NCBI RefSeq assembly: GCF_004136635.1
Contig: NZ_NOIU01000002.1
Location: 496,001 to 560,000, forward strand
Length of the DNA stretch: 64,000 nt
Source of the DNA: Rothia halotolerans
Lineage (GTDB): Bacteria > Actinomycetota > Actinomycetes > Actinomycetales > Micrococcaceae
Direction: 5' to 3'
Positions 1 to 64,000 of this stretch are shown here, in pieces. Both the position numbers and the translations under genes were made by a program. Position 1 is the first letter of the stretch, and the number at the start of each line of letters is the position of its first letter. Under the pieces are notes generated by a model. The model was not told the DNA's origin. It saw nothing but the letters and a program-made list of their open reading frames with translations, and did no database searches.

Positions 1-148
1 CGACCTGCTGGGCGACCACGGCCGTGCGGTCTCGCTGGAGCACTTCGGCGCCTCGGCGGACTACAAGAGGCTGTACTCCGAGTTCGGCATCACCGCCGAC
101 GCCGTGGCGCAGGCCGCGCGCGACTCGATCGCCTCCCTGCGCGGCTGA
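1..148 (+). CDS. tkt: Transketolase, C-terminal end (partial)
   Basis: Only the last 48 codons are in the window, read in frame from base 2 to the TGA at 146-148. The peptide carries the transketolase C-terminal signature HFGASADYKRLYSEFGIT followed by AVAQAARDSI, which matches the end of the C-terminal domain of the thiamine-diphosphate enzyme. The enzyme moves two-carbon ketol units between sugar phosphates in the non-oxidative pentose phosphate pathway. Its position directly before transaldolase on the same strand is the usual actinobacterial order and supports the call. The catalytic domains lie outside the window. Confidence 0.9.
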   Translation, partial: DLLGDHGRAVSLEHFGASADYKRLYSEFGITADAVAQAARDSIASLRG

Positions 149-158
149 GCCGCCCCGG

Positions 159-191
159 CCCCGGCCGGCTGCTTCCGGCGGCCGGCCGGGG
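159..191 (+). terminator. Hairpin after tkt (possible terminator or attenuator)
   Basis: Perfect 11-bp arms (159-169 and 181-191) enclose an 11-nt loop shortly after the transketolase stop. A second perfect 9-bp stem with a 3-nt loop lies at 249-269, just before the transaldolase ribosome binding site. Neither is followed by a run of T, so partial read-through into tal is possible. Confidence 0.4.
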
Positions 192-292
192 CCCGCGCCT
201 CCGGCGCCTCCCCAGAGGACGCGCCGCGCGCCCCATCAGACCCTGAATCGGCGGCCCGGCGGGCCGCCGCACCATCCCAAGGAGGATCGCAG

Positions 293-1393
293 ATGTCCAC
301 CCCCACCCAGAAGCTGTCGGAGGCCGGAGTCTCCATCTGGCTCGATGACCTCTCCCGCGAGCGGCTCACCAGCGGCAACCTGCAGGAGCTCATCGACGGC
401 CGCGACGTCGTCGGCGTGACCACCAACCCGACGATCTTCGCCCAGGCGCTGTCCCAGGGCGAGTCCTACGACCAGCAGATGAAGGAGCTCGCCGCGGCCG
501 GCAAGGACGTCGAGGAGGCCGTGTTCGCGGTCACCACCGACGACGTGCGCGACGCCTGCGACGTCCTCGCCCCGATCCACGAGGCGACCCAGGGCGTGGA
601 CGGCAAGGTCTCGATCGAGGTCGACCCCCGGCTCGCCCACGACGCGGAGAAGACCACGGAGATGGCCTCCCGCCTCTCCGAGACCATCGGCCGCGAGAAC
701 GTGCTGATCAAGATCCCGGCGACCGAGGCGGGACTGGAGCCCATCGCCGCCACGATCGCCGAGGGCATCAGCGTCAACGTCACGCTGATCTTCTCCCTCG
801 AGCGCTACCGCGCGGTGATCAACGCCTTCATGACCGGCCTGGAGCGCGCCCTCGAGGACGGCAAGGACCTCAGCCGGATCCAGTCCGTGGCGTCCTTCTT
901 CGTCTCCCGCGTGGACTCCGAGGTCGACAAGCGCCTCGAGGCCATCGGCACCGACGAGGCCCGCGAGCTGAAGAGCCGCGCTGGCCTCGCCAACGCCCGC
1001 CTGGCCTACCAGGTCTACGAGGAGGCCTTCTCCTCGGAGCGCTGGAACCGCCTGGCCGAGGCCGGCGCCAAGCCCCAGCGTCCCCTGTGGGCCTCCACCG
1101 GAACCAAGGACCCGAGCCTGCCGGACACGATGTACGTCACCGGCCTGGTCGCCGAGGGCACGGTCAACACCATGCCGGAGAAGACCCTGGAGGCCACCGC
1201 CGACCACGGCGAGATCACCGGGGACACCATCCGCGGGACCTACGACGAGTCCGAGGCGGTGCTCAACCGGCTCGAGTCGCTGGGCATCTCCTACAACGAG
1301 GTCGTCCAGCAGCTGGAGGCCGAGGGCGTGAAGAAGTTCGAGGACTCCTGGGAGGAGCTCCTGGAGACCGTCACCGCGGCTCTCGGCAAGTAA
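293..1393 (+). CDS. tal: Transaldolase
   Basis: Transaldolase of 366 residues moves a dihydroxyacetone unit from sedoheptulose-7-phosphate to glyceraldehyde-3-phosphate in the cytoplasm. GVTTNPTIF (41-49) is the family N-terminal signature. The Schiff-base lysine lies in NVLIKIPAT (K140) and [13 protein letters not shown] follows. The length suits the long actinobacterial type. The ATG is preceded by a strong AAGGAGG at about 279-285. It sits between transketolase and glucose-6-phosphate dehydrogenase. In several relatives pgi lies between tal and zwf; no pgi is present here. Confidence 0.97.
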
Positions 1394-1411
1394 GCCGCCG
1401 ATCCACCCCCG

Positions 1412-1440
1412 CCGCGGGCGCCCCGCTCGGGCGCCCGCGG
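1412..1440 (+). terminator. Hairpin between tal and zwf
   Basis: Perfect 12-bp GC-only arms (1412-1423 and 1429-1440) with a 5-nt loop follow the tal stop by 18 bases. There is no T-run. It may end or dampen tal transcription before zwf. Confidence 0.45.
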
Positions 1441-1493
1441 CCGCGTGGGCCGGACCCGGCTCGCGCGGCCGTCGCACTCAACGAAGGATGAGC

Positions 1494-3032
1494 GTGTCCC
1501 CGACTCACGAATCGAATCCTCTCAGGGATCCCCAAGACAGGCGCCTGACCCGCATCGCCGGCCCCTCCGCCCTGGTGCTGTTCGGCGTCACGGGCGACCT
1601 CGCCCGCAAGAAGTTGCTGCCCGCCATCTACGACCTGATGAACCGCGGCCTGCTGCCGCCGAGCTTCGCCCTCGTTGGGTTCGGCCGGCGCGACTGGTCC
1701 GACGAGGACTTCTCCGCGCAGGTCCGCGACGCCGTCGAGCACCACTCCCGCACCCCCTTCCGCGAGGACGTGTGGAACCAGCTGACCTCGGGCATCCGCT
1801 TCGTCCAGGGCGCCTTCGATGATCCCGAGGCCTTCGGCCGGCTGCGCGAGGTCCTCGCCGAGCTGGACGAGGGGCGCGGCACCAAGGGCAACCACGCCTT
1901 CTACCTCTCGATCCCCCCGAACGCCTTCGAGCAGGTCTGCCAGCAGCTGGCCGACAACGACCTCGCGACCCACGAGCAGACCTCGGGGTGGCGGCGGGTC
2001 GTCATCGAGAAGCCCTTCGGCCATGACCTCGACTCGGCGCGGGAGCTCAACGCGATCGTCGAGCGGGTCTTCCCCGCCGACGCCGTCTTCCGCATCGACC
2101 ACTACCTCGGCAAGGAGACGGTCCAGAACATCCTGGCCCTGCGCTTCGCCAACCAGATGTTCGAGCCGCTGTGGAACGCCAACTACGTGGACCACGTGCA
2201 GATCACCATGGCCGAGGACATCGGCATCGGCTCCCGCGCCGGCTACTACGACGGCGTCGGCGCGGCCCGCGACGTCATCCAGAACCACCTGCTGCAGCTG
2301 CTCGCCCTGACCGCGATGGAGGAGCCGATCAGCTTCGGCGCCGACCACCTGCGCGCGGAGAAGGAGAAGGTGCTGGCCGCCGTCCGCCTCCCCGAGGACC
2401 TCGCCGAGGCATCGGCGCTCGGGCAGTACGCCGGCGGCCTGCAGGGCGGCGAGGAGGTCAGGTCCTTCCTGGAGGAGCAGGACATCCCCTCGGACTCCCG
2501 GACCGAGACCTACGCCGCGCTGAAGCTGGACATCAACACCCGCCGGTGGTCCGGCGTCCCGTTCTACCTGCGGGCCGGCAAGCGGCTGGGGCGGCGGGTG
2601 ACCGAGATCGCCGTCGTCTTCAAGTCCTCACCGAACCTGCTGTTCCGGCACCGCTCGCACGAAGAGTCGGACCAGAACGCGCTGGTGATCCGCATCCAGC
2701 CGGACGAGGGCGTGACCATCCGCCTGGCCTCCAAGGTGCCCGGCACCCAGCGGGAGCTGCGCGCGGTCAACATGGACTTCGGCTACGGGGCCTCCTTCAC
2801 GGAGTCGAGCCCCGAGGCCTACGAGCGCCTCATCCTCGACGTCCTGCTCGGGGAGCCGCCGCTGTTCCCGCGCCACGAGGAGGTCGAGCTCTCCTGGAAG
2901 ATCCTCGACCCCTTCGAGCGGCACTGGGAGGAGCAGCGGACCCGCCCGGAGACCTACGAGCCCGGCTCCTGGGGGCCCGACTCGGCACACCGTCTACTCG
3001 CCCGTGACGGGCGCGCCTGGAGGAGGCCATAA
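1494..3032 (+). CDS. zwf: Glucose-6-phosphate 1-dehydrogenase
   Basis: First enzyme of the oxidative pentose phosphate pathway, oxidising glucose-6-phosphate to 6-phosphogluconolactone with reduction of NADP. The Rossmann motif GVTGDLARKK is near residue 31, EKPFGHD near 172, and the substrate-binding and catalytic signature RIDHYLGKE near 200-208. Length is about 512 residues, normal for the family. Start choice: an ATG at 1488 touches the purine stretch CGAAGG and leaves no spacing, whereas the in-frame GTG at 1494 has AAGGA five bases upstream, so I prefer GTG. The stop overlaps the opcA start by one base (TAATG), which indicates co-translation. Confidence 0.96.
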   Translation: MSPTHESNPLRDPQDRRLTRIAGPSALVLFGVTGDLARKKLLPAIYDLMNRGLLPPSFALVGFGRRDWSDEDFSAQVRDAVEHHSRTPFREDVWNQLTSGIRFVQGAFDDPEAFGRLREVLAELDEGRGTKGNHAFYLSIPPNAFEQVCQQLADNDLATHEQTSGWRRVVIEKPFGHDLDSARELNAIVERVFPADAVFRIDHYLGKETVQNILALRFANQMFEPLWNANYVDHVQITMAEDIGIGSRAGYYDGVGAARDVIQNHLLQLLALTAMEEPISFGADHLRAEKEKVLAAVRLPEDLAEASALGQYAGGLQGGEEVRSFLEEQDIPSDSRTETYAALKLDINTRRWSGVPFYLRAGKRLGRRVTEIAVVFKSSPNLLFRHRSHEESDQNALVIRIQPDEGVTIRLASKVPGTQRELRAVNMDFGYGASFTESSPEAYERLILDVLLGEPPLFPRHEEVELSWKILDPFERHWEEQRTRPETYEPGSWGPDSAHRLLARDGRAWRRP

Positions 3033-4024
3033 TGGGCACCGTTCTCGAAGACACGACGACGTCCGACGTCGACAAGACACTCTCCCGGCTCCGCGCCGAG
3101 ACCGGGGTCCGCACCCTCGGCCGGGTCCTCACCCTGGTCATCATCGCCGAGACCGGCCACTCCGAGAAGGCCGTCGAGGCGGCGATCGCGGCCAGCCGCG
3201 AGCACCCCTGCCGCATCATCGTCCACGTGGCCCACGACGCCGGCGCCGCCAACCGCCTCGACGCCGAGATCAACCTGGGCGGCGAGGCCGGCGCCAGCGA
3301 GGTGGTGATCCTGCGCGGCTGGGGCGAGTCCGCCCACGCCTCGGAGTCCCTGCTCGCGGCGCTGCTGCTGCCGGACGTCCCGATCGTGGTGTGGTGGCCC
3401 CACTCCCTGCCCGGCAGCGACGCCGACGACTCGATGCGCCGCATCGCCACCCGCCGGATCACCGACTCGGCCCGCGCCGAGCACCCCTGGAAGGCCCTGA
3501 CCTCCCTGCGCAGGACCTACCGGCCGGGCGACACCGACCTCGCCTGGACCCGGCTGACCCAGTGGCGGATCCAGCTGGCGGCCGTGCTGGACGACCTCCC
3601 CCGCGAGGCGACCCGCAAGGTCGTGGTCGAGGGCTCGGAGCGCTCCCCCTCGGTGATCCTGCTGGGGGCCTGGCTCGGCTACAAGCTCGACGCCGACGTC
3701 GAGGTCGTCGGCGACCCCCTGGAGCGCGGCCTGTTCCGCGTCACCCTGTGCCGGGAGGGCGGGGACGTCACGATCCACCGGCCCGGCCGGAACGTCGCGA
3801 CCCTCTCCCAGCCCGGCAGCCCCGACCAGCAGATCGCCCTGCCCGCCCGCAGCCTCGCGCAGTGCCTCGCGGAGGAGCTGCGGCGGCTGGACCCCGACGA
3901 GGCGTTCGGGGACGTCCTGACCCGGGGCCTGGGCACCGCGCGGGTCACCTGGGTGGAGGGGACCGTCTCCGAGGACGCCGAGACCATCGACGAGGACAAC
4001 CGCACGGAGGCCTACGATGCCTGA
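3032..4024 (+). CDS. opcA: Glucose-6-phosphate dehydrogenase assembly protein OpcA
   Basis: 330-residue OpcA. In cyanobacteria and actinobacteria this protein helps assemble and activate glucose-6-phosphate dehydrogenase. The protein has the actinobacterial OpcA pattern, including a DVPIVVWWPHSLP segment and an acidic C-terminus (DAETIDEDNRTE). AGGAGG at 3021-3026 inside the end of zwf gives it a strong ribosome binding site. The start shares one base with the zwf stop, and pgl begins 8 bases before the opcA stop. The three genes therefore form a translationally coupled unit. Confidence 0.93.
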   Translation: MGTVLEDTTTSDVDKTLSRLRAETGVRTLGRVLTLVIIAETGHSEKAVEAAIAASREHPCRIIVHVAHDAGAANRLDAEINLGGEAGASEVVILRGWGESAHASESLLAALLLPDVPIVVWWPHSLPGSDADDSMRRIATRRITDSARAEHPWKALTSLRRTYRPGDTDLAWTRLTQWRIQLAAVLDDLPREATRKVVVEGSERSPSVILLGAWLGYKLDADVEVVGDPLERGLFRVTLCREGGDVTIHRPGRNVATLSQPGSPDQQIALPARSLAQCLAEELRRLDPDEAFGDVLTRGLGTARVTWVEGTVSEDAETIDEDNRTEAYDA

Positions 4025-4781
4025 TCGCTCTCCCCTGACCATCATCCACCCGGACAAGGACCGGCTGCGCGAGGCAGCCGGCGCGCGGATCGCCCTGGCG
4101 ATCGCCGACGCGCTGGCCGAGCGGGAGACCGTCCACCTCAGCCTGACCGGCGGCAGCATGGGCATCGCCGTCTGGGAGGCCGTGGCCGCGAGCCCGCTGG
4201 CGCAGGACATCGCCTGGGACCGCGTGCACTTCTGGTGGTCCGACGAGCGCTTCCTGCCCGCCGGGGACGGTGAGCGCAACGCCCAGCAGGCCTTCGAGGC
4301 CTTCCTGGGCGCCTCCGCGGTCCCCGCCGGGAACATCCACGTGATGGGCTCCAGCGACGACTACTCGGACCAGCACCGGGCCGCGGAGGTCTACGCCGCC
4401 GAGCTCGCGGAGTGGGCCGAGGAGGGCCGGCCCGCCCCCCGCTTCGACCTGACGCTGCTGGGCATGGGGCCGGACGGGCACATCGCCTCGCTCTTCCCCG
4501 GCCGCCAGGAGATCCAGGACGAGGACGACGCCGTGCTCGGCGTCGAGGACTCCCCCAAGCCGCCCCCGGGACGCGTGACGCTGACCCTGCCGCTGATCAA
4601 CGACTCCGAGCGCGTGTGGTTCCTCGTGGCCGGCGAGGACAAGGCCGGGGCGTTCTCCCGCGTGCTCGCGGCCGCCTATCACCGGGCCTCCGCCGGGGAG
4701 CTGGACGAGACGCCGGCCGCCGGCGCCCGCGGGCTCCGCGAGACGCTGTACCTGGTGACCCGGGACGCCCTCGGCTCCTGA
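4017..4781 (+). CDS. pgl: 6-phosphogluconolactonase
   Basis: 254-residue DevB-type lactonase of the glucosamine-6-phosphate isomerase fold. It hydrolyses the lactone made by glucose-6-phosphate dehydrogenase. Visible motifs are LTGGSMG near the N-terminus (phosphate binding), FWWSDERFLP, and the MGPDGHIASLFPG loop with the general-base histidine region. It overlaps opcA by 8 bases and ends the operon, 50 bases before a strong terminator. 6-Phosphogluconate dehydrogenase (gnd) is not in this window. Confidence 0.95.
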   Translation: MPDRSPLTIIHPDKDRLREAAGARIALAIADALAERETVHLSLTGGSMGIAVWEAVAASPLAQDIAWDRVHFWWSDERFLPAGDGERNAQQAFEAFLGASAVPAGNIHVMGSSDDYSDQHRAAEVYAAELAEWAEEGRPAPRFDLTLLGMGPDGHIASLFPGRQEIQDEDDAVLGVEDSPKPPPGRVTLTLPLINDSERVWFLVAGEDKAGAFSRVLAAAYHRASAGELDETPAAGARGLRETLYLVTRDALGS

Positions 4782-4831
4782 GCTTCAGCGAAGTCCGAGG
4801 GCCCCCGGCCTCTCGCAGGCACCCGCAGACG

Positions 4832-4870
4832 CGAAGAGCGCCGGGACCGTAACGGTCCCGGCGCTCTTCG
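4832..4870. terminator. Bidirectional terminator between pgl and secG
   Basis: Perfect 17-bp arms (4832-4848 and 4854-4870) with a 5-nt loop lie between the convergent pgl and secG genes. The stem is symmetrical and can serve both strands. Confidence 0.85.
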
Positions 4871-4946
4871 TGTATCGGAAGGGGCGTCGTCCGCCCCTCC
4901 CCGGCCATGGTGTCTCCGCCGGCCCCAGTCCGGGAAGCCCCGGCCC

Positions 4947-5195
4947 CTAAGCCGCCGTGAAGCGCAGCAGCAGGGCGTAGGCGATGATCGCCACGACCCA
5001 CAGCACGATGGTGCCCACGGTCAGCCGCACGAGGTTCCGCGAGGCCACGCCCGAGGAGTTCAGCGAGCTGGTCATGCCGCCGCCGAACATGTCGGAGAGG
5101 CCTCCGCCCTTGCCCTTGTTCAAGAGCACGAAGAAGACCGTGAACACGCTCGTGAGGGCGATGATCCCGATCAGGACCCAGCGAATGATTTCCAC
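4947..5195 (-). CDS. secG: Preprotein translocase subunit SecG
   Basis: 82-residue small membrane subunit of the SecYEG channel. It has two hydrophobic spans (about residues 4-24 and 56-77) separated by the conserved cytoplasmic loop GKGGGLSDMFGGG. Translation starts at GTG (5193-5195) with an AAAGG element on the minus strand about 5 bases upstream; no ATG fits. Its place next to tpiA-pgk-gapA is conserved in actinobacteria. Confidence 0.94.
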   Translation of the reverse strand: MEIIRWVLIGIIALTSVFTVFFVLLNKGKGGGLSDMFGGGMTSSLNSSGVASRNLVRLTVGTIVLWVVAIIAYALLLRFTAA

Positions 5196-5285
5196 GTCGA
5201 CCTTTCCCTCGCGCCGGGAAGCCGCCGCGCGGCGCTCCCCGATCGCTCTCGTGTTGTTGACCGGATCCGACTATACGGCATGGGA

Positions 5286-5309
5286 GGGCGGCGGGTCAGC
5301 CCGCCGCCC
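5286..5309 (-). terminator. Hairpin after tpiA
   Basis: Perfect 10-bp arms (5286-5295 and 5300-5309) with a 4-nt loop lie 24 bases past the tpiA stop on the minus strand and before secG. No T-run follows, so partial read-through into secG remains possible. Confidence 0.5.
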
Positions 5310-5332
5310 CGGCCCCTGCCGTCCGCCGTGCC

Positions 5333-6145
5333 CTAGGACGTGACGTGGTCCTCGAAGCGGGCGATGTTGGCGAACTCCTCGGCCTTCAGGGAGGCGCCGC
5401 CGACCAGGACGCCGTCGACGTCGCGCTCGCCCAGGATCGCCGCCGCGTTGGCCGCCTTGACGGAGCCGCCGTAGAGGATGCGCACCTTGCGGGCGACCTC
5501 CTCGCCGTAGAGCTTCTCAAGCTCGGCGCGGATCGCGGCGGACATCTCCTGGGCGTCCTCGGGACCGGCGACCTCGCCGGTGCCGATGGCCCAGACCGGC
5601 TCGTAGGCCACGACCAGGCTCGCGGCGTCCTCGGCGGAGACGCCGGCCAGCGAACCGCGCAGCTGCTCGAGGGTGAAGTCGACGTGGGTGCCCGCCTGGC
5701 GGACCTCGAGACCCTCGCCGACGCAGAGGATGGGGGTCAGCCCGTGCCGGTAGGCGGCGGCCACCTTGCGGGCGCACAGCTCGTCGGACTCGCTGTGGAT
5801 GGTGCGGCGCTCGGAATGGCCGACCAGGGCGAAGTCGCAGTCAAGCTTCTTGAGGAAGGCCCCGGAGATGTCGCCGGTGTAGGCGCCGGAGTCCTGGTCC
5901 GAGAGGTCCTGGCCGCCGTAGGTGAGCTTCAGCTTGTCACCGGCCACCAGGGTCTGCACGGAGCGCAGGTCCGTGGCGGGCGGGAAGACGGCGACCTGGA
6001 CGCGCTCGTGGTCGAACCCGGCGTCGTCGAGGGTCCAGGCGAGCTTCTGCACCAGGGCCACGCCCTCCGCGTGGTCCAGGTTCATCTTCCAGTTGCCGGC
6101 GATGAGCGGCTGACGGTCGAAGACGCCGTCGGTCTGCGTGGTCAT
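5333..6145 (-). CDS. tpiA: Triosephosphate isomerase
   Basis: 270-residue (beta/alpha)8 enzyme that interconverts dihydroxyacetone phosphate and glyceraldehyde-3-phosphate. All catalytic positions are visible: K20 in GNWKMN, H110 in VGHSERR, E182 in [11 protein letters not shown], and the phosphate-binding YGGSV near the C-terminus. The ATG has AAAGGA upstream on the minus strand. It lies 133 bases after pgk, and that gap holds a very stable hairpin that could give tpiA separate expression. Confidence 0.97.
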
Positions 6146-6234
6146 GGGGGTTCCTTTCGAGGAGCCGCCGGGGCGGGCCGCGGCGGTCGGATGAGGGAAA
6201 GGGCCGGGGCCGTCTCGGGACGCCGGCCGGAGAG

Positions 6235-6274
6235 GGGCGAGGAAGGCGGACCGCGCGGTCCGCCTTCCTCGCCC
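6235..6274 (-). terminator. 20-bp perfect hairpin between pgk and tpiA
   Basis: Arms 6235-6254 and 6255-6274 form an uninterrupted palindrome that begins five bases after the pgk stop codon on the minus strand. It is the longest stem in the glycolytic block. It probably terminates or stabilises the pgk transcript. Confidence 0.6.
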
Positions 6275-6278
6275 TCGC

Positions 6279-7502
6279 TCAGGCGCCGAGCGCCTCGAGC
6301 CCGGGCAGGGTCTTGCCCTCGATGAACTCCAGGGAGGCTCCGCCGCCGGTGGAGATGTGGCCGAACTGGTCGTCGCTGAAACCGAGGTTGCGCACGGCCG
6401 AGGCGGAGTCGCCGCCGCCGATCACGCTCATCGCCGGGGAGTCGGCGATGGCCCGCGCGACGCTGCGGGTGCCCTCCGCGAAGGCGGGCATCTCGAAGAC
6501 GCCCACGGGGCCGTTCCAGAAGATCGTCCCGGCCTTGGCGATGTAGTCGGCGAAGACCTCGCGGGTCTCGGGCCCGATGTCCAGGCCGGTGCCGGAGGCG
6601 CCGATCTCCCCTTCCTCGAGGGATTCGATGGGACGCACCTCGGTGCGGGCCTCGGCGTCGAACTTCTCCGCCCAGACGATGTCCCGCGGCAGCACGAACT
6701 CGGTGCCGGCCTCCTCGGCCCGCTTGAGGTACGCCTGCACGTTCTCGACCTGGTCCGCCTCGAGGATCGAGTCGCCGACCCGGTAGCCCTGGGCGGCCGC
6801 GAAGGTGTAGCCCATGCCGCCGCCGATCAGCAGGGCGTCCGCCCTGCCGATCAGGTTGTCGATGACCGCCAGCTTGTCCGAGACCTTGGATCCGCCCATG
6901 ATGACGACGAAGGGACGGTCGGGGTCCTGGATGACCTTGGTGAGCACGTCCAGCTCGGTCTTGACCAGGTCCCCGAGGTAGGAGGGCAGCCGCTGCGCGA
7001 TGTCGTAGACCGAGGCGTGCCGGCGGTGGACGGCGCCGAACGCGTCGTCCACGTAGGCGCCGTGCTCGCCGGTCAGGGAGGCGAGCTCCCCGGCGAGCTC
7101 GGCGCGCTCCGACTCGTCCTTGGAGGTCTCCCGCGGGTCGAAGCGGACGTTCTCCAGGACCAGGATCTGGCCGTCCCGGAGCGCCTCCGCCTTGGCGCGG
7201 GCATCCTCGCCGACGACGTCCTCGGCCGCCAGGACCTCGACGTCGGCCAGCTCGCGCAGCCGCTCGGCCGCGGGGGCCAGCGAGTACTTCGGATCCACCT
7301 GGCCCTTGGGGCGGCCCAGGTGGGCCATCACGATGACACGCGCCCCGGCGTCGGCCAACTTCTCCAGGACCGGCAGCGAGGCGCGGATGCGCCCGTCGTC
7401 GGTGACCCGGTTCCCGTCCAGCGGGACGTTGAGGTCCGAGCGGACCAGGACGGTCCGTCCCTCCACTCCCCCGGATATCAGCTCGGCCAGTGCGTGTGCC
7501 AT
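6279..7502 (-). CDS. pgk: Phosphoglycerate kinase
   Basis: 407-residue glycolytic kinase that transfers the acyl phosphate of 1,3-bisphosphoglycerate to ADP. The N-terminal substrate signature RSDLNVPLD is at 21-29 and HLGRPKG at 61-67. The nucleotide-side motifs NGPVGVFE and GGGDS are near the C-terminus. The length is that of a single-domain-pair bacterial Pgk. It lies 51 bases after gapA on the same strand, so the two are probably co-transcribed. Confidence 0.97.
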
Positions 7503-7553
7503 CGTGTCAGCGCTCCAAACGTCGTCGTGAGGTGGTCCGTGTCTACCGGTAGC

Positions 7554-8944
<1,391 letters not shown>

Positions 8945-9919
8945 TCAGCCGGCCTCGGGCCGGTCCACCGCGTCGGTGCCGGGGATGCCCTCGGCCGCGG
9001 CGTGCTTGTCCGCCATCGCCAGCAGCCGCCGGATCCTGCCGGCGATCGCGTCCTTGGTCAGCGGCGGGTCCGCCAGCCGTCCGAGTTCGTCGAGGCTCGC
9101 GTGGCGGTGGGCCAGGCGGAGGCGGCCCGCGTAGAGCAGGTGGTCCGGGACCTCCTCGCCCAGGATCTCCAGGGCGCGCTCCACCCGGGCGCCGGCGGCC
9201 ACGGCGGCCTGGGCCGAGCGGCGGAGGTTGGCGTCGTCGAAGTTGGCCAGGCGGTTGGCGGTGGCGCGCACGTCGCGGTGGGTGCGGCGGTCCTGCCACT
9301 GCTCGAGCATCCCGTGCGCGCCCATCCGGCGTAGCAGCTGGGCGATGGTCTCACCGTCGCGCACCACGACGCGGTCCGCCCCCCGGACCTCCCTCGCCTT
9401 CGCGAAGACGTCCAGCCGCCGCGCCGCGCCGACCAGCGCCAGCGCAGCCTCCGGCCCGGGACAGGTGAACTCCATGGCCGAGGAGCGGCCGGGCTCGGTC
9501 AGCGAGCCGTGGGCCAGGAACGCCCCGCGCATGACGGCCTCCGACTCGGCGAGCGAGCCGTTGACGACGGCGGGCGGCAGCCCCCGTACCGGCCGGCCGC
9601 GGGTGTCCAGCAGGCCCGTCTGCCGGGCCAGCGCCTCGCCGCCGCGGCGCACGCGCACCACGTAGTGCTCCCCGCGCTTGAGCGCTCCCCCGGAGACGCC
9701 GAGCAGCTCGCTGCGGTGCCCGTAGACCTCCTCGACCACGCCGCGCACCCGCTGTGCGGTCGGCAGGTGGTCCAGCTCGGCCTCGATGACGATCTGGTCC
9801 CCCACCAGGTGCAGCCCTCCCGCGAACCGCAGGATGGTCGCGACCTCGGCCTGCCTGGTCACGGATTTCGGCACATCGAGGGCGGCGAGTTCGTCTTTCA
9901 CGAGTGCCGTGAGGGCCAT
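8945..9919 (-). CDS. whiA: DNA-binding protein WhiA
   Basis: 324-residue WhiA, with an N-terminal LAGLIDADG-homing-endonuclease-like region and a C-terminal helix-turn-helix ([18 protein letters not shown]). In Streptomyces it acts with WhiB to control sporulation septation. In non-sporulating actinobacteria it is conserved and linked to cell division. It is the last gene of the yvcK-whiA end of the conserved uvrC-rapZ-yvcK-whiA group. It begins with ATG at 9919, 88 bases after yvcK. Confidence 0.95.
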
Positions 9920-10007
9920 GCTGAGATTACCTCCGGATTGGGGCTGGGCGGGCGCGGTCGAGAAGGCGCGCGAGATCGCCGGACGGCGATGAGGACCTGT
10001 GCCGAGG

Positions 10008-11033
10008 TTACACGCTCGGTTCAGGCGGTTCCACGTGGGGGCCGGCGGCCGGGCCGCACATGACCTCGCGGTAGGCCGCCGCCAGCAGCTCCGGGTCGTG
10101 GACGTCCGCGGAGCCCTCGGCGCGCACAGGGCGCCAGTGCACCCGGGCGCCGTAGCGGGCCGCCGCCGCCTCGAACTCCGCGTGGCAGTCGATCGCCTCG
10201 GGGTCCGCTATCACGACGTCGACCCGCAGCCCCGGCGCGTAGCGCTCGAGCGTCTCCAGGTGTCCGGCCGCACCCAGCCCCGCCGTCTCGTGCTGCTCCA
10301 GCCCCAGGTTCATCGTGACGCAGATCCTCGCCTGAGAGGCGAGCAGGGCCTCACGGTTGGCGGGGACGAGCAGGTGCGGCACCACCGAGGTGAACCAGGA
10401 GCCCGGCCCGAGGATCACCCACTCGGCCGAGCGGATCGACTCCACGGACTCGGGGCACGGGCGGGGGGCCTCCGGGAGCAGGGAGACGTCCTCCACCCGG
10501 GGCGCCTTCGCCAGGCGCGCCTGGCCCGCGATCGAGCGGCTGGTGCCGTTCGGGTACATCGCGCGGCCGGTGATGACCAGCGGGTCCAGGGCCATCGGCA
10601 GCACCCTGCCGTGGACCTTCAGGAGCCGGCCCGCCCACTCGAGGCCCTCGATCGGGTCCTCCAGCATCTGCCACAGGGCGAGGATGATCAGGTTCCCCAT
10701 CGCGTGCCCGTGCAGCTCCTGCGGCCCCTCCGGCAGCCCCTCGAACCGGTGCTGCATGGCCCGCTGCCACAGGTGGCCCCACTCGGAGTCGTCGCACAGC
10801 GCGGAGAGCGCCATCCGGAGGTCGCCCGGGGGCAGCACGCCGAACTGCTGGCGCAGGCGGCCGGAGGAGCCGCCGTCGTCGGCCACGGTCACCACGGCGT
10901 CGATGTCCGGGGTCAGCCGGCGCAGGGCCGAGAGCGAGGCGTAGAGGCCGTGGCCCCCGCCCAGCGCGGTGACCCGCGGCCCGGACCGGTCCCGGCCCTC
11001 CCCTGCCTCGTCTGCTGCCTCCCGATGCGCCAT
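10008..11033 (-). CDS. yvcK: Gluconeogenesis factor YvcK/CofD-like
   Basis: 341-residue protein of the YvcK (UPF0052) family, needed for growth on gluconeogenic carbon sources and for cell shape in Bacillus and mycobacteria (CuvA). The nucleotide-binding start [19 protein letters not shown] and the [14 protein letters not shown] motif are clear, and the NLIILALW and [16 protein letters not shown] segments follow. I choose the ATG at 11031-11033, which has GGGAGG upstream. A longer reading frame extends through rapZ but its N-terminus is arginine-rich and not family-like. The rapZ stop is 11 bases away. Confidence 0.93.
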
Positions 11034-11044
11034 GCCGGCCTCCC

Positions 11045-11962
11045 CTATTCCCGTCCCAGGTCCCGGTGCTGGACGCTGACGGTGACGTTCGGCTGGGACT
11101 TCAGGCGGCGGGCGATCTCCTCGGCGACGGCGACCGAGCGGTGCTTGCCGCCGGTGCACCCCAGCGCGATGGTCGCGTAGTGCTTGCTCTCGGCGCGGTA
11201 GCCGGGGAGCACGGAGCCGATGGCCTCCACGTAGAGGTCCACGAAGCGCGCGGCGCCGCTGTTGCCCAGCACGTAGTCCCGCACCTCGGGGTCCCGCCCC
11301 GTCTGGGGGCGCAGCCCGGGCACCCAGTGCGGGTTGGGGATGAAGCGCATGTCGGCCAGGAAGTTCGCGTCGGCCGGCACCCCGTACTTGAAGCCGAAGC
11401 TCATGACGGTCAGGTTGATCACCGAGGGACCCGTCATCGAGTAGGTGTCCGCGATGACCTTCGCCAGCTGGTGCACGTTGTAGCCGGTGGTGTCCAGCAC
11501 GACGTCGGCGCGCTGGCGCAGGTCGCGCAGCAGCTCCCGCTCGGACTGGATGCCGTCCAGGATGCGCCCCTCGCCCTGGAGCGGGTGCGGGCGGCGCTGG
11601 GCCTCGTAGCGGGCGATGATCTCGGCGTCGGAGGCGTCGAGGAAGAGCACGGTGAAGTCCACCGGCGCGGTGGCCACCAGGCTCATCGCCTCGCGGAAGT
11701 CGGCGAACAGGGCCTTGCCCCGGATGTCGATGATGACCGCGAGCTTGGGCATCGACTGCGGGGCGCGGGCCACGAGGTCCACCAGGGGGTTGAGCATCTG
11801 CGGCGGGAGGTTGTCCACCACGTACCAGCCGTTGTCCTCCAGCGCGTGGGCCGCCGTCGAGCGGCCGGCGCCGGACATGCCGGTGATCACCAGCATCTCG
11901 GTCCGCTCGGGCTTCTCCGGCCGCAGCTGCTCCGGGGACTGCCTCTGGTTCTCGTCGCTCAC
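11045..11962 (-). CDS. rapZ: RNase adapter protein RapZ (P-loop nucleotide-binding)
   Basis: 305-residue RapZ/YvcJ family protein. The Walker A GMSGAGRS is at 28-35. DIRGKALF and the C-terminal GCTGGKHRSVAVAEEIA block, typical of the substrate- and RNA-binding domain, are present. In E. coli RapZ steers small-RNA decay for glucosamine-6-phosphate control; the actinobacterial role is less clear. The start is a GTG (11960-11962) with GAGG upstream, giving VSDENQRQ. The reading frame remains open far upstream inside uvrC, but that extension is an arginine- and glycine-rich shadow. Confidence 0.93.
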   Translation of the reverse strand: MSDENQRQSPEQLRPEKPERTEMLVITGMSGAGRSTAAHALEDNGWYVVDNLPPQMLNPLVDLVARAPQSMPKLAVIIDIRGKALFADFREAMSLVATAPVDFTVLFLDASDAEIIARYEAQRRPHPLQGEGRILDGIQSERELLRDLRQRADVVLDTTGYNVHQLAKVIADTYSMTGPSVINLTVMSFGFKYGVPADANFLADMRFIPNPHWVPGLRPQTGRDPEVRDYVLGNSGAARFVDLYVEAIGSVLPGYRAESKHYATIALGCTGGKHRSVAVAEEIARRLKSQPNVTVSVQHRDLGRE

Positions 11963-12018
11963 GTGCTGACCTCGCTTCTGTGCTCGCGGGGCCGAGGTCC
12001 TCGGCTCCACCGTCCAGG

Positions 12019-13998
12019 TTACCCGGCGGTCGCGCTCTCCTGGGGCTCCGACTCCTCCTGGGCGATCAGGTGCTCGAGGATCTTCTCCGCGAGCTTGGGC
12101 CCGATGCCCCTGACCTCGGCGAGCTGCTCCGGCGTCGCCTCCTGGATGGCCTTGAGCGAGCCGAAGTGCTGGATCAGGGCGTCGCGGCGGCCCGCGCCGA
12201 GGCCGGGCACGCCGTCGAGGGCCGAGGCCAGCATGGCCTTGCCGCGCTTGGAGCGGTGGAAGGTGATGGCGAAGCGGTGCGCCTCGTCGCGCAGGCGCTG
12301 GAGCAGGAAGAGGCCGTTGGAGGAGCGCGGCAGGATGACGGGGAAGTCGTCGTCGGGCACCCAGATCTCCTCGAGGCGCTTGGCCAGGCCGACGACGTGG
12401 ACGTCGTCGATCCCCAGGTCGTCCAGCGCACGGCGGGCCGCCGCTACCTGGGGCGGCCCGCCGTCCACGACGACGAGGTTGGGCGGGTAGGCGAACCGGC
12501 TCGGGTCCGGCGCGGCCTCGGTGATCTCCCCCGAGGCGCGCGGGGCGGCCCGGCGCTCCTCCTGCTCCGCGAGGTGGCGCTTGAAGCGGCGGTGGATGAC
12601 GTCGTACATCGACGCCGTGTCGTCCCGCGCCGCCTCCCCGCGGATGGAGAACTTGCGGTAGTCCGACTTCTTCGGCAGCCCGTCCTCGAAGACCACCATC
12701 GAGGCGACGACGTTGGTCCCCTGCGAGTGGGAGATGTCGTAGCACTCGATGCGCATCAGCGCCTCCGGCAGGTCCAGCGCCTCCTGCAGCTCCTGCAGGG
12801 ATGCGGAGCGGGTGGTGAGGTCCCCCGCCCGGCGGGACTTGTGCAGCATCAGCGACTGCCGGGCGTTCTCCGCCACCGTCTCCATGAGCTGCACCCGCTC
12901 GCCGCGCTGCGGCACGGAGATGGTCACCTTGGAGCCGCGCAGGCCGCTCAGCCACTCCTGGAGCTGCTCCGCCCCCTCCGGCATCACCGGGACCAGCACG
13001 GTGCGCGGGATCTCGTTGCGGGTCATCTCCTGCTCCTCCGGCGTGCTGGCCAGGGTCACCGCGGACTCGCCGTAGACCTGCTGCAGCAGCTGCGCGATCA
13101 TCTCCGCCGGGGTGCGGTCCTCGACCTTCTCCACGATCCAGCCGCGCTGGCCGCGGATGCGCCCCTCGCGGACGTGGAAGACCTGGGCGGCGGCCTCGAG
13201 CTCGTCCTCGTGGAAGGCGAACAGGTCGGCGTCGACGGAGTCGGAGAGGACCACGGCGTTGCGCTCGAAGGCCTTCTTCAGGGCCTCGATGTCGTCCCGC
13301 AACTTCGCGGCGTGCTCGAACTCCATGTTCTCGGCGGCGTGCTGCATCTGGTCGGTGAGCTCGCGGATGTACTTCTCCGAGCCGCCGGCCATGAACCGGC
13401 ACAGGCTGTCGGCCAGCGCCCGGTGGTCCTCCTCGCTGATGCGCCCGACGCAGGGCGCGGAGCACTTGTCGATGTACCCCAGCAGGCACGGGCGGTCGGT
13501 CTGCTCGGCGCGCTTGAACACGGTGCGCGAGCAGGTGCGGACCGGGAAGACCCGCAGCAGGGCGTCCAGGGTCTCCCGGATCGCCCAGGCGTGGGAGAAG
13601 GGGCCGAAGTAGCGGGTGCCCTTCTTCTTCTCGCCGCGCATGACCCGGGCCCGGGGGTAGCGCTCCCCCACCGAGACGGCGAGGTAGGGGTAGGACTTGT
13701 CGTCCCGGTACTTGATGTTGAACTTCGGCGCGTACTGCTTGATCCACGTGTACTCGAGCTGCAGGGACTCCAGCTCGGAGCCGACCACCGTCCACTCCAC
13801 GCTCGCGCCGGCGTGGACCATCGCGTAGGTCTTCGGCGCCAGGCGGTGGGGGTCGGCGAAGTACGAGTTCAGCCGGTTGCGCAGGTTCTTGGCCTTGCCC
13901 ACGTAGATGACGCGGCCGAACTCGTCGCGGAACCGGTACACCCCGGGATCCGTGGGGATCTGGCCCGTCACGGGCCGGTAGCTTGCGGGGTTGGCCAT
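12019..13998 (-). CDS. uvrC: Excinuclease ABC subunit C
   Basis: 659-residue dual-incision nuclease of nucleotide excision repair. Order of domains: an N-terminal GIY-YIG-type nuclease (GVYRFRDEFGRVIYVGKAKNLRNRL, residues about 19-43), a cysteine cluster CLLGYIDKCSAPC that may hold an Fe-S cluster, a UVR domain (AAKLRDDIEALKKAF), the RNase-H-like C-terminal nuclease (VVVDGGPPQ), and tandem helix-hairpin-helix motifs (GVPGLGAGRR, VRGIGPKLAEKIL). uvrA lies 1.5 kb upstream on the same strand. uvrC heads the conserved uvrC-rapZ-yvcK-whiA group. Confidence 0.96.
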   Translation of the reverse strand: MANPASYRPVTGQIPTDPGVYRFRDEFGRVIYVGKAKNLRNRLNSYFADPHRLAPKTYAMVHAGASVEWTVVGSELESLQLEYTWIKQYAPKFNIKYRDDKSYPYLAVSVGERYPRARVMRGEKKKGTRYFGPFSHAWAIRETLDALLRVFPVRTCSRTVFKRAEQTDRPCLLGYIDKCSAPCVGRISEEDHRALADSLCRFMAGGSEKYIRELTDQMQHAAENMEFEHAAKLRDDIEALKKAFERNAVVLSDSVDADLFAFHEDELEAAAQVFHVREGRIRGQRGWIVEKVEDRTPAEMIAQLLQQVYGESAVTLASTPEEQEMTRNEIPRTVLVPVMPEGAEQLQEWLSGLRGSKVTISVPQRGERVQLMETVAENARQSLMLHKSRRAGDLTTRSASLQELQEALDLPEALMRIECYDISHSQGTNVVASMVVFEDGLPKKSDYRKFSIRGEAARDDTASMYDVIHRRFKRHLAEQEERRAAPRASGEITEAAPDPSRFAYPPNLVVVDGGPPQVAAARRALDDLGIDDVHVVGLAKRLEEIWVPDDDFPVILPRSSNGLFLLQRLRDEAHRFAITFHRSKRGKAMLASALDGVPGLGAGRRDALIQHFGSLKAIQEATPEQLAEVRGIGPKLAEKILEHLIAQEESEPQESATAG

Positions 13999-14047
13999 GG
14001 TGGCTCGAGCTCCTGATCTTCTCGACGCCGCCGCGTCGGATCAGCTG

Positions 14048-14737
14048 CTAGGCGAGGGTGCCTGCGTCCTTGTCCAACGACGGCGAGGTGTTGTAGTCGT
14101 CCTTCCGGGCCTGGCCGGACAGGGCCGCGATGCGGTCCATGATGAGGTCCGTGCTCTCCCGGCGGCGGCGGCCGGTCTGCCGGTCCCCCAGCTTCTCGAA
14201 GTAGAGCGGCTCGCCGACGCGGACCGTGAACTTCACCGGGCGGATCATCCGGGTGCCCGGCGGCTGGATGCGCTCGGTGCCGATGATCCCCACCGGGACC
14301 ACGGGCGCCCCGGTCTTGTGGGCCAGCCAGGCCACGCCGATCTTGCCGCGGTAGAGGTAGCCGTCCCGGGACCGCGTCCCCTCCGGGTAGATGCCGAAGA
14401 CCCCGCCCTGCTCGAGGCGCTCGAGCCCGATGTCCAGGGCCTTCAGCCGCTCCGACTGGTCCGAGCGGTTGACCGGGATGATGTCGATCAGCTCGAAGAA
14501 GTGCTTCATGAGCCGGCCCCGGATCCCGGGGGAGTTGACGTACTCGGCCTTCGCCAAGAACGCCACGCGCCGCGGCATGAGGGCGGAGAGTATGACGCTG
14601 TCCAGGAACGCGAGGTGGTTGGAGGCCACGATGACCGGGCCCTCCTTCGGGAAGCTCTCCAGCCCGGTGACCCGCGCCCGGAAGATCGTCTTGAACAGCC
14701 CGGTCACCCCGGCCTGAGCCAGCTCGTACGCCTTCAC
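14048..14737 (-). CDS. 1-acyl-sn-glycerol-3-phosphate acyltransferase (PlsC family)
   Basis: 229-residue PlsC-type acyltransferase that places the second acyl chain on lysophosphatidate in phospholipid synthesis. Catalytic motif I is NHLAFLD (N40, H41, D46) and motif III is EGTRS (119-123); VPVGIIGTER matches the next block. The start is a GTG at 14735-14737 with AGGAA upstream. It lies 49 bases before uvrC and 39 bases after a HAD phosphatase gene on the same strand, so it may be co-transcribed with both. The C-terminal 30 residues are a polar tail. The acyl acceptor cannot be read from sequence alone. Confidence 0.9.
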   Translation of the reverse strand: MKAYELAQAGVTGLFKTIFRARVTGLESFPKEGPVIVASNHLAFLDSVILSALMPRRVAFLAKAEYVNSPGIRGRLMKHFFELIDIIPVNRSDQSERLKALDIGLERLEQGGVFGIYPEGTRSRDGYLYRGKIGVAWLAHKTGAPVVPVGIIGTERIQPPGTRMIRPVKFTVRVGEPLYFEKLGDRQTGRRRRESTDLIMDRIAALSGQARKDDYNTSPSLDKDAGTLA

Positions 14738-14776
14738 CTCTCGCGTTCCTCTCTGCTCGCGTGCTCAGTGCATACC

Positions 14777-15528
14777 TTACCCCGAGCGGGAGGCCCCTTC
14801 CGCGCGGCTGGCCGAGCGCTCGGCCGGGAGGAGCTCCGGCAGGCCCGCGAGCTCCGCGATCGCGGTCCGCAGCTGCCCGACGTCGTCCGCCACCGGCGCG
14901 GCGCCGGCCGCTGTCAGCTCCTCCTCCGTTCCGAACCCCCAGGACACGCCGATGCAGGGCATGCCGTTGGCGGCCGCGCCCACGGCGTCGTACTCGCGGT
15001 CCCCCACCATCACGGCGGCGCCGCTCAGGTCCTGGCCGGCGGCGCCGAGCAGCTCGAGGGCGCGGGCGAGGATCCCCGGCTTGTCCGTCGGGAGGGAGGC
15101 CGACTCGGGCCACCTGTCGTCGCGTGCGCCGCTGATCGCGTCGCAGTACTCCGCCAGCCCGAACTCGGCGGCGATGCGGTCGGCCGAGGGCTGGGGCTTC
15201 TGGGTCGCGATGGCGATGCGGACGGGGAGCCGGCGGAGGTCGGCCAGCAGCTCCGCGACGCCGGGGTAGACGCTGGAGAGCCGCCGGGCGAGCTCCGGGT
15301 ACTGCGTGCGGTAGGTCTCGACGATGGCGGGGTGCGCCTCGGCCGGGATGTCGGTGTGCCGCTGGAGGCCCTCCATCGAGGAGGGGCCGACGAACTTGCG
15401 CAGCGTCGCCTCGTCGGGCCGGGTGTAGCCGTGCGCCTCGATCGCCGCGGCGATGCCGCCGGTGATCGCGCCGCCCGGGTCCAGCAGGGTCCCGTCCAGG
15501 TCGAAGAGGACGATCGGTTCGATGCTCA

Positions 15529-15532
<4 letters not shown>
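14777..15532 (-). CDS. HAD-superfamily hydrolase, phosphoglycolate-phosphatase-like
   Basis: 251-residue HAD subfamily IA hydrolase. Motif I is FDLDGTLLD (nucleophile D11, acid/base D13), motif II lies in IAIATQKP, and motif III/IV is [24 protein letters not shown] near the end is typical of PGP/Gph-like enzymes. Substrate is unknown; phosphoglycolate or another small phosphate ester is likely. Two adjacent ATG codons (15532 and 15529) overlap the uvrA stop as ATGATGA, and the second has the better Shine-Dalgarno spacing. Translation is probably coupled to uvrA. Confidence 0.88.
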
Positions 15533-18420
<2,888 letters not shown>

Positions 18421-18608
18421 CTGGGCACCTGTCTGCTGGGCGTGAGCTGAGCTTCGCCTCGGCGCCGCGCTCTCCGGCGGAGTCCGAGGGGAGGATTCGA
18501 AGATTTATTCTAGGGCCGGCGTCAAGCCCGCGCCCCCTCCCGGCGGGCCCTTTTTACCCGGGGCGAACACGCGCGCCCGCGGAGTGATGAACGCTTCATG
18601 ACCAGGGG

Positions 18609-18639
18609 TTGCGCGGGATCGAGGAAACAGCCGTAAACT
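18609..18639 (+). promoter_or_regulatory. Promoter of the MBL-fold gene, probably leaderless
   Basis: A -35-like TTGCGC (18609-18614) and a -10 TAAACT (18634-18639) are 19 bases apart. The -10 ends seven bases before the ATG at 18647, so transcription would start at or next to the start codon. No Shine-Dalgarno sequence lies near that ATG. Confidence 0.5.
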
Positions 18640-18646
18640 CGTGCCC

Positions 18647-19315
18647 ATGATGGCTACGGCAACCAATTCGCTGGATCTGGGGGACCTGACGATCCGCCAC
18701 ATCAGCGTCTCCTCCATGGACAACAACGTCTACCTGATGACGTGCAGGAGCACGGGCACCCAGCTCCTCATCGACGCGGCCGACGACCCGGACGCGATCT
18801 CGGGACTGGTCGCCGCCGGCCAGCACGACGTCAGGAGCAGCTGCACCAGCTGCGGCAACGTCCAGCTCATCGTCACCACGCACTCGCACTGGGACCACGT
18901 CCGGGCCCTCGCCGAGATCAAGTCGCGCTCCGAGGCGCTGACCGCCTGCGGCTCGGCGGATGAGGCGGACATCAACGTCCCCATGGACTTCACCTTCGAG
19001 GACGGGGACACCGCGGACCTCGACGGCTTCTCCCTCGACGTGATCGGCCTGCGCGGCCACACCCCCGGCTCGATCGCCCTGGCCTACACCCCGGAGGACG
19101 GGCCGGTGCACATCTTCACCGGCGACTCGCTGTTCCCGGGCGGCGTCGGCAAGACGGGCTCGGACGCCGCCTTCCGCCAGCTGCTCTCCGACGTCACCAC
19201 CCGGATCTTCGACGTCTACGACGACGACACGGTCATCCTGCCCGGCCACGGCGCGAGCACGACGCTGGGCGCCGAGCGTCCGCACCTGGAGGAATGGCGC
19301 GAACGCGGCTGGTGA
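18647..19315 (+). CDS. MBL-fold metallo-hydrolase
   Basis: 222-residue metallo-beta-lactamase-fold hydrolase. THSHWDH (78-84) is the metal motif, GHTPGSIAL and FTGDSLFPGGVGKT give further ligands, and LPGHG lies near the end. These resemble glyoxalase-II-like members, but the HSHWDH variant and short length do not fix a substrate. The annotated start is the first of two ATGs (18647, 18650). A GTG at 18641 is also in frame. The promoter spacing favours 18647 as a leaderless start. It is divergent from uvrA and 60 bases before a helicase gene. Confidence 0.85.
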   Translation: MMATATNSLDLGDLTIRHISVSSMDNNVYLMTCRSTGTQLLIDAADDPDAISGLVAAGQHDVRSSCTSCGNVQLIVTTHSHWDHVRALAEIKSRSEALTACGSADEADINVPMDFTFEDGDTADLDGFSLDVIGLRGHTPGSIALAYTPEDGPVHIFTGDSLFPGGVGKTGSDAAFRQLLSDVTTRIFDVYDDDTVILPGHGASTTLGAERPHLEEWRERGW

Positions 19316-19361
19316 TCGCCCGGCCTCGGGCCCCGAGGGGCGGGGAGGGCGCGGCGCTGAG

Positions 19362-19367
19362 TAGACT
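19362..19367 (+). promoter_or_regulatory. -10 element of the helicase gene
   Basis: TAGACT at 19362-19367 ends eight bases before the ATG at 19376. That position fits a leaderless or near-leaderless transcript. A GGAG at 19369-19372 is only three bases from the ATG. Confidence 0.4.
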
Positions 19368-19375
19368 CGGAGTCG

Positions 19376-21985
19376 ATGAGACTCCTCGAAGCCCTTGACC
19401 CGAACCTCTCCGACGCCGCGCACCGCTACGACCGCGGCGACTTCGCCTCCAACCCGCTGACCGCAGAGGAGGTCTACGAGGGATTCACCCGCTGGATCGC
19501 CTCGCGGGACATGGAGCTGTACCCCGCCCAGGACGAGGCGGTGCTCGAGCTGGCCTCCGGCGCCAACGTCATCCTGGCCACGCCCACCGGCTCGGGGAAG
19601 TCCACCGTCGCCGTCGCGGCGCACTTCGCCGGCCTGGCCACCGGCCAGCGCTCGTACTACACCGCGCCCATCAAGGCGCTGGTCTCCGAGAAGTTCTTCG
19701 ACCTCTGCGCCATCTTCGGCGCGGAGAACGTCGGCATGATCACCGGAGACTCCTCGGTCAACGCCCACGCGCCCATCGTGTGCTGCACCGCCGAGATCCT
19801 CGCGAACCTGGTGCTGCGCGAGGGCGAGGGGGCCGACGTCCGCCAGGTCGTCATGGACGAGTTCCACTTCTACTCCGACCCGCAGCGCGGCTGGGCCTGG
19901 CAGGTCCCCCTCCTCGAGCTCCCCCAGGCCCAGTTCCTCCTCATGTCCGCGACCCTGGGCGACGTCAGCCGCTTCGAGCGCGAGCTGACCGATCTGACGG
20001 GCCGTCCCACCGCGTACGTGACCAGCACGGAGCGCCCGATCCCGCTGCACTACTACTACTCCGAGGAGCCCGTGCACGAGGCCCTGGAGGAGCTGGTGAA
20101 GACGGGCCAGGCGCCGGTCTACGTCGTCCACTTCTCGCAGCTGCAGGCGATGGACCAGGCCCAGGCGCTGATGAGCATCAACGTCCTGACCCGCGAGGAG
20201 AAGGACCGGGTCGGCGAGGTGATCGCGGGCTTCCGCTTCGCGACCGGCTTCGGCAAGGTCCTCAACCGGCTGGTGCGGCACGGGATCGGGGTGCACCACG
20301 CGGGGATGCTGCCCAAGTACCGCCGCCTGGTCGAGCAGCTCGCCCAGACGGGCCTGCTGAAGGTGATCTGCGGGACGGACACGCTCGGCGTCGGGATCAA
20401 CGTGCCCATCCGGACCGTGCTCATCACCGCGCTGTCCAAGTTCGACGGCGAGCGGACCCGGCGGCTCAAGGCGCGCGAGTTCCACCAGATCGCGGGCCGG
20501 GCCGGGCGCGCGGGGTACGACACGGCCGGCACCGTCGTCGTGCAGGCGCCCGAGCACGACATCGAGAACGCGAAGATCATGGAGCGGGCGCGCACCAAGT
20601 TCGGCGACGACGAGAAGAAGGTCACCCAGTCCACCCGCGGCAAGAGGAAGAAGCCGCCGCAGGGCTTCGTCGCGTGGTCCCGCAAGACCTTCGAGCAGCT
20701 CGTCGCGGCCTCCCCCGAGCCGCTGACCTCCTCCTTCACCGTGACGCACTCGATGCTGCTGAACCTGCTGGAGCGCCCGGGCGACCCCCTGGCCGCGGCG
20801 CGGAGGCTGCTGACCGAGAACGACGAGCCGCCGGCCCGGCAGCGGCAGCTGGTGCTCAAGGCCCTCGGGATCCTGCGCGAGCTGCTCGCGGCCGGCGTCC
20901 TGGAGCGGCTGGACGAGCCGGACGAGGACGGCCGCACCCTGCGGCTGACGGTCCAGCTGCAGGAGAACTTCGCGCTGAACCAGCCGCTCTCCCCCTTCGC
21001 GCTGGCGGCGCTGACCCTGCTGGACCGCGAGGACCCGGGCTACGCGCTCGACGCCGTCTCGGTCATCGAGGCCATCCTGGAGAAGCCGCGGCAGGTGCTC
21101 ACGGCGCAGGAGAGGAAGGTCCGCGGCGAGGAGATCGGCCGGCTCAAGGCCGAGGGCGTGGAGTACACCGAGCGGATGAACATCGTGGACGAGATGACCT
21201 ACCCGCAGCCGCTGGCCGAGCTGCTGGAGCAGGCCTTCGAGACCTACCGCAGCGACGCGCCGTGGATCTCCGAGTTCGAGCTGGCGCCGAAGTCGGTGGT
21301 CCGGGACATGTACGAGCGCGCGATGGGCTTCGGCGACTACGTCCAGCACTACCAGCTGGCCCGCTCCGAGGGGATCCTGCTGCGCTACCTCTCGGACGCC
21401 TACCGGGCGCTGCGCCAGACGGTGCCGCTCTCCGCGCTCACCCCGGAGCTCGAGGACCTCATCGCCTGGCTGGGCGAACTGATCCGGCAGACGGACAACT
21501 CGCTGATCGACGAGTGGGAGAAGATGACCTCCGGCGACGACGAGCCGCTCTCCCAGGAGACCCTCGAGGACCTGGTCGCCGAGTCGGCGCCGAAGGTCAC
21601 GGACAACCGGCGGGCGTTCACGATCATGGTGCGCAACGCGATGTTCCGCCGCGTCGAGCTCTTCGCCGACGAGCAGGAGAAGGCGCTCGGGGAGCTGGAC
21701 CACGGCTCCGGGTGGGACGCCGACCGCTGGGCCCAGGCGATGGACGAGTACTTCGACGAGTACGAGGACATCCACACCGACGCCGCCGCCCGCGCCCCGC
21801 ACCACCTGCGGATCGACGACTCCGAGGACGGGATCTGGAGGATCCGCCAGGCGCTGGCCGACCCGGAGGAGAACTACGACTTCGCGATGCACGCGACCGT
21901 GGACCTGCTCTCCTCGGACGAGGAGGGGGCGCCGGTCATCCGCATGGACAGCGTCGGCTTCCCGGCGCCCGGGGGCAGGGCATGA
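19376..21985 (+). CDS. DEAD/DEAH-box helicase with DUF3516 domain
   Basis: 869-residue superfamily 2 helicase. Motif I is ATPTGSGKS (68-76), motif II is the unusual DEFH (161-164), motif III is SAT (191-193), and motif VI is QIAGRAGRAGYD. The second half matches the actinobacterial DUF3516 region, with no known fold that I can assign. It is related to Ski2/HelY-type RNA helicases, so a role in RNA processing is likely but inferred. Its stop overlaps the following iminopeptidase start by four bases (ATGA), so both are translated from one message. Confidence 0.9.
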   Translation: MRLLEALDPNLSDAAHRYDRGDFASNPLTAEEVYEGFTRWIASRDMELYPAQDEAVLELASGANVILATPTGSGKSTVAVAAHFAGLATGQRSYYTAPIKALVSEKFFDLCAIFGAENVGMITGDSSVNAHAPIVCCTAEILANLVLREGEGADVRQVVMDEFHFYSDPQRGWAWQVPLLELPQAQFLLMSATLGDVSRFERELTDLTGRPTAYVTSTERPIPLHYYYSEEPVHEALEELVKTGQAPVYVVHFSQLQAMDQAQALMSINVLTREEKDRVGEVIAGFRFATGFGKVLNRLVRHGIGVHHAGMLPKYRRLVEQLAQTGLLKVICGTDTLGVGINVPIRTVLITALSKFDGERTRRLKAREFHQIAGRAGRAGYDTAGTVVVQAPEHDIENAKIMERARTKFGDDEKKVTQSTRGKRKKPPQGFVAWSRKTFEQLVAASPEPLTSSFTVTHSMLLNLLERPGDPLAAARRLLTENDEPPARQRQLVLKALGILRELLAAGVLERLDEPDEDGRTLRLTVQLQENFALNQPLSPFALAALTLLDREDPGYALDAVSVIEAILEKPRQVLTAQERKVRGEEIGRLKAEGVEYTERMNIVDEMTYPQPLAELLEQAFETYRSDAPWISEFELAPKSVVRDMYERAMGFGDYVQHYQLARSEGILLRYLSDAYRALRQTVPLSALTPELEDLIAWLGELIRQTDNSLIDEWEKMTSGDDEPLSQETLEDLVAESAPKVTDNRRAFTIMVRNAMFRRVELFADEQEKALGELDHGSGWDADRWAQAMDEYFDEYEDIHTDAAARAPHHLRIDDSEDGIWRIRQALADPEENYDFAMHATVDLLSSDEEGAPVIRMDSVGFPAPGGRA

Positions 21986-23427
21986 CGCCGGCCGGGACGC
22001 CGGGGCACCCGGTCCCCCGCCCGCTGCGGCATCTGCCGGGCGCCCGGCGCCGCGTCGGGGACCTGGAACTCGCCGACCATCGCTTCGAGGTGCCGTTGAC
22101 CCACGGCTGGGGCTACGGCCACGGGGAGCCGTTCGACGCCGTCGCCCGTCCGGAGCAGGCGCGGGAGCGGGTCGAGCTGTTCGCCCGGGTGGTCACCGAC
22201 CTCGGCCCCGATTCCCCGACGCCGCCCGGGGACCGGCCCTACCTGCTCTACCTCCAGGGCGGGCCCGGGATGGGCGCGCCGCGGCCGCTGTCCTCCTCCG
22301 GCTGGATCGCGGCCCTGGCGGGGCACTACCGCATCGTGCTGATGGACCAGCGCGGCACGGGGCTGTCCACGCCGCTCTCCGCCGAGCGCCTGCGCCGCCG
22401 GGGCGGCCCCGAGGCGCAGGCCTCGTACCTCGAGCACTTCCGCGCCGACTCGATCGTGGCCGACGCCGAGGCGATCCGCGTGGCGCTGACCTCCGGGGAG
22501 CGGGAGCACCGCTGGGCGACGCTCGGCCAGAGCTTCGGGGGCTTCTGCACCCTCAGCTACCTCTCCTTCGCGCCGGAGTCGCTGCTGCACTCCTGGATCA
22601 CCGCCGGCCTGGCGCCCCTGACCGCCTCCCCGCGGCAGGTCTACGAGGCAACCTTCCAGCGGATGGCCGAGCGCAACGCGGAGTTCTACGGCTGGTACCC
22701 GGAGGACGAGGAGGCCGCCGCACGCGTCGCGCGGCACCTTCAGCTGTGGGAGGCCGCGCTGCCCACCGGCGAGCGGCTGACCCCGCACCGCTTCCAGATG
22801 GCCGGCCAGCTGCTGGGCGGCGCCGGACGCGTCCACGGGCTGCACTACCTCCTGGAGTCGGCCTTCGCCGAGGGCCCCGGCCGGCTCTCCGAGTCCTTCC
22901 TGCGCGAGGTCGGGGAGCTGGTCGGCTTCGGCGGGCGGCCCCTGTACGCGCTGATGCACGAGGCGATCTACTGCGACGGCCCCGGTGTGGCCAGCGGCTG
23001 GGCGGCGGACTCCGTCCGGTCCCAGCGCCCCGACTACGACGAGGATCGGCGCCCCCTGATGTTCACGGGCGAGATGATCCACCCCTGGTACTTCGCCGAG
23101 GACCCCGCGCTGGCCCCCCTCGCGGAGACCGCGGAGCTGCTGGCCGGGAAGGACGACTGGGGACGGCTGTACGACCTCGAGCGGCTGCGCCGGAACACGG
23201 TGCCGGTGGCGGCCTCGGCGTACCGGCACGACGTGTACGTGGACCACGACCTGGCCCTGGCCACAGCGGAGCTCGTCCCGAACCTCTCCGCCTGGACCTC
23301 CGAGACCCACCACCACGACGCGCTGGCGCAGGACACCGACGCCGTCCTGGGGGCTCTGGGCGAGCGTCTCGTGGGTCTCGGCGCGCTCGAGCACTCCCCC
23401 GTTTCTCCCAGTGAGAACGCGGATTGA
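21982..23427 (+). CDS. Proline iminopeptidase-family alpha/beta hydrolase
   Basis: 481-residue peptidase family S33 protein. QGGPG (92-96) is the oxyanion-hole motif, DQRGTGLS follows (122-129), and the nucleophile is S184 in GQSFGG. The C-terminal histidine region SETHHHDA fits the last triad member. Proline iminopeptidases remove N-terminal proline from peptides. This is the longer actinobacterial type without a signal peptide, so it should be cytoplasmic. It starts inside the helicase stop codon (ATGA overlap). The pairing of helicase and peptidase has no obvious functional reason. Confidence 0.9.
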   Translation: MTPAGTPGHPVPRPLRHLPGARRRVGDLELADHRFEVPLTHGWGYGHGEPFDAVARPEQARERVELFARVVTDLGPDSPTPPGDRPYLLYLQGGPGMGAPRPLSSSGWIAALAGHYRIVLMDQRGTGLSTPLSAERLRRRGGPEAQASYLEHFRADSIVADAEAIRVALTSGEREHRWATLGQSFGGFCTLSYLSFAPESLLHSWITAGLAPLTASPRQVYEATFQRMAERNAEFYGWYPEDEEAAARVARHLQLWEAALPTGERLTPHRFQMAGQLLGGAGRVHGLHYLLESAFAEGPGRLSESFLREVGELVGFGGRPLYALMHEAIYCDGPGVASGWAADSVRSQRPDYDEDRRPLMFTGEMIHPWYFAEDPALAPLAETAELLAGKDDWGRLYDLERLRRNTVPVAASAYRHDVYVDHDLALATAELVPNLSAWTSETHHHDALAQDTDAVLGALGERLVGLGALEHSPVSPSENAD

Positions 23428-23436
23428 GAAAGTTCC

Positions 23437-23467
23437 TCGACCTTTTCGGGGGGACCGCCGGTAGAAT
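23437..23467 (+). promoter_or_regulatory. Promoter of the GNAT gene
   Basis: TCGACC (23437-23442) and TAGAAT (23462-23467) are spaced by 19 bases. A strong GTAGGAGG ribosome binding site follows before the ATG at 23523. Confidence 0.45.
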
Positions 23468-23522
23468 GGCAGAGGTAGTGCCCGTCATCGCCCGCAAGGC
23501 TGTCACGTCGTAGGAGGTCCCC

Positions 23523-24029
23523 ATGAGCGGAAAGATCACCCTGATCGGAAAGACATGGGCGAACACCCATCCCTTGACCATCGTCTCCCGAGCCGTGTCC
23601 GAGCAGGACGCCGAGGGCCTGGCCAAGCTGTTCTTCATGTCCTACGACGACGGCTCCGTCAACAGTCAGGCGGAGGCCCGGGAGATCATCCAGCAGCTCT
23701 TCGAGGGCGAGTTCGGCTCCCTCATCCCGGACGCCTCCCAGGTCATCTCGGACGAGAACGGCCGGCTCATCGCCGCGATCCTGGTCCTGGAGTCCCGCCG
23801 CGGCGACGGCCTGCCCCAGTCTCCCTACATCTTCGAACTGTTCACCGCGGCCTCCAGGCGCCGCGAGGGCATGGCGGAGCAGCTGCTGCGGCTGGCCATC
23901 GACCGCCTGCACCACGGCGGCTACGAGGACGTCGCGCTGCGCATCGACGAGGACAACTCCGCCGCGCTGGCCCTCTACCTCACGCTCGACTTCAACCGCT
24001 GGTTCCCGGACTCCGACGACGTCTTCTAG
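23523..24029 (+). CDS. GNAT-family N-acetyltransferase
   Basis: 168-residue acetyltransferase of the GCN5 fold. ELFTAASRRREGMAEQLLRLAI is the acetyl-CoA pyrophosphate-binding motif A (R/Q-x-x-G-x-G/A pattern, here RRREGMA), followed by ALRIDEDNSAALALYLTLDF (motif B). The acceptor substrate is unknown. TAGGAGG lies 7 bases before the ATG. It stands alone between the iminopeptidase and a convergent SRAP gene. Confidence 0.85.
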   Translation: MSGKITLIGKTWANTHPLTIVSRAVSEQDAEGLAKLFFMSYDDGSVNSQAEAREIIQQLFEGEFGSLIPDASQVISDENGRLIAAILVLESRRGDGLPQSPYIFELFTAASRRREGMAEQLLRLAIDRLHHGGYEDVALRIDEDNSAALALYLTLDFNRWFPDSDDVF

Positions 24030-24157
24030 CGGCTCGCAGCCGAGCCGGCTGGGCGGTGTCCCCACTCGGGCGCCCGGCCCTGCCGAGCCGTCCTCCGGGT
24101 CCCCGCTGGACAGATGAGGGACAGGCCTCGGCACGCCGGCCCCGCCTCGCCGAGGCC
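24030..24157. terminator. Convergent terminator region
   Basis: Between GNAT (+) and SRAP (-) lie two stems. A 7-bp stem at 24030-24047 with a 4-nt loop follows the GNAT stop directly. A 9-bp stem (24124-24132 with 24149-24157) lies just past the SRAP stop on the minus strand. Confidence 0.5.
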
Positions 24158-24159
24158 GG

Positions 24160-24936
24160 CTACAGCAGCGTGCCCGCCGGCTCGATGAGCTCGGGGCCGT
24201 TGCGGGAGACCTTGCCCACCTCGGGGCCGACCTCGCGCAGCTCCCAGGTCGCGGCGACGTCGTAGGCTCCCGTCCTGACCTCCTCGACCGCGGCGGCGGG
24301 GCTCTCGGAGGCGCGCAGCCAGCGGGAAAGGGCGTCGTCGTCATCGCCGGTGAAGGCCAGCGGGATCGGCAGGCGGTCGTGCAGGCGGGAGAGCTCCGAG
24401 AGCGTGGCGGCGCCGTGCTCCGCCAGCTCCGCCTCGCGCTCGCTCGGGGAGTCCATGGTGAGGATCGTCGTCGAGAGCAGCCAGCCGCCCTGCTCGGGGC
24501 CCGCCGGGATCCGCCACCACTCGTAGAGGCCCGCGAAGTAGATGTTCTGCGCCTCGTCCGCGGGGTGGACGTAGAAGGGGGTCTTGGCCGGGCGGCCGCT
24601 CCCCTGCTCCGGGGCCTTGAGCCACTCGTAGTAGCCGGTGGCGGGGACCGCGCAGTGCTGGGCCTTCACGGCGTGGCGGAAGGTCGGCTTCTCGAGCACC
24701 GTCTCGCTGCGGGCGTTGAAGGCGCGGGAGGAGAAGGACTCGTCCTTGGCCCAGCGCGGCAGCAGCCCCCAGCGCGCGCTGTGCAGCTCGCGGCGCCAGC
24801 CGCCGTCCGCGGCGTGGTCCACCAGCACGGGGACCGTCTGGGTCGGGGCCACGTTGTAGTTGGCCAGGTCCTCCTCGAGCTCGACGCCGCCCAGCAGGTC
24901 CCCCGCCATCCTGGCGATCACGTACCGTCCGCACAT
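24160..24936 (-). CDS. SOS response-associated peptidase (SRAP, YedK/HMCES-like)
   Basis: 258-residue SRAP-domain protein. Members cap abasic sites in single-stranded DNA through a thiazolidine link made by Cys2. The sequence begins MCGRY, so Cys2 is exposed once Met1 is removed. NVAPTQ (28-33), NARSET (74-79) and the catalytic GYYEW glutamate (E104) are in place. The ATG at 24936 has GGGAGG upstream on the minus strand. It overlaps the end of the upstream lipoate-ligase-like gene by 19 bases, which suggests one transcript. Confidence 0.92.
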   Translation of the reverse strand: MCGRYVIARMAGDLLGGVELEEDLANYNVAPTQTVPVLVDHAADGGWRRELHSARWGLLPRWAKDESFSSRAFNARSETVLEKPTFRHAVKAQHCAVPATGYYEWLKAPEQGSGRPAKTPFYVHPADEAQNIYFAGLYEWWRIPAGPEQGGWLLSTTILTMDSPSEREAELAEHGAATLSELSRLHDRLPIPLAFTGDDDDALSRWLRASESPAAAVEEVRTGAYDVAATWELREVGPEVGKVSRNGPELIEPAGTLL

Positions 24937-25610
24937 GGGGCCTCCCACCTCTCGTACTCGGCGAGGACCGCGTCCTCGACGTCCTCCGGGCGGACCTCGG
25001 GGACCGCCTGATCGACGGCGCCCACGGTCGCCGGGTCGAGCTCCAGCCCGAGGTGCGCGTACGCCCGGGCGAGGACCTCGGCGAGCGGCTCCCGCCCGGC
25101 GACCACCACGGCCGCAGAGAACCACCATCCGCCGGCGACGACGCGCTGCGCCGTCCCCACCAGCTTAGTCCTGGAGCCGTCCGGCAGGCGCGCGTGGACG
25201 CTGAACTCCCCGGGGCAGTACTCGGCCGGGATCTCGCCGACGGCGGCGTCGACGCCGAGGCCGGCGAGGGCGCGGGCATAGAGGGCGCCGAACTCGGCGT
25301 AGCGGGCGCGGTTCCCGCTGGTGGCGTCCGGCTCCGGCTGCAGGTGGTCGACCACGAGGCACTGCCGGTGATAGGCGGCGGCCCGGCCCCCCACCCGGCG
25401 CACGATCGGCGTGAACCCGGCCTCCTGGGCCGCGGCGGCGGCCGCGGGGAAGCCGGGGCTGAGCTCGTCCCGTCGGCCGAAGGCGACCGTGGGCGCGGGC
25501 CGGCTGATCCGCAGCAGCGGCTCCTCCTCGCCGGCGGCGATGCGGCGCAGGCGCGCGAGCAGGTCCTCGCCGGCCCGCCCGGGCCGCGTCGTCGCGCGCT
25601 CGATCAGCAT
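24918..25610 (-). CDS. Lipoate--protein ligase A family protein
   Basis: 230-residue protein of the biotin/lipoate ligase (BPL_LplA_LipB) fold. RRVGGRAAAYHRQCLVVDH matches the conserved RRxxGGxxVxHD-like block of lipoate ligases, with weakening at the catalytic GG-A-V positions. The later SRTKLVGTAQRVVAGGWWF matches the lipoate-attachment lysine motif (K-x-x-G-x-A-Q). I choose the ATG at 25608-25610, which has GGAGGGG upstream, over upstream in-frame codons. It may attach lipoate or octanoate, or be a non-lipoylating paralogue. It overlaps the SRAP gene and is divergent from sulP. Confidence 0.82.
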   Translation of the reverse strand: MLIERATTRPGRAGEDLLARLRRIAAGEEEPLLRISRPAPTVAFGRRDELSPGFPAAAAAAQEAGFTPIVRRVGGRAAAYHRQCLVVDHLQPEPDATSGNRARYAEFGALYARALAGLGVDAAVGEIPAEYCPGEFSVHARLPDGSRTKLVGTAQRVVAGGWWFSAAVVVAGREPLAEVLARAYAHLGLELDPATVGAVDQAVPEVRPEDVEDAVLAEYERWEAPCADGT

Positions 25611-25729
25611 GCGCCCCCTCCTTCCCCGACGTCCGGTCGCCCGGTCTCGCATGGCGCCGGTGCGTCCGGTCTCTTCCTGAACCCGATGCGTCCGGGCCGG
25701 TTCTCGATGGTCCATGGATCAGCGTAGTA

Positions 25730-25768
25730 CCGCGCGCGGGTTTGGCGCGCGCGGACCCCGGGTATCTA
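25730..25768 (+). promoter_or_regulatory. sulP promoter with dyad over the -35
   Basis: An inverted repeat with 8-bp arms (25730-25737 and 25747-25754) spans a -35-like TTTGGC (25741-25746). TATCTA at 25763-25768 is the likely -10. The repeat lies between divergent genes, so it is not a terminator; it could be an operator. Confidence 0.4.
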
Positions 25769-25809
25769 ATGGAGGGGTTCTCTCCCGCCCGTCCGACCCG
25801 AGGTGATCC

Positions 25810-27315
25810 GTGCCCAGCAGCGCCCCGACGCTCACTCCGCTCCAGCGCCGATCGGTGCTCACGACCCTGCGCAGCCCCCGCCGGACCGGCGTCGAGCTGC
25901 TGGCGGGCCTGGTCACGGCGCTGGCCCTCATCCCGGAGGCGACGGCGTTCGCGATCGTCACGGGCCTGGACCCGCGGATGGGGCTGTTCGGCGCCGTCAT
26001 CGTCGCCCTGATCACCTCCGTCCTCGGCGGGCGGCCGGCGATGATCTCGGCGGCGGCGGGCTCGGTGGCGCTTGTCGCCGCCCCGCTGGTGCTCAGCCAC
26101 GGCGTGCAGTACTACCTGGCGGCGGTGATCCTCTCGGGGGCCTTCCAGGTCCTGCTCGCCGCGGTGGGGGCGGCGCGGCTGATGCGCTTCATCCCGCGCT
26201 CGGTGATGAAGGGCTTCGTCAACGCGCTGGCGATCCTGATCTTCACCTCGCAGCTGCCGGAGCTGCTCGGCGTCCCGTGGATGGTCTATCCGCTGGTCGC
26301 GCTGGGCCTGGCCATCGTGTTCCTGTTCCCGCGGCTCACCACGGCGATCCCCGCGCCGCTGGTCGCCATCGTGGTGGTCACCCTCGTGGCGGTGCTGGCC
26401 GGCGCACGGGTCCCCACGGTCGGCGACCGCGGCGAGCTGCCGGACTCCCTGCCGCTGCCGGCCCTGCCCGACGTGCCGCTCAGCCTGGACATGCTCGCGG
26501 TGATCGCGCCGTACGCGCTGGCCATGGCGCTGGTCGGGCTGGTCGAGTCGCTGCTGACGGCGAAGCTCGTCGACGACCTGACGGACACCCACTCGAACAA
26601 GACCCGCGAGTCCTGGGCCCTGGGGATCGCGAACGCCGTCGCGGGCCTGTTCGGCTGCATGGGCGGCTGCGCGATGATCGGGCAGACGATGATCAACGTC
26701 AAGGCCGGCGGGGGCCGGACCCGCATCTCGGGGGTGGCGGCGGGGCTCTTCGTGCTGCTGCTGGCGGTGACGCTGAACGACGTCGTCGCCGTGATCCCCA
26801 TGGCCGCCCTGGTGGCCGTCATGGTTTACATCGCCTGGACGACCTTCGACTGGCGCTCGATCGGGCTCACGGCCCTGCGCCGCATCCCCCGCTCCGAGAA
26901 CCTCATCATGGTGGTGACGGTCCTCGTCACGGTGCTCACCGACAACCTCGCGCTGGGCGTGGTCATCGGCACCGTCGGGGCGATGATCGCCTTCGCCCGG
27001 CGGGTCGCGGGCTTCCTGGCCGTGGAGCGCACCCTGGAGCACGACGACGCCGGCCGGCCCGCCCTCGCCCGGTACCGGGTGCGCGGCGAGCTGTTCTTCG
27101 CCTCCTCGAACGACCTCTACTACCGCTTCGACTACGCCGGGGACCCGCCCCGGGTGGTCATCGACTTCCGCGACTCGCACGTCTGGGACGCCTCCACGGT
27201 CGCGGCGCTCGACTCGGTGCTGGACAAGTACGCCCGCGGCGGGCACGACGTCGAGGTCACGGGGCTCAACGAGGCCTCCGAGGCCATGTTCCGGCGGATG
27301 TCCGGGACGCTGTAG
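25810..27315 (+). CDS. SulP-family anion transporter with STAS domain
   Basis: 501-residue SulP/SLC26-type permease. The N-terminal 400 residues have about ten to twelve hydrophobic spans, beginning with the family motif GVELLAGLVTALALIPEATAFAI. The C-terminal part (from about 415) is a STAS domain ending near the -VVIDFRDSHVWDASTVAALDSV- segment. Transport substrate is probably sulfate or bicarbonate, but no neighbour (such as carbonic anhydrase or cys genes) decides between them. The start is a GTG at 25810 with GAGGT upstream. It is divergent from the lipoate-ligase-like gene. Confidence 0.9.
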   Translation: MPSSAPTLTPLQRRSVLTTLRSPRRTGVELLAGLVTALALIPEATAFAIVTGLDPRMGLFGAVIVALITSVLGGRPAMISAAAGSVALVAAPLVLSHGVQYYLAAVILSGAFQVLLAAVGAARLMRFIPRSVMKGFVNALAILIFTSQLPELLGVPWMVYPLVALGLAIVFLFPRLTTAIPAPLVAIVVVTLVAVLAGARVPTVGDRGELPDSLPLPALPDVPLSLDMLAVIAPYALAMALVGLVESLLTAKLVDDLTDTHSNKTRESWALGIANAVAGLFGCMGGCAMIGQTMINVKAGGGRTRISGVAAGLFVLLLAVTLNDVVAVIPMAALVAVMVYIAWTTFDWRSIGLTALRRIPRSENLIMVVTVLVTVLTDNLALGVVIGTVGAMIAFARRVAGFLAVERTLEHDDAGRPALARYRVRGELFFASSNDLYYRFDYAGDPPRVVIDFRDSHVWDASTVAALDSVLDKYARGGHDVEVTGLNEASEAMFRRMSGTL

Positions 27316-27323
27316 GGCGGGTT

Positions 27324-27349
27324 GCCGCGGGCGTGGCGACACCCGCGGC
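27324..27349. terminator. Convergent terminator after sulP
   Basis: 11-base arms (27324-27334 and 27339-27349) pair with one C/A mismatch around a 4-nt loop. It lies between the ends of sulP (+) and the SRPBCC gene (-). The mismatch becomes a G-U pair in minus-strand RNA. Confidence 0.6.
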
Positions 27350-27354
27350 GGGTC

Positions 27355-27990
27355 TCAGCCGGCCTGCTCCTCCCCACGGTAGAAGGAGGCGGTGCGCCGG
27401 GCGGCGGCGCGGGCCTCGCCCTCCCCCGCTCCCGCCTCGCGGTGCGCGCTCTCCCACGCGGCGGCGGAGGAGTCGATGAACTCGCGGCCCTCCTCCGTCT
27501 GGTGGATCTGCGCCATCCGGCCGGGCTCGGCCCGCGGGTCGCCCCGGAGGAAGAGCGCCAGGCTGGCCAGCGCGCCGTCCCAGCCCACGCCCGTGGCGGC
27601 GGGGCCGAAGGCGCGCCAGTGCTCGTTGTCCGGGAGGGTGTGGCGCAGCGTCAGCGTGGTGCCGGACTGCCCCTCGGTCAGCACGACAGCCAGCTCGCTC
27701 TCGGACTCGCCCTTCTCGTCCCAGGTAAGCGCCAGGTGACGGGGCTTCTCGCAGGCTCGGATCGAACCCTCCAGGCCGTTCTCGGCGAGCCGGTAGCCGC
27801 CCCCGCTGCGCAGCTCGCCCTCGACGGTGCCGAACCAGCGGCTCAGGTGCTCGGGGTCGGTCAGGGCCCGCCAGAGGTCGTCGGCCGGCTCCCCGAAGGT
27901 CTTCTCCAGCACGACGACGTGCGCGTGCTCCTTGTCCGCGACGTGCCGCTCGACGTCGTCCAGCTGGTCGGTGATCCGCATCTCAGTCAT
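27355..27990 (-). CDS. SRPBCC (AHSA1-like) family protein
   Basis: 211-residue START/AHSA1-like protein. LEKTFGEPADDLWRALTDPEHLSRWF is the typical N-terminal strand-helix signature, and LALTWDEKG plus TTLTLRHTLP follow. Such proteins form a hydrophobic ligand pocket; the ligand is unknown. The charged C-terminal 40 residues are not family-typical. A minus-strand TTGCAC-N17-TAGACA promoter ends six bases before the ATG, so this gene is probably leaderless. Confidence 0.85.
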   Translation of the reverse strand: MTEMRITDQLDDVERHVADKEHAHVVVLEKTFGEPADDLWRALTDPEHLSRWFGTVEGELRSGGGYRLAENGLEGSIRACEKPRHLALTWDEKGESESELAVVLTEGQSGTTLTLRHTLPDNEHWRAFGPAATGVGWDGALASLALFLRGDPRAEPGRMAQIHQTEEGREFIDSSAAAWESAHREAGAGEGEARAAARRTASFYRGEEQAG

Positions 27991-27996
27991 GCTTCG

Positions 27997-28025
27997 TGTC
28001 TACAGGAGCTGCGGGGCGGGTGCAA
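27997..28025 (-). promoter_or_regulatory. Promoter of the SRPBCC gene
   Basis: On the minus strand TTGCAC (28025-28020), a 17-base spacer and TAGACA (28002-27997) precede the ATG at 27990 by six bases. The geometry predicts a leaderless message. Confidence 0.5.
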
Positions 28026-28105
28026 GGACGGGTGCTTCGTCTGTGGAGAGCAGGCGGATGCGGCGAGACGTTCTGCTCTCGGCCGGCTCCTATGCCGCGG
28101 CGGGC

Positions 28106-28804
28106 TCAGCGGGATTCCGCCGCGGACGCCGATGCAGGCTCTCCGTCCCTGGCATCGAGGTAGTCCTGTGCGTGCCGCCGGCCGACGGCGAGGAGCCCGG
28201 CGGGGTCGGGCACCTGCAGGGAGCCGAGGAGCTGAAGCCACGCCTGCTCCACTCGGTGGGCCAGCCGGTCGAGGGCGTCGAGCCGGTCGGCGAGCTGATA
28301 GGTGCCGTACAGCACGGAGATCATCATCCATGCCTCATCCTCGAGGGAGACGGCTTCCGGCAGCTCCCCTGCTTCCTGCGCCCGGCCCAGCTGGCGCTTC
28401 ACGAGAGCCATCCATGCCGTGCACGGCTGGGAGCCTCCCCCGTCGGGGGCCGAGCGGTCTCCTTCCAAGGCCATGGCGGCTCGGAAGATCGACATGTTCC
28501 TCTCGTCGGCGATGACGATGAAGACGATGGCGACCAGGGCCTCGAGCCCGGAGATCCCTCGCTGCTCCAGACGGCCGATGCACTCGGTGAGCAGCTCCTC
28601 CTGGCGGGAGAGGACCGCCCGGGCGATGTCCGCCTTCGCCGGGAAGTGGTACGTGATGAAGTTCGGGGTGCTCTTGCCCAGCGCCTTGAGGATGCCGGTG
28701 TGGGACGTGCCGCCGTAGCCGTGGCGGGCGAACTCTCCGGCGGCGGCCCTGACGATGAGGTCGCGCGTCGCGGAGGAACGCGACTGAGGGGTCCGCGTCG
28801 GCAT
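28106..28804 (-). CDS. TetR-family transcriptional regulator (gamma-butyrolactone-receptor-like)
   Basis: 232-residue TetR regulator. The helix-turn-helix spans about residues 14-60 (AAAGEFARHGYGGTSHTGILKALGKSTPNFITYHFPAKADI). The YHFPAKADIARAVL pattern and the ALDRLAHRVEQAWLQLL-like end resemble the ArpA/ScbR butyrolactone-receptor subfamily, but that assignment is tentative. It is divergent from the ACP, alpha-oxoamine synthase and exporter genes, separated by 245 bases that hold an 18-bp palindrome. It probably represses that operon and responds to its product or a related ligand (inference). Confidence 0.88.
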   Translation of the reverse strand: MPTRTPQSRSSATRDLIVRAAAGEFARHGYGGTSHTGILKALGKSTPNFITYHFPAKADIARAVLSRQEELLTECIGRLEQRGISGLEALVAIVFIVIADERNMSIFRAAMALEGDRSAPDGGGSQPCTAWMALVKRQLGRAQEAGELPEAVSLEDEAWMMISVLYGTYQLADRLDALDRLAHRVEQAWLQLLGSLQVPDPAGLLAVGRRHAQDYLDARDGEPASASAAESR

Positions 28805-28936
28805 CCGACCCTCCTCGCCTGCCTGTCGATCTTCGGGGCGGGTCTCAGTCTACCCGCGTGGCTTGCACCGACCGCCCAGAGGGCTTCCATAAGGCCAGCG
28901 CTGCGGAGCTGACGTTCGTAGCCTGCGGAATCGACG

Positions 28937-28966
28937 TTGTGACAAATTATTAGATGCCCATCTAAT
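28937..28966 (+). promoter_or_regulatory. Promoter and operator of the ACP-synthase operon
   Basis: A perfect palindrome with 8-bp arms, ATTAGATG-CC-CATCTAAT, lies at 28949-28966. A -35-like TTGTGA (28937-28942) and a -10 TCTAAT (28961-28966) are 18 bases apart. The palindrome fills the spacer and covers the -10, as expected for a repressor site. The stretch 28941-28980 is only 12/40 G+C, far below the surroundings. Confidence 0.65.
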
Positions 28967-29049
28967 TTAATGTTAGGCTTCCTCACATCCTGGCCGGGAC
29001 GGTGCACCGGAGACCGCCCCTCCGCCCGTACAGAGAAAGAGCTGTATCC

Positions 29050-29349
29050 ATGTCCTCCACGATTGTCACTGAAGACCATCTGCGATCTATCGTCTTCGAG
29101 ATCCTCGACGATGCTTTCGGGGTAGAGAGTCCCGATCTCAAAACCACGCTCGAAGACATCGGCGTCGATTCGCTGGGGCTGATCGAGCTCATCGCTGAGA
29201 TCGAGACCCGCATCAACTCGCCGGAGGAACTCGAGGGCAAGCTGGCCGGCCTTGATCGCACCGGGACGTTGGGAGCACTCATTGAGCGCCTCCATGGAGC
29301 CGTCAATGCTCTGCCCCCTCCGCCCAGCTCATCTCCGAGGGAACGTTGA
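29050..29349 (+). CDS. Acyl carrier protein (stand-alone)
   Basis: 99-residue phosphopantetheine-binding protein. The attachment serine is in DIGVDSLGLIEL (DSL motif, about residue 40 of this start), flanked by the usual acidic helices (AEIETRI). The last 20 residues are proline- and serine-rich. The ATG at 29050 gives the family-typical N-terminus; an upstream GTG/ATG at 29002 would add an arginine-rich stretch. G+C is low (32/60 at 29101-29160). It is 16 bases before an alpha-oxoamine synthase, so it probably presents the acyl group to that enzyme. It is not beside other fatty acid synthesis genes. Confidence 0.88.
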   Translation: MSSTIVTEDHLRSIVFEILDDAFGVESPDLKTTLEDIGVDSLGLIELIAEIETRINSPEELEGKLAGLDRTGTLGALIERLHGAVNALPPPPSSSPRER

Positions 29350-29365
29350 CAAGAAAGTACGACTC

Positions 29366-30553
29366 ATGACTGACATCCTTCTCGAGAGCCCCATCGCGGA
29401 TGACTTTGCAGGGTGGCAAGCCGAAGGCGTCTCCCCGTTCTTTCCCACCGTGGGCTCCCACGCCGGTAACCGTGTGCGCATGAATAGCCGTGACGGCGTG
29501 CTGATGTTCGGATCCTGCGATTATCTCGGGTTATCTCAGCATCCTGCCGTCGCCGAGGCATCGATCAGGGCAATCCGGCAGTTCGGCACCAACACCTACG
29601 GAGCACAGGCCCTGTGCGGACGCACGGTCCTCCACGAAGGTGTCGAGGAACATCTCGCCCGTCTGCATGCCAAGGACGCAGCACTCCTGTTCCCCTCCGG
29701 CATGTCGGCCAACCTCGCAGTGCTGACCAGCCTGGCCGGCCCGGAAGACACCGTCATCAACGACCGTCTCAACCACATCTCGATCTTCATGGGCGCGAGG
29801 CTCTCCGGCGCGAAGATCCGCACCTACCAGCACAATGACATGCGCCGCTTGGAGGCGATCCTGTCCTCATCGACGGACAAACGGCGCCGCATCATCGTCA
29901 CCGACGGCCTGTTCTCCGCCGACGGGGACCTCGCGCCCCTCGATGAAATCATCGTGTTGGCCCAACGATACGACGCCATGGTCGTCGTCGATGAGGCCCA
30001 CTCCTTCGGGTGCTTGGGCCCGCGGGGTCTAGGGGCTGCTGATCATCACGGCGCTCTGGATAAGGTCGACGTCATCGTGGGCACCATGAGCAAAGCCGTC
30101 GGAAGCACCGGCGGATTCGTCGTCACGAACAATCAGATCCACCTCGCGCTGCGGACGACGGCTCCTTCTTACACGAGTTCACGCGGAGCATCTCCCGCCG
30201 TAGCTGGAGCCGCCCTGAAAGCGCTCGAGATCATCGAACACGACGGCCTTGCCCTCCGCACCAGACTGGGCGAGAACGTCGAGTACATCTCCTCCGGGTT
30301 GAGGTCTGAGGGCATCGACCTCGCCAATACCTCCAGCCAGATCCTCCCTGTCATGATCGGATCCGAAGACACCACCATCCGGGTAGCCCACCGACTCATC
30401 GAATACGGAGTCTTCACCGCGGCCTTCACCTTCCCCAACGTTCCGAAGGGCCAGGCTCGTCTCAGAGTCGGCGTCACCGCCACGCATACCCCGGCTGAGT
30501 GCGATGAGCTCATCGACAAGCTGCTCCTGGTACGGAAGGAATACCCCTTCTAA
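29366..30553 (+). CDS. Alpha-oxoamine synthase (BioF/KBL/CqsA-like, PLP-dependent)
   Basis: 395-residue fold-type I PLP enzyme of class II aminotransferase family. The PLP lysine is K243 in GTMSKAVGSTGG, the aspartate for the pyridine nitrogen is D209 in VVVDEAHSFG, and NHIS (136-139) and GGFVVTN are family marks. Relatives condense an acyl thioester with an amino acid with loss of CO2 (8-amino-7-oxononanoate synthase, 2-amino-3-ketobutyrate ligase, serine palmitoyltransferase, the CAI-1 synthase CqsA). The adjacent ACP suggests an acyl-ACP donor. No other biotin genes are near, so a biotin role is possible but not favoured. Confidence 0.88.
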   Translation: MTDILLESPIADDFAGWQAEGVSPFFPTVGSHAGNRVRMNSRDGVLMFGSCDYLGLSQHPAVAEASIRAIRQFGTNTYGAQALCGRTVLHEGVEEHLARLHAKDAALLFPSGMSANLAVLTSLAGPEDTVINDRLNHISIFMGARLSGAKIRTYQHNDMRRLEAILSSSTDKRRRIIVTDGLFSADGDLAPLDEIIVLAQRYDAMVVVDEAHSFGCLGPRGLGAADHHGALDKVDVIVGTMSKAVGSTGGFVVTNNQIHLALRTTAPSYTSSRGASPAVAGAALKALEIIEHDGLALRTRLGENVEYISSGLRSEGIDLANTSSQILPVMIGSEDTTIRVAHRLIEYGVFTAAFTFPNVPKGQARLRVGVTATHTPAECDELIDKLLLVRKEYPF

Positions 30554-32119
30554 ATGTCCGAGAAGACCCACCCAGGCTCTGACGTCCCCATGTCCACACG
30601 ACCTGCGGACGGTAGTCGCCCACTCCGCACCGGATGGATCCTGGCGGCCATCGCCACCGCCTACCTCGTCGTGATGATGGACTACTCGATCATCAACGTC
30701 GCCCTCCAGACCATCCAGGAGGACTTCGGCGCCTCGAACGCCCAGCTGCAGTGGATGGTCAGCGGGTACGAGATCTTCTACGCCGCGCTGCTGCTCCCCG
30801 CCGGATTCCTCGCCGACCGGTACGGGCGCAACCGCGTCCTGATCATCGGCCTCCTCATCTTCCTCATCGGATCAGGCCTGATGGCCACCGCCGCATCGGC
30901 CGGCCAGATCGTCTCCTGGCGCGTCCTGATGGGCATCGGGGGCGCTGTAGTCCCGGCCACCACGCTCGCGATCATCAAGGACGTCTTCCCGGCAGGGCGG
31001 CAGGCCCGGGCGATGGGCGTGTGGTCGGCCGTTGGCGGCGCATCCGTCGCAGTGGGCCCTGTTCTCGGCGGCCTCCTCGTCCAGTACTTCCCCTGGTGGA
31101 GCATCTTCCTCATCAACGTGCCGATCGTCGCCGCGTGCCTCCTTGTCGTCGCCAAGGTCACGCCCGAGTCCAAGACCCCTGCCGGCGGTCGGCTCGACGT
31201 CGTCGGCATCCTCCTGTCCGCGGCGGCCGTCGGCGCCCTGACCTTCGGCCTCATCCGCGGCGGGGAGACCGCCCGGTGGACGGCGTGGGACACGGCCGGG
31301 GCGATCGCCCTCGGACTGGCCCTCCTCGTGGTCCTTGTCCTCGTCGAACGGCGCCGGATCGCTCCGATGCTCGACGTCGGCCTGCTGCGTCACCGCGCTT
31401 TCGCCACCGGCACCATGTCGATCTCCCTGGCCTACTTCGCGCTGACCGGTGGGACGTTCCTGCTCGTGTTCTACGTCCAGCTCGTCCGCGGCCAATCACC
31501 GCTCGAGCTGGGCCTGTCCATGCTGCCGGTCGCCCTCGGTGCGATCCTGGGATCACTCATCGCCGAATGGCTCATGCGGGCTCTCGGAGCACGGCTGACC
31601 GTCAGCCTGGCGATGCTCGTCCTCGCCCTTGGTTTCGGGATGTTCGGCGTCTCCGACGCCGGCACTCACCAAGTCTGGATCGAGGTCGCCTTCGGCGCCG
31701 CGGGGCTGGGCATGGGCATCACCATGGGCACGACGACGCCGCTGACGATGAGCGAGATCGACGACGCGCGCGCCGGGGCCGCCGCCGGCCTGACCAACAC
31801 CATCCGCGGAGTCACCTCCATCATCGGGGTCGCGGTCCTCGGCGCCGTATATTCCCTGCAGTACCAGGCGCGGATCGCGCCCGCCCTCGATGCGACCGAG
31901 GCCGAGTTGCCGATGAGCGCCGATCAGTCTCTGTCGCAGACACTCACCGCATTGAGGGGCGCCGATGGCATCGAGCCCGGCACTATGGCAAGGCTCCTCA
32001 GCGAAGCCGAGACGGCCTTCGTGGATTCGTTCCATGCGGGGATCTGGGTCGCCGTCGGGGTTCTTGCTCTCGGCCTGCTGCTCGGATTGTTTCTCCTGCC
32101 CAGGAAGCACCGAGCCTAG
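30554..32119 (+). CDS. MFS drug/metabolite exporter, DHA2 (14-TM) type
   Basis: 521-residue major facilitator of the EmrB/QacA drug:proton antiporter group. It has about 14 hydrophobic spans, motif A as GFLADRYGRNR, and motif C in SAVGGASVAVGPVLGG. The ATG follows the synthase stop codon directly, so the genes are translationally linked; a second in-frame ATG exists at 30590. G+C is closer to the genome mean than in the two preceding genes. In this context it probably exports the product of the ACP/synthase pair or gives self-resistance (inference). Confidence 0.9.
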   Translation: MSEKTHPGSDVPMSTRPADGSRPLRTGWILAAIATAYLVVMMDYSIINVALQTIQEDFGASNAQLQWMVSGYEIFYAALLLPAGFLADRYGRNRVLIIGLLIFLIGSGLMATAASAGQIVSWRVLMGIGGAVVPATTLAIIKDVFPAGRQARAMGVWSAVGGASVAVGPVLGGLLVQYFPWWSIFLINVPIVAACLLVVAKVTPESKTPAGGRLDVVGILLSAAAVGALTFGLIRGGETARWTAWDTAGAIALGLALLVVLVLVERRRIAPMLDVGLLRHRAFATGTMSISLAYFALTGGTFLLVFYVQLVRGQSPLELGLSMLPVALGAILGSLIAEWLMRALGARLTVSLAMLVLALGFGMFGVSDAGTHQVWIEVAFGAAGLGMGITMGTTTPLTMSEIDDARAGAAAGLTNTIRGVTSIIGVAVLGAVYSLQYQARIAPALDATEAELPMSADQSLSQTLTALRGADGIEPGTMARLLSEAETAFVDSFHAGIWVAVGVLALGLLLGLFLLPRKHRA

Positions 32120-32126
32120 AGACGCT

Positions 32127-32148
32127 CAGCGGGGGGATATGCCCGCTG
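32127..32148 (+). terminator. Hairpin after the MFS exporter
   Basis: 7-bp arms (32127-32133 and 32142-32148) with an 8-nt loop lie eight bases past the exporter stop. The following CGNR gene converges on it. Confidence 0.45.
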
Positions 32149-32244
32149 TCCTGCCGAGCGCGAGTACCGAGGGAAAGAGGGCCGATGGTGGGAGGGGCGT
32201 TAAGCACGTCCGGTCCGCGCAGCCTCGGCAAGACGACGCGGAAC

Positions 32245-32814
32245 TCAGGCCCCGCGGGCTCGGTACGCCCGTACGCGCTCGCGGGTCTGACAGCGGGCGG
32301 AGCAGTAGTGCTTGGTGCGCGTCGGCGAACGGTCGACCAGCACGTCGGCGCACGCTGAGGACTCGCAGATGCCCAAACGAACCTGCGGCGCCTGTCCTAC
32401 GTAGTCGACCAGAGACGCTGTCAGCACCGCGAGCATCAGCCGTTCCGGGCAGTCGGTCGCCCACTCCAGGCGGATCGCCTCGTCGCCGGCGCTCAGATGC
32501 ACCCTCAGCCCCGCGTCGGCGAGGGCCGCGTTGAGACGCTCTGCGGCAGAGCCCGGCCACGCGTCCGTGAACACAAGGTAGACGAGGTCGCACGCCTCGG
32601 CAACCGCGGGATCGTCGGGCTCTCCGATCTCTGAGGGCCATATCGACCGCAGGGTCCGGCGAGGTCCCGAGTCTCGTGCCGGATACCCTTCCCACGGTCG
32701 CGTTGAGACCTCTTGAGGCACGGTGGCCCATTCGTTGATGAACTCAACGACGGTCTGGACTGGCATCTGGGGCACACGCAGCGGCATGTCCCCCAGAATA
32801 GACACTCTGGCCAC
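32245..32814 (-). CDS. CGNR zinc-finger (ABATE-domain) protein
   Basis: 189-residue protein with an N-terminal ABATE-like region and a C-terminal CGNR-type treble-clef finger. The zinc ligands are C150, C155, C171 and C175. The name-giving CGNR is CQTR here (175-178), followed by the basic RERVRAYRAR helix. Such proteins are presumed transcription factors that sense a small ligand, but none is well characterised. It starts 12 bases after a ketopantoate-reductase-like gene and is probably co-transcribed with it. Confidence 0.85.
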   Translation of the reverse strand: MARVSILGDMPLRVPQMPVQTVVEFINEWATVPQEVSTRPWEGYPARDSGPRRTLRSIWPSEIGEPDDPAVAEACDLVYLVFTDAWPGSAAERLNAALADAGLRVHLSAGDEAIRLEWATDCPERLMLAVLTASLVDYVGQAPQVRLGICESSACADVLVDRSPTRTKHYCSARCQTRERVRAYRARGA

Positions 32815-32826
32815 TGACGCACCTCA

Positions 32827-33759
32827 TCATCGAGCTCGTACTCGTACTCGTGCTTCGCGCGGAGCCATGGCCGCGTAGATCGTATCCAGCACGGGGGTGG
32901 GCACGCCGAGTCGTTGGGATCGGTGCACGACCGCGCCGACCTGATCCTCGAGTTCGGAGGGGCGACCCGCCAGGAGGTCCCGGTGCATCGAGGAGGTCGT
33001 CTCCGGGGCGAAGCCCGAGAGGTACACCTGGAGGACCTCATCGAAATCCTCCGGAGTCAGCTGCACCCCTTCGACGGCGGCGACGGCGAAGACCTCCCGC
33101 ATGGCCGCGGAGACCAGCCCTCGCGTGCGCACATCCGCCCGGGTCTGCCCGACGGGAGCGTCGACGACGGCGCCTACGCCGCCATAGGAGCAGATCAGTG
33201 CGAACTTCTTCCAGAGAGCGGCGGTGATGTCATCGGTCCACGTCGTAGCGGCGCCCGCCGCGCAGAGCGCCTCAGTGAGCCTCCTCGCCGATGACGCGGT
33301 CCGGCCGGCGGGGCTGCCCATCGTCAAGGAGACTTCGGGGCCGATCAGGCGGACGTCCAGAGGCCCGACCCGATTCGCGATGACGACCACGGTGCTGGCG
33401 AAGACCTGCCCGTCCCGAAGGTACTCTCCAGCGGAGTTCGGGGCGTCGATGCCGTTCTGTGTCGTCAGGACCGGTGCCTCCGGCGGTAGCACCGCGGAGA
33501 GGTCCCGGGCGGCTTCGGCGACCTGCCACGCCTTCGTCGCGATGATCGCGGTGTCCGCCCTCACCCCCACGAGGGAATCGATAACCTGCACTCCGCTCAC
33601 TTCTTCGGCGCTTTCGCCGCCGAGGACCCTGAGAGGCTCGGTGCGACTGCGCTCGACCGCCGTGCCCCGTGCTTTGAGGATGACCTCCTCACCGGCCTGG
33701 GCAAGACGGGCCGCGAAATACAGGCCGAGGCTTCCTGCTCCGTATATGAGGGTGCTCAT
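32827..33759 (-). CDS. Ketopantoate reductase-family protein (PanE/ApbA-like)
   Basis: 310-residue NADP-dependent 6-phosphogluconate-dehydrogenase-fold protein. The Rossmann motif YGAGSLGLYFAARL is at the start, TTQNGI carries the family asparagine, and a catalytic lysine fits in ALWKKFALICSYGGVGAV. True PanE makes pantoate for coenzyme A, but many paralogues act on other 2-keto acids. I choose ATG 33757-33759. Being paired with a CGNR regulator, not pantothenate genes, it may not be the housekeeping PanE. It follows an inverted repeat at 33851-33882. Confidence 0.84.
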   Translation of the reverse strand: MSTLIYGAGSLGLYFAARLAQAGEEVILKARGTAVERSRTEPLRVLGGESAEEVSGVQVIDSLVGVRADTAIIATKAWQVAEAARDLSAVLPPEAPVLTTQNGIDAPNSAGEYLRDGQVFASTVVVIANRVGPLDVRLIGPEVSLTMGSPAGRTASSARRLTEALCAAGAATTWTDDITAALWKKFALICSYGGVGAVVDAPVGQTRADVRTRGLVSAAMREVFAVAAVEGVQLTPEDFDEVLQVYLSGFAPETTSSMHRDLLAGRPSELEDQVGAVVHRSQRLGVPTPVLDTIYAAMAPREARVRVRAR

Positions 33760-33850
33760 CGTCGTACCCCACCGGAGCAAACATTGCGGCGGGAACTGCG
33801 GGCCTGGGGAGAGCGGGGCATCGAGGCGTCCTTGTCTCGTAGATGAGGCA

Positions 33851-33882
33851 TGTAACGCTCATCATGCCATATTCCCGTTACA
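33851..33882 (-). promoter_or_regulatory. Inverted repeat upstream of panE-like gene
   Basis: TGTAACG (33851-33857) and CGTTACA (33876-33882) are perfect inverted arms with centres 25 bases apart, about 90 bases upstream of the gene. The sequence between is AT-rich. It could bind the adjacent CGNR protein or another dimeric regulator. Confidence 0.4.
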
Positions 33883-34036
33883 GAGGTAAGGAACTGCCTC
33901 TGGTGGTCGTTGCAGGACTACGGTTTCCACGTTGTCTCACCGATGTCGAGACGGCCGGACCGATGGGGGCGCAGAGAGGGGCTTCGGACAGATGCCCCGA
34001 CCGCCTGTGCAGGCTGCCCAGAGGAGCAACGGGAAA

Positions 34037-34070
34037 GGCCCGGACCCGCAGCACGCTGCGGGTCCGGGCC
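34037..34070 (-). terminator. Terminator after nrdF
   Basis: Perfect 15-bp arms (34037-34051 and 34056-34070) with a 4-nt loop lie 40 bases past the nrdF stop. On the minus strand the stem is followed by CTTTCCC, a short T-run. Confidence 0.85.
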
Positions 34071-34110
34071 TCCCATCAGCCCTTGCGGGCCTCGAACAAG
34101 CTCTGGGGTC

Positions 34111-37384
<3,274 letters not shown>

Positions 37385-37887
37385 AGCTCTCTCAGTCCTT
37401 CGTTGACGCGGGCGACGTCGTCGGACGTCCCCATCAGCTCGAATTTGTACAGGACGGGGACCTCGCACTTCACGGCGATCTTGTCGGCCGCGATGCAGTA
37501 GAGGTCACCGAAGTTGGTGTTTCCCGCGCCCATCACCCCCAGCATGAGCTCCCGGTTGCGCGGGATGCGCAGGAACTTCATGACCTGGGGCGGCACGGCG
37601 CCGCCGGAGCGGGGCCTGCCGTAGGTGGGGACGCAGAGGACGAAGGGACGGTCCATCACGGGAGCGTCCTCGCCCGTACGCAGGGGAAGCCGGACCGATG
37701 CGGCCTCGAGCTTCTGCACGAATTTATGGGTGTTGCCGGAGACGGATGAGAAGTACGCCACCAGAGGGCGCTCCGTCCCGGTGTCCGTGTCCCGCTTCCC
37801 CTCCAGTGCGGTATCCACGATCTTCCTCCTCGACGAGGATGGTTCCGCGGGTCCGTCCCGGCTCGGGGCGGGCCCGCGGGGTATGGC

Positions 37888-38124
37888 TCAGGAGACCAGG
37901 GCGGCGTCCAGCTCCGCGATCTTGTCCGGGCGGAAGCCGGACCAGTGATCGGTCTCCGTGACGACCACCGGAGCCTGCATGTAGCCGAGGTCCTTGATGC
38001 GCTCGAGCGCCTGGGCGTCCTCGGTCACGTCCACGACGTCGTAGGCGACGCCGCGCTTGTCGAGGGCGCGGTAGGTCGCGTTGCACTGGACGCATGCGGG
38101 CTTGGTGTACACGGTCACAGACAT
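37888..38124 (-). CDS. nrdH: Glutaredoxin-like protein NrdH
   Basis: 78-residue glutaredoxin-like electron donor to NrdE, accepting electrons from thioredoxin reductase. The active-site motif is CVQC in YTKPACVQCNATY. The conserved WSGFRPDKI near the end is the NrdH signature. The ATG at 38122-38124 has AAGGAG six bases upstream; longer in-frame starts are not family-like. It opens the nrd operon. Confidence 0.95.
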   Translation of the reverse strand: MSVTVYTKPACVQCNATYRALDKRGVAYDVVDVTEDAQALERIKDLGYMQAPVVVTETDHWSGFRPDKIAELDAALVS

Positions 38125-38188
38125 GGTGGCTCCTTGCGATGAGATGCTCTGCTGCCCTGCGCGGGCACTGCCGGGGAAGTCGGGTTTA

Positions 38189-38236
38189 ATACTACATCTT
38201 GTGTTGGGGCCTGCAAGGCTACCCAAGATGCTGTGG
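38189..38236 (-). promoter_or_regulatory. Pair of NrdR-like boxes upstream of nrdH
   Basis: ATACTACATCTTGTGT at 38189-38204 matches the NrdR consensus ACACTATATATAGTGT at 12 of 16 positions. A weaker copy, ACCCAAGATGCTGTGG, at 38221-38236 matches 9 of 16. Their starts are 32 bases apart, three helical turns, as in known NrdR box pairs. The stronger box lies over the probable -10 (minus-strand TAGTAT). Confidence 0.65.
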
Positions 38237-38404
38237 AGCCGGCCGAAACAGTTATCCCCAGCCTGTGCAAATCACATCGCTGTCATTGTAGCCCGTGATG
38301 ACGCGGCGGACAGTTTCCGCGACTCGCTTTTCCCCCGCTCGGTCCACAGGGAAGTTATTTTTCCCGGTGTGGCGGACGTGGCGAACGCCCCTTCCGGCGG
38401 ACCG

Positions 38405-39490
38405 CTAGATGAGGTCCGCCTCGCGCAGCTTGTCGGACAGCGTGGCGCCGTCGTTGGCCTCCATCCAGAGGCTGCCGGCGGCGACCTGCTTGGCCCGGTC
38501 GTCGCCCCACACGCGCCCCGACGCCAGCACCGACTCCCCCACGCTGAGGTTGCGGATGATGATGGCCGCGACGTGCTCCGGGTAGCGCAGCGCGAAGCCG
38601 TTGTAGATGTCCGGGTCCCGCTGGCCGTCGTCGCCGATCAGGATCCAGCGGACGTCGGGGAACTCGCGGACCAGGCGGCGCAGCGAGTCCACCTTGTGCG
38701 CCGCGCCCGAGCGGAACCAGCGCGTGCGGGTCGGGCCCCAGTCGGTCAGCAGCAGCGTCCCGTCCGGGTAGGCGTTGCGGGAGAGGAAGCGGCGCAGGGC
38801 CGGGGCGACGTTCCAGGCGCCGGTGGACAGGTACATGACCGGGGCGCGCGGGTGGGCGCGGTGCAGCCGCTCCATGAGCACCGCCATGCCCGGCGTCGGC
38901 ATCCGGGCGTGCTCGCTGATCACGAAGGAGTTCCAGGCGGCCAGCAGCGGGCGGGGCAGGGCCGTGACCATCACCGTGTCGTCGACGTCGCACACGATGC
39001 CGATGCGCTGGCCGTCCGGCACCACGTAGACGCTGGAGACCACCTCCTCGGAGGCTCCCGTACGCATCCTCACCTCGTGCTCCCCCGGCTCCAGCTCGAT
39101 CTCCAGCCGGCTGTCCAGCACGCCGCCCCGGTCCGTCGTGACGGTGAAGGCTCGGCCGCCGATGCTCACCACGACCTCGGCCTGGGAGATCGGCACCGAG
39201 GTGAAGGAGCGCCAGCCGCGGGCGGGGCTGGCGGCGCGCTGGTCCCCCGCGAGCGACTCGGTGAGGTGGGAGAAGAGCATGGTCTTGTACAGCGCCCGGC
39301 CGAGCACCCGGACCCACCGGGTGGTGCCGTACCCCACGAAGGGGACGATCACCGGCTCGTTGCCGGCGCGGATGGCCGTGCTCTCCCGGTAGTCGTGGAT
39401 CCGGTCGGCCACCTTGAAGGCCATGTTGACCGCCTCCGTGCTCACCGAAGGTGCGTTTCTTCTGCCGCGAGGGAGCCGGGACTTCGCCAT
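38405..39490 (-). CDS. App1-family phosphatidate phosphatase-like protein (DUF2183)
   Basis: 361-residue protein with an App1 catalytic domain in its second half. The HAD-like motif DVDDTV (168-173) gives the nucleophile, and the LSTGAWNV and ILIGDDGQRDPDIY segments follow. The yeast relative App1 removes phosphate from phosphatidic acid; bacterial substrates are untested. The N-terminal half has no motif I recognise. A minus-strand CAAACT ends six bases before the ATG, so it may be leaderless. It does not belong to a visible operon. Confidence 0.85.
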   Translation of the reverse strand: MAKSRLPRGRRNAPSVSTEAVNMAFKVADRIHDYRESTAIRAGNEPVIVPFVGYGTTRWVRVLGRALYKTMLFSHLTESLAGDQRAASPARGWRSFTSVPISQAEVVVSIGGRAFTVTTDRGGVLDSRLEIELEPGEHEVRMRTGASEEVVSSVYVVPDGQRIGIVCDVDDTVMVTALPRPLLAAWNSFVISEHARMPTPGMAVLMERLHRAHPRAPVMYLSTGAWNVAPALRRFLSRNAYPDGTLLLTDWGPTRTRWFRSGAAHKVDSLRRLVREFPDVRWILIGDDGQRDPDIYNGFALRYPEHVAAIIIRNLSVGESVLASGRVWGDDRAKQVAAGSLWMEANDGATLSDKLREADLI

Positions 39491-39655
39491 GGCCCCAGTT
39501 TGTCACAGCCGGGCCGACTCCTCGGCCGGACGTGCCGGGGGGCCGAGGTTCGGAGGGCCGGCGCACGGACACGGGGATCAGAGGCGCTGGGGAGGATGAG
39601 ACGGGGGTGAGGAACTGAACTGGGGGCGACGCCGCAGGAGCCGGGGAGCGGCGGC

Positions 39656-40378
39656 TCACTGCCCCAGCGCCGCGCGCCGCCAGGCCGGCAGAACCTCTGC
39701 GAGGGCCGCGCGTCCCTCGTGGTGCCGTCCGCCCAGCCAGCGGAAGACAGCGCCGGGGGCGGCGAGGGAGAGCGTCGTGGAGCCGGCCGGCGGCGTGCCG
39801 GGCACGGCGGGCGGCCGGTAGCCGAGTGCCAGGGCGGAGGCCATCACCCGGTGCCCGGCTAGCACCGCCGGCGAGCGTCGGAGCGAGCCTCCGGTGCGCA
39901 GGTCCTCGACGAGCAGCGGCGCGCCCGCGAGCGAGACCTGCACCAGGCTGCGGAGCGAGGAACCTTCCTCACCCGCGCGCCCCAGGACCAGGGTCTCGGA
40001 GATCAGGGCGCGGGCGCCCTCGGCCAGCTCCGTCCGGAGGCACCGGGTCAGGGCGGAGCCCCGCGCCGCGATGCAGGGTGCGCCGTCCCAGGTCAGGCGG
40101 GCGCCCTCCGCGAGCTCGACGTCGCACTCCCACCGGGAGGGCTCGCCGGCCGAGTCGTAGGCGACCAGGGCCGCCGGCTCCACCAGCTCGAGCCGCGCGC
40201 CCGGGCGCAGGCGGATGCGGATCCGCAGCTCGTCCCCGCTCAGCAGCGTCATCTGGCGGCCGATCAGCGCGACGCGGGCGAGGTCGCCCTCCGGGGGGAG
40301 GGGCCGGGCGGCCAGGAAGTCGCCGGGGACGAGCCGGGCGATGCGCGGGCGTCCCCGCGGCCCGGCGTCGACCTCCAC
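39656..40378 (-). CDS. ureD: Urease accessory protein UreD
   Basis: 240-residue UreD, which forms the UreD-UreF-UreG activation complex on the apo-urease. QMTLLSGDELRIRIRLRPGARLELVEPAAL matches the family's first conserved block. SRWECDVELAEGARLTWDGAP is the second. It is shorter and more diverged than enterobacterial UreD, as is usual in actinobacteria. A GTG start is taken, 13 bases after the ureG stop. It is the last gene of the operon. A weak GC-rich stem follows but no clear terminator. Confidence 0.9.
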   Translation of the reverse strand: MEVDAGPRGRPRIARLVPGDFLAARPLPPEGDLARVALIGRQMTLLSGDELRIRIRLRPGARLELVEPAALVAYDSAGEPSRWECDVELAEGARLTWDGAPCIAARGSALTRCLRTELAEGARALISETLVLGRAGEEGSSLRSLVQVSLAGAPLLVEDLRTGGSLRRSPAVLAGHRVMASALALGYRPPAVPGTPPAGSTTLSLAAPGAVFRWLGGRHHEGRAALAEVLPAWRRAALGQ

Positions 40379-40391
40379 GACGGTGGGGCGG

Positions 40392-41306
40392 CTAATGCGC
40401 GGGGCCTTCCGGGGTCTCGTCCTGCCCGCGGGCGCCCTCCCTCCTGTGGGCCTCGTCCCGCCCCTGGGCCTCGTCCTTCCGATGGGACCCGTTCTCCCTG
40501 TGGGCCCCGTCCCGCCCGTGGGTCTCGTCCTCCCCGTGGGAGTGGACGTATCCCCCGCCCTCGCCGTCGGCGTGGAAGTGCGGGGCCATGGGGCCCGGGT
40601 CCACCGGCGTGTGCACCCCTGAGGAATGCCGCTCCATCAGGGCCAGGACCCATTCGCGCAGCGCCGCGACCGTGGGCTGGACGTTCTTGGACAGGGCCAG
40701 CACGGGGGCGCCGCCGCGTGCGGCGACGGCGTCGGCGACCATCCGGTCGACGTCGACCTCCACGTACGGGGCGATGTCGATCTTGTTGACCACCAGCAGG
40801 TCGGCCCGGCCGATCCCGGGGCCGCCCTTGCGGGCCACGTCTCCCCCGCCGGCGACGTCGAGCACGAAGATCTGGGCGTCCACGAGGGCGGGCGAGAACG
40901 TGGCGGTGAGGTTGTCCCCCCCGGACTCGACCAGCACGAGGTCCAGCGGGGAGAAGTCGGCTTCCAGGTCCTCGACGGCGAGCAGGTTGGTGGTGACGTC
41001 GTCGCGGATGGCGGTGTGCGGGCAGGCGCCGGTCTCCACCGCCCGGATCCGGTCCGGGTCCAGGACGCCGGCGGAGCGGAGGAAGCGGGCGTCCTCGTCG
41101 GTGTAGATGTCGTTGGTGATGACGCCGATGCGCAGCCGGTCCGCGAGGCTCCGGCAGATCGTGGCGATCAGGGAGGACTTGCCGGTGCCCACGGGACCCG
41201 CGACGCCCAGCCGGAGGGAGCGGTGCGGGACGGCCTCGGCGGCCGGGGCGGCGGATGTGGAGGTGGCAGCGGGCGTGGAGGTGGCGGGGACGGTGTTCTC
41301 AGGCAC
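40392..41306 (-). CDS. ureG: Urease accessory GTPase UreG with repeat-containing, His-rich C-terminal tail
   Basis: 304-residue UreG, against about 205-230 for most family members. The GTPase core is complete: P-loop GPVGTGKSS (37-45), the nickel-binding CPH (95-97) in [24 protein letters not shown], and NKID (174-177). Residues 226-304 are an extra tail with nine or more histidines, including HFHADG, YVHSHG and seven hexapeptide units of the form D-E-A-H-G-R (260-301). The first 28 residues are Ala/Thr/Ser-rich. No ureE is present, so the tail may hold nickel for delivery (inference). It overlaps ureF by 8 bases. Confidence 0.94.
40404..40529 (-). repeat. Seven 18-bp tandem repeats inside ureG
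   Basis: Seven imperfect 18-bp units in frame encode hexapeptides [36 protein letters not shown] and DETPEG. On the plus strand each unit reads close to TGGGCCTCGTCC. Copy number may vary between strains. Confidence 0.8.
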
Positions 41307-41982
41307 TGAAGAGTCTCCTGTCTCGGGCGGCGTGGGCCTGCGCCCACTGGTCGATCATGGGCGAGGACGGGGCGGGGATGGAGGCGGGGCCGGTGACGGG
41401 CAGGGCCTCGGCGAGGACGGCGTCGACCGTCCCGGCGATCCCGAGCACCCAGCCCGTCGCGGCGAAGGGGTCCCCGGGTTCGAGTTTGAGAGCGGCCGCG
41501 GCGACGGTCTGGGCGTCGTCGTAGCACATGGCGGTCACCAGCTCGGCTTCCGGGATCCCCCACACCGAGGCGATCAGCCCCATCGCGACGGCCCGGTGCG
41601 GGGACCGGCCGGCGACGCCCGGGCCCAGCTGCGCCGCGGCGGGGGCGAGGGAGCGCGCCAGCCGGATCAGGCCGCGGCCCAGCAGGGTGCTGGCGGCCCG
41701 CTGGGACTCGGCCGGCGTGCGGGCCTCCAGGGCCGTGGAGACCTCTGCGACCGTCCCGGCGTCCGGGTCCCGTGCGACGACGAGTGCCGCGGCGGCCTCG
41801 ACCGTCCCCACGGTCAGCAGCCGGGAGCGGATGTAGGCCGGGATCTCCCCGGGCCGCAGCCCGTCCAGCAGCGCGGGCTCGAGCGAGGAGGAGAAGGCGT
41901 GCGCGCCGGTGGGCAACCGCGCGTCAGCCAGCAGCAACGTCACGATCCGCGCCGCGATCCCGGCCCCCGATGGCGTCCCCAT
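41299..41982 (-). CDS. ureF: Urease accessory protein UreF
   Basis: 227-residue UreF, which bridges UreD and UreG and controls GTP-dependent nickel insertion. The N-terminal [23 protein letters not shown] block is the family signature (usually LxxSSxLPVGAFAYSHGLE). The [21 protein letters not shown] stretch near the C-terminus also fits. The ATG at 41980-41982 is two bases after the ureC stop. A longer in-frame extension runs into ureC and is a shadow. It overlaps ureG by 8 bases. Confidence 0.92.
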
Positions 41983-41984
41983 GG

Positions 41985-43708
<1,724 letters not shown>

Positions 43709-43712
<4 letters not shown>

Positions 43713-44014
43713 GCCGCGCCCCCGCCGAGGAGCCGGAGGCCGGGCACGACGGCGTTGCCCGCCAGGGCCACCGCTTCCACCTCACGGCTGGCCCCGGGCT
43801 CGAAGCGGACCGAGGTGCCCGCCGGGACGGCCAGGCGGTGGCCCCGGGCGGCCTCGCGGTCCAGCTCCAGCGCCGGGTTGGCCTGGGAGAGCTCGTAGTG
43901 GGAGCCGACCTGGACGGGCCGGTCGGCGAGATTGGTGATGACCAGGCGGCGCACGGGACGGCCGGCGAGCAGCTCGTGCTCGCCCTCGGCGGGGAGGATC
44001 TCGCCGGGGATCAC
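43709..44014 (-). CDS. ureB: Urease subunit beta
   Basis: 101-residue UreB. The sequence starts [17 protein letters not shown], the usual N-terminus of the beta subunit. It contains [23 protein letters not shown] and [15 protein letters not shown], the standard blocks. The start is a GTG at 44012-44014 that overlaps the ureA stop (GTGA); the stop overlaps the ureC start. The three structural genes are thus translationally coupled, which suits their equal stoichiometry. Confidence 0.95.
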
Positions 44015-44322
44015 GGGATGGGCTCCGTGATGGTGACCAGCTTGCGGCCGTCGGGGAAGGTCGCCTCGACCTGGATGTCGGCGATCATCTCCGGGACGCC
44101 CTCCATGACCTGCTCGCGGCGCAGCACGTGCCGGCCCTCGGCCATCAGCTCGGCCAGCGGGCGGCCGTCCCGCGCACCCTCGAGGGCCCAGCAGGAGATG
44201 AGCGCCACGGCCTCCGGGTGGTTGAGCAAGACGCCGCGGCCCAGGCGCTCGCGCGCGACCATGCCCGCCACGGAGAGCAGCAGCTTCTCGGTGTCTGACG
44301 GTGTGATCATCATGACGCTCAT
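44011..44322 (-). CDS. ureA: Urease subunit gamma
   Basis: 103-residue UreA, the smallest structural subunit. [21 protein letters not shown] is the family N-terminus, [11 protein letters not shown] and [19 protein letters not shown] follow, and it ends with LVTITEPIP. Three in-frame ATGs (44322, 44313, 44310) are possible; a family-like start would be one of the latter two. None has a strong Shine-Dalgarno sequence. It opens the ureABCFGD operon. Confidence 0.95.
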
Positions 44323-44448
44323 CGTGGCCCCGCGGTGTTTCGGGAACGTTTCGCGCAGCAGTGAGTTCCTTGGGCGCGGCCGGCGTCACAATGCGGCGCT
44401 TTCCGGTCCTGACTACCGCAGAAGCACCTTTTGGGGTACTACTTCCGT

Positions 44449-45054
44449 ATGAGAGGGCGGGGAAAAGACCCGTCTGAGGTGGCAAAGGCGCTGAGGGACA
44501 TGGGACGGATCATCGCGCGGTGCACGGCATCGCTGGCCGCTGCCTCGGCGCTCCTGCTGCTGCCGCCGTCCCGGCGGGACCGGGAGCCCGCGCCTCGGCC
44601 CGAAGTGCCCGTCTTCTGGGCTCCCGAGTGCCCCCGGCTGGAGGTCGTGCTCGTGGCCCCCTCGGGACCGGACGGGCCGCTGGAGGTGACGGGGACTCTG
44701 CGGCTCGGCGGGGAGGTCAGGAGGTTCCGGACGGGCGACCTCTGGGCCGGCGAGGAGACGAGCAGGCGCTTCCCAGCGCGCTCCGGCAGCGTGCCGGGCC
44801 CCGGCGGAACCGGCTCGCAGGCCTCGGGAAGGACCGGCTCGCCGGCCTCCGGTGGGGCCGAGACGCGGGTCTCCGGGAGGGCCGATGACGCCGGGACCTC
44901 GGGCGGCCCCTCCCTCTCCTGGGAGCTCTGCTGGCGAGGGCCCCCGGGACGCTGCGGGAGGGAGGAGGGCATCGCCCGCCTCGCCGGGAGGCCAGAGGGG
45001 CCTCCCGCGCCCCGTCCTTCGCCACGCGAGTGCGCGGCGCCGCGTCGGCCCTGA
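44449..45054 (+). CDS. Hypothetical protein, possibly membrane-anchored
   Basis: Open frame of about 201 residues that I do not recognise. Codon third positions are strongly G/C, as in real genes here. [17 protein letters not shown] near residues 24-40 could be a signal or anchor segment. The middle holds a repetitive Gly/Ser/Thr stretch ([16 protein letters not shown]). Start is uncertain: ATG 44449 has no clear ribosome binding site, and TTG 44431 or ATG 44500 are in frame. The complementary strand is also open, so the call is weak. It is divergent from ureA. Confidence 0.35.
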
Positions 45055-45097
45055 GGCGAGGCGCTCGGCTCCTCCCCACCGCCGGGCCTCCGCAGGC

Positions 45098-45796
45098 TCA
45101 GTCGAGCCGCTCCAGCCACGCCGAGAAGACCTCGTGGGCCTGGGACCTCAGGTCGGCGGCATAGTCCTGGGCCCCGCGTCGCATCTTCTCGACGTCGACC
45201 CCCTCGGAGGCGAGCTCGTGGGCATGACCCACCAGCCACGCCTCGATGTCCTCCGGCTCGACCTCGATGTGGAACTGGAGGCCCAGCAGCTTCTCCCCCA
45301 GCTGGAATGCCTGCATCGAGCAGGCGTCGGTCTCGGCCAGGCGCTCCGCGGAGTCGGGGACGGCGAAGGTCTCCGAGTGCCAGTGCAGCACCGGGCGCCC
45401 GTCCAGGGGAGCCAGCACCGAGTCCCGGCCCTCCTCGGTCAGCCGGAGGGGGCCGAAGCCGATCTCCGAGCGCTCCGCCGGGACGACCTCGGACCCCAGG
45501 GCCGCGGCCATCAGCTGCGCGCCGAGGCAGACGCCCAGCGTGGGCAGGTTGGACTGCACGCGCGTGGCGACGATCTCCCGCTCATTCTGCAGGAAGGGGT
45601 ACCTTTCCGCGTCGTTGACGCCCAGGGGGCCGCCGAGGACGATCAGGAGGTCGGCCTCCTGCGCCTGGTTCGGCTCGATCGGGCCGACGGGGGCGTCGCA
45701 GTATTCGATCTCGTAGTCTCGGTGCCGCAGCTCGGCCTCCAGGAGGCCCAGGTCCTCGAAGGGGACGTGGCGGATGACGTAGGCGCTCTTGCTCAT
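45098..45796 (-). CDS. Class I glutamine amidotransferase-like protein (GuaA-like domain)
   Basis: 232-residue stand-alone class I glutamine amidotransferase. The catalytic cysteine is C90 in LGVCLGAQLMA, and the His-Glu pair is H176-x-E178 in LQFHIEVEP. ILLVLGGPLGVND-like ADLLIVLGGPLGV precedes it. Such proteins are often annotated as GMP-synthase-like, and some detoxify or gamma-glutamylate small molecules. No synthetase partner is nearby. The ATG overlaps the stop of the EamA gene by four bases, so it is the third cistron of a TetR-EamA-amidotransferase operon. Confidence 0.87.
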   Translation of the reverse strand: MSKSAYVIRHVPFEDLGLLEAELRHRDYEIEYCDAPVGPIEPNQAQEADLLIVLGGPLGVNDAERYPFLQNEREIVATRVQSNLPTLGVCLGAQLMAAALGSEVVPAERSEIGFGPLRLTEEGRDSVLAPLDGRPVLHWHSETFAVPDSAERLAETDACSMQAFQLGEKLLGLQFHIEVEPEDIEAWLVGHAHELASEGVDVEKMRRGAQDYAADLRSQAHEVFSAWLERLD

Positions 45797-46848
45797 GGGG
45801 TCTCCTCGGAACGGACGTCGGCGCTTGCCGGGTGTGTTCCCAGCCTATCCGCCGGAGCCGCCTCCCCGTGAGTGGCGGTGCCCTCGGGAGCCGAGGGGCC
45901 GGCGGGTCCGGCCACGGCCGGCGTCGTCCCCGTCTCCGGCCGCGTCCCGGGCGGTGCGCCGCCGGCATTGGCCGGGGCCAGCGCCAGCACCGCGAGCACC
46001 AGCCCGATCAGCGCCAGGCCGGCCCACCCGGCCGGCTCAAGGCGCTCCCCCACCACCAGCACGGCCAGCACCGCGGCGACGGCCGGCTCGCTGAGGGTGA
46101 CGGTGGTCGCCGTGCTGGCGGGCACCTTGGTCAGCCCGTAGCCGAAGAGCACGTACCCCAGGAACATCGGCACCAGCGCCATGTACGCGGCGACGCCGAG
46201 CGCCTCCGGCGTCGCCACCAGCGGCGCGCCGGTCAGCGCGAGGACCGGCATCAGCAGCAGGCCGCCGGCGCCGAAGATCGAGCCCATCGACGCCGCCCGC
46301 CCGACGCCGTCGCGCATGAGCCGCTGCGCCGCCCAGGAGTAGCCGGCGTAGGCGGTCCCGGCGAGCAGCCCCAGCGCGATGCCGCCCAGCATCGGCGCTC
46401 CGGAGGCGGAGGAGGACGCCGAGGAGACGCACAGCAGCGCGCTGCCCGCCGTCCCCAGGACCGCCGCGACCACCCACCAGCGGCTGAGCGCGCGGTGTTC
46501 GACCACCCGCTCCAGGACCCCGGAGGCCAGCGGCGCCGAGGCCAGGGAGACCACCGTCCCGATGGCCACCCCGGACAGGTGCATCGAGCTGTAGAAGGCG
46601 AGCGGGTAGACCGCCACCGCCAGGGCCCCGAGCGCGACGACGCCCGCCCGCCCTCGCAGCCTCGTCCGCGCGGACCACAGGGAGGGCAGGGCGATGAGCG
46701 CCTGCAGGAGGCCGCCGATGCCGAGCGAGGCCGCGCCGATCGCGAGGGGGCCGGCGTCGGGAGCGAAGGTGGCCGCGGTGCCGGTGGTGCCCCACAGGAC
46801 GGCGGTGACGGTCAGGGCGCCGAGGCCGGCGAGCCGCCCCCGGTTCAC
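45793..46848 (-). CDS. EamA-family (DMT superfamily) transporter
   Basis: 351-residue drug/metabolite transporter with about ten hydrophobic spans in two EamA repeats. Typical segments include ALTVTAVLWGTTGTAATF, MHLSGVAIGTVVSLASAPLASGVLE, and STATTVTLSEPAVAAVLAVLVVGERL. The last 55 residues are a polar, Pro/Ala-rich cytoplasmic or external tail. The start is a GTG (46846-46848) overlapping the TetR stop (GTGA). The stop overlaps the amidotransferase start. The substrate is unknown; export of an amino acid or drug-like compound is likely given the TetR partner. Confidence 0.88.
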   Translation of the reverse strand: MNRGRLAGLGALTVTAVLWGTTGTAATFAPDAGPLAIGAASLGIGGLLQALIALPSLWSARTRLRGRAGVVALGALAVAVYPLAFYSSMHLSGVAIGTVVSLASAPLASGVLERVVEHRALSRWWVVAAVLGTAGSALLCVSSASSSASGAPMLGGIALGLLAGTAYAGYSWAAQRLMRDGVGRAASMGSIFGAGGLLLMPVLALTGAPLVATPEALGVAAYMALVPMFLGYVLFGYGLTKVPASTATTVTLSEPAVAAVLAVLVVGERLEPAGWAGLALIGLVLAVLALAPANAGGAPPGTRPETGTTPAVAGPAGPSAPEGTATHGEAAPADRLGTHPASADVRSEETP

Positions 46849-47441
46849 AGCGCCCCCACGATCGCGGCGGCGAGGGCGCGGGCGCGCTCCAGCCGGGCGG
46901 GGGTGCCCTCGAGGCCAGCGCGGGCGACGCCGCCCTCGAGGAGCAGCGCGCACTGCTCCGCGGCGGCCGCGGCGGGCCCAGGCTCCGCGACCTCGGCCAG
47001 GCACTCGGCCAGGATCCGCTCGACCTGCTCCTTGTGGCGGCGCACCGCCTCCCGGCCGGGCGTTCCGGCGGGCAGCTCGGCGGCGGCGTTGAGGAGGCCG
47101 CAGCCGCGGAAGCCGCCGGCGTGCGCGTCCTCGGCGTGGTCGATGTAGGCGTCGAAGACGGCCAGCGCCCGCTCGAGCGGCGTCGCGGCCGCCTCGCTGC
47201 GGCGCCGGAGCAGCTCGAGCCACTCCTCGTGCCGCCGCTCGATGTAGGCGAGCACGAGATCGTCCTTGGAGGCGAAGTTGTTGTAGAGGCTCTGCTTCGC
47301 GACGCCGGCATCGGCGGTGATGGTGTCGATGCCGGTCGCGGTCATCCCCTCGGCGTAGAAGAGGCGGCCGGCCGCGGCGAGGATGCGCTCGCGCGCCGGG
47401 CTCGGCCGGGAGGGACGGCGCTGCTGCGGAAGGGTGGGCAT
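46845..47441 (-). CDS. TetR-family transcriptional regulator
   Basis: 198-residue TetR regulator. The helix-turn-helix covers about residues 18-62 (RERILAAAGRLFYAEGMTATGIDTITADAGVAKQSLYNNFASKDDLV). The C-terminal half is Ala/Glu-rich and diverged, as usual for ligand-binding parts. It starts 10 bases downstream of a 40-bp perfect palindrome, which is probably its own operator. It overlaps the EamA transporter by four bases, so it should repress its own operon and be released by an exported substrate (inference). Confidence 0.92.
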   Translation of the reverse strand: MPTLPQQRRPSRPSPARERILAAAGRLFYAEGMTATGIDTITADAGVAKQSLYNNFASKDDLVLAYIERRHEEWLELLRRRSEAAATPLERALAVFDAYIDHAEDAHAGGFRGCGLLNAAAELPAGTPGREAVRRHKEQVERILAECLAEVAEPGPAAAAAEQCALLLEGGVARAGLEGTPARLERARALAAAIVGAL

Positions 47442-47451
47442 GGGTGATCCT

Positions 47452-47491
47452 CTCAGGTCGTTAGGTAGACCAGTCTACCTAACGACCTGAG
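47452..47491. promoter_or_regulatory. 40-bp perfect palindrome upstream of TetR
   Basis: 19-bp perfect arms (47452-47470 and 47473-47491) with a 2-bp centre. The core contains TAGAC-CA-GTCTA, a half-site type seen for several TetR-family repressors. It lies just before the TetR start and after the M20 amidohydrolase stop (47573), and its proximal arm overlaps the TetR ribosome binding region. It may be both operator and terminator. Confidence 0.75.
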
Positions 47492-47572
47492 GGGCGGCCA
47501 CCACGCCGGGACCGGGGCCGAGGGTCCGGGCGGCGCGGACGGACCGCCCGCGCCGCAGCCGTTGCCTCCGAC

Positions 47573-48832
47573 TCACGCCTCCAGCGGCACCTGCGTCGCA
47601 CCGGGCTCGCGGGCGGCCTGGGCCTCGAGGAGCTCGGAGCGCAGCTGCGGGTCCAGCGCAGCGTCCAGGGCGGTCAGCGCGATCACCGCGGCGCCGTCCA
47701 GCACGGCCTCGTCCGCCTCGGCGGTGATGGCGTCGGCTGCGAAGCTGGAGTGGTGCATGACGGCGTGGGAGCCGCGCACCGCGATCATGCCGTGGACCGT
47801 GGGGACCACCTGGGAGACGTTGCCCATGTCGGTGGAACCACCGCCGTCGACCGGGACGGGGTCGACCTCCCGGCCGCGCTTTTCCATGTTCGCGTCCCAG
47901 TACCGGCCGAGGCCCTCGTGCGTCAGCACGGGCGCGTAGGGGTGCTCGGTCTGCCGGTGCTCCCAGGAGCAGCCGGTGGCGACCGCAGCGCCCTCGAAGC
48001 AGGCCAGCACGCGCTGCTTCAGCGCGCGCCAGGTCTCGACGTCCTTGGCGCGCACCTCTGCCTGGAGCACCGCGGTGCCGGCGATCACGTTGGTGGCCGA
48101 GCCGCCGTCGGAGATGAAGGCGTTGGTGTTCGCGCCGGCCGGGAGGTGCTGGCGCAGGAAGGCCAGGTTCACCATCGCCAGGCTCGCGGCGGCCCCGGCG
48201 TTGATCGCCTCGAAGGGGGCACCGGCGGCGTGGGCCTCGCGCCCGGTGTAGACGACCTCGAAGCGCTCCACGGCGGTCATGGTCATGGACAGGACGCTGA
48301 TGTCGCCGTCGGGCCGGCCGTGGACCATCAGGGAGAAGGCGGCGTCCTCCCAGGCGCCGGCGTTCAGCAGCGAGACCTTGCCGCCGCCGTGCTCCTCCGC
48401 GGGGGTGCCCAGCAACTTGATCCGCAGGCCCGCGGCGTCGGCCACGGAGCGCAGGGCCAGGGCGGCGCCGACGCCGGCGGAGGCGATGATGTTGTGGCCG
48501 CAGCCGTGGCCGATGTGGGGCAGGGCGTCGTACTCGGAGCAGATGACCACGGTCAGCTCGCCGCTGCCGTAGACCGCCTCCAGCGCGGTCTCCAGGCCGT
48601 AGGCCCCGCGCTCGACCTCGAAGCCGCCGGCCTCCAGCACCTCGGCGACCGCCGCCGCCGAGCGGTGCTCCTCCCAGGAGAGCTCCTCGAGCCCGTGGAT
48701 GGTCCGGCTGAGCTGCAGGAGGTCCTCGCGGGAGTCCTCCACCGCCTCGGTAATGGCCGCGGCGAGCCGCTCGTGCTCGGAGGACCGCTCGTTCTCGGGC
48801 GAGGCGGCGGAGGTGGCGTCGTGGGGGGTCAT
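47573..48832 (-). CDS. M20-family amidohydrolase
   Basis: 419-residue metal-dependent amidohydrolase of the M20D type, which includes aminoacylases and aminobenzoyl-glutamate or indoleacetyl-amino-acid hydrolases. CSEYDALPHIGHGCGHN holds the first metal histidines, PAEEHGGGK the catalytic glutamate, and MVHGRPD and the dimerisation block REAHAAGAPFEAINAGAA follow. The start is ATG 48830-48832 with AAGGA five bases upstream. Its divergent neighbour is an Lrp/AsnC regulator, so the substrate may be an N-acylated or dipeptide-like amino acid (inference). Confidence 0.9.
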   Translation of the reverse strand: MTPHDATSAASPENERSSEHERLAAAITEAVEDSREDLLQLSRTIHGLEELSWEEHRSAAAVAEVLEAGGFEVERGAYGLETALEAVYGSGELTVVICSEYDALPHIGHGCGHNIIASAGVGAALALRSVADAAGLRIKLLGTPAEEHGGGKVSLLNAGAWEDAAFSLMVHGRPDGDISVLSMTMTAVERFEVVYTGREAHAAGAPFEAINAGAAASLAMVNLAFLRQHLPAGANTNAFISDGGSATNVIAGTAVLQAEVRAKDVETWRALKQRVLACFEGAAVATGCSWEHRQTEHPYAPVLTHEGLGRYWDANMEKRGREVDPVPVDGGGSTDMGNVSQVVPTVHGMIAVRGSHAVMHHSSFAADAITAEADEAVLDGAAVIALTALDAALDPQLRSELLEAQAAREPGATQVPLEA

Positions 48833-48973
48833 GGGGATCCTTTCGCGGGTCGGACGGGGGCGGGCCGCGCCGGCCGCGGCGGGCGCAGCCGGTGACGGCG
48901 GACACTCCCATAGTCCTCGCACTGCGACTCCGCGGCATCCCATTGCACGTGTCGATGAATTATGCTGTTCGGC

Positions 48974-50008
48974 GTGCAAGAAGACCGGCTCGACCCCCTG
49001 GATGAGCGCATCATCCATGCCCTGCAGATCAACGGGAGGGCCCGCTGGAAGGACCTCTCCCCCGTACTGGGGGTCGACCCGGCGACGCTGTCCCGGCGGT
49101 GGGACGCACTGCGCGGCCGTGGCTTGGCGTGGGTCAGCGGCTACTTCCCGCAGCGCTCCGCGGGCGCGCTGGTCGACGTCGTCTGCGCCCCTCAGCGGGT
49201 CCGCGAGGTCGAGGAGAGCCTGCTGAGCATCCCGGAGGTCACCACGGTGGACCACACCTCGGGCGCGCGGGACATCCTCGCGACCGTGCTGACCGACACC
49301 CCGCGGGAGGTCTGGGAGGTGGCCACCGGGCGCATCGGCACCCTGCCGGGCGTGCGCGGCACCCAGAGCCACCTCATCACGACGCAGATCATGGAGGCCT
49401 CGAGCTGGCGGATCCGGGCGCTCTCCCCCGCGGAGGCCGCGCGCGTGCCCCTGCCCCGCCCGCCGCGCGGCAGGGCGCCGCGCACCCTGAGCCCCGACGT
49501 CGAGGCGGCCATCCGGTACGCCCTGCTGGAGGACGGGCGGGCCCCGGTCAGCCGGATCGCCCGCCGGTCCGGGCTCAGCGAGCAGCGCATCTCCGACGGG
49601 ATCGCGCTCATGATCGCCCAGGGCGGGCTGAGGCTGCGCACCGACGTCGCGCGCACGGTGACCGGGTGGCCGATCTACGCGTGGCACTTCCTGAGGGTGC
49701 CCGCCAAGCTCGTCGCCCAGGCTCGGACCATCCTGCCGCAGGTCCCCGAGCTGCGCTCCGCCTTCGTCGTCGCCAGCCAGTACAACCTGGTCACGGCGGT
49801 CTGGCTGCGGGAGCTCGCGGACGTCACCCGCTTCGAGGCGGCCATGGAGTCGGTGCTGCCGGGGGCCCGGATCATGGACCGCAGCGTTGTGTTCTCCATG
49901 GGGAAGCACATGGGGCGGCTGTTGGACGGCGAGGGCCGGGCAACGCTGGGGTACGTCCATCCCCATCGCGACGGGGGCATGGCGGCTCCCGAACCCCAGG
50001 GGCGCTGA
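48974..50008 (+). CDS. Lrp/AsnC-family regulator with duplicated domains
   Basis: 344-residue regulator, about twice the usual 150-residue Lrp length. It contains two winged-helix parts (DERIIHALQINGRARWKDLSPVLGVDPATLSRRWDALR, and VEAAIRYALLEDGRAPVSRIARRSGLSEQRI) and two RAM-like ligand domains. Start choice: an ATG at 48962 is in frame, but the GTG at 48974 gives a family-like N-terminus (VQEDRLDPLDERII) and lies seven bases after TATGCT, so it may be leaderless. It is divergent from the M20 amidohydrolase and probably controls it. Confidence 0.87.
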   Translation: MQEDRLDPLDERIIHALQINGRARWKDLSPVLGVDPATLSRRWDALRGRGLAWVSGYFPQRSAGALVDVVCAPQRVREVEESLLSIPEVTTVDHTSGARDILATVLTDTPREVWEVATGRIGTLPGVRGTQSHLITTQIMEASSWRIRALSPAEAARVPLPRPPRGRAPRTLSPDVEAAIRYALLEDGRAPVSRIARRSGLSEQRISDGIALMIAQGGLRLRTDVARTVTGWPIYAWHFLRVPAKLVAQARTILPQVPELRSAFVVASQYNLVTAVWLRELADVTRFEAAMESVLPGARIMDRSVVFSMGKHMGRLLDGEGRATLGYVHPHRDGGMAAPEPQGR

Positions 50009-50111
50009 ACGCGGCTCTGCCAGGAGCCTTCGCCGGAAGCAGGCTGGCCGCCGAGGGGCCTACTCCAACCACCGGCCCCGCCGAAGTGTTGGCAGCTGGC
50101 CGGGCCGTGGT

Positions 50112-50128
50112 TGGAGTGATGTAAATCA
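50112..50128 (+). repeat. First copy of a duplicated 17-bp promoter element
   Basis: TGGAGTGATGTAAATCA here matches 50471-50487 at 16 of 17 positions. Its dyad is less perfect than that of the second copy. Confidence 0.6.
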
Positions 50129-50470
50129 GCGGGATGAGGCTGGATCGCTGTCATACCAAGGAGCGGGGACATGTTCGGTACAACCGAGGCGGCGCCCCGA
50201 ACGCTCGAAAGCATCCGGGACGCCTAGAGTTTTTGCTGACCCTGGCAGCTATCCATAGGGGGCCACGGTCTGCCAGAGACAAGTCGGGACCCTACCGACC
50301 CTTACAGTGTATCCCTTGGGCTACTCACCCTCGGCGAGCGCGCCGAGGCTCGGGTAGTTGGACTCGAGTTGATTGGCGGCCTCCAGCGCGGTGTGGGTGA
50401 CCGCTGCGGCTTCTCCTCATGGCCGGGGCAACAGCCCCTCTGGACCGTTGACGACCGGCCGGAACGGTGA

Positions 50471-50490
50471 TGGAGTGATATAAATCACTC
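50471..50490 (+). promoter_or_regulatory. CRP/GlxR-like operator and -10 of the sugar porter
   Basis: A palindrome with 7-bp arms, GAGTGAT-ATAA-ATCACTC (50473-50490), contains GTGA-N6-TCAC, the core of CRP/GlxR-type sites. It includes TATAAA (50479-50484), a likely -10, 22 bases before the ATG. A regulator bound here would block RNA polymerase. Confidence 0.55.
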
Positions 50491-50505
50491 TCCCTGGAGG
50501 CCGTC

Positions 50506-51918
50506 ATGTCAGAGCACCAGAATCCGGCGGTGGAGGTCCCGCTCGGTCGGGTCGTCCTGGTCGCCGCCACGGCGGCCCTCGGCGGCTTCCTCTTCGGCTT
50601 CGACACGGCGGTGATCAACGGCGCGGTCGGGGCCATCGGCGAGCGGTTCGAGGCCTCGGGCTTCCTGCTCGGCTTCGCCGTCGCCTCGGCGCTCATCGGC
50701 TGCGCGGTCGGCGCCTGGTACGCCGGCCCCGTCGCGGACCGGCTCGGCCGCATCCGGGTGATGATCATCGCGGCGGCGCTCTTCGTCATCAGCTCGATCG
50801 GTTGCGGGGCGGCCTTCTCCATCTGGGACCTCTCCCTCTGGCGGGCGGTCGGCGGGCTCGGCGTCGGCGCGGCGTCGATCATCGCCCCGGCCTACATCGC
50901 AGAGGTCTCCCCGGCGGGCATCCGCGGCAGGCTGGGGTCGCTGCAGCAGCTGGCGATCGTCACCGGCATCTTCGTCGCGCTGCTAACCGCCTACGCGCTG
51001 GTCGCCGCGGCCGGCAGCGCCACCGCGCCGCTCTTCGGCATCGAGGCCTGGCGGCTGATGTTCCTCGCCGAGCTCGTGCCGGCGATCGTCTACGGCGTCC
51101 TCGCTTTTACCATCCCGGAGTCGCCGCGCTTCCTCATCTCCCGCGGGCAGCGGCAGAAGGCGCTGAAGGTCCTGAACCGCTACGTGGGCGGCGACGCGGA
51201 GCAGACCGCGGACGAGATCGAGAAGTCGTTCCGGGGACGCTCGGAGCGCCCTCGGCTCTCGATCCTGCGCGGACCCTCCGGACGCGTCTACCCGGTCGTG
51301 TGGACAGGCCTCGGCCTGGCGGTGCTCCAGCAGTTCACGGGGATCAACGTCATCTTCTACTACTCCTCGGTGCTGTGGCAGGCGGTCGGCTTCACCGAGC
51401 AGGACTCGCTGATCATCACCGTGATCACCTCCGTGACCAACATCCTCACCACGGTGGTGGCGATCCTGCTCATCGACAAGGTGGGCCGCAAGCCCCTGCT
51501 GCTGATCGGCTCGATCGGCCAGTTCGCCTCGCTCGCGGTCCTGGCGATCACCTTCGCCACGGCGCCGGTGGTCGGCGGGGAGCCGGTCCTCGAGGGGGCC
51601 GCGAGCCCGATCGCCCTGATCGCCGCCAACCTCTTCGTCGTCTTCTTCGGCTGCACCTGGGGGCCCATCATGTGGGTCATGCTCGGCGAGATGTTCCCCA
51701 ACAAGATCCGGGTCATGGCGCTCGCGGTCGCCGGCGCCGCCCAGTGGGCCGCGAACTTCGCCGTCTCGACGACCTTCCCCGCCCTCTCCGAGATCGGGCT
51801 GGGCCTGGCCTACGGCGTGTACACCGCCTTCGCGTTCATCTCCATCTTCTTCGTCGCCCGGTTCATCCAGGAGACCAAGGGGCAGACCCTGGAGGAGCTC
51901 TCCGAGCGCGACGGGTAG
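50506..51918 (+). CDS. Sugar-porter MFS transporter
   Basis: 470-residue symporter of the sugar porter family (XylE/GalP-like) with twelve predicted spans. Signatures: GGFLFGFDTAVINGA in span 1, DRLGRI in loop 2-3, PESPRFL after span 6, QQFTGINVIFYYS in span 7, DKVGRKPLL in loop 8-9, and ETKGQTLEEL at the C-terminus. GGAGG lies six bases before the ATG. The CRP-like site in its promoter fits carbon-source control. The GH3 beta-glucosidase 3.5 kb downstream could supply a substrate but is not in the same operon. Confidence 0.93.
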   Translation: MSEHQNPAVEVPLGRVVLVAATAALGGFLFGFDTAVINGAVGAIGERFEASGFLLGFAVASALIGCAVGAWYAGPVADRLGRIRVMIIAAALFVISSIGCGAAFSIWDLSLWRAVGGLGVGAASIIAPAYIAEVSPAGIRGRLGSLQQLAIVTGIFVALLTAYALVAAAGSATAPLFGIEAWRLMFLAELVPAIVYGVLAFTIPESPRFLISRGQRQKALKVLNRYVGGDAEQTADEIEKSFRGRSERPRLSILRGPSGRVYPVVWTGLGLAVLQQFTGINVIFYYSSVLWQAVGFTEQDSLIITVITSVTNILTTVVAILLIDKVGRKPLLLIGSIGQFASLAVLAITFATAPVVGGEPVLEGAASPIALIAANLFVVFFGCTWGPIMWVMLGEMFPNKIRVMALAVAGAAQWAANFAVSTTFPALSEIGLGLAYGVYTAFAFISIFFVARFIQETKGQTLEELSERDG

Positions 51919-52149
51919 GCGGGCGGTCCAGTGACGACGCGGAGGTCCGGCGACGACGCGACGCGGAGGGCTCGGAGGGGGGTCCGTCCCTTCCTCTTCG
52001 GTGTCCTCGCGCCGTCTCGTGCCCACGAGCCCGTTTCTCGTGCGCGCTCCTCGCCGACCGGGATCCTCCAGCCTTCCGACTCTGCGCCTGCTTTGCCCGC
52101 CCCGGGGATCGGCACCCGAGTCCCGATCTTCCGTTCACATTCTTGAAGC
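51919..52149. other. Spacer between sugar porter and copper ATPase
   Basis: 231 bases without a supported gene. A direct repeat GACGACGCG occurs near 51934 and 51953. No clear terminator for the porter was found. The region leads into the CsoR-type operator. Confidence 0.4.
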
Positions 52150-52169
52150 ATACCCCTAGGGGGTATAGC
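52143..52169 (+). promoter_or_regulatory. CsoR-type operator and promoter of the metal ATPase
   Basis: ATACCCC-TAG-GGGGTAT at 52150-52166 is a palindrome with 7-bp arms and matches the CsoR/RcnR-type site (ATACCC...GGGTAT). It lies between TTGAAG (52143-52148) and TATAGC (52164-52169). Copper-released repression is expected. No csoR gene is in the window. Confidence 0.75.
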
Positions 52170-52218
52170 GTGAGGAGGACAGACCCCTGGACGAGGAAGC
52201 AGGAGGGACGGAACGAGC

Positions 52219-54387
<2,169 letters not shown>

Positions 54388-54452
54388 GGCCGGGGCGATG
54401 AGGCCGTCCGGGCGCTGCGGTGCCAGGTCCGGGGACCACCCCTGGCATGGTC

Positions 54453-54485
54453 CCGCCGCCCGGGCGCTCTCTCGTCGGGCGGCGG
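54453..54485. terminator. Convergent terminator after the copper ATPase
   Basis: Perfect 10-bp arms (54453-54462 and 54476-54485) with a 13-nt loop lie between the ATPase (+) and the TVP38 gene (-). A second 7-bp stem is at 54421-54447. Confidence 0.65.
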
Positions 54486-54493
54486 CGCTCGGC

Positions 54494-55234
54494 TCAGCCC
54501 CGCCGGCCCTCCCCGGGCAGCGGGCGCTTCGCGGTCCCCTTCCAGCTGCGGTAGGCCCACACGGTCATCACGATGACCACGGCCCAGGCGATCCCCACCA
54601 CGATGCCGTGCACCACGGAGGGGGACGCGACGAAGACCCCGATGGCCACCAGCGAGATCTGCCCCGGAATCGCCGCGAGCCCGCTGGCGACCACGAAGTC
54701 CCGCTGGGAGACCCCGAAGGCCCCGCCGCCGTAGTTGACCGGCCAGTACGGCAGGCCCGGCAGCAGCCGCAGCATGAACACCGCTTGGAACCCGGCGTTC
54801 TCCAGCCGCTCCTCCACGACGCCGGCGTGGCGCCCGAGCAGCTTCTTGACGGTGCCCTTGCCGAGCCCGCGGGCGATCCAGTAGGCGCCCCAGCAGCCGA
54901 TGAGCACCCCGACGATCGAGAGCACGCTGCCCTCGATGAGCCCGAAGAGCACTCCCCCGGCCACCGCCATGATGGTGACGGGGATGGGGGTGAGCGCGAC
55001 GACGGCGTAGAGCGCCGTGAACACGATCCACGCCGCCCAGCCCCACCGGTCGAGGTCGGCCCGGAGGTCCTCGAGGGAGGGCAGGCGCACGTTGAAGGCC
55101 AGCCACACCATGCCGAGCAGAACCAGCACCAGCAGCGTGTTCCGGGCCACGGTCCCCCAGTGGGGGCCCTCTGACGATGCGGGTCGCTGTCCGTCATCTG
55201 GGCGCGCCGGTGGGCGGTTCTGCTCGTGGGTCAT
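54494..55234 (-). CDS. TVP38/TMEM64-family (DedA/SNARE-associated) membrane protein
   Basis: 246-residue integral membrane protein with about five or six spans. The VTT-domain features are visible: GGVLFGLIEGSVLSIVGVLIGCWGAYWIARGLGKG and RLLPGLPYWPVNYGGGAFGVS. Members are thought to act as lipid scramblases or proton-coupled transporters. The ATG at 55232-55234 is six bases after minus-strand TATAGT, so the message is probably leaderless. A much longer open frame upstream is the complement of the GH3 gene. Confidence 0.88.
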   Translation of the reverse strand: MTHEQNRPPARPDDGQRPASSEGPHWGTVARNTLLVLVLLGMVWLAFNVRLPSLEDLRADLDRWGWAAWIVFTALYAVVALTPIPVTIMAVAGGVLFGLIEGSVLSIVGVLIGCWGAYWIARGLGKGTVKKLLGRHAGVVEERLENAGFQAVFMLRLLPGLPYWPVNYGGGAFGVSQRDFVVASGLAAIPGQISLVAIGVFVASPSVVHGIVVGIAWAVVIVMTVWAYRSWKGTAKRPLPGEGRRG

Positions 55235-55240
55235 CCCCTC

Positions 55241-55246
55241 ACTATA
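55241..55246 (-). promoter_or_regulatory. -10 of the TVP38 gene
   Basis: Minus-strand TATAGT (within TATATAGT) ends six bases before the ATG at 55234, predicting a leaderless transcript. The bases between are GAGGGG. Confidence 0.45.
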
Positions 55247-55405
55247 TAGAGGACCGGGACCCGCTCTGGCCCCGCAGAGCCCGGTCCGGCTTGGGAGAGG
55301 AGCACCCGCGGCGCAGGATCGACAGGATGCCGGCGAGGCGGTAGAGCTGAAGGAGACAGGCGCCGCCGGGCCGGCGGCGCGGGCCAAGGATGAGGAGGAC
55401 CGGAG

Positions 55406-57592
55406 ATGGGCAGCGAACAGGACGTCGTCGAGGCCAGGTTCCGGGCCGCGGAGGACCCGTGGCCCTCGAGGGAGCAGGACGCGGCGGCCGCGGCCGAACT
55501 GGTCGGGCAGATGACCTTCGAGGAGAAGCTCGCCCTGCTCAGCGCGCCCATGGGCTACGGCCCCGGCGCGCCGGAGGACGCCGTCGGCTCCGCCGCGCGG
55601 GCGCAGGGGGTGCCCCGGCTCGGGGTGCCGGCCTGGGATGAGAGCGACGCGAGCCTGGGCGTGACGAATCCCATGTCGGTCCGGGGAGACGGCCCGGCCA
55701 CCGCCTTCCCCAGCGGCCTCGCCCTGGGCGCCACCTTCGACCGTGGGCTCGCCGAGGCCCAGGGCCGGGCGATCGGCGTCGAGGCCCGCGCCGTCGGGAT
55801 GAGCGTGCAGCTCGCCGGCGGCATGAACCTGGTCCGCGAGCCGCGGGGCGGGCGGAACTTCGAGTACCTCGGCGAGGACGCGCTGCTCACCGGCGTGCTG
55901 GCGGGGGCGAGCGTGCGCGGGATCCAGGAACAGGGGGTGATCTCCACTGTCAAGCACTTCGCGCTCAACCCCCAGGAGACGGGCCGGGTGATGGTCAGCT
56001 CCGACCTCGCCGAGCCGCAGCTGCGCGCCTCGGACCTGCTGGCCTTCCAGATCGCGCTCGAGCACGGTGGCCCGCGGGCGGTGATGAGCGGGTACAACCG
56101 GGTCAACCGGCTCTACGCCTCCGAGAACCCGTGGCTGCTGAACGGCGTGCTCAAGGGTGACTGGGGCTTCCGCGGCTTCGTCATGTCCGACTGGGGCGGC
56201 ACCCACTCCGCCGCGGCGGCCGCGACGGCTGGCCTGGACCGGCAGTCCGGCTACCAGCTGGACACCCGGCACTTCTTCGGGGAGGAGCTGGAGGCCGCCG
56301 TCGAGGGCGGGCGCGTGCCGATGTCCCGGATCGACGACATGGCCGTCCGCATCCTGACCGCCCTCCTCTCCATCGGCGCGACGGGCGAGCGCAGGGGTGC
56401 CGGCGCCCCCTCGGAGGAGCAGCTGGCGGAGCACGCGGAGCTCGCCGAGCGGGTCGCCGCCTCCTCGATCGTGCTGCTGCGGAACGAGGAGGCCGTCCTG
56501 CCCCTGCCCGCCGACCTCCCGCGCCTGGTGGTGGTCGGGAAGCACGCGGACCGCGGCGTGCTGTCCGGAGGCGGCAGCTCGACCGTGACCCCGCCCGACG
56601 CCGTCCAGGAGGAGGGCTTCTCGATCGCCCAGATGTCCCTGCCGAAGGTCCTGCACCGGCCCGCCCCGCTCGACGAGCTGCGCCGCGCCCTGCCGGACAC
56701 GGAGGTGGTCTTCCTGGAGGGGAGCCCCGGTCAGGTCGCCTCCTCGCTGCGGCGGGACGACACGGTGGTGGTGCTCGCCCAGCACTGGGCCACCGAGGGC
56801 CGGGACAACCCGGACCTGAGCCTGCAGGACGAGCAGGATGCCCTGATCTCCGCGGCGGCGCGGGCGGCCGGGCGGACCGTCGTCGTCCTGGAGACGCCGG
56901 GGCCGGTGCTGATGCCCTGGTTGGAGGAGGTCGACGCCGTCCTCGCCGCCTGGTACGGCGGCTCGGGCGGCGCCGGGGCCCTGGCCGCGGTCCTGACCGG
57001 GGCGGCCTCGCCCTCGGGCCGCCTGCCGCTGACCTTCCCGGCCGGCGAGGAGCAGCTCCCCCGGCGGGAGATGACCGACCCCGAGAGCACCACTTCGAAT
57101 CCCGGCGAGCCGCGCACGGGGGGCTCCCCCGCGATCGACTACGACGTCGAGGGCGCGGACGTCGGCTACCGGTGGTACGAGCGCGAGGGCCTCGAGCCCC
57201 TCTTCTGGTTCGGCCACGGCCTGTCCTACACCTCGTTCTCCTACGAGGACGTGGAGATCGCGGCCGACGACGCCGGTGACCCCGCGGTGACCCTCACGGT
57301 GCGCAACTCCGGCGATCGCGCCGGCGTCGAGATCCCGCAGGTCTACCTCGCCCCGCCGGAGGGCACGGCGCGGCTCGTGGGATGGGCTCGGGTCGCCCTG
57401 GATCCCGGCCAGGCGCGGCGCGTGCGCATCGTCGCCGACGATCTCCGCTGCTACGCCCGGTACGACGTCGACGATCCGGGCTGGACGGTCGAGGAGGGGA
57501 CGCACCGGGTCCGCCTGGCCCGCAGCGCCGCGCCCGGGGACGTCCTCGCCGAGTCCGCGCTCGAGCTGGGGGCCCGCCGGCTGCGGCCGTGA
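55406..57592 (+). CDS. Beta-glucosidase, glycoside hydrolase family 3
   Basis: 728-residue GH3 enzyme that removes terminal glucose from beta-glucosides. The N-terminal barrel carries GRNFEYLGEDALL (149-161), KH (183-184) and the nucleophile D262 in VMSDWGGTHS. The (alpha/beta)6 domain and a C-terminal fibronectin-III-like domain (VTLTVRNSGDRAGVEIPQVYL) follow. No signal peptide is present, so it acts on imported glucosides. AGGAGG lies seven bases before the ATG. No transporter or LacI regulator adjoins it. Confidence 0.94.
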   Translation: MGSEQDVVEARFRAAEDPWPSREQDAAAAAELVGQMTFEEKLALLSAPMGYGPGAPEDAVGSAARAQGVPRLGVPAWDESDASLGVTNPMSVRGDGPATAFPSGLALGATFDRGLAEAQGRAIGVEARAVGMSVQLAGGMNLVREPRGGRNFEYLGEDALLTGVLAGASVRGIQEQGVISTVKHFALNPQETGRVMVSSDLAEPQLRASDLLAFQIALEHGGPRAVMSGYNRVNRLYASENPWLLNGVLKGDWGFRGFVMSDWGGTHSAAAAATAGLDRQSGYQLDTRHFFGEELEAAVEGGRVPMSRIDDMAVRILTALLSIGATGERRGAGAPSEEQLAEHAELAERVAASSIVLLRNEEAVLPLPADLPRLVVVGKHADRGVLSGGGSSTVTPPDAVQEEGFSIAQMSLPKVLHRPAPLDELRRALPDTEVVFLEGSPGQVASSLRRDDTVVVLAQHWATEGRDNPDLSLQDEQDALISAAARAAGRTVVVLETPGPVLMPWLEEVDAVLAAWYGGSGGAGALAAVLTGAASPSGRLPLTFPAGEEQLPRREMTDPESTTSNPGEPRTGGSPAIDYDVEGADVGYRWYEREGLEPLFWFGHGLSYTSFSYEDVEIAADDAGDPAVTLTVRNSGDRAGVEIPQVYLAPPEGTARLVGWARVALDPGQARRVRIVADDLRCYARYDVDDPGWTVEEGTHRVRLARSAAPGDVLAESALELGARRLRP

Positions 57593-57660
57593 GCCGGGCC
57601 GGGGCTTGAGCCGCGAGCAGGGGCGCCCGTCAGAGCCAACGGGTGGCACGGTCACGACTT

Positions 57661-57708
57661 GAGCCGCAGGCCCGGGGGCGCGCCGTCGCGTCCCCGGGCC
57701 TGCGGCTC
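57661..57708. terminator. Convergent terminator after the GH3 gene
   Basis: Perfect 17-bp arms (57661-57677 and 57692-57708) with a 14-nt loop lie between the GH3 gene (+) and the flavoprotein gene (-). Confidence 0.85.
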
Positions 57709-57738
57709 TCCGGCTGCGGGCGTGCCGCCCGCTCACCG

Positions 57739-59478
57739 CTACTCCACGAGCTTCCCCTCCGTGGAGACCTCCCGCATCAGCCCGGCGATCTCCTCGGAGA
57801 CCGCTGGGATCGCCTCGCGGGTCACGCCTTCCGAGGGCGACCACACCAGGTTGACCTGCAGTGCCGGGTCCAGCTCGGGGTAGTCGCTGCGGTTGTGGCA
57901 GCCGCGGGTCTCACGCCGCTCCAGCGCCGCCTCGAGGGTGGCCCGGGCGGCCAGGACCGAGGACTTCAGGTCGAAGGCGTGGGCCAGGCCCTGGAAGCCG
58001 GCGATGTCCGGGTGGATCCCGACGTCGTCCATGCGCTCCTCGATCCGGCGCAGCTCCTCGAGCCCGGCCAGCAGCCCCTCCTCGTCCCTGACCACCCCGG
58101 CGTGCTCGGTCATGGTGTCCCGCAGGGCCCGCTGCAGCGCGCGCACGTTCTCGGTGCCGTCGGCGGCCAGCAGGTCCTCGATCTCCCGGCAGGCGGCGTC
58201 CACGGCGTCGGCAGAGCGGATCTGCGCCTCCAACCCCTCCGAGTGGCGCACGGCTGCCCGGCCCACGATGCGCCCGAAGACCAGCAGCTCGATGAGCGAG
58301 TTGCCGCCGAGCCGGTTGGCCCCGTGCAGCCCGCTCGCGGCCTCCCCGATGGCGTACAGGCCGGCGACGTCGGTGCTGTGGTCCTCCGGGTCCACCCACA
58401 CCCCGCCCATGGAGTAGTGGGCGGTCGGCGCGATCTCGATCGGGGACGCGGTGATGTCCAGCATCTGCAGCTCCAGCAGCGTCTGGTAGACCCGCGGCAG
58501 CCGGTTCATGATCGTCTCGCGGGGCAGGTGGGAGACGTCGAGCCAGACCCCGCCGTTCTCCGTCCCGCGTCCCTCCTTGATCTCGGTGTAGGCGGCCAGC
58601 GCGACGCGGTCCCGGGTGGAGAGCTCGCGGCGCTCGGGATCGTAGCGGTCCATGAACCGCTCGCCCAGCGCGTTGCGCAGGATCCCGCCCTCGCCGCGCG
58701 CCGCCTCCGAGACGAGGGTGCCGGCGGCGTTCTCGGGCTCGAGGATGCCCGAGGGGTGGAACTGCACCAGCTCGGGGTCGCGCAGCCGGCCGCCCGCCTC
58801 CACCGCGAGGCGGAAGGAGTCGCCGGTGTTCTCGTCGCGCCGGGAGGAGGTGCGGCGCCAGATGCGGTTGTGGCCGCCGGCGGCGAGGATCACGGCGTCG
58901 GCTCGGATCAGGTACCGGGTGCCGTCGACGAGGTCGAATCCGTAGGCGCCGAAGACGACGCCGTCGCGCACCAGCAGCCGGGTGATGTAGACGGTGTCCA
59001 GGACCGGGACCTTCAGCTGCTCGGCGCGGCGCACGAGCGTGCGCTGGATCTCCAGGCCGGTGTAGTCGCCGGCGAAGGCGGTGCGCCGGTAGGTGTGGGC
59101 GCCGAAGAACCGCTGCGAGATCCTGCCATCCTCCTCGCGGGCGAAGCCCATGCCGTAGCGCTCGAGGTCCTCGATGCCCTCCTGGGCGCCGCGGGCCACG
59201 ATCTCCACGGTGCGCGGATTGGCCAGCAGGTAGCTCTCCCTGATCGTGTCCGCGGCGTGCTGCTGCCAGCTGTCCGCCTCGTCCATGGTGCCCAGCGCCG
59301 CGTTGATGCCGCCGGCGGCCAGCGAGGTGTGGGCGTCGTGCCGGGGGCGCTTGCCGATGGCCAGCACGTCCACGCCCTGCTCGGCCACCTCGATCGCGGC
59401 GCGCAGGCCGGATCCGCCGGTGCCGATGACCAGGACGGTCGTGGAGATCTGACGTTCTGGGGTGCTCTGAGTAGTCAT
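57739..59478 (-). CDS. Fumarate reductase/succinate dehydrogenase-type flavoprotein
   Basis: 579-residue FAD protein. VLVIGTGGSGLRAAIE binds the dinucleotide, HTSLAAGGINAALG contains the FAD-linking-type histidine, LVQFHPSGI and HYSMGG supply substrate contacts, and LHGANRLGGNSLIELLVFG is the C-terminal FAD block. These match SdhA/FrdA more than L-aspartate oxidase, although NadB cannot be excluded. No iron-sulfur subunit or membrane anchor is adjacent. The ATG at 59476-59478 is preceded by minus-strand TACGGT seven bases upstream. It is divergent from a LysR regulator, only 71 bases apart. Confidence 0.86.
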   Translation of the reverse strand: MTTQSTPERQISTTVLVIGTGGSGLRAAIEVAEQGVDVLAIGKRPRHDAHTSLAAGGINAALGTMDEADSWQQHAADTIRESYLLANPRTVEIVARGAQEGIEDLERYGMGFAREEDGRISQRFFGAHTYRRTAFAGDYTGLEIQRTLVRRAEQLKVPVLDTVYITRLLVRDGVVFGAYGFDLVDGTRYLIRADAVILAAGGHNRIWRRTSSRRDENTGDSFRLAVEAGGRLRDPELVQFHPSGILEPENAAGTLVSEAARGEGGILRNALGERFMDRYDPERRELSTRDRVALAAYTEIKEGRGTENGGVWLDVSHLPRETIMNRLPRVYQTLLELQMLDITASPIEIAPTAHYSMGGVWVDPEDHSTDVAGLYAIGEAASGLHGANRLGGNSLIELLVFGRIVGRAAVRHSEGLEAQIRSADAVDAACREIEDLLAADGTENVRALQRALRDTMTEHAGVVRDEEGLLAGLEELRRIEERMDDVGIHPDIAGFQGLAHAFDLKSSVLAARATLEAALERRETRGCHNRSDYPELDPALQVNLVWSPSEGVTREAIPAVSEEIAGLMREVSTEGKLVE

Positions 59479-59537
59479 AGGGATCACCGTAGGGAGGCCC
59501 GGGTGATTACTCCAATGAATTATCTGAGTCGTTTCCA

Positions 59538-59543
59538 TACACT
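59538..59543 (+). promoter_or_regulatory. -10 of the LysR gene
   Basis: TACACT ends six bases before the LysR ATG at 59550, predicting a leaderless message. Upstream, an imperfect dyad GATTA...TTATC (about 59504-59524) could be the LysR site shared with the divergent flavoprotein gene. Confidence 0.45.
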
Positions 59544-59549
59544 GTTGCT

Positions 59550-60497
59550 ATGACGATGAACCTGGAGCAGCTGCGCGGATTCCTCGAGGTGGCGCAGACC
59601 GGCCACTTCACCCGCGCCGCCGAGCGCCTGCACCTGGCCCAGCCCTCCCTGAGCCGGCAGGTCGCGACCCTCGAGCACGACCTCGGCGCCGAGCTCTTCC
59701 ACCGGGCCCGCGGCCACATCTCGCTGACCGCGGCCGGCGAGGCCCTGCTGCCGCTCGCCCGGCGCATGCTCGCCGACGCCGAGACGGTGCGCCGCGAGAT
59801 GGCCGAGCTGGCGGGCCTGCAGCGCGGCCGCGTGCGCCTGGGGGCGACGCCGACGCTGTGCGTGAGCCTGGCCGTGGAGGCGATCGCCGCCTTCCACGAG
59901 ACGCATCCGGGCATCGAGCTGCACCTCACCGAGCGTGGCTCCCGGGACCTCCTGGCCGAGCTCTCCCAGGGTGCGCTGGACCTGGCGCTGGTGACCGTGC
60001 CGGCCGGGCGCACGGGGGCGAGCACGAGCCTGACGCGTGCGCCGCTGCTGGCGGAGGAGCTCGTCGTCGTCTCCTCGGCCGCGCTGCCGCCGGTCGGGGA
60101 CGGGCCGGCGATCACCCTGGCCGAGCTGGCCCGGCTGCCGCAGATCGTCTTCCACGAGAGCTACGACCTGCGCGCCGAGACCGAGGCGGCGTTCCGGGCG
60201 GCGGGGCTGACCCCGCGCGTGGTGCTCGAGGGGCCGGAGATGGACGCCGTGCTGCGCTGCGTCGAGCGGGGGCTCGGCGTCGCCGTGGTGCCGGCGATGG
60301 TGCTGCTGGACCGCCCCGGGCTGCGCTCGATCCGGCTGACCGATCCGGCCCTGCGCCGGACCATCAGCCTGATCCACCGCTCCGACGTCCGGCCGACCCG
60401 CGCGGCGGAGGCGATGCGCCGGATTCTCGTGGAGACGGCCGACGACGTCGCCCGCCGGGACCGCGGCCACGCCGGCTTCCTGAGCCGGCCTGTCTGA
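59550..60497 (+). CDS. LysR-family transcriptional regulator
   Basis: 315-residue LysR regulator. The N-terminal winged helix (about residues 1-62) reads MNLEQLRGFLEVAQTGHFTRAAERLHLAQPSLSRQVATLE; the rest is a periplasmic-binding-protein-like co-inducer domain with the family HPGIEL segment. It is divergent from the flavoprotein gene with a 71-base shared promoter, the classical LysR arrangement. It probably activates that gene in response to its substrate (inference). A second ATG lies two codons downstream. Confidence 0.93.
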   Translation: MTMNLEQLRGFLEVAQTGHFTRAAERLHLAQPSLSRQVATLEHDLGAELFHRARGHISLTAAGEALLPLARRMLADAETVRREMAELAGLQRGRVRLGATPTLCVSLAVEAIAAFHETHPGIELHLTERGSRDLLAELSQGALDLALVTVPAGRTGASTSLTRAPLLAEELVVVSSAALPPVGDGPAITLAELARLPQIVFHESYDLRAETEAAFRAAGLTPRVVLEGPEMDAVLRCVERGLGVAVVPAMVLLDRPGLRSIRLTDPALRRTISLIHRSDVRPTRAAEAMRRILVETADDVARRDRGHAGFLSRPV

Positions 60498-60833
60498 GCC
60501 GACCGGCCTGAAGCAGGCAGCGAGGCCCGGCCGCCGCGAAGGCAGCCGCCGCAGAAGGTGCGGGAACTTCGCGGAGAAGCGCGGACGTGGGGAACGCCAC
60601 GGCAGGGCCGGAGATCCCGCGGCGGGATGCCGGGATCGCCGCGAAGACAGCCGCCTGGCCCCGCTTCGAGGAGCGGCGGCCCGGGCCGGACCCGGTCCAG
60701 ATGGCAGACGGCCCCTTCCCCCGGCGGCTCGCGCCAGTAGAGTCGATCTAGGTCGTCCAGCGCGTCCCCGCCGCGGAGCCCCGTCGGCGGGGCGGCCCGT
60801 CCGGGCGACTCCCGCAGTGTGGAAAGGAAGCCG
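60498..60833. other. Intergenic region before the siderophore-interacting gene
   Basis: 336 bases without a supported gene. Several short GC-rich stems occur near 60500-60680 and may end the LysR transcript. TAGAGT near 60737 could be the -10 of the next gene. I saw no DtxR/IdeR or Fur box. Confidence 0.4.
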
Positions 60834-61667
60834 ATGACCGCCCCTCAGCCCCGCGCACGGCGCGCCCAGCGCCCCCAGATCGTCCTGGAGGTCCTGGAGC
60901 GCATCCAGCTGACCCCGCACCTGGTCCGCATCGTCGCCGGCGGCCCCGGGTTCTCCGCGGTGGAGGACAACGGGTTCACGGACGCCTACACCAAGATGCT
61001 CTTCCCCCACCCGGAGACCGACCTGACGCCGCCCTACGACATGGCCGCGCTGCGCGAGGAGCTCGCGCCCGAGCTGATGCCCGCGATGCGCACCTACACG
61101 ATCCGCCGCTTCGACATGGAGCGGCGGCAGCTGTGGATCGACTTCGTGGTCCACGGCGAGGAGGGCGTCGCCGGCCCGTGGGCGGACTCCGCCCGGCCGG
61201 GCGACCCGGTGGTCCTCGGCGGGATCGGCGGCGGCTACGCCCCGGACCCCGAGGCCCGGTGGCACCTGCTGGCCGGCGACGAGTCCGCGGTCCCCGCGAT
61301 CTCCTCCGCCCTGGAGCAGATGGACCGCGACGCCGTGGGCGTGGCGCTGCTCGAGGTCGACGGCGAGGCCGACCACCTCGAGATCGACGCCCCCGAGGGT
61401 GTGGAGGTGCGCTGGCTGCACCGCGACGGCCAGGAGCCGGGCACCAGCTCCCTGCTGATCGACGCCGTGCAAGCCGTCGAGTGGCGCGGCGACGGCGTGC
61501 GGGTCTTCGCCCACGGGGAGCGGGGTGCGATGAAGCTGCTGCGCCCCTACTTCACCGACACCCGCGGCCTCGACCGCTCCCAGCTCTCCCTCTCGGCCTA
61601 CTGGGCCCACGGGCGCGTCGAGGACGCCTTCCAGAGCGAGAAGCGCGAGGCCATCGGCCAGATCTGA
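60834..61667 (+). CDS. Siderophore-interacting protein (NADPH-dependent ferric-siderophore reductase)
   Basis: 277-residue flavoprotein of the ViuB/YqjH family, which releases iron from ferric siderophores in the cytoplasm. RTYTIRRFD is the FAD-binding motif, GIGGGYAPDP and LLAGDESAVPAISSALE mark the NAD(P)H domain, and AHGERGAMKLLRPYF is the SIP C-terminal signature. The start is ATG 60834 with AAGGAA upstream; a GTG at 60819 lies before the ribosome binding site. No siderophore transport genes are adjacent. Confidence 0.92.
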   Translation: MTAPQPRARRAQRPQIVLEVLERIQLTPHLVRIVAGGPGFSAVEDNGFTDAYTKMLFPHPETDLTPPYDMAALREELAPELMPAMRTYTIRRFDMERRQLWIDFVVHGEEGVAGPWADSARPGDPVVLGGIGGGYAPDPEARWHLLAGDESAVPAISSALEQMDRDAVGVALLEVDGEADHLEIDAPEGVEVRWLHRDGQEPGTSSLLIDAVQAVEWRGDGVRVFAHGERGAMKLLRPYFTDTRGLDRSQLSLSAYWAHGRVEDAFQSEKREAIGQI

Positions 61668-61783
61668 GGCCCGGGACCGGAGCGGCGAGGCGGGGTCTCA
61701 CGCCCGACGTCGTCGCCCGGTCCTCGCGATCCGCAGGAGGCGAACCGCGGGCGGAGCCTGCGTCAGCTCAGTGGATCACAGGC

Positions 61784-62836
61784 TCACCGGATCAGGACCT
61801 TCAGCGCGTTCTCCTCGGCCGCGTTGCCGAAGACCTCGTAGGCGTCCAGGATCCGCTCGAACGGGAACTCGTGGGTGACGAACCGGTCGGCCGGCAGCTT
61901 CTTCCCGGCCACCAGCTTCAGCAGCATCGGCAGGGTGCTCGCGCTGACCAGGCCCATGGTGATCGCGATGTCGGAGATCCACAGGTCGTTGATCGCCAGC
62001 TCGACGGGCTTGCCGTGCACACCCATGTTGGCGACCGTCCCGCCGGGGCGGACGATCTCGGTCGCCGCGGTGAAGGTGGCCGGGATGCCGACCGCCTCCA
62101 TCGCGACGTCGACCCCGAGCCCGTCCGTCAGCGCCCTCACCTGCTCCTGCCAGTCGTCCTCGCCGGAGTTCACGGTGTCGGTCGCGCCGAACTCCTCGGC
62201 CCGGGCCAGGCGGTTGTCGTCGAGGTCGACGGCGATCACCTTGGAGGGACCGTACAGCCGCGAGGTCATCACGGCGGCGAGCCCGACGGGCCCTGCCCCG
62301 ATGACGGCGACGACGTCGCCCGGCTTGGTCCGCCCCTTCCGCACTCCGATCTCGAACCCGGTGGGCAGGATGTCGGAGAGGAGGATGCCCTCCGCGTCCG
62401 TCACGCCCTCCGGGACCTTGTAGACGGAGTTCTCTGCGAAGGGCACCCGCACGTACTCGGCCTGCGTGCCGTCGATGAGGTGGCCGAAGATCCAGCCGAT
62501 GCCGGAGGCCCCCTCCTCGGCGAGGCAGTGGCTGTTCAGCCCCTGCTTGCAGTAGCTGCAGCGTCCGCAGGAGCTCACGCAGGCGAGGATCACCCGATCC
62601 CCCTCCTCGAGCCCCGCCACGCCGTCCCCGACCTCGGTGACGACGCCGATCCCCTCGTGCCCGAGGATCCGTCCGGGGGTGACCGCCGGGACGTCCCCCT
62701 TCAGGATGTGGAGGTCGGTGCCGCAGATGGTGGTGGCCTCCATCCGCACGATCACGTCGGTGGGCTGCTGGATCCGCGGGTCCGGCACCTCTTTCCAGTC
62801 CTTCTTGCCGGGGCCTTCGTATACCAGGGCCTTCAT
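61784..62836 (-). CDS. Zinc-dependent alcohol dehydrogenase
   Basis: 350-residue medium-chain dehydrogenase. Catalytic zinc ligands are C38 (ICGTDLH) and H60-E61 (GHEGIG). The structural zinc site is C90, C93, C96 and C104. The cofactor motif is GAGPVGLAA. IFGHLIDGTQAEYVRVPFAENSVYKVP resembles the group including isopropanol and formaldehyde-type dehydrogenases. The substrate is uncertain. AAGGAG lies seven bases before the ATG. It stands alone. Confidence 0.92.
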   Translation of the reverse strand: MKALVYEGPGKKDWKEVPDPRIQQPTDVIVRMEATTICGTDLHILKGDVPAVTPGRILGHEGIGVVTEVGDGVAGLEEGDRVILACVSSCGRCSYCKQGLNSHCLAEEGASGIGWIFGHLIDGTQAEYVRVPFAENSVYKVPEGVTDAEGILLSDILPTGFEIGVRKGRTKPGDVVAVIGAGPVGLAAVMTSRLYGPSKVIAVDLDDNRLARAEEFGATDTVNSGEDDWQEQVRALTDGLGVDVAMEAVGIPATFTAATEIVRPGGTVANMGVHGKPVELAINDLWISDIAITMGLVSASTLPMLLKLVAGKKLPADRFVTHEFPFERILDAYEVFGNAAEENALKVLIR

Positions 62837-63547
62837 GGCTCGCTCCTTCGTCCTTCGACCAGGCGGCCGCCCGACGGAGCCTCGCCTCCGGTGGGGCGTG
62901 CGTCACGATCTATGACTGATCGTGATACGGATCACCCTACCCGACCGGAGGCGTCCACCCTCTCTGGGTCTTCACCGCTCCGGAAACCTGAGGCGCGGAA
63001 TTCTCAGACGTATATCTACCCCATGGGTTAGCGGATCGACGCTCCATATGGCGGACGACCCGTTTTCTCGTCGATCCTCTCCTCATCGAGGATGCGGTGA
63101 AATATCCAAAGGATAGCGCTGCTCAGATACGGGTTCTCAGCCCTTCACGACCACTCCGTTCTCCGCCCCGGCGGGTAAGGAGAATACCGCCGCCACGGCT
63201 CCCCGGCGCCGAAAGAAGGGAGTCGGGGGAAGACGGTGACGCCGATGGAATAGGGGAAAGGGAAAGGGGAACTCCGACGGGGGGGTGGACGAGATTGCAG
63301 TCGCTCCTGTCGGCATTGCGCACTCCGACGCCCGCAAATAGAAGCGCAGAGGCGGGCCCCGGTTCTCCCGAAGGATCGGGAGGCCGGGATCCGCACTGGT
63401 TTCCCACGGCCCTGACTCGGCCGGTTCGACGAGGCGGGGGGGCTGACGGGTTCACCCGACCCCGCCGCATCCTCGTCCCCGTCGAGGCTCGGCTCACGAA
63501 GTGGCGGGCATCAGGGGGGCAGGGAGCCCCTAGCCGGGGACGGCGCC
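62837..63547. other. Gene-poor terminal region
   Basis: 711 bases where open frames exist on both strands but none looks like a protein. Base composition is patchy: AT-rich around 62990-63130, GC-rich after 63150. Readings rich in Arg, Pro and Ser on both strands are typical of non-coding GC-rich DNA. I find no RNA gene. Confidence 0.5.
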
Positions 63548-63757
63548 TCACGACGCGGCGTCGGGTGGATGGCGGTGCGAGTCCCGCTCGTCCCGGAGCC
63601 GTCTCAGCTCCTGCCGAAGCTGTCGATTCTGGCGGATCAGAATCCCCATACTGATAAACCATATGGCGACGACGACGATAATAGTCAGAATGAGGGTTAC
63701 GGCACGTATAGGGGTTTCCTTATTGTTGATGTGACACTCAGAGAGTCTGGCGTGCAC
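63548..63757 (-). CDS. Possible small membrane protein
   Basis: 69-residue open frame with one strong membrane span (VTLILTIIVVVAIWFISMGI, about residues 20-39). A basic, probably coiled-coil segment (RQNRQLRQELRRLRDERD) follows. The start would be a GTG at 63755-63757 with weak purines upstream. The surrounding DNA is AT-richer than the genome (29/60 G+C at 63661-63720), so it may be recently acquired. I do not recognise a family. The pattern of one span plus a charged helix supports a real gene, but only moderately. Confidence 0.45.
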   Translation of the reverse strand: MHARLSECHINNKETPIRAVTLILTIIVVVAIWFISMGILIRQNRQLRQELRRLRDERDSHRHPPDAAS

Positions 63758-64000
63758 ATCTTCTGCCGCTGCATCCTCTAAAAAGTTGTGTTACGGGTAA
63801 TCTATTGAGCGCGTGGCGTCACATCGCGGGACGTCTTCCCTCTCGTGGAAATCCGCTGCACGCACGATGCCTGAGTCCGGGAGCATGGCCGGTGCTCCAT
63901 CTGCGGCGCACGTCGTCGTGATCCGCCGCAGGACCGACCGAGGGGCTTCTGCGCTCCAGGCCCTCGGGAAACAGAAAGGCCGCGGCCGGAAGAAGTGACC

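Follow-up and report, generated by a model that had tools for sequence, protein, structure and literature searches.

A compact, laterally acquired cassette for the probable synthesis and export of a small fatty amine in Rothia halotolerans

A free acyl carrier protein (ACP), a PLP-dependent alpha-oxoamine synthase (AOS) and an MFS exporter stand head to tail in R. halotolerans, divergent from the gene of a TetR regulator. What could so few genes make together, and do they form a functional unit of their own? In this work, the question was addressed by profile searches, phylogenetic tests and comparison with other genomes, starting from a window of 64,000 nucleotides that contains the locus. 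We find that the four-gene set is a compact, rare, laterally acquired cassette. Its probable role is the synthesis and export of a small fatty amine.

Gene order, composition and distribution of the cassette

The predicted open frames for TetR, ACP, AOS and MFS were all confirmed at their places (Table 1). As proposed in the initial annotation, TetR is divergent from the other three genes, the ACP stop and the AOS start are separated by 16 bases, and the AOS TAA directly abuts the ATG of the exporter. The Pfam scores were 28.2 bits for PP-binding (cut-off 20.8), 178.2 bits for Aminotran_1_2 and 188.1 bits for MFS_1; the TetR protein scored 23.6 bits with TetR_N, slightly below the cut-off of 24. 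No acyl-ACP ligase or N-acyltransferase adjoins the cassette (eight window proteins searched with Pfam, the rest of the 18-40 kb region by reading), and no integrase was noticed beside it in the ORF list of 18-40 kb, read by eye.

Table 1. Features of the cassette and of the surrounding island (positions within the window)
Feature	Position	Strand	Remarks
Island, approximate extent	28026..34036		between SRPBCC and nrdF
TetR regulator, ScbR/butyrolactone-receptor-related	28106..28804	-	divergent from the operon; profile and solved-structure matches
Palindrome of 16 bp, TTAGATGCCCATCTAA	28950..28965		in the TetR-ACP gap; candidate TetR operator
Free acyl carrier protein, 99 aa, motif GVDSLGLIEL	29050..29349	+	PP-binding match
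PLP alpha-oxoamine synthase (AOS), 395 aa, K243 in GTMSKA	29366..30553	+	SPT-side clade
DHA2-like MFS exporter, 521 aa	30554..32119	+	MFS_1 and DHA2/EmrB profile scores
CGNR zinc-finger protein	32245..32814	-	inside the low-GC3 island, also in G024; no evidence of a cassette role
ApbA/PanE-like reductase	32827..33780	-	inside the low-GC3 island, also in G024

The G+C counts from which transfer had initially been proposed (32/60 in the ACP/synthase part, 42/60 in neighbouring genes) are exact. GC3 is 0.69 for ACP, 0.78 for AOS, 0.88 for MFS and 0.89 for TetR, and 0.96-0.99 for the neighbours SulP, SRPBCC, nrdF and nrdE. The CGNR and ApbA-like genes to the right of the exporter are also low (0.79 and 0.81), which gives a low-GC3 island of about 6 kb encoding six proteins. 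All six are absent from the same site in five of the six congeners examined, and the same four cassette genes occur in a member of another family, Brevibacterium luteolum (G065), where AOS and the exporter are broken. Both observations support lateral transfer. The expected linkage of the ACP-AOS-MFS trio elsewhere was thus recovered, together with TetR, in one other genome, in a copy that is no longer intact.

Very few of the sampled genomes carry the cassette. At E<=1e-85, AOS relatives were found in 3/396, 3/394 and 1/396 genomes (own genome included, samples overlapping), and TetR orthologues at E<=1e-45 only in the own genome and G065 among 396 genomes of the order, a sample to which the congener G024 does not belong. 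The cassette synthase is present in one of 60 Brevibacteriaceae genomes, a further genome of that family having a 36% identical AOS. An AOS-family match was obtained in 9 of 34 congeners with a best identity of 35%, and the cassette synthase is therefore absent from all 34. A peptide-pattern scan of the genome contig collection, with patterns that would miss relatives such as the Streptomyces clavuligerus type, returned 14 loci, of which only that of B. luteolum is near (84%; the others 34-38%). An AOS match was found in 706 plasmid records, all below 60%; among the matches listed, only S. clavuligerus is near (three records, 55%). Viral contigs encoded no AOS relative; 19 phage records had a match, all below 60%, and two of the five listed are annotated as 8-amino-7-oxononanoate synthase. 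With so rare a cassette, and with AOS and exporter broken in the one further genome that has all four genes, the linkage rests on few genomes.

Family placement and substrate residues of the synthase

In a 39-row tree, for which 39 of 63 extracted AOS sequences were chosen (the other 24, from related loci, were deliberately omitted, and CqsA was not represented), the AOS of the window, B. luteolum, S. clavuligerus and genomes G191 and G651 form one clade (support 100/99). This clade is nested in a larger SPT/secondary group of 17 rows (support 98/95), and the KBL, BioF and ALAS rows fall elsewhere. Among solved chains, serine palmitoyltransferase (SPT) is the best relative (249 bits). The approximately unbiased (AU) test rejected grouping of AOS with all 15 KBL rows (p 5e-5), and its identity as KBL is rejected accordingly; an earlier test with 11 KBL rows (p 7e-6) was unfair, as the other KBL rows stayed outside the constraint. 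Grouping with six SPT-side rows was neither found nor rejected (p 0.11). The scores with the NCBIfam models were 304.6 bits (of 493) and 337.5 bits (of 460) with two KBL models, 279.5 of 338.55 bits for ALAS, 195.8 of 428 bits for CqsA and 324 of 640 bits for SerpalmtaseCFB. ALAS was set aside by its profile score, although grouping with the two ALAS rows was not rejected by the tree test (p 0.108), and CqsA by profile and structure scores alone. Judged from its sequence, the AOS appears to be an SPT-side member of the alpha-oxoamine synthase family, with the ALAS grouping not formally rejected.

The reading of AOS as the housekeeping BioF of biotin synthesis can be regarded as refuted. The BioF model did give its best NCBIfam score, 356.9 bits, but this lies below the cut-off of 426.45, and the AU test rejected grouping with the three BioF rows (p 0.007). 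In addition, bioB was not found in the genome (best 48.1 bits, cut-off 225) and the best score in the bioA search was 312.3 against a cut-off of 405, in an assembly with a given completeness of 99.9%. The initial annotation had named two results that would count against it, a BioF-clade synthase in a genome with no other bioF and a trio without linkage elsewhere; neither was obtained, and its view of a non-BioF enzyme is supported.

The AOS keeps the catalytic lysine K243, the stacking histidine H137 and the carboxylate arginine R367; it shares fold and catalytic residues with KBL, BioF and ThAOS, and falls in a different clade. In the SPT of S. multivorum, Asn52 and Ser81 contact L-Ser through waters (PMC10196870). 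These positions are C51 and A80 in the AOS, and the SPT motif GTFSKS is replaced by GTMSKA. With cysteine and alanine at the serine-contact places, an amino acid substrate other than serine is plausible. In ThAOS, V79 gates the amino acid (PMC11906848); in KBL the valine of SVRFICG occupies the place of A80 and is taken, by match offsets, as the equivalent of V79.

Carrier protein, regulator and the exporter-only allele

A carrier-protein gene lies within about 3 kb of AOS in all five clade members: it directly precedes AOS in the window and in B. luteolum, follows it at about 1.2 kb in S. clavuligerus and G191, and is about 3 kb upstream in G651, where AOS sits in a dihydroceramide-like operon. 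The window ACP is 64-66% identical to that of B. luteolum. Compared with five synthase-linked ACPs from elsewhere, of which two belong to FAAL-ACP-AOS operons, it is 16-24% identical; with E. coli AcpP the value is 24%, so it is no nearer to the former. The nearest solved ACPs are the actinorhodin ACP (E 3e-4) and AcpM.

The closest analogues by layout are the ACP-dependent SPT operons, including a Klebsiella plasmid locus (by gene set), in which a free ACP likewise stands directly upstream of an SPT-side AOS. There, acpR precedes spt, acpR-spt operons occur in Caulobacter and E. coli BL21, and acyl-AcpR is the thioester preferred by the rhodobacterial SPTs (PMC9386255). Unlike these operons, the cassette is devoid of an acyl-ACP ligase or N-acyltransferase gene, has altered serine-contact residues and an ACP that does not appear AcpR-like by identity, and adds an exporter and its own TetR. 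Outside the cassette, the AOS is nearest to the enzymes of S. clavuligerus pCLA1 and G191 (53-55% identity). Like the window enzyme, these have C in place of Asn52 and Q next after the Ser81 position, but at the Ser81 position itself they have S. Their free ACP is found in a large cluster that has 2,3-diaminopropionate genes and comprises SbnA, SbnB, AOS, acyl-CoA dehydrogenase, ACP and NRPS parts, and the cassette TetR and MFS had no match in the compared stretches of these clusters.

The proposed butyrolactone-receptor likeness of the regulator holds as relatedness, not as membership: TetR scored 118.1 bits with the ScbR model (E 5e-34), below the cut-off of 150, and matched seven distinct solved sequences, among them CprB, a gamma-butyrolactone receptor and AvaR1. 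It is 73% identical to its counterpart in B. luteolum and 74% to that in G024. In each of the three genomes (own, G024 and G065), the only zero-mismatch site of the palindrome, with a pattern derived from these same three sites, is at the cassette locus, and the palindrome is likely the TetR operator. With up to two mismatches, 2, 1 and 4 places were found; these carry no weight, because the reversed control gave 0, 5 and 2. A consensus scan of 28700-29150 revealed no sigma-70 promoter.

The exporter scored 224.8 bits with the DHA2/EmrB subfamily model (cut-off 230.2); a crude hydropathy count gave 12 membrane segments and did not confirm the 14 initially assigned. G024 has TetR, the palindrome and the exporter at this chromosomal site, together with the CGNR and ApbA-like genes, but lacks ACP-AOS. 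A stretch of G024 picked by eye holds what may be a remnant of the ACP start, which suggests that ACP-AOS was lost and that the two-gene state is not primitive; the alternative that ACP-AOS entered an older TetR-MFS pair is disfavoured by the same possible trace. This allele hints at tolerance to a bioactive product, the exporter alone being useful, or the exporter could have an unrelated substrate. Rough dN/dS values, given the high dS (0.5-1.3) in all comparisons, were 0.11 for AOS (window vs B. luteolum), 0.33 for TetR (vs G024) and, for the exporter, 0.25 (vs G024) and 0.45 (vs B. luteolum, over 37 codons only).

Candidate function

The preferred reading, to which we assign a probability of about 0.5, is a locally regulated biosynthesis-and-export cassette. 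Host enzymes would phosphopantetheinylate the ACP and charge it with a fatty acyl group, the cassette itself having no charging enzyme. The AOS would condense the acyl-ACP with a small amino acid, alanine-like more likely than serine, with loss of CO2, and the MFS protein would export the resulting alpha-aminoketone or a heterocycle derived from it. TetR may repress the divergent promoter at the palindrome until the product, or a ligand related to it, releases the repressor.

Synthesis of a true sphingoid base, with AOS as an ACP-dependent SPT using L-serine for a membrane lipid, is an unlikely alternative that draws on SPT as the best solved relative, on the dihydroceramide-like operon of G651 and on the known ACP-SPT operons. 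Against it stand the replaced serine-contact residues and motif, the SerpalmtaseCFB score and the missing ligase and N-acyltransferase (the ApbA-like reductase of the island is on the other strand); moreover, a membrane lipid base would need no exporter. Ranked below it, and likewise doubtful, is the possibility that TetR and the exporter are a general drug-efflux module and that ACP-AOS contributes to another product, the genes for which lie elsewhere in the genome. Drugs are often handled by DHA2-like MFS exporters, and in G024 TetR, palindrome and exporter do occur without ACP-AOS; however, the four genes are together in B. luteolum, ACP, AOS and exporter follow a single palindrome head to tail, and the possible ACP trace suggests loss.

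A one-cassette circuit, in which the AOS product is secreted as a CAI-1-like or other diffusible signal and sensed by TetR, seems improbable. In its favour are the AOS chemistry and the relatedness of TetR to ScbR. CqsA, the CAI-1 synthase, is likewise a PLP-dependent AOS acting on a fatty acyl thioester; yet it is remote from the window AOS by profile and by solved chains (CAI-1 synthase 111 bits, SPT 249), which leaves the initial comparison with CAI-1 weak, and the presence of the cassette in very few sampled genomes would make a shared signal less likely.

No published precedent for an ACP-AOS-MFS-TetR cassette was found among the matches listed in a limited literature search; a possible alaremycin (AlmA) precedent was not recovered in the literature searched. 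A ligase, PKS or NRPS gene is close to the synthase at each of the further ACP-linked loci compared (Klebsiella, Diaphorobacter, G651, Methylocystis and the S. clavuligerus type). Should one SPT-side synthase with a free ACP suffice for an exported product, the four genes would be an unusually small lipid-amine pathway. A more speculative extension of the biosynthesis-and-export reading, which we hold only tentatively, is a minimal and mobile make-and-tolerate system, in which a fatty acyl-ACP and an amino acid other than serine give a bioactive alpha-aminoketone. The natural exporter-only allele that a related species has at this chromosomal site would then mark a tolerant non-producer, with one TetR and one operator running the difference between producer and resister. 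That allele is a natural control, from which protection against the product by the exporter is predicted.

Chromosomal site and composition of the cassette

All four genes of the initial annotation are open frames at the positions assigned to them, and its GC base counts were exact on recount. The free acyl carrier protein (ACP), the alpha-oxoamine synthase (AOS) and the exporter have clear Pfam assignments (PP-binding, aminotransferase-fold and MFS, respectively). The TetR protein, despite a score slightly below the Pfam cut-off, is supported as such by its match to the ScbR model (E 5e-34) and its butyrolactone-receptor relatives among solved structures; the proposed receptor likeness thus stands as relatedness, yet the ScbR model's own cut-off is not reached. 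GC3 is 0.69-0.89 over six genes versus 0.96-0.99 in SulP, SRPBCC, nrdF and nrdE, and this low-GC3 run takes in two genes outside the cluster first delimited, one for a CGNR zinc-finger protein and one for an ApbA-like reductase.

Features of the island and of related loci
Feature	Location	Strand	Remark
TetR regulator	28106-28804	-	
Palindrome TTAGATGCCCATCTAA	28950-28965		perfect, 16 bp, between TetR and ACP
ACP	29050-29349	+	
AOS	29366-30553	+	
MFS exporter	30554-32119	+	
CGNR gene	32245-32814	-	
ApbA-like gene	32827-33780	-	
Self-complementary stretch	34037-34070		94% pairing, right edge of island; possibly nrd terminator
Extra frames, G024 island	L072:3111-4580, 7112-8098, 9622-10926	reverse	transporter-like and HMG-CoA-lyase-like frames included (by reading)
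Dihydroceramide-like run, G651	L056:6177-13478		actinobacterial; acyltransferase YghO-like
NRPS-type cluster, S. clavuligerus pCLA1 and G191	L052:9829-22878; L054		SbnA/SbnB 2,3-diaminopropionate genes
PKS-AOS run, own genome	L037:6085-12234 (G000:C3, about 690,084-696,233)		AT-ACP-AOS fusion, 1185 aa
SDR-AOS locus, Streptomyces NBC_00158 plasmid	L082:3097-11152		

A nucleotide-level search of 35 genomes from the genus was used to choose six congeners for close comparison, and in all six SulP, SRPBCC and nrdF lie on one stretch. None of the six island proteins was found at the site in five of them (G006, G031, G013, G008 and G003; tblastn, E<=1e-4); four of these have about 150-375 bases between SRPBCC and nrdF, and G006 has about 3.4 kb there, holding none of the six proteins. 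In the sixth, G024, the TetR, exporter, CGNR and ApbA genes are present at 74-77% identity to the window, much like the neighbouring SRPBCC gene (76%), and ACP and AOS are missing (tblastn, E<=1e-4). The segment at about 28.0-34.0 kb of the window was therefore gained at a fixed place, which supports the lateral transfer suspected from composition, and the gain most simply predates the split of the window's species from G024. The cassette synthase occurs in none of 34 congeners, nine of which have some AOS-family match (best 35% identity). Together with the long gap in G006, the extra frames in G024 mark the SRPBCC-nrdF spot as a possible hot spot of gene acquisition.

The similarity between the window and G024 continues past the palindrome up to the ACP start, and 25 of the next 42 bases of G024 are identical to the window's first ACP codons. 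This match is collinear and the sole one scoring so high among 14,951 ungapped positions of the G024 locus; the stretch was picked by eye after alignment, which makes its shuffle value (1e-5) optimistic. We read G024 as having probably lost ACP-AOS, so that its exporter now immediately follows the divergent promoter region; a gain of ACP-AOS in the other lineages instead is less likely.

A second copy in Brevibacterium luteolum

B. luteolum CCUG 46604, from a different family of the same order, carries the four genes in the window's order and orientation, at identities of 73% (TetR), 64-66% (ACP), 84% (AOS) and 82.5% (exporter, residues 2-321). Within a 12.9-kb comparison, the cassette alone shows DNA similarity, save one 27-base match elsewhere. 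A serine recombinase gene (Resolvase and Recombinase domains) adjoins TetR there, and the cassette is present in one of 60 Brevibacteriaceae genomes. Compared with each other, the two copies give dN/dS values of 0.11 (AOS), 0.25 (ACP) and 0.13 (TetR), at high dS. Codon 53 of the B. luteolum AOS is an in-frame TAA, the exporter frame, read from its aligned start, closes after 39 codons, and exporter homology ends at about residue 321; sequencing error in this draft genome could underlie the broken frames. The ACP-synthase-MFS linkage sought elsewhere thus recurs, together with TetR, in a copy whose AOS and exporter are broken.

Affiliation and predicted substrates of the synthase

Among curated models AOS scores highest with BioF (357 bits, below cut-off) and is below cut-off for KBL, SPT (serine palmitoyltransferase), ALAS and CqsA. 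In a maximum-likelihood tree of 39 rows it forms a five-member clade (100/99) with the synthases of B. luteolum, S. clavuligerus (pCLA1) and two further genomes, G191 and G651. This clade is nested in a 17-row group (98/95) in which S. multivorum SPT, PKS-linked AOSs and the FAAL-ACP-AOS enzymes of Klebsiella and Diaphorobacter also fall, with the KBL, BioF and ALAS rows outside. A BioF identity, in spite of the top profile rank, was rejected given the sub-cut-off score, an AU p of 0.007 against grouping with the long-branched BioF rows, and a genome with no bioB at cut-off (best 48 of 225 bits); the expected position outside the BioF clade was thereby upheld. Grouping with 15 KBL rows was also rejected (AU p 5e-5), and grouping with two PKS-AOS rows gave p 0.024; groupings with two ALAS rows (p 0.108) or six SPT-side rows (p 0.11) were not rejected.

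AOS keeps the Schiff-base lysine K243, the PLP-stacking H137 and the carboxylate arginine R367. According to excerpts of PMC10196870, L-serine in S. multivorum SPT is contacted through waters by Asn52 and Ser81, and GTFSKS is the characteristic SPT motif; the window AOS has C51, A80 and GTMSKA at these places, and Q after A80, where most rows have R. Located by the KBL motif and match offsets rather than a printed alignment, A80 would correspond to V79 of ThAOS; changing that residue to Ala or Gly (V79A, V79G) made the enzyme faster with Gly, Ala, Ser and Aba, and V79G accepted further amino acids (PMC11906848, excerpts). The amino acid substrate is predicted to be small, perhaps non-serine.

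The acyl donor would be an acyl-ACP; the best evidence is that each of the five clade members has a gene for a carrier protein at most about 3 kb from its AOS. In G651 the run comprises ACP, an acyltransferase (26% identity to that of the Klebsiella cluster, E 5e-36), an enzyme resembling fatty acyl-AMP ligases (scores under the family cut-offs), AOS, PAP2, a luciferase-like gene (called by reading) and an NAD epimerase, and matches the gene set given for dihydroceramide (PMC9386255, excerpts). The S. clavuligerus neighbourhood holds SbnA and SbnB (over cut-offs), AOS, an acyl-CoA dehydrogenase, ACP and NRPS parts; G191 repeats this order (by reading), and its ACP is 61% identical. By reading, S. 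clavuligerus has two SbnA/SbnB pairs.

Regulation, proposed mechanism and further AOS loci

The palindrome has equivalents at the corresponding place in G024 and B. luteolum. At <=2 mismatches the pattern occurs at 2, 1 and 4 places in the window's genome, G024 and B. luteolum (places read on both strands counted once), versus 0, 5 and 2 hits for the reversed control; the cassette locus is the only zero-mismatch place in each of these genomes, from whose three sites the pattern was derived. The chance expectation in the window is 0.04 matches. This fits a dedicated regulator, with TetR presumably binding the palindrome. A sigma-70 consensus scan of 28700-29150 found no promoter.

We propose that host enzymes would charge the ACP, AOS would yield a product of the 2-amino-3-ketone type, the exporter would remove it, and TetR would release the operon when the product or a related ligand appears. 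We give this mechanism as a whole a probability of about 0.5; the acyl thioester plus amino acid chemistry is more secure, and the identity of either substrate more tentative. Its weak points are that the cassette lacks a charging enzyme, that the ACP does not look AcpR-like by identity, and that few genomes have the cassette. Taken singly, the parts are all of familiar types. What has no precedent among the literature matches listed is their union in one mobile unit, with a synthase-less allele: a free ACP, an SPT-side AOS with an altered serine pocket, an exporter and a TetR of the unit's own.

Elsewhere in the window's own genome, a ketosynthase, the AT-ACP-AOS fusion and an NAD-epimerase-like gene lie in a row that resembles the P. 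fluorescens SgaAB PKS-plus-AOS sphinganine system (PMC12134224, excerpts), and in the tree the fusion's AOS domain clusters with a PKS-linked AOS from Paraburkholderia (100/99). On the Streptomyces NBC_00158 plasmid, an SDR-AOS fusion lies near a ketosynthase gene; after it come genes for a histone-deacetylase-like protein, a thioesterase and an MFS transporter, making this a further AOS locus with a transporter.
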